DNA from: Bacteroidales bacterium | Lineage (GTDB): Bacteria > Bacteroidota > Bacteroidia > Bacteroidales > UBA12481 | Reading direction: 5' to 3' | Assembly (NCBI GenBank): GCA_021160155.1 | Contig: JAGHDB010000128.1 | Coordinates: 1 to 10,258, forward strand | Length of the DNA: 10,258 nucleotides | Shown here: in pieces, positions 1 through 10,258 of the stretch | Layout: each line of letters starts with the position of its first letter | Position numbering within the stretch: the first letter of the stretch is position 1 | Notes under the pieces: model-generated | What the model was told of the DNA's origin: nothing | Databases searched by the model: none | Seen by the model: only the letters and a program-made list of their open reading frames with translations | Program-made: the position numbers and the translations under genes

Positions 1-120
1 ATTTAAAATAATGATAAAACAGCATATGTGAAGTCTTAAAAAAAGTTAAATATCAAATATTTCTGACGGATACATAGGGTCAAATGGTAAATTGCGAAAA
101 CTAAACCATAACCACTAATC

Positions 121-127
121 AAGGAGG
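121..127 (+). promoter_or_regulatory. Strong Shine-Dalgarno site of the first M14 gene
   Basis: AAGGAGG lies six bases before the ATG at 134, which is ideal spacing for a ribosome binding site. It fixes the start of the first M14 protein. The other genes in this window have no comparable purine-rich site: the second M14 gene is preceded by CCGTAATCAAC, clpB by CCTTATAT and the antiporter by ATTTCGGT. The first M14 gene may therefore be translated more efficiently, with the second translated by coupling across the 12-bp gap. That last point is inference. Confidence 0.75.
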
Positions 128-133
128 TTTGCA

Positions 134-2050
134 ATGAATTATTATTCAATTAAGTACAAGGTTCTGTTGTTTGTTATGGCCGGAATTCTGGTATCAGCAA
201 TTTCGGGTTGGCTTGCAAATGCATCTGCCCAGGAGGCACCCGGATACCGGAATTATTCTGCGTTGACAAAAGTATTAAAACAAATGGCCGATCAGCATTC
301 CGATCTGGCCAGGCTTAAGTCAATCGGTCAAACGGCAGAAGGGCGGGAGATTTGGTTACTCACTTTGGCTAACCAAAAAGGAACTCCGCCTGATCAGCGA
401 CCGGGTATTCTGGTGGCAGCTAATTTCGAAGGTGATCACCTGATAGGCAGTGAACTGACGCTTCGGGTGGCCGATTACCTGTTACGGTCTTATCCTGATA
501 ATGAAACAGTGAAACGGGATATGGACGATTATGTTTTTTACCTGATTCCCAGGATAAACCCGGATGGAGCGGAGAAAATGTTTCATGCTCCCGTTACCGG
601 AAGTAAAACCAACAATGATGCTTTTGACGGAGATCATGATGGTCGCCTGGATGAGGATGGTCCTGAAGATCTGAACGGGGACGGTTTCATTTCGGTTATG
701 CGCGTGAAAGACGTTCGCGGATTATACATGATCGATCCTGACCATCCTGAATTGATGAAAAAAGCCGATCCCTCAAAAGGAGAAGAGGGCCGGTATTCTC
801 TCTATTGGGAAGGGCTGGATAACGATCATGATGGATTTTACAATGAAGATCCCAGGGGAGGAACAGACCTCAACAGGAACTTTCAGCATGCTTATCCATA
901 TTATCAGGAAGATGCCGGAAAGAATATGGTCAGTGAACCGGAGTCGAGAGCGTTAATGGATTGGGTGGTTGCTAACCGGAATATTTCTATGATACTTACA
1001 TTCGGGGAGAGTGACAATCTGATTACTCCTCCAAACCCGAAAGGGCAGTTCAAGTCAGACCGCACCCTGGATCTGATCCGGTTTGCAGACGCTTCAAATG
1101 CCGAGGCTTCCAAAGTGGGTATGATCTCAACAGGCAGAAGAGGTTATGGCCGGTATGGCAGGTTTTTTATGATGGGATCATTTTCCGGGGGACAAAACCA
1201 ATCGTCAGGACGGAGCCGGAGGCCGGCACGTAAAGCGGCCACTACGGTGAATACTAAGGATTTGCCCTATTTCACCAAGATCAGTAAACAGTATAAAAAG
1301 TTGACCGGTATTACAACTCCACCGGTTATTCGTGAACCCGAAGGGGCATTTTTTCAATATGCTTATTTCCAATATGGAGTACCGGCATTTTGTACTCCGG
1401 GATGGGGACTGGTACTGCCGGCTGACAGCAGTCGCGGCAAACGGAGAGCATCTAATCCGATGATGATGAAAAAAATGCCGGCAAGAGGTCAAATACGGAG
1501 CAGTTCCCCGGACGGTGTCGATGCTCAATTCTTAAAATATCTTAAGGCAAAACAACCGGATGGATTTGTGGATTGGACGTCCTATATGCACCCTGATTTG
1601 GGAGAGGTGGAGATTGGAGGGTTTTCTCCAATGGTTATCGCCAATCCACCGGTTGCACAATTGGATAAACTGGGCGAAGCCCATGGTAAGTTTGTAGCCT
1701 GGTTGCCTACCCTAAATGCCAAAATCCATATAGCTGAATTTGAGGCTACCAACCCGGGGGGAGGCCTTTATCGTATTAAAGCAGAGATTGAAAATACGGG
1801 TTATCTGCCTACCTCTACTGCACACGGAGTGCTTGCAAGATCCGTGAAGCCCACGATGGTTCAACTCCAGGTGGATCCTGACCGGATTCTTTCAGGGAAC
1901 AGCAAGACTAATTTTTTCAGGGCTCTGGAAGGGTCCGGTGGCCGGCAGAAATACGAGTGGCTGATTCGCGGAAAGCGGGGCGACCGGATTGAACTGAAGG
2001 TGGTTTCTCAAAAGGCCGGATCAGATCATGCAATCCTAAAACTGAAATAA
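134..2050 (+). CDS. Secreted M14-fold peptidase homologue lacking catalytic residues (probable pseudoenzyme)
   Basis: A 638-residue protein with a Sec signal peptide (residues 1-32, hydrophobic core about 10-29, likely cleavage after ASA). The carboxypeptidase A fold is recognisable from INPDG (141-145), the substrate-binding pair in DLNRN (245-249) and a C-terminal beta-rich domain (about 525-638). It is a paralogue of the next gene, but the catalytic site is degraded. The HGNE zinc motif is EGDH (99-102), with His and Glu exchanged; the third zinc ligand His is Phe290; the catalytic Glu is Pro422, in an ungapped alignment starting at Gly404. Between NPDG and NRN lies an insertion with two acidic DxDxDG loops (165-175 and 229-239), probably calcium-binding. 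Two Arg/Gly/Ser-rich segments (334-368 and 431-457) are absent from the paralogue. Likely role: non-catalytic binding of peptide or cell-wall material, or a partner of the active paralogue. An altered metal site using E99, H102 and perhaps E292 or D294 is the alternative. Start set by the ribosome binding site at 121-127. Confidence 0.85.
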   Translation: MNYYSIKYKVLLFVMAGILVSAISGWLANASAQEAPGYRNYSALTKVLKQMADQHSDLARLKSIGQTAEGREIWLLTLANQKGTPPDQRPGILVAANFEGDHLIGSELTLRVADYLLRSYPDNETVKRDMDDYVFYLIPRINPDGAEKMFHAPVTGSKTNNDAFDGDHDGRLDEDGPEDLNGDGFISVMRVKDVRGLYMIDPDHPELMKKADPSKGEEGRYSLYWEGLDNDHDGFYNEDPRGGTDLNRNFQHAYPYYQEDAGKNMVSEPESRALMDWVVANRNISMILTFGESDNLITPPNPKGQFKSDRTLDLIRFADASNAEASKVGMISTGRRGYGRYGRFFMMGSFSGGQNQSSGRSRRPARKAATTVNTKDLPYFTKISKQYKKLTGITTPPVIREPEGAFFQYAYFQYGVPAFCTPGWGLVLPADSSRGKRRASNPMMMKKMPARGQIRSSSPDGVDAQFLKYLKAKQPDGFVDWTSYMHPDLGEVEIGGFSPMVIANPPVAQLDKLGEAHGKFVAWLPTLNAKIHIAEFEATNPGGGLYRIKAEIENTGYLPTSTAHGVLARSVKPTMVQLQVDPDRILSGNSKTNFFRALEGSGGRQKYEWLIRGKRGDRIELKVVSQKAGSDHAILKLK

Positions 2051-2062
2051 ACCGTAATCAAC

Positions 2063-3877
2063 ATGAAAACAATCAGCAAAAAAATAATGAAATCACTGAT
2101 GCAATTAGTCGCAGGTGCAGCATTTTCATGCATGATTATGGCTGCGCTGCCGGTATCAGCGCAAGGACAGGACAAATCTGCTTCTGACCCGCAGTTTAAA
2201 GTGAAGATCGATTTTGACCGCTGGCATGATGTGCCGGAGCTATATGCCGATATGAAACGGCTGCAAAAGGCCTATCCGAAATTTCTGACACTGCAGTCAA
2301 TAGGTAAAAGTGCGGAGGGAAGGGATATTATGGAGATGACTGTCAATAACCCTGAAACCGGTCCTGAACTGAGCAAAGCAGCCATGTATATTGATGCCAA
2401 CATCCATGGTAATGAAATTCAGGGTGGTGAAGTATGCCTTTATACTATTTGGTACCTGATGGAGAATTACGGTCGTTTGCCCGGAGTAACTAAATTGGTG
2501 GATGAACGTGTTTTTTATATACTCCCGACAGTCAACCCGGATGGGCATCAATACTTTATGGAAGGGCAGGGTGGTGGTGCCCGGAGCGGTCATGTACCTG
2601 TTGATGATGATAATGACGGATTGATTGATGAAGACGGACCGAATGATTTGAATGGAAACGGAGTGATCGAGCAAATTAGAAAATATGTTCCGGGTGAAGG
2701 TAATTACCAGGTAAATCCCTATGATCCCAGGATTATTGAACCGGTTCCGTTTGGTAAAAAAGGAGATTATATCCTTTTGGGATATGAAGGGATTGATGAT
2801 GATGGAGATGGTATGGTTAATGAGGATGGACCGGGTAGTTATGATCCCAACCGGAACTGGGGATCCGATTGGCAACCTGATTATATTCAGGGCGGTGCAA
2901 TGGATTATCCGTTTCAATTGCCCGAAGCACGCGCAGTCTCCGAGTTTATAATGGCTCATCCGAATATTGCCGGTGCACAGGCTTATCATAATGCCGGGGG
3001 AATGCTTCTGAGAGGTCCCGGTGCGGCATCGGGCGGTGAATACCCGGCATCGGATGTCCGCTTTTATGACGAATTGGGGAAAAACGGAGAACGTATATTG
3101 CCGTTTTACCGCTATATAGTGATCTGGAGCGGGCTCTATACGGTACATGGCGGTTTTCTCGACTGGACCAACGATGGACAGGGAATTCCAACCTTCTCCA
3201 ATGAACTGTGGAGTGGCAAGCAATATTATACCAGTCCTGAATTGCAGGCACAAACAAAAGATCCCAATAGCCCGATCTCAGGCGTAAAAGGTCGCTATTT
3301 CTTTAATGAACATCTTGAATTTGGTGATTTATATACCGAATGGAAAGAATTTGACCATCCACAGTATGGAAAAGTTGAAATCGGAGGATCCTGGAAAAAA
3401 ACTTATGGCCGTCTTCCTCCCCGGTTTATGAATGAAGAGCTCTGCCACCGGAATATGGCCTTTACCCTGTATCAGGCCGATGAAATGCCTAAAATGGAAA
3501 TTGGTGAGACCAAAGTGGTAAAGATTGATCCGAAAGTATACCGGGTATGGGTAGATCTGACTAATCCTAAAGTTGTGCCTACCATTACTGCCCGTGCGGC
3601 TCAGAATCACGTGGTTCGACCTGATCTGCTTCTTCTGGATGGTGATGTGAAAATTATTTCAGCCGGCTGGATCACCAGTAAGGAGACCTTTAATTACCGG
3701 CATGCCATTACGCAGGAAATTGATCAGAAGCAACTTAACCGTATCATGATCCGGAATGGTCATCCGGGTAAAACAACCCGGACTATTCAATACCTGGTAA
3801 AAGGTTCAGGCAAAATCACCGTTACCTATGACAGCGTTAAAGGTGGAAAAGTGAGTAAAACCCTGGTTTTACGGTAA
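2063..3877 (+). CDS. Secreted M14 family zinc carboxypeptidase
   Basis: A 604-residue exported metallopeptidase. The signal peptide is residues 1-33 (basic start, hydrophobic core about 11-30, probable cleavage after VSA). The M14 active site looks complete: zinc ligands H115 and E118 in HGNE, third ligand H309 in AYHNAGG, substrate-binding N263-R264 in DPNRNW, and catalytic E381 in the segment IPTFSNELW. NPDG is at 158-161. A roughly 100-residue insertion between NPDG and NRN carries two acidic loops (181-191 and 245-255) of DxDxDG type, expected by analogy to bind calcium. The sequence HPQYGKVEIGG (432-442) is followed by a beta-rich C-terminal domain to the end. M14 enzymes remove C-terminal residues from peptides or cleave cell-wall peptides; which applies here cannot be told. 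The gene begins 12 bp after its catalytically dead paralogue, so the two are almost certainly one transcript. It has no clear Shine-Dalgarno site, which fits translational coupling. It converges on clpB. Confidence 0.9.
   Translation: MKTISKKIMKSLMQLVAGAAFSCMIMAALPVSAQGQDKSASDPQFKVKIDFDRWHDVPELYADMKRLQKAYPKFLTLQSIGKSAEGRDIMEMTVNNPETGPELSKAAMYIDANIHGNEIQGGEVCLYTIWYLMENYGRLPGVTKLVDERVFYILPTVNPDGHQYFMEGQGGGARSGHVPVDDDNDGLIDEDGPNDLNGNGVIEQIRKYVPGEGNYQVNPYDPRIIEPVPFGKKGDYILLGYEGIDDDGDGMVNEDGPGSYDPNRNWGSDWQPDYIQGGAMDYPFQLPEARAVSEFIMAHPNIAGAQAYHNAGGMLLRGPGAASGGEYPASDVRFYDELGKNGERILPFYRYIVIWSGLYTVHGGFLDWTNDGQGIPTFSNELWSGKQYYTSPELQAQTKDPNSPISGVKGRYFFNEHLEFGDLYTEWKEFDHPQYGKVEIGGSWKKTYGRLPPRFMNEELCHRNMAFTLYQADEMPKMEIGETKVVKIDPKVYRVWVDLTNPKVVPTITARAAQNHVVRPDLLLLDGDVKIISAGWITSKETFNYRHAITQEIDQKQLNRIMIRNGHPGKTTRTIQYLVKGSGKITVTYDSVKGGKVSKTLVLR
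3855..3872. terminator. Inverted repeat in the 3' end of the second M14 gene; possible clpB terminator
   Basis: GTAAAACC (3855-3862) and GGTTTTAC (3865-3872) are perfect inverted arms separated by CT. In practice they would form a 7-bp stem with a 4-base loop. They sit inside the last codons of the M14 gene. Read on the - strand, downstream of the clpB stop, the hairpin is followed by TCACTTTTCC, a mildly T-rich tail. It could therefore end the clpB transcript. The stem is AT-rich and the tail imperfect, so this is a weak call. Confidence 0.3.
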
Positions 3878-3928
3878 AAAACGCATGGCGTGTCGTGCTT
3901 TCGACGAGATGGTGTGCCGTTATAATAA

Positions 3929-6517
3929 TTATTGTTTGAATATCAGCCCATTGTCATTGGTGTCAATGACAATGGGTTTGTTGTTGGCTATTTTTCCGGC
4001 CAGGATCTGTTTCGAAAGTTCATTCAGAATCTCTTTCTGAATCAACCGTTTTACCGGCCGGGCACCATATTGCGGATCGAATCCCCGTTCAGCCAGCCAC
4101 TCCAGGGCATGGTCTGTGATGGTTAAATTGATCCGGCCGGATAGTTTTTGTTTAACCTGCTCAATCTGGAGCCTGACAATTTCACGAATTTCACTTTGAT
4201 TCAAGGGAGTGAACATGATAATTTCATCAATCCGGTTTAGAAATTCGGGACGGATAGATGATTTCATCAATTCGAATATCTCCTTTCTGGTTTCTTCAAA
4301 AACCTGTTCCCTGTTTTTATCAGTAACCTGTTTCAGCTTTTCCCGGATTATAGGAGACCCGATGTTAGAGGTCATGATGATAATCGTGTTTTTAAAATTG
4401 ACTACGCGGCCTTTATTATCCGTTAACCGGCCGTCATCCAGTACCTGAAGCAGGATGTTAAATACATCCGGATGTGCTTTCTCAATTTCATCCAGTAAAA
4501 TAACCGAATAGGGTTTTCTTCTGACCGCTTCAGTCAGTTGACCCCCTTCATCATACCCCACATAGCCCGGAGGAGCCCCGATCAAACGTGATACGGAGTA
4601 ACGTTCCTGGTATTCACTCATATCAATGCGGGTCATCAGGTTTTCATCATCGAAAAGATACTCGGCCAGGGCTTTGGCCAATTCGGTTTTTCCCACACCG
4701 GTGGTACCCAGAAAGATGAATGATCCGATAGGTTTTTGAGAATCCTGCAGGCCGGCACGACTCCGGCGAACGGCATCCGAAACGGCCTGGATGGCATCCT
4801 CCTGACCTATTACCCGTTTGTGCAGCTCCTCTTCAAGATGGAGCAGCTTCTCTTTTTCGCTTTGCATCATCCGGCTGACCGGTATTCCTGTCCATTTTGA
4901 AACCACTTCTGCTATATCATCGGCATCCACTTCTTCCTTGATCAATGCTCCGTCTGCATGCAGCTCCCTGAGGGTTTGATTCAATGTTTCAATTTTTCGC
5001 TCAGCTTCCCTGATACGGCCATACCGGAGTTCGGCTACCCGTTCATATTCATTGTTCCGTTCGGCCTGGTCAGCCTCCTGTTTAAAAGATTCAATAGCTG
5101 ATTTTTGTTCCTGAATCTCACTTATAACTTTCTTTTCTTGAGACCATTCTGCACGCAGTTTGCTACGTTCTTCCGTAAGATTGGCAATCTCTTCTCCTAT
5201 TTTTTCGGTTTTCTCTCTGTTCCCTTCACGCTTAATAGCTTCACGTTCAATCTCCAGTTGTCTGATACGGCGATCAAGCTCATCAATCTCTTCAGGAACG
5301 GAATCTATTTCAAGGCGTAATTTCGCTGCTGCTTCATCCATCAGGTCGATGGCCTTATCAGGCAGGAAACGGTCGGAAATATAGCGGTGTGACAGTTCTA
5401 CCGCCGCAATTAAAGCATCATCGGTGATTCGTACATGGTGATGCATCTCGTACCGCTCTTTGATACCCCTGAGAATGGAGATGGCACTCGCCTCATCCGG
5501 TTCGTCAATAATAACCTTTTGAAACCTGCGTTCCAGGGCTTTATCCTTTTCAAAGTACTTTTGATATTCATCCAATGTGGTGGCTCCGATAGCACGTAAT
5601 TCACCACGTGATAAAGCCGGCTTAAGAATGTTGGCAGCGTCCATGGCCCCATCGGATTTTCCGGCTCCGACCAGGGTGTGGATTTCATCAATAAAAAGTA
5701 TCACTTCGCCTTCAGAAGCAATTACTTCACGTATCACACCTTTTAATCGCTCTTCAAACTCCCCTTTATATTTGGCTCCTGCTATCAGGGCACCCATGTC
5801 TAAAGCATAAATCTGTCTGGATCTTAACGGTTCGGGAACATCCCCGCTTACAATCCGGTGAGCAATGCCTTCAGCAATAGCGGTTTTTCCGGTACCCGGC
5901 TCTCCGATCAATATCGGATTGTTCTTGGTTCGCCTTGAAAGGATCTGCAGTACCCTCCGGATCTCTTCATCCCGGCCGATAACCGGATCAAGTTTTCCGC
6001 TTCGGGCCTGTTCATTCAGACTGATGGCAAAGCGGTTCAACGAATCAAAACTGTTTTCTGCCGTTTGACTGGTTACTTTTTGACCTTTGCGTAATTCAGC
6101 GATCGCAGCCAGTAACTCTTTGCGGGTAATTCCACTGTCTTTTAATAATTGAGCTACTTCATCACCTGCAGTAAGCAATCCAAGTAAAATATATTCTGCT
6201 GAAACAAATTGATCTCCTGCTTTTTTGGATGCATTTACGGCCTCTGTTAATGCACTTTCGGCAGCTTTCGACAAGTATGCTTCGCCACCACCCGAAACTT
6301 TCGGATAATGCTGCAGCATACGGTCTATTGCCTGCTCCACCCCTTGTGCGTGGATGGATAATTTCGACATCAAATAGTGGGTCACATTTTCCGCTTCTGA
6401 AAAGAGACCTTTCATTAAATGAGCAGGTTCAACAGCCTGGTGCTGATGACCTTGTGCAATCGTGACCGCCTGCTGAACAACCTCCTGAGCCTTTATGGTA
6501 AAATTATTAAAGTTCAT
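3929..6517 (-). CDS. clpB: ATP-dependent protein disaggregase ClpB (Hsp100)
   Basis: An 862-residue full-length ClpB, the usual length for the family. It acts in the cytoplasm with DnaK/DnaJ/GrpE to pull polypeptides out of aggregates. Domains in order are: the Clp N-domain (about 1-145); the first AAA+ module with Walker A GEPGTGKT (205-212), Walker B ILFIDE (273-278), pore loop KYKGE (249-253, Tyr250) and an Arg-finger pair R330-R331; the coiled-coil middle domain (about 408-525), which marks ClpB rather than ClpA or ClpC; and the second AAA+ module with Walker A GTTGVGKT (604-611), Walker B ILLDE (673-677), pore loop GYVGYDEGG (651-659, Tyr652), R762 and sensor-2 GARP (818-821). There is no frameshift or missing motif. 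I see no IGF/IGL-type ClpP-binding loop, which agrees with a disaggregase. The start [12 protein letters not shown] is the natural N-domain start. It is a single-gene unit with a possible promoter and operator at 6568-6605. A perfect hairpin sits in its last codons. Confidence 0.97.
3947..3976 (+). terminator. 13-bp perfect hairpin inside the clpB 3' end; candidate terminator of the M14 pair
   Basis: CCCATTGTCATTG (3947-3959) and CAATGACAATGGG (3964-3976) are perfectly complementary arms around a GTGT loop. On the + strand the stem is followed by TTTGTTGTT, resembling an intrinsic terminator for the convergent M14 transcript, about 70-100 bases past its stop codon. The same bases encode the ClpB tail from residue 847 ([10 protein letters not shown]), so the hairpin is coding. 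On the - strand the stem is not followed by a T tract. The structure is certain from the sequence; the terminator role is inference, because the T tract is interrupted. Confidence 0.5.
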
Positions 6518-6567
6518 ATAAGGAATCGTTTATTCGTTCATTTGTTTATATAAATTACAAGAAGTTT

Positions 6568-6599
6568 GCCATATAGAATAATCGCTAAAAAGTGACAAA
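6568..6599 (-). promoter_or_regulatory. Possible Bacteroidota-type promoter of clpB
   Basis: Read on the - strand, TTTG (complement of 6596-6599) is followed after 20 bases by TATATGGC (complement of 6568-6575). This compares with the Bacteroidota primary-sigma pattern TTTG, about 19-21 bases, TAnnTTTG. The upstream element matches fully and the downstream one only in part. Transcription would start near 6561, giving a leader of about 45 bases before the clpB ATG at 6517. The upstream element lies inside the palindrome at 6593-6605. Confidence 0.35.
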
Positions 6600-6605
6600 T
6601 TGTCA
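6593..6605. promoter_or_regulatory. Palindrome TGACAA-A-TTGTCA upstream of clpB, candidate operator
   Basis: TGACAA (6593-6598) and TTGTCA (6600-6605) form a perfect 6+1+6 inverted repeat. A further half-site, TGTCAC, occurs at about 6633-6638. The palindrome overlaps the possible clpB upstream promoter element, so a dimeric repressor bound here would block transcription. It is not the HrcA CIRCE element, since TTAGCACTC is absent. The cognate regulator is unknown, and the call rests only on symmetry and position. Confidence 0.4.
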
Positions 6606-6706
6606 TTCACTTCGATCAATAAGCAGACAAAATGTCACAATAATTAAGATATATTTCTGCGATAACGGAATTCGCAAACTCGCATTTTGAAGTGATCAAT
6701 CCTGAT

Positions 6707-6724
6707 AAACACCACCAGGTGTTT
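6707..6724 (-). terminator. Probable terminator of the antiporter gene
   Basis: AAACACC (6707-6713) and GGTGTTT (6718-6724) form a perfect 7-bp stem with a 4-base loop, starting directly after the antiporter stop codon at 6726-6728. Read on the - strand, the A-rich left flank and the T-run ending the stem (GGTGTTTAT) give the A-stem-T pattern of a short intrinsic terminator. It separates the antiporter transcript from the clpB promoter region. The T tract is short, so termination may be partial. Confidence 0.5.
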
Positions 6725-6725
6725 T

Positions 6726-8612
6726 TCATAATTGTTTTTGGCTTTCTCCGACCAGTTTGAGCTTGAAATCTTTAATGGCAGAAAAACGGCCGAAAACCAC
6801 AACTTTATCTCCATAATGGAAATAGTCATCCCCATGAGGGATAAAATATTCTCCGTCCCGGTTGATCATCATGATGGATCCATCCTGATGGAACGGAATT
6901 TCTTTGATCTGGTGATTACTGACTGCTTTATTTTGTACCTGGATGATCTCCACATTAAATGATTCAAAGCTTTCAAAAAGGGTATGATATGTAGCTGGTC
7001 TGAAAATGATATTTTCAATGGCGGTAGCGATTACCTGGGCTCCGTCAAGTGATTCCACACCTATTTGATCCAGTTGGTTCACCACCTCTTTTTTATTGGC
7101 ACAAGAGATGATATTTCCATGTTTTAATTTTTCTCTCAGGATTTGGGCAATATGGTAATTCCGTTGTTCTGAATGGGTAAGGATGACAATATAGTCTCCG
7201 GGGTTGAGATGGTACTTTTTATAGATCCCTATATCGGTGGCGTTACCATGTATAGCTTTGATCCCTTTCAGGTTTAAACTGTCTGCTTTCTCTTTTTTCA
7301 GGTCGATAATGATGCTTTGTTTGTTATGCATCTTCAGGTTTTTAGCAAGAAAGACTCCTCTCCCGCCGCCTCCGATGATGAAAATTTTCTCTTCTTCTCC
7401 CTTTCCTTTTCCGGTGATCTGGTTAAATAACAAGGGGGCGAGAATACAGGTCAGTACCGCCAGTAAAATAAAGGATGTATTCATAGCCGGTGTAATCACC
7501 CCAAGATTCAGTCCGACTGCAGCAGCAGCAATGATCAGGCTGAGCCGGGACGAGAGCAAAATGCCACCGGATAGTGCTTTACGCCATCCGAAAAGACGGA
7601 TCCAGATCATGGAAGGCAGCGCTTTGATTAAAAAGAGCAGCACAAGAAGAGAAATAAGAAAGATCAACAATTGGCCGGCTTCCTGAAAAACCGCAAGATC
7701 GATTTTGGCTCCCACAAGAATGAAAAAGATCGGAATAAAAAAGCCATGCCCCATTCCATCCAGTTTCATCATCAGGGTTGAACGGTCTTTATCTGAAAAA
7801 TAAGAGATCAGGATGCCGGCCAGAAAAGCGCCAAGAATAACCTCTGTCTTAATGAGTTGGGATACCATTACAAAAAGCAGGATCAACGCCAGAACACCCC
7901 GGACTTTTATCTGGGAAGCGGCATGCGAGAGGGTGTTGAGAATCCGTTTGAAAAGGTTGACCTTAACCAGTATCCTGCCTAATTGATAAAAGACGAAGAA
8001 AAGAACAAACAGCGAAATAATCAGAAAGACTTCAAACCTGACTCCTTTTTCAATGATAGAAATAGTAAAGGTAAAAAGCAGAATACTCAGGATATCAGCC
8101 ACAGCAGCTGCCATAATAAGCATTTGACCGTAAGGTTGCTGAATTTCAGACCGGTTTTTGATAACCGGCATGATCACACCGAGTGATGAGGTGGAAATGA
8201 TCAGAGCGAAATACCAAATTTGTTTGATCGGGATAATGGTTCGCAGCAATAATGCGCTGAGGATAGCCAGCAACAGGGTCAGGATATAGATAATTACTCC
8301 GGTTAGTAATGGATTCTTTAACAGGCGGTCCCATGTGATCTTTCGGCGTGGAAAAGAATGGATCACTTTGGTGACATTAATCTCCAGACCACTTAGAAAC
8401 ATTAAAAAGACAAATCCCATCAAACCCAGAAAATTCAAATATTCCGATTCGGGTAAAATGTTTAATACAAAAGGCCCAATGATAATACCTAATCCGATTT
8501 CAAATACGACGGATGGTATCTGAACAATTCTGATTTGTGAGGTGATAATAGGAGAGAACCAGGCTAATCCTACGACAATAAAGAGAGGTAAAAAGTCTGA
8601 GCTGAAATCCAT
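6726..8612 (-). CDS. CPA2/Kef-type cation:proton antiporter with C-terminal RCK (TrkA-N/TrkA-C) domains
   Basis: A 628-residue inner-membrane protein. Residues about 5-398 form some 12-13 hydrophobic segments of the Na+/H+ exchanger fold. Residues 409-530 are a TrkA-N/RCK nucleotide-binding domain with the glycine-rich loop GGGGRG (414-419) and an acidic residue at the end of the second strand (D437). Residues about 551-612 resemble TrkA-C. Such proteins exchange K+ or Na+ for protons and are gated by nucleotide or ions bound to the RCK module. The ion-binding helix reads AAVADILS, with a single Asp173 preceded by Ala rather than the DD or QD seen in characterised relatives. Arg356 in LSSRLSLI may occupy the position of the basic residue of the NhaA/NapA family. 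The ATG lies 18 bp after the reductase stop, so the two genes are probably co-transcribed and possibly under the upstream GntR regulator. No Shine-Dalgarno site is visible. Which ion is carried cannot be told. Confidence 0.9.
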   Translation of the reverse strand: MDFSSDFLPLFIVVGLAWFSPIITSQIRIVQIPSVVFEIGLGIIIGPFVLNILPESEYLNFLGLMGFVFLMFLSGLEINVTKVIHSFPRRKITWDRLLKNPLLTGVIIYILTLLLAILSALLLRTIIPIKQIWYFALIISTSSLGVIMPVIKNRSEIQQPYGQMLIMAAAVADILSILLFTFTISIIEKGVRFEVFLIISLFVLFFVFYQLGRILVKVNLFKRILNTLSHAASQIKVRGVLALILLFVMVSQLIKTEVILGAFLAGILISYFSDKDRSTLMMKLDGMGHGFFIPIFFILVGAKIDLAVFQEAGQLLIFLISLLVLLFLIKALPSMIWIRLFGWRKALSGGILLSSRLSLIIAAAAVGLNLGVITPAMNTSFILLAVLTCILAPLLFNQITGKGKGEEEKIFIIGGGGRGVFLAKNLKMHNKQSIIIDLKKEKADSLNLKGIKAIHGNATDIGIYKKYHLNPGDYIVILTHSEQRNYHIAQILREKLKHGNIISCANKKEVVNQLDQIGVESLDGAQVIATAIENIIFRPATYHTLFESFESFNVEIIQVQNKAVSNHQIKEIPFHQDGSIMMINRDGEYFIPHGDDYFHYGDKVVVFGRFSAIKDFKLKLVGESQKQL

Positions 8613-8630
8613 ACCGAAATATACTAAATA

Positions 8631-9428
8631 TTACCGGTACATCTTATGATTAAGTGTTTTGTAAAGTGCCCAGTTGACAAAACCCGGGGCGATCCATTGA
8701 AAGAAGCTGAGTGCCTTACCCAATAGCGTTTGGGTGATTTTGAATTTTCGCCGCCGGATCAGTCGCATAACGGCACGACCTACATCCTCTTCGGTTTCAT
8801 GACCGCGGCGGTGGACTTCCATCAGGGAATTGTCATATTTAAGTACCTTTTTGCCGGGATAAGCTTTTACAAAACCCACACGTACCAATCCGAAATGAAC
8901 CCCGCTATGTCTCAATTCCGACTGAAGCGTCTGGGCAAGGGCTGTAAGTCCCATTTTCCCTACCGAGTAGGGTGCTGAATTAGGAATCCCCCGGATACCT
9001 CCTGACAGGCTGGAGATAAAAACCACACTGCCACGGGTCTGTTTGATAAATGGGAGAGCAGCCATAGTACAATAAACCGCACTCATCAGGTTGACATCAA
9101 TCACCTTTTTAAAGAATTCAGGAGTTAATTCTTCAAAAAAACCTCTCATGGGTAATCCGGCATTGTTGATAAGGTAATCCAACCGGTCAAAATGTGCGAC
9201 TGTCTGTTCAACCAGTTTCCGGCAAAATCCGGGATCAGTTACATCCCCCGGAATGGCCAGTGGCTGATAGCCCATGGATTGAAATTCAACTTGTGTGTTT
9301 CGCAATTGTTCCGGATTCCGCCCATTGATTACCACACGGGCTCCCTCCTCCATAAACATTCCGGCAATAGTTCTTCCGATTCCTCTGCTTGAACCGGTGA
9401 CAATCACAGTTTTATCCCTGAATTTCAT
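8631..9428 (-). CDS. Short-chain dehydrogenase/reductase (SDR), NAD(P)-dependent
   Basis: A 265-residue classical SDR with a Rossmann fold. The cofactor motif is TGSSRGIG (11-18), the structural motif NNAG (88-91), and the catalytic residues are Y154 and K158 in YSVGK, with Ser139/140 in FISS. Arg15 and the basic residue in NGRN (35-38) after the second strand suggest NADP(H) preference, which is inference. The tail (about 238-256) is hydrophobic and aromatic and might touch the membrane or form the substrate lid. The substrate is unknown. An in-frame ATG far upstream at 9656 would give 341 residues, but that extension overlaps the regulator gene and shows no SDR sequence; the chosen start stands ten residues before TGSSRGIG and follows a purine-rich AGAGAGAG. 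The gene lies between the GntR regulator and the antiporter, all on one strand, and is probably co-transcribed with the antiporter. Confidence 0.92.
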   Translation of the reverse strand: MKFRDKTVIVTGSSRGIGRTIAGMFMEEGARVVINGRNPEQLRNTQVEFQSMGYQPLAIPGDVTDPGFCRKLVEQTVAHFDRLDYLINNAGLPMRGFFEELTPEFFKKVIDVNLMSAVYCTMAALPFIKQTRGSVVFISSLSGGIRGIPNSAPYSVGKMGLTALAQTLQSELRHSGVHFGLVRVGFVKAYPGKKVLKYDNSLMEVHRRGHETEEDVGRAVMRLIRRRKFKITQTLLGKALSFFQWIAPGFVNWALYKTLNHKMYR

Positions 9429-9462
9429 CAGCTCTCTCTTATAATTAATAACCGGGAAGCTG

Positions 9463-9492
9463 TAAAGATAAACTATTTTCAGTGAGTCGAAA
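9463..9492 (-). promoter_or_regulatory. Possible promoter for the reductase-antiporter pair
   Basis: In the 103-bp gap between the regulator and the reductase, the - strand reads TTTCG (complement of 9488-9492) and, 17 bases on, TATCTTTA (complement of 9463-9470). This is a near match to the Bacteroidota TAnnTTTG element. If real, it gives a leader of roughly 30 bases and lets the reductase and antiporter be transcribed apart from the regulator. Both elements are imperfect. I see no copy of the TGTATATACA palindrome here. Confidence 0.22.
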
Positions 9493-9531
9493 TCGTTACT
9501 GAGAGACCGAATGTGCCTGCAAACAGCAAAT

Positions 9532-10239
9532 TTAAAAGGTGCCGTAAATAGCGTCAATATCTGTGTTGCAGAACACGGAAGAATAAATATGGAAGCCCAT
9601 CCGGTTGGTGCTGAGTTTTCTTTCAAGATGCAGAATCGGGAATCCCGGTTGTACACCTAAATATCCGGCTGTTTTCGGGTCGGCGGCAATGGCCCGTATA
9701 CGTTGTTCCCCGCCCCTGATTTCAATACTGTAATACCGGCGCAGAATATCAAACAGAGAATTGTTTTCAAATTTATGTACGGTAAACCGGGGCATGTTGA
9801 TGTTGGGCAGATAGTTGATATCGTAAAAAATAGAATGTCCTTCAAGTTGACGTAATCTTTCAAGAAAAATACAACCTGTTTCCTGTTCTACCTCATCCAG
9901 CGGAAAGATAAAAGGTTCAGGCCAGGTTCTGACATCGGGTTTTGTTAATACAATGGTTCTTAATTCCTTGTTTCTCAAAGCAGCCGTGGTTCCGGCTACC
10001 GATAATATTCCGATTCCGGTTGGGCTGTTACTTACAATGCTGCCTTTGCCCTGACGGGTGATTATGTATCCATCATAGGCCAGGCTGATCAGCGCCTGGC
10101 GCACCGTCGGCCGGGTTAGTCCGTATGTTCGGCACAATTCGTTCTCAGAGGGTAATAAATCTCCCTTCCGGTAAACCTCCTCTTCAATATGCTTCCGGAG
10201 TATCTCATACAATTTTTTGTGCCTGGGTATTTTTTTCAT
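9532..10239 (-). CDS. GntR family (HutC subfamily) transcriptional regulator with UTRA domain
   Basis: A 235-residue one-component regulator. Residues about 5-72 are the GntR winged helix-turn-helix, recognisable from LPSENELCRTYGLTRPTVRQ (29-48) and the wing GYIITRQGKGSIV. Residues about 90-230 are the UTRA effector domain of the HutC subfamily (FLERLRQLEG near 125-134, HLERKLS near 204-210). Members usually repress their own gene and adjacent transport or catabolic genes, and are released by a small ligand, often a sugar phosphate or amino-acid derivative. The ligand here is not readable. The reductase and antiporter follow on the same strand and are the natural targets, but genes beyond the window edge could equally be. 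The start is the first ATG, and the DNA-binding domain fits it. A palindrome typical of HutC-type operators lies nine bases upstream. Confidence 0.93.
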   Translation of the reverse strand: MKKIPRHKKLYEILRKHIEEEVYRKGDLLPSENELCRTYGLTRPTVRQALISLAYDGYIITRQGKGSIVSNSPTGIGILSVAGTTAALRNKELRTIVLTKPDVRTWPEPFIFPLDEVEQETGCIFLERLRQLEGHSIFYDINYLPNINMPRFTVHKFENNSLFDILRRYYSIEIRGGEQRIRAIAADPKTAGYLGVQPGFPILHLERKLSTNRMGFHIYSSVFCNTDIDAIYGTF

Positions 10240-10248
10240 GAATTAACT

Positions 10249-10258
10249 TGTATATACA
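10249..10258. promoter_or_regulatory. TGTATATACA palindrome, candidate GntR/HutC operator
   Basis: A perfect 10-base palindrome at the window edge, nine bases before the regulator ATG. The inner flank reads ACT, so the site would extend to a 16-base palindrome if the next three bases are AGT. GT-(N)-TA-(N)-AC cores are typical of HutC-subfamily operators, and TreR-like proteins bind TTGTATATACAA-type sites. Autoregulation by the adjacent GntR protein is inferred from position and motif. The site is cut by the window end, so its full symmetry is not visible. Confidence 0.55.

Follow-up and report, generated by a model that had tools for sequence, protein, structure and literature searches.

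The window, the whole 10,258-nucleotide stretch of Bacteroidales DNA analysed, carries two adjacent genes, here called A and B, and the open reading frame coordinates bear out their original description as a tandem spaced by 12 bp:

121..127, + strand: ribosome-binding-site-like AAGGAGG ahead of gene A, read from the sequence
134..2050, + strand: gene A, 638 aa, probably an exported M14 pseudopeptidase (open reading frame list, Pfam and A-B alignment)
2051..2062, + strand: 12-bp spacer from the stop of A to the ATG of B, both genes sharing one frame
2063..3877, + strand: gene B, 604 aa, probably an exported M14 carboxypeptidase with its catalytic residues intact

The two proteins are homologous, with 26% identity across 559 columns (E 3e-42), and PF00246 was the sole Pfam family for either at E ≤ 0.01, with bit scores of 119.5 for A and 137.7 for B against a cut-off of 21.6. 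B belongs to this family by its profile match, its fold and its HxxE+H, Asn-Arg and catalytic Glu, a set unchanged across 38 B proteins, and A belongs to it as a homologue, by profile. Pfam found no M16 domain in A or B at E ≤ 0.01, which places neither in M16B, the group of mitochondrial processing peptidase (MPP), and NCBIfam, consulted for a type IX C-terminal sorting domain, returned zero families for the two proteins at the same threshold. A signal peptide was recognized by eye in A, where the hydrophobic N-terminus runs up to ASA|Q33, and Q33 occurs in 121/121 A-type proteins. Both products would be exported by way of signal peptides, and the two genes may be co-transcribed.

B had been predicted to retain H115, E118, N263, R264, H309 and E381, and all six are present in the alignments:

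2405..2416, + strand: B H115-G-N-E118, zinc ligands, H115 and E118 being invariant across 38 B proteins
2603..2662, + strand: B calcium-loop-like insert, residues 181-200
2795..2827, + strand: B DxDxDG loop, residues 245-255
2849..2854, + strand: B N263-R264, substrate-binding pair
2987..2989, + strand: B H309, third zinc ligand
3203..3205, + strand: B E381, catalytic Glu

The residues of A that align to this catalytic and binding set are E99, H102, N247, R248, G291 and P422, and they lie among several loops and inserts:

428..439, + strand: A E99-G-D-H102, zinc motif with the ligands swapped relative to H115-G-N-E118 of B (HGNE to EGDH)
626..685, + strand: A calcium-loop-like DxDxDG insert, residues 165-184, with D167, D169 and D179 invariant across 38 A proteins
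818..850, + strand: A DxDxDG loop, residues 229-239
872..877, + strand: A N247-R248, counterparts of the substrate-binding N144-R145
1004..1006, + strand: A G291, at the position of the third zinc ligand (His196)
1121..1258, + strand: A Gly/Arg-rich loop, residues 330-375, mostly of low confidence in the AlphaFold2 model
1397..1399, + strand: A P422, at the position of the catalytic Glu270
1415..1516, + strand: A second loop, residues 428-461, Gly-rich clade-wide and mostly of low confidence in the AlphaFold2 model

None of the four catalytic residues (zinc ligands plus catalytic Glu) is therefore kept in A, which does not qualify as an active M14 enzyme. The A-B alignments agree with the original prediction that A lacks zinc ligands of the usual identity and has Pro422 for the catalytic Glu, although the first motif is not erased, its His and Glu having changed places. 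The assignment of Phe290 to the third His was wrong, as Gly291 stands there in both alignments and Phe290 pairs with Tyr308 of B. The idea that an ordinary zinc site survives the HxxE swap was rejected, the third His and the catalytic Glu being likewise lost.

The same division runs through the relatives. All four catalytic residues are missing from 47/47 A proteins at the loci compared and from 229/229 A-type database proteins among the matches listed, so the loss in A is not chance, and all four are present in 50/50 B proteins from loci and in 120/120 B-type database proteins among the matches listed. The locus counts leave out L084, where A lies in two frames, and L001, which is the same pair as L054. 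At E ≤ 1e-10 A had 1841 matches in the protein database; the list held the best 120 of them, and B-type proteins may be present among the others. Listed A-type members carry PF00246, and some are named M14 family metallopeptidase despite the missing catalytic residues.

What replaced the active site in A is itself conserved close to the window. Among the 229 A-type proteins in the matches listed, E99 was kept in 229, H102 in 212, G291 in 215, P422 in 225 and R248 in 228, while D294, N295 and L296 occur in 121/121 A-type proteins and E292 in 113/121. In the wider set of 47 locus proteins E99 is kept in 30 and R248 in 21, so the earlier claim that A retains Asn-Arg for substrate binding holds for the window's clade and fails for many of the wider loci. 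The conserved pocket would suit a stand-alone A that binds peptide C-termini or another ligand and is co-expressed with B in a shared pathway, with no stable complex between them. We regard this as unlikely, in part as the divergent A proteins that have so often lost E99 and R248 nevertheless stay paired with B. The pocket could also hint at a new activity, with E99 and H102 plus E292 or D294 forming an alternative metal site, and the swapped ExxH of most listed close A proteins and the conservation of E292 and D294 are consistent with it; this is very improbable, however, given that the general-base Glu and the third His are both missing, the catalytic-Tyr column is gapped in 35/47 locus proteins and the candidate ligands vary among divergent A proteins.

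Loss of catalytic residues might also mark A as a decaying duplicate of B retained by chance, and in one genome (G175, locus L084) A is indeed split over two reading frames. Of 49 comparisons, 11 had dS < 1, and in these the dN/dS of A was 0.027-0.060; ten of the 11 come from one genus, and the window's own A was too distant from its relatives to include. By this measure purifying selection acts on A in those lineages that allowed it to be gauged. Neutral decay, named in the original prediction as an outcome that would undo it, was thus not seen where dN/dS was measurable, in lineages other than that of the window's own gene. Names among the listed A-type matches include Bacteroidota, KSB1, Acidobacteriota and Aminicenantes, and A has a single origin on trees. 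We rejected decay, which is extremely unlikely.

Conservation of the neighbourhood, another point on which the original prediction had staked itself, was found. Among 395 sampled Bacteroidota genomes, 35 have both A and B, two have B only, none has A only and 358 have neither, a co-occurrence with a Fisher p of 4e-48 that ignores relatedness among the genomes. A adjoins B and lies upstream of it in 34/35 genomes having both. A query with B alone found 38 loci, counting the window, and in 35 of these A is the gene immediately upstream, in the same orientation, which makes this a conserved pairing of a dead homologue with an active one. In 38/49 loci with both genes, -4 to 15 bp separate them. 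M14 genes were common to 50/51 loci compared by clustering, the remaining locus (L055) also having the pair, and the commonest non-M14 neighbour occurred in 13/51, so that M14 genes alone are near-universal. An accidental neighbourhood was rejected on this adjacency and co-occurrence. A scan of a collection of genome contigs gave a single locus. As a proxy for adjacency outside Bacteroidota, the longest contig was of the same size in 26 matches between 120 A rows and 119/120 B rows, including one KSB1 contig (P0087 and P0236), and shifted sizes gave 0-2 matches.

The bit cut-offs in the genome search, 399 for B and 326 for A, were chosen after viewing the score lists. Absences of A or B are uncertain because scoring in each genome was confined to the top candidates (three, or up to eight in one search). 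One of the B genes in the two genomes where A was not detected sits at a contig edge. Five (L092-L096) of the ten weaker B-profile rows (205-226 bits) were examined. Two candidates for A were rejected as fitting the B profile better: G431 (282 bits), with H, E, H and E intact, and the partial G461, with D, E, H and L, whose open frame ends at the contig end. In one genome (G251) A and B sit on separate contigs, as a stand-alone A would allow, and this lone A (L105) keeps 0/4 catalytic residues; strict adjacency and zero sampled A-only genomes argue the other way.

The two proteins also occur as one. Five natural A-B fusions were found (P0244, P0256, P0294, P0301 and P0353), again at odds with a stand-alone A, and no signal peptide was seen by eye in their B halves. 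P0242 was not counted, as the ends of its A and B halves read frame-shifted by eye, and P0243 proved to be B with a permease-like protein and no A. Fusion bears too on whether A might be an inhibitor, a decoy or a propeptide-like chaperone that holds B inactive or folds it until exported. Propeptides control digestive M14 enzymes, the gene for A precedes that for B, and translational coupling would be possible across so short a gap; a permanent cis fusion is nonetheless ill-suited to a removable inhibitor unless cleaved, and a whole enzyme fold, some 530-720 aa across loci, is a costly one. We consider such a role improbable.

A and B each form one clade (support 97-100) in two trees. The first left out ten near-duplicate or odd loci (L001, L052, L053, L062, L067-L069, L084, L088 and L090), and its fusions were three of the five natural ones plus P0244, with P0294 left out. 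A and B distances correlate across 47 loci (r = 0.95), although mirrored trees are also expected from shared species history. In the second tree, where two fusions and 14 loci represented A and B, a related tandem whose two M14 enzymes are both intact grouped gene by gene, its first gene with A and its second with B, and the pair is thus probably older than the loss of catalysis in A. Judged from sequence, A and B are of long standing as a pair and have been inherited together.

AlphaFold2 gave the window's A-B pair a pTM of 0.79 over 1200 residues, 151 of them with pLDDT < 50, for chains tethered via stop-codon read-through and judged by pTM and pLDDT. The alignment for this folding had 53 rows and excluded single B rows; an 83-row alignment was dropped in its favour because most single A rows landed on the B half. 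The A half of the model has confident strands and helices, and a structure search listed the B half only. The predicted complex had support from the window pair and none from the natural fusion P0244, which reached a pTM of 0.50 on a thinner, 17-row alignment, with no confident domain arrangement, as might be expected if A acted by itself. Because the window pair gave 0.79 against 0.50 for the fusion, we infer rather than observe that A physically binds B. A would assist rather than inhibit catalysis. The natural fusions and one AlphaFold2 model speak for a heterodimer more than for an inhibitory decoy.

By the alignments, loci and trees taken together, A is a homologue of B that has lost its site, and B is an intact neighbour with which it co-occurs, is sometimes fused and shares mirrored trees. 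It seems probable that A and B together make up a metallocarboxypeptidase of two subunits, secreted or periplasmic, in which B is catalytic and A is not. The two genes would then form an operon for this enzyme, with B as its zinc-dependent catalytic subunit and A as an old pseudopeptidase that has kept its M14 sequence family and calcium-loop-like inserts while its catalytic centre is gone. A would bind B and serve as a structural or substrate-recognition subunit, the two working like alpha-MPP with beta-MPP or MetCb with MetCa. The conserved neighbourhood, and purifying selection where measurable, give good support to the original notion of a pseudoenzyme and an active partner; its heterodimer form is favoured, not proven. 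More tentatively, and on balance doubtfully, the pocket of A (EGDH, NRN, FGESDNL, TPGW) might hold or position substrate for B, making a two-site carboxypeptidase from an ancestral active-active M14 pair in which one half gave up catalysis for recognition. Such an enzyme would be the M14 equivalent of mitochondrial processing peptidase, present in several bacterial phyla. If the heterodimer is real, the intact-intact tandem, dead-intact tandem and dead-intact fusion would be a natural series that could test how a catalytic subunit comes to serve recognition or regulation instead.

A bacterial M14 dead-live pair was not found in the open-licence PMC literature searched. Carboxypeptidase T (PDB 3PRT, 1OBR) is among the closest known systems. 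In carboxypeptidase D the third of three domains is dead, whereas the A-B fusions have two domains, of which the first is dead. Both put dead M14 domains on the same chain as active ones, going by the parts of a 2024 review drawn on here (PMC11266112). In those parts, the M14 pseudopeptidases are vertebrate (AEBP1, CPXM1, CPXM2 and domain III of CPD) or yeast (Ecm14), some zinc ligands persist in most of them (H69/E72 in AEBP1, CPXM1, CPXM2 and Ecm14), and in several the pseudo domain is seemingly superfluous (PMC11266112). Beside them, the A clade would be a large bacterial group. They share with A membership of the M14 family and lost catalytic residues, but A lacks all four and has an intact paralogue adjoining, and the same parts do not describe them as operon partners of active M14 enzymes (PMC11266112). 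Mitochondrial processing peptidase alpha/beta and its prokaryotic M16B homologues likewise combine dead and active homologous metallopeptidases, in prokaryotes as a two-gene operon, and the related M16A/C enzymes are single-chain forms like the A-B fusions, but MPP belongs to family M16, with HxxEH, and its heterodimer is proven whereas that of A and B is proposed (PMC11266112, as far as its parts used here go). The metformin hydrolase MetCaCb, as described in the portions of its report used here, similarly combines a metal-bearing subunit with a homologous pseudoenzyme that is encoded alongside it and on which it depends; it differs in being a heterohexamer of the ureohydrolase superfamily whose activity has been measured and whose crystal structure is available (PMC11271267).

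The window, 10,258 bp, is one entire contig (C163) of a genome that amounts to 2.38 Mb in 411 contigs and is 82% complete. At the left end of the window lie two co-directional genes, A and B, encoding proteins of 26% identity that both match Peptidase_M14 far over the cut-off. AAGGAGG precedes the A start codon, and 12 bp separate the A stop from the B start. By eye, each N-terminus resembles a signal peptide; clpB, which comes next, runs on the opposite strand. Elsewhere in the window, the mechanical ORF of an SDR gene overlaps a GntR regulator at 9532-9656, an overlap that a later start near 9425 would abolish.

Features of the pair and of a second M14 tandem
134-2050, + strand: gene A, 638 aa
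626-850: inserts in A's M14 domain with calcium-loop-like DxDxDG motifs, several invariant
1121-1258 and 1415-1516: two Gly-rich loops of A, probably disordered
2063-3877, + strand: gene B, 604 aa
2603-2827: inserts in B's M14 domain with calcium-loop-like DxDxDG motifs, several invariant
Locus L100, 1006-4931 (contig C359, same genome): second tandem, both members with 4/4 catalytic residues

In bovine CPA numbering, as used in PMC11266112, the key M14 residues are as follows.

Residues of B and A at M14 positions
H69: B H115; A E99
E72: B E118; A H102
N144 and R145: B N263 and R264; A N247 and R248
H196: B H309; A G291
E270: B E381; A P422

The original prediction that A is dead holds by sequence, with two corrections: Gly291, rather than Phe290, stands in for the third His, and HxxE is swapped to ExxH and not just lost. 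Among the matches listed, all 229 A-type database proteins nearest to the query (120 close matches and 109 further) have 0/4 catalytic residues, and all 120 B-type proteins have 4/4; proteins from the fetched loci gave 0/4 in 47/47 of the more diverse A and 4/4 in 50/50 B. In the close A set (n = 121, the window's protein plus the best 120 database matches listed), E99, D294, N295, L296 and T421 occur in 121/121, H102 in 119/121 and P422 in 118/121. In contrast to this constancy, substitutes vary among the 47 diverse A proteins (E, K, D or A at H69; P, D, N, Y or R at E270) and Arg145 is retained in 21, so that A's new motif, judged from these alignments, is fixed within the window's clade and loose beyond it.

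Calcium-loop-like inserts are found in most A and B proteins and in the other tandem clade. One strict pattern for an acidic DxDxDG-type motif, counted between the zinc and Asn-Arg motifs, was present in 42/44 A, 46/46 B and a Leu-bearing B-like protein, as well as in the intact tandem (8/8) and a clade of single M14 genes (3/3); it was found in 0/6 other M14s of the same genome, one of which (locus L002) has a looser match. The Asp residues of this motif are among A's few invariant positions. The Gly-rich loops occur in A proteins of the window's clade; in divergent ones they are for the most part short or missing.

The pairing itself is widely conserved. An A match (E≤1e-20) was found in 12 of 60 genomes (the window's own and 59 relatives), all of the window's own family, and in 0/48 others of the order; A adjoins B in 11 of the 12 and runs off a contig end in the other (G011). 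Across 395 Bacteroidota genomes drawn from the whole phylum, a search with B alone turned up 50 matches (E≤1e-60); the 40 at ≥399 bits represent 38 loci in 37 genomes. The original expectation of a conserved neighbourhood was borne out: A lies directly upstream of B, on the same strand, in 35 of the 38 fetched loci (window included). The exceptions are G194, where B starts at a contig edge, G251, where A is on another contig, and G385, with two B-like genes, the first having its third His changed to Leu; among the 35, G175 has A split over two reading frames, with two B genes behind it. An A profile run on the same 395 genomes returned 36 A-type matches (≥326 bits) in 35 genomes, all with B, adjacent in 34.

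The ten weaker B-query matches (205-226 bits) were sampled via five loci (L092-L096), which form a separate single M14 clade with this acidic insert; there HxxE is kept, but Asp replaces the third His and His replaces Asn144. In the window's class (149 genomes, partly overlapping the phylum sample), five genomes, the window's own included, have a full A-type match. A sixth match, in G461 (L106:1-1659), is a partial M14 at a contig end that fits the B profile better, with D and L in place of two catalytic residues; it is perhaps another dead M14.

Neighbour clustering of 51 loci found M14 genes common to 50, and in the exception, L055, the pair is present at the fetched locus; each non-M14 neighbour family occurs in at most 13/51. 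The A-B gap is -4 to 15 bp in 38/49 loci. Eight have larger overlaps because of the first-possible-start-codon rule, all with an alternative start between -4 and 22 bp, and the remaining gaps are 45 bp, 86 bp and 1709 bp (the last with another B in between).

Neutral decay of A, raised as a check in the original prediction, is not what dN/dS indicated. Nei-Gojobori counts over 49 comparisons left 11 usable ones (dS of A <1), ten from one genus and none with the window's gene, because its relatives are too distant; in these, dN/dS was 0.027-0.060 in A against 0.007-0.047 in B. A evolves faster (mean distance 0.61 versus 0.49 for B over 47 loci) but is plainly under constraint in the lineages measured.

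A and B each form one clade (support 99 in a quick tree with outgroups, 100/99 and 98/97 in a careful tree), with similar branching within the two. The second tandem (L100-L104), present in the same genome and in relatives, has H, E, H and E intact in both genes. The careful tree, of 42 proteins, grouped its first genes with A and its second genes with B (99/95); the quick tree showed the same groupings (supports 87 and 85), though its long branches could be misleading. Most simply read, a single duplication produced an active-active tandem, whose first gene would have become non-catalytic in the lineage leading to A. At L080:508-2232, a B-like protein whose third zinc His is Leu adjoins an intact B and is possibly a second, independent dead partner.

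A search with A and B read as a single chain found single polypeptides with A followed by B: P0244 (1154 aa) and a group of P0256, P0294, P0301 and P0353, the last named Phycisphaeraceae. Each first half scored better with the A profile and each second half with the B profile; by eye, catalytic motifs are absent from the A half and kept in the B half, which has no signal peptide. P0244 stood apart from the group (three of its four members included) in the tree for both halves, which suggests at least two separate fusion events. Another predicted protein, P0243, joins a B domain to an FtsX/MacB-type permease; the fusion may be genuine or an artefact of assembly.

What is shown lies at the level of sequence; that A binds B, and the direction of A's effect, we infer from adjacency, co-occurrence, fusion and one structure model. 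B would most probably be the cleaving subunit and A its permanently dead partner. In the window's clade, the A pocket, with Asn-Arg and fixed new residues, fits the holding of a substrate or ligand; the freer pocket of other clades fits a mainly structural role, and both roles may hold, in different lineages. Paired dead and live homologues are already known from MPP and MetCaCb, as described in PMC11266112 and PMC11271267. Searches of the open-licence full-text literature for a bacterial M14 dead-live pair did not turn one up. The kind of system is known, and its occurrence in the M14 family, its breadth and its active-active ancestry are, as far as we have seen, new.
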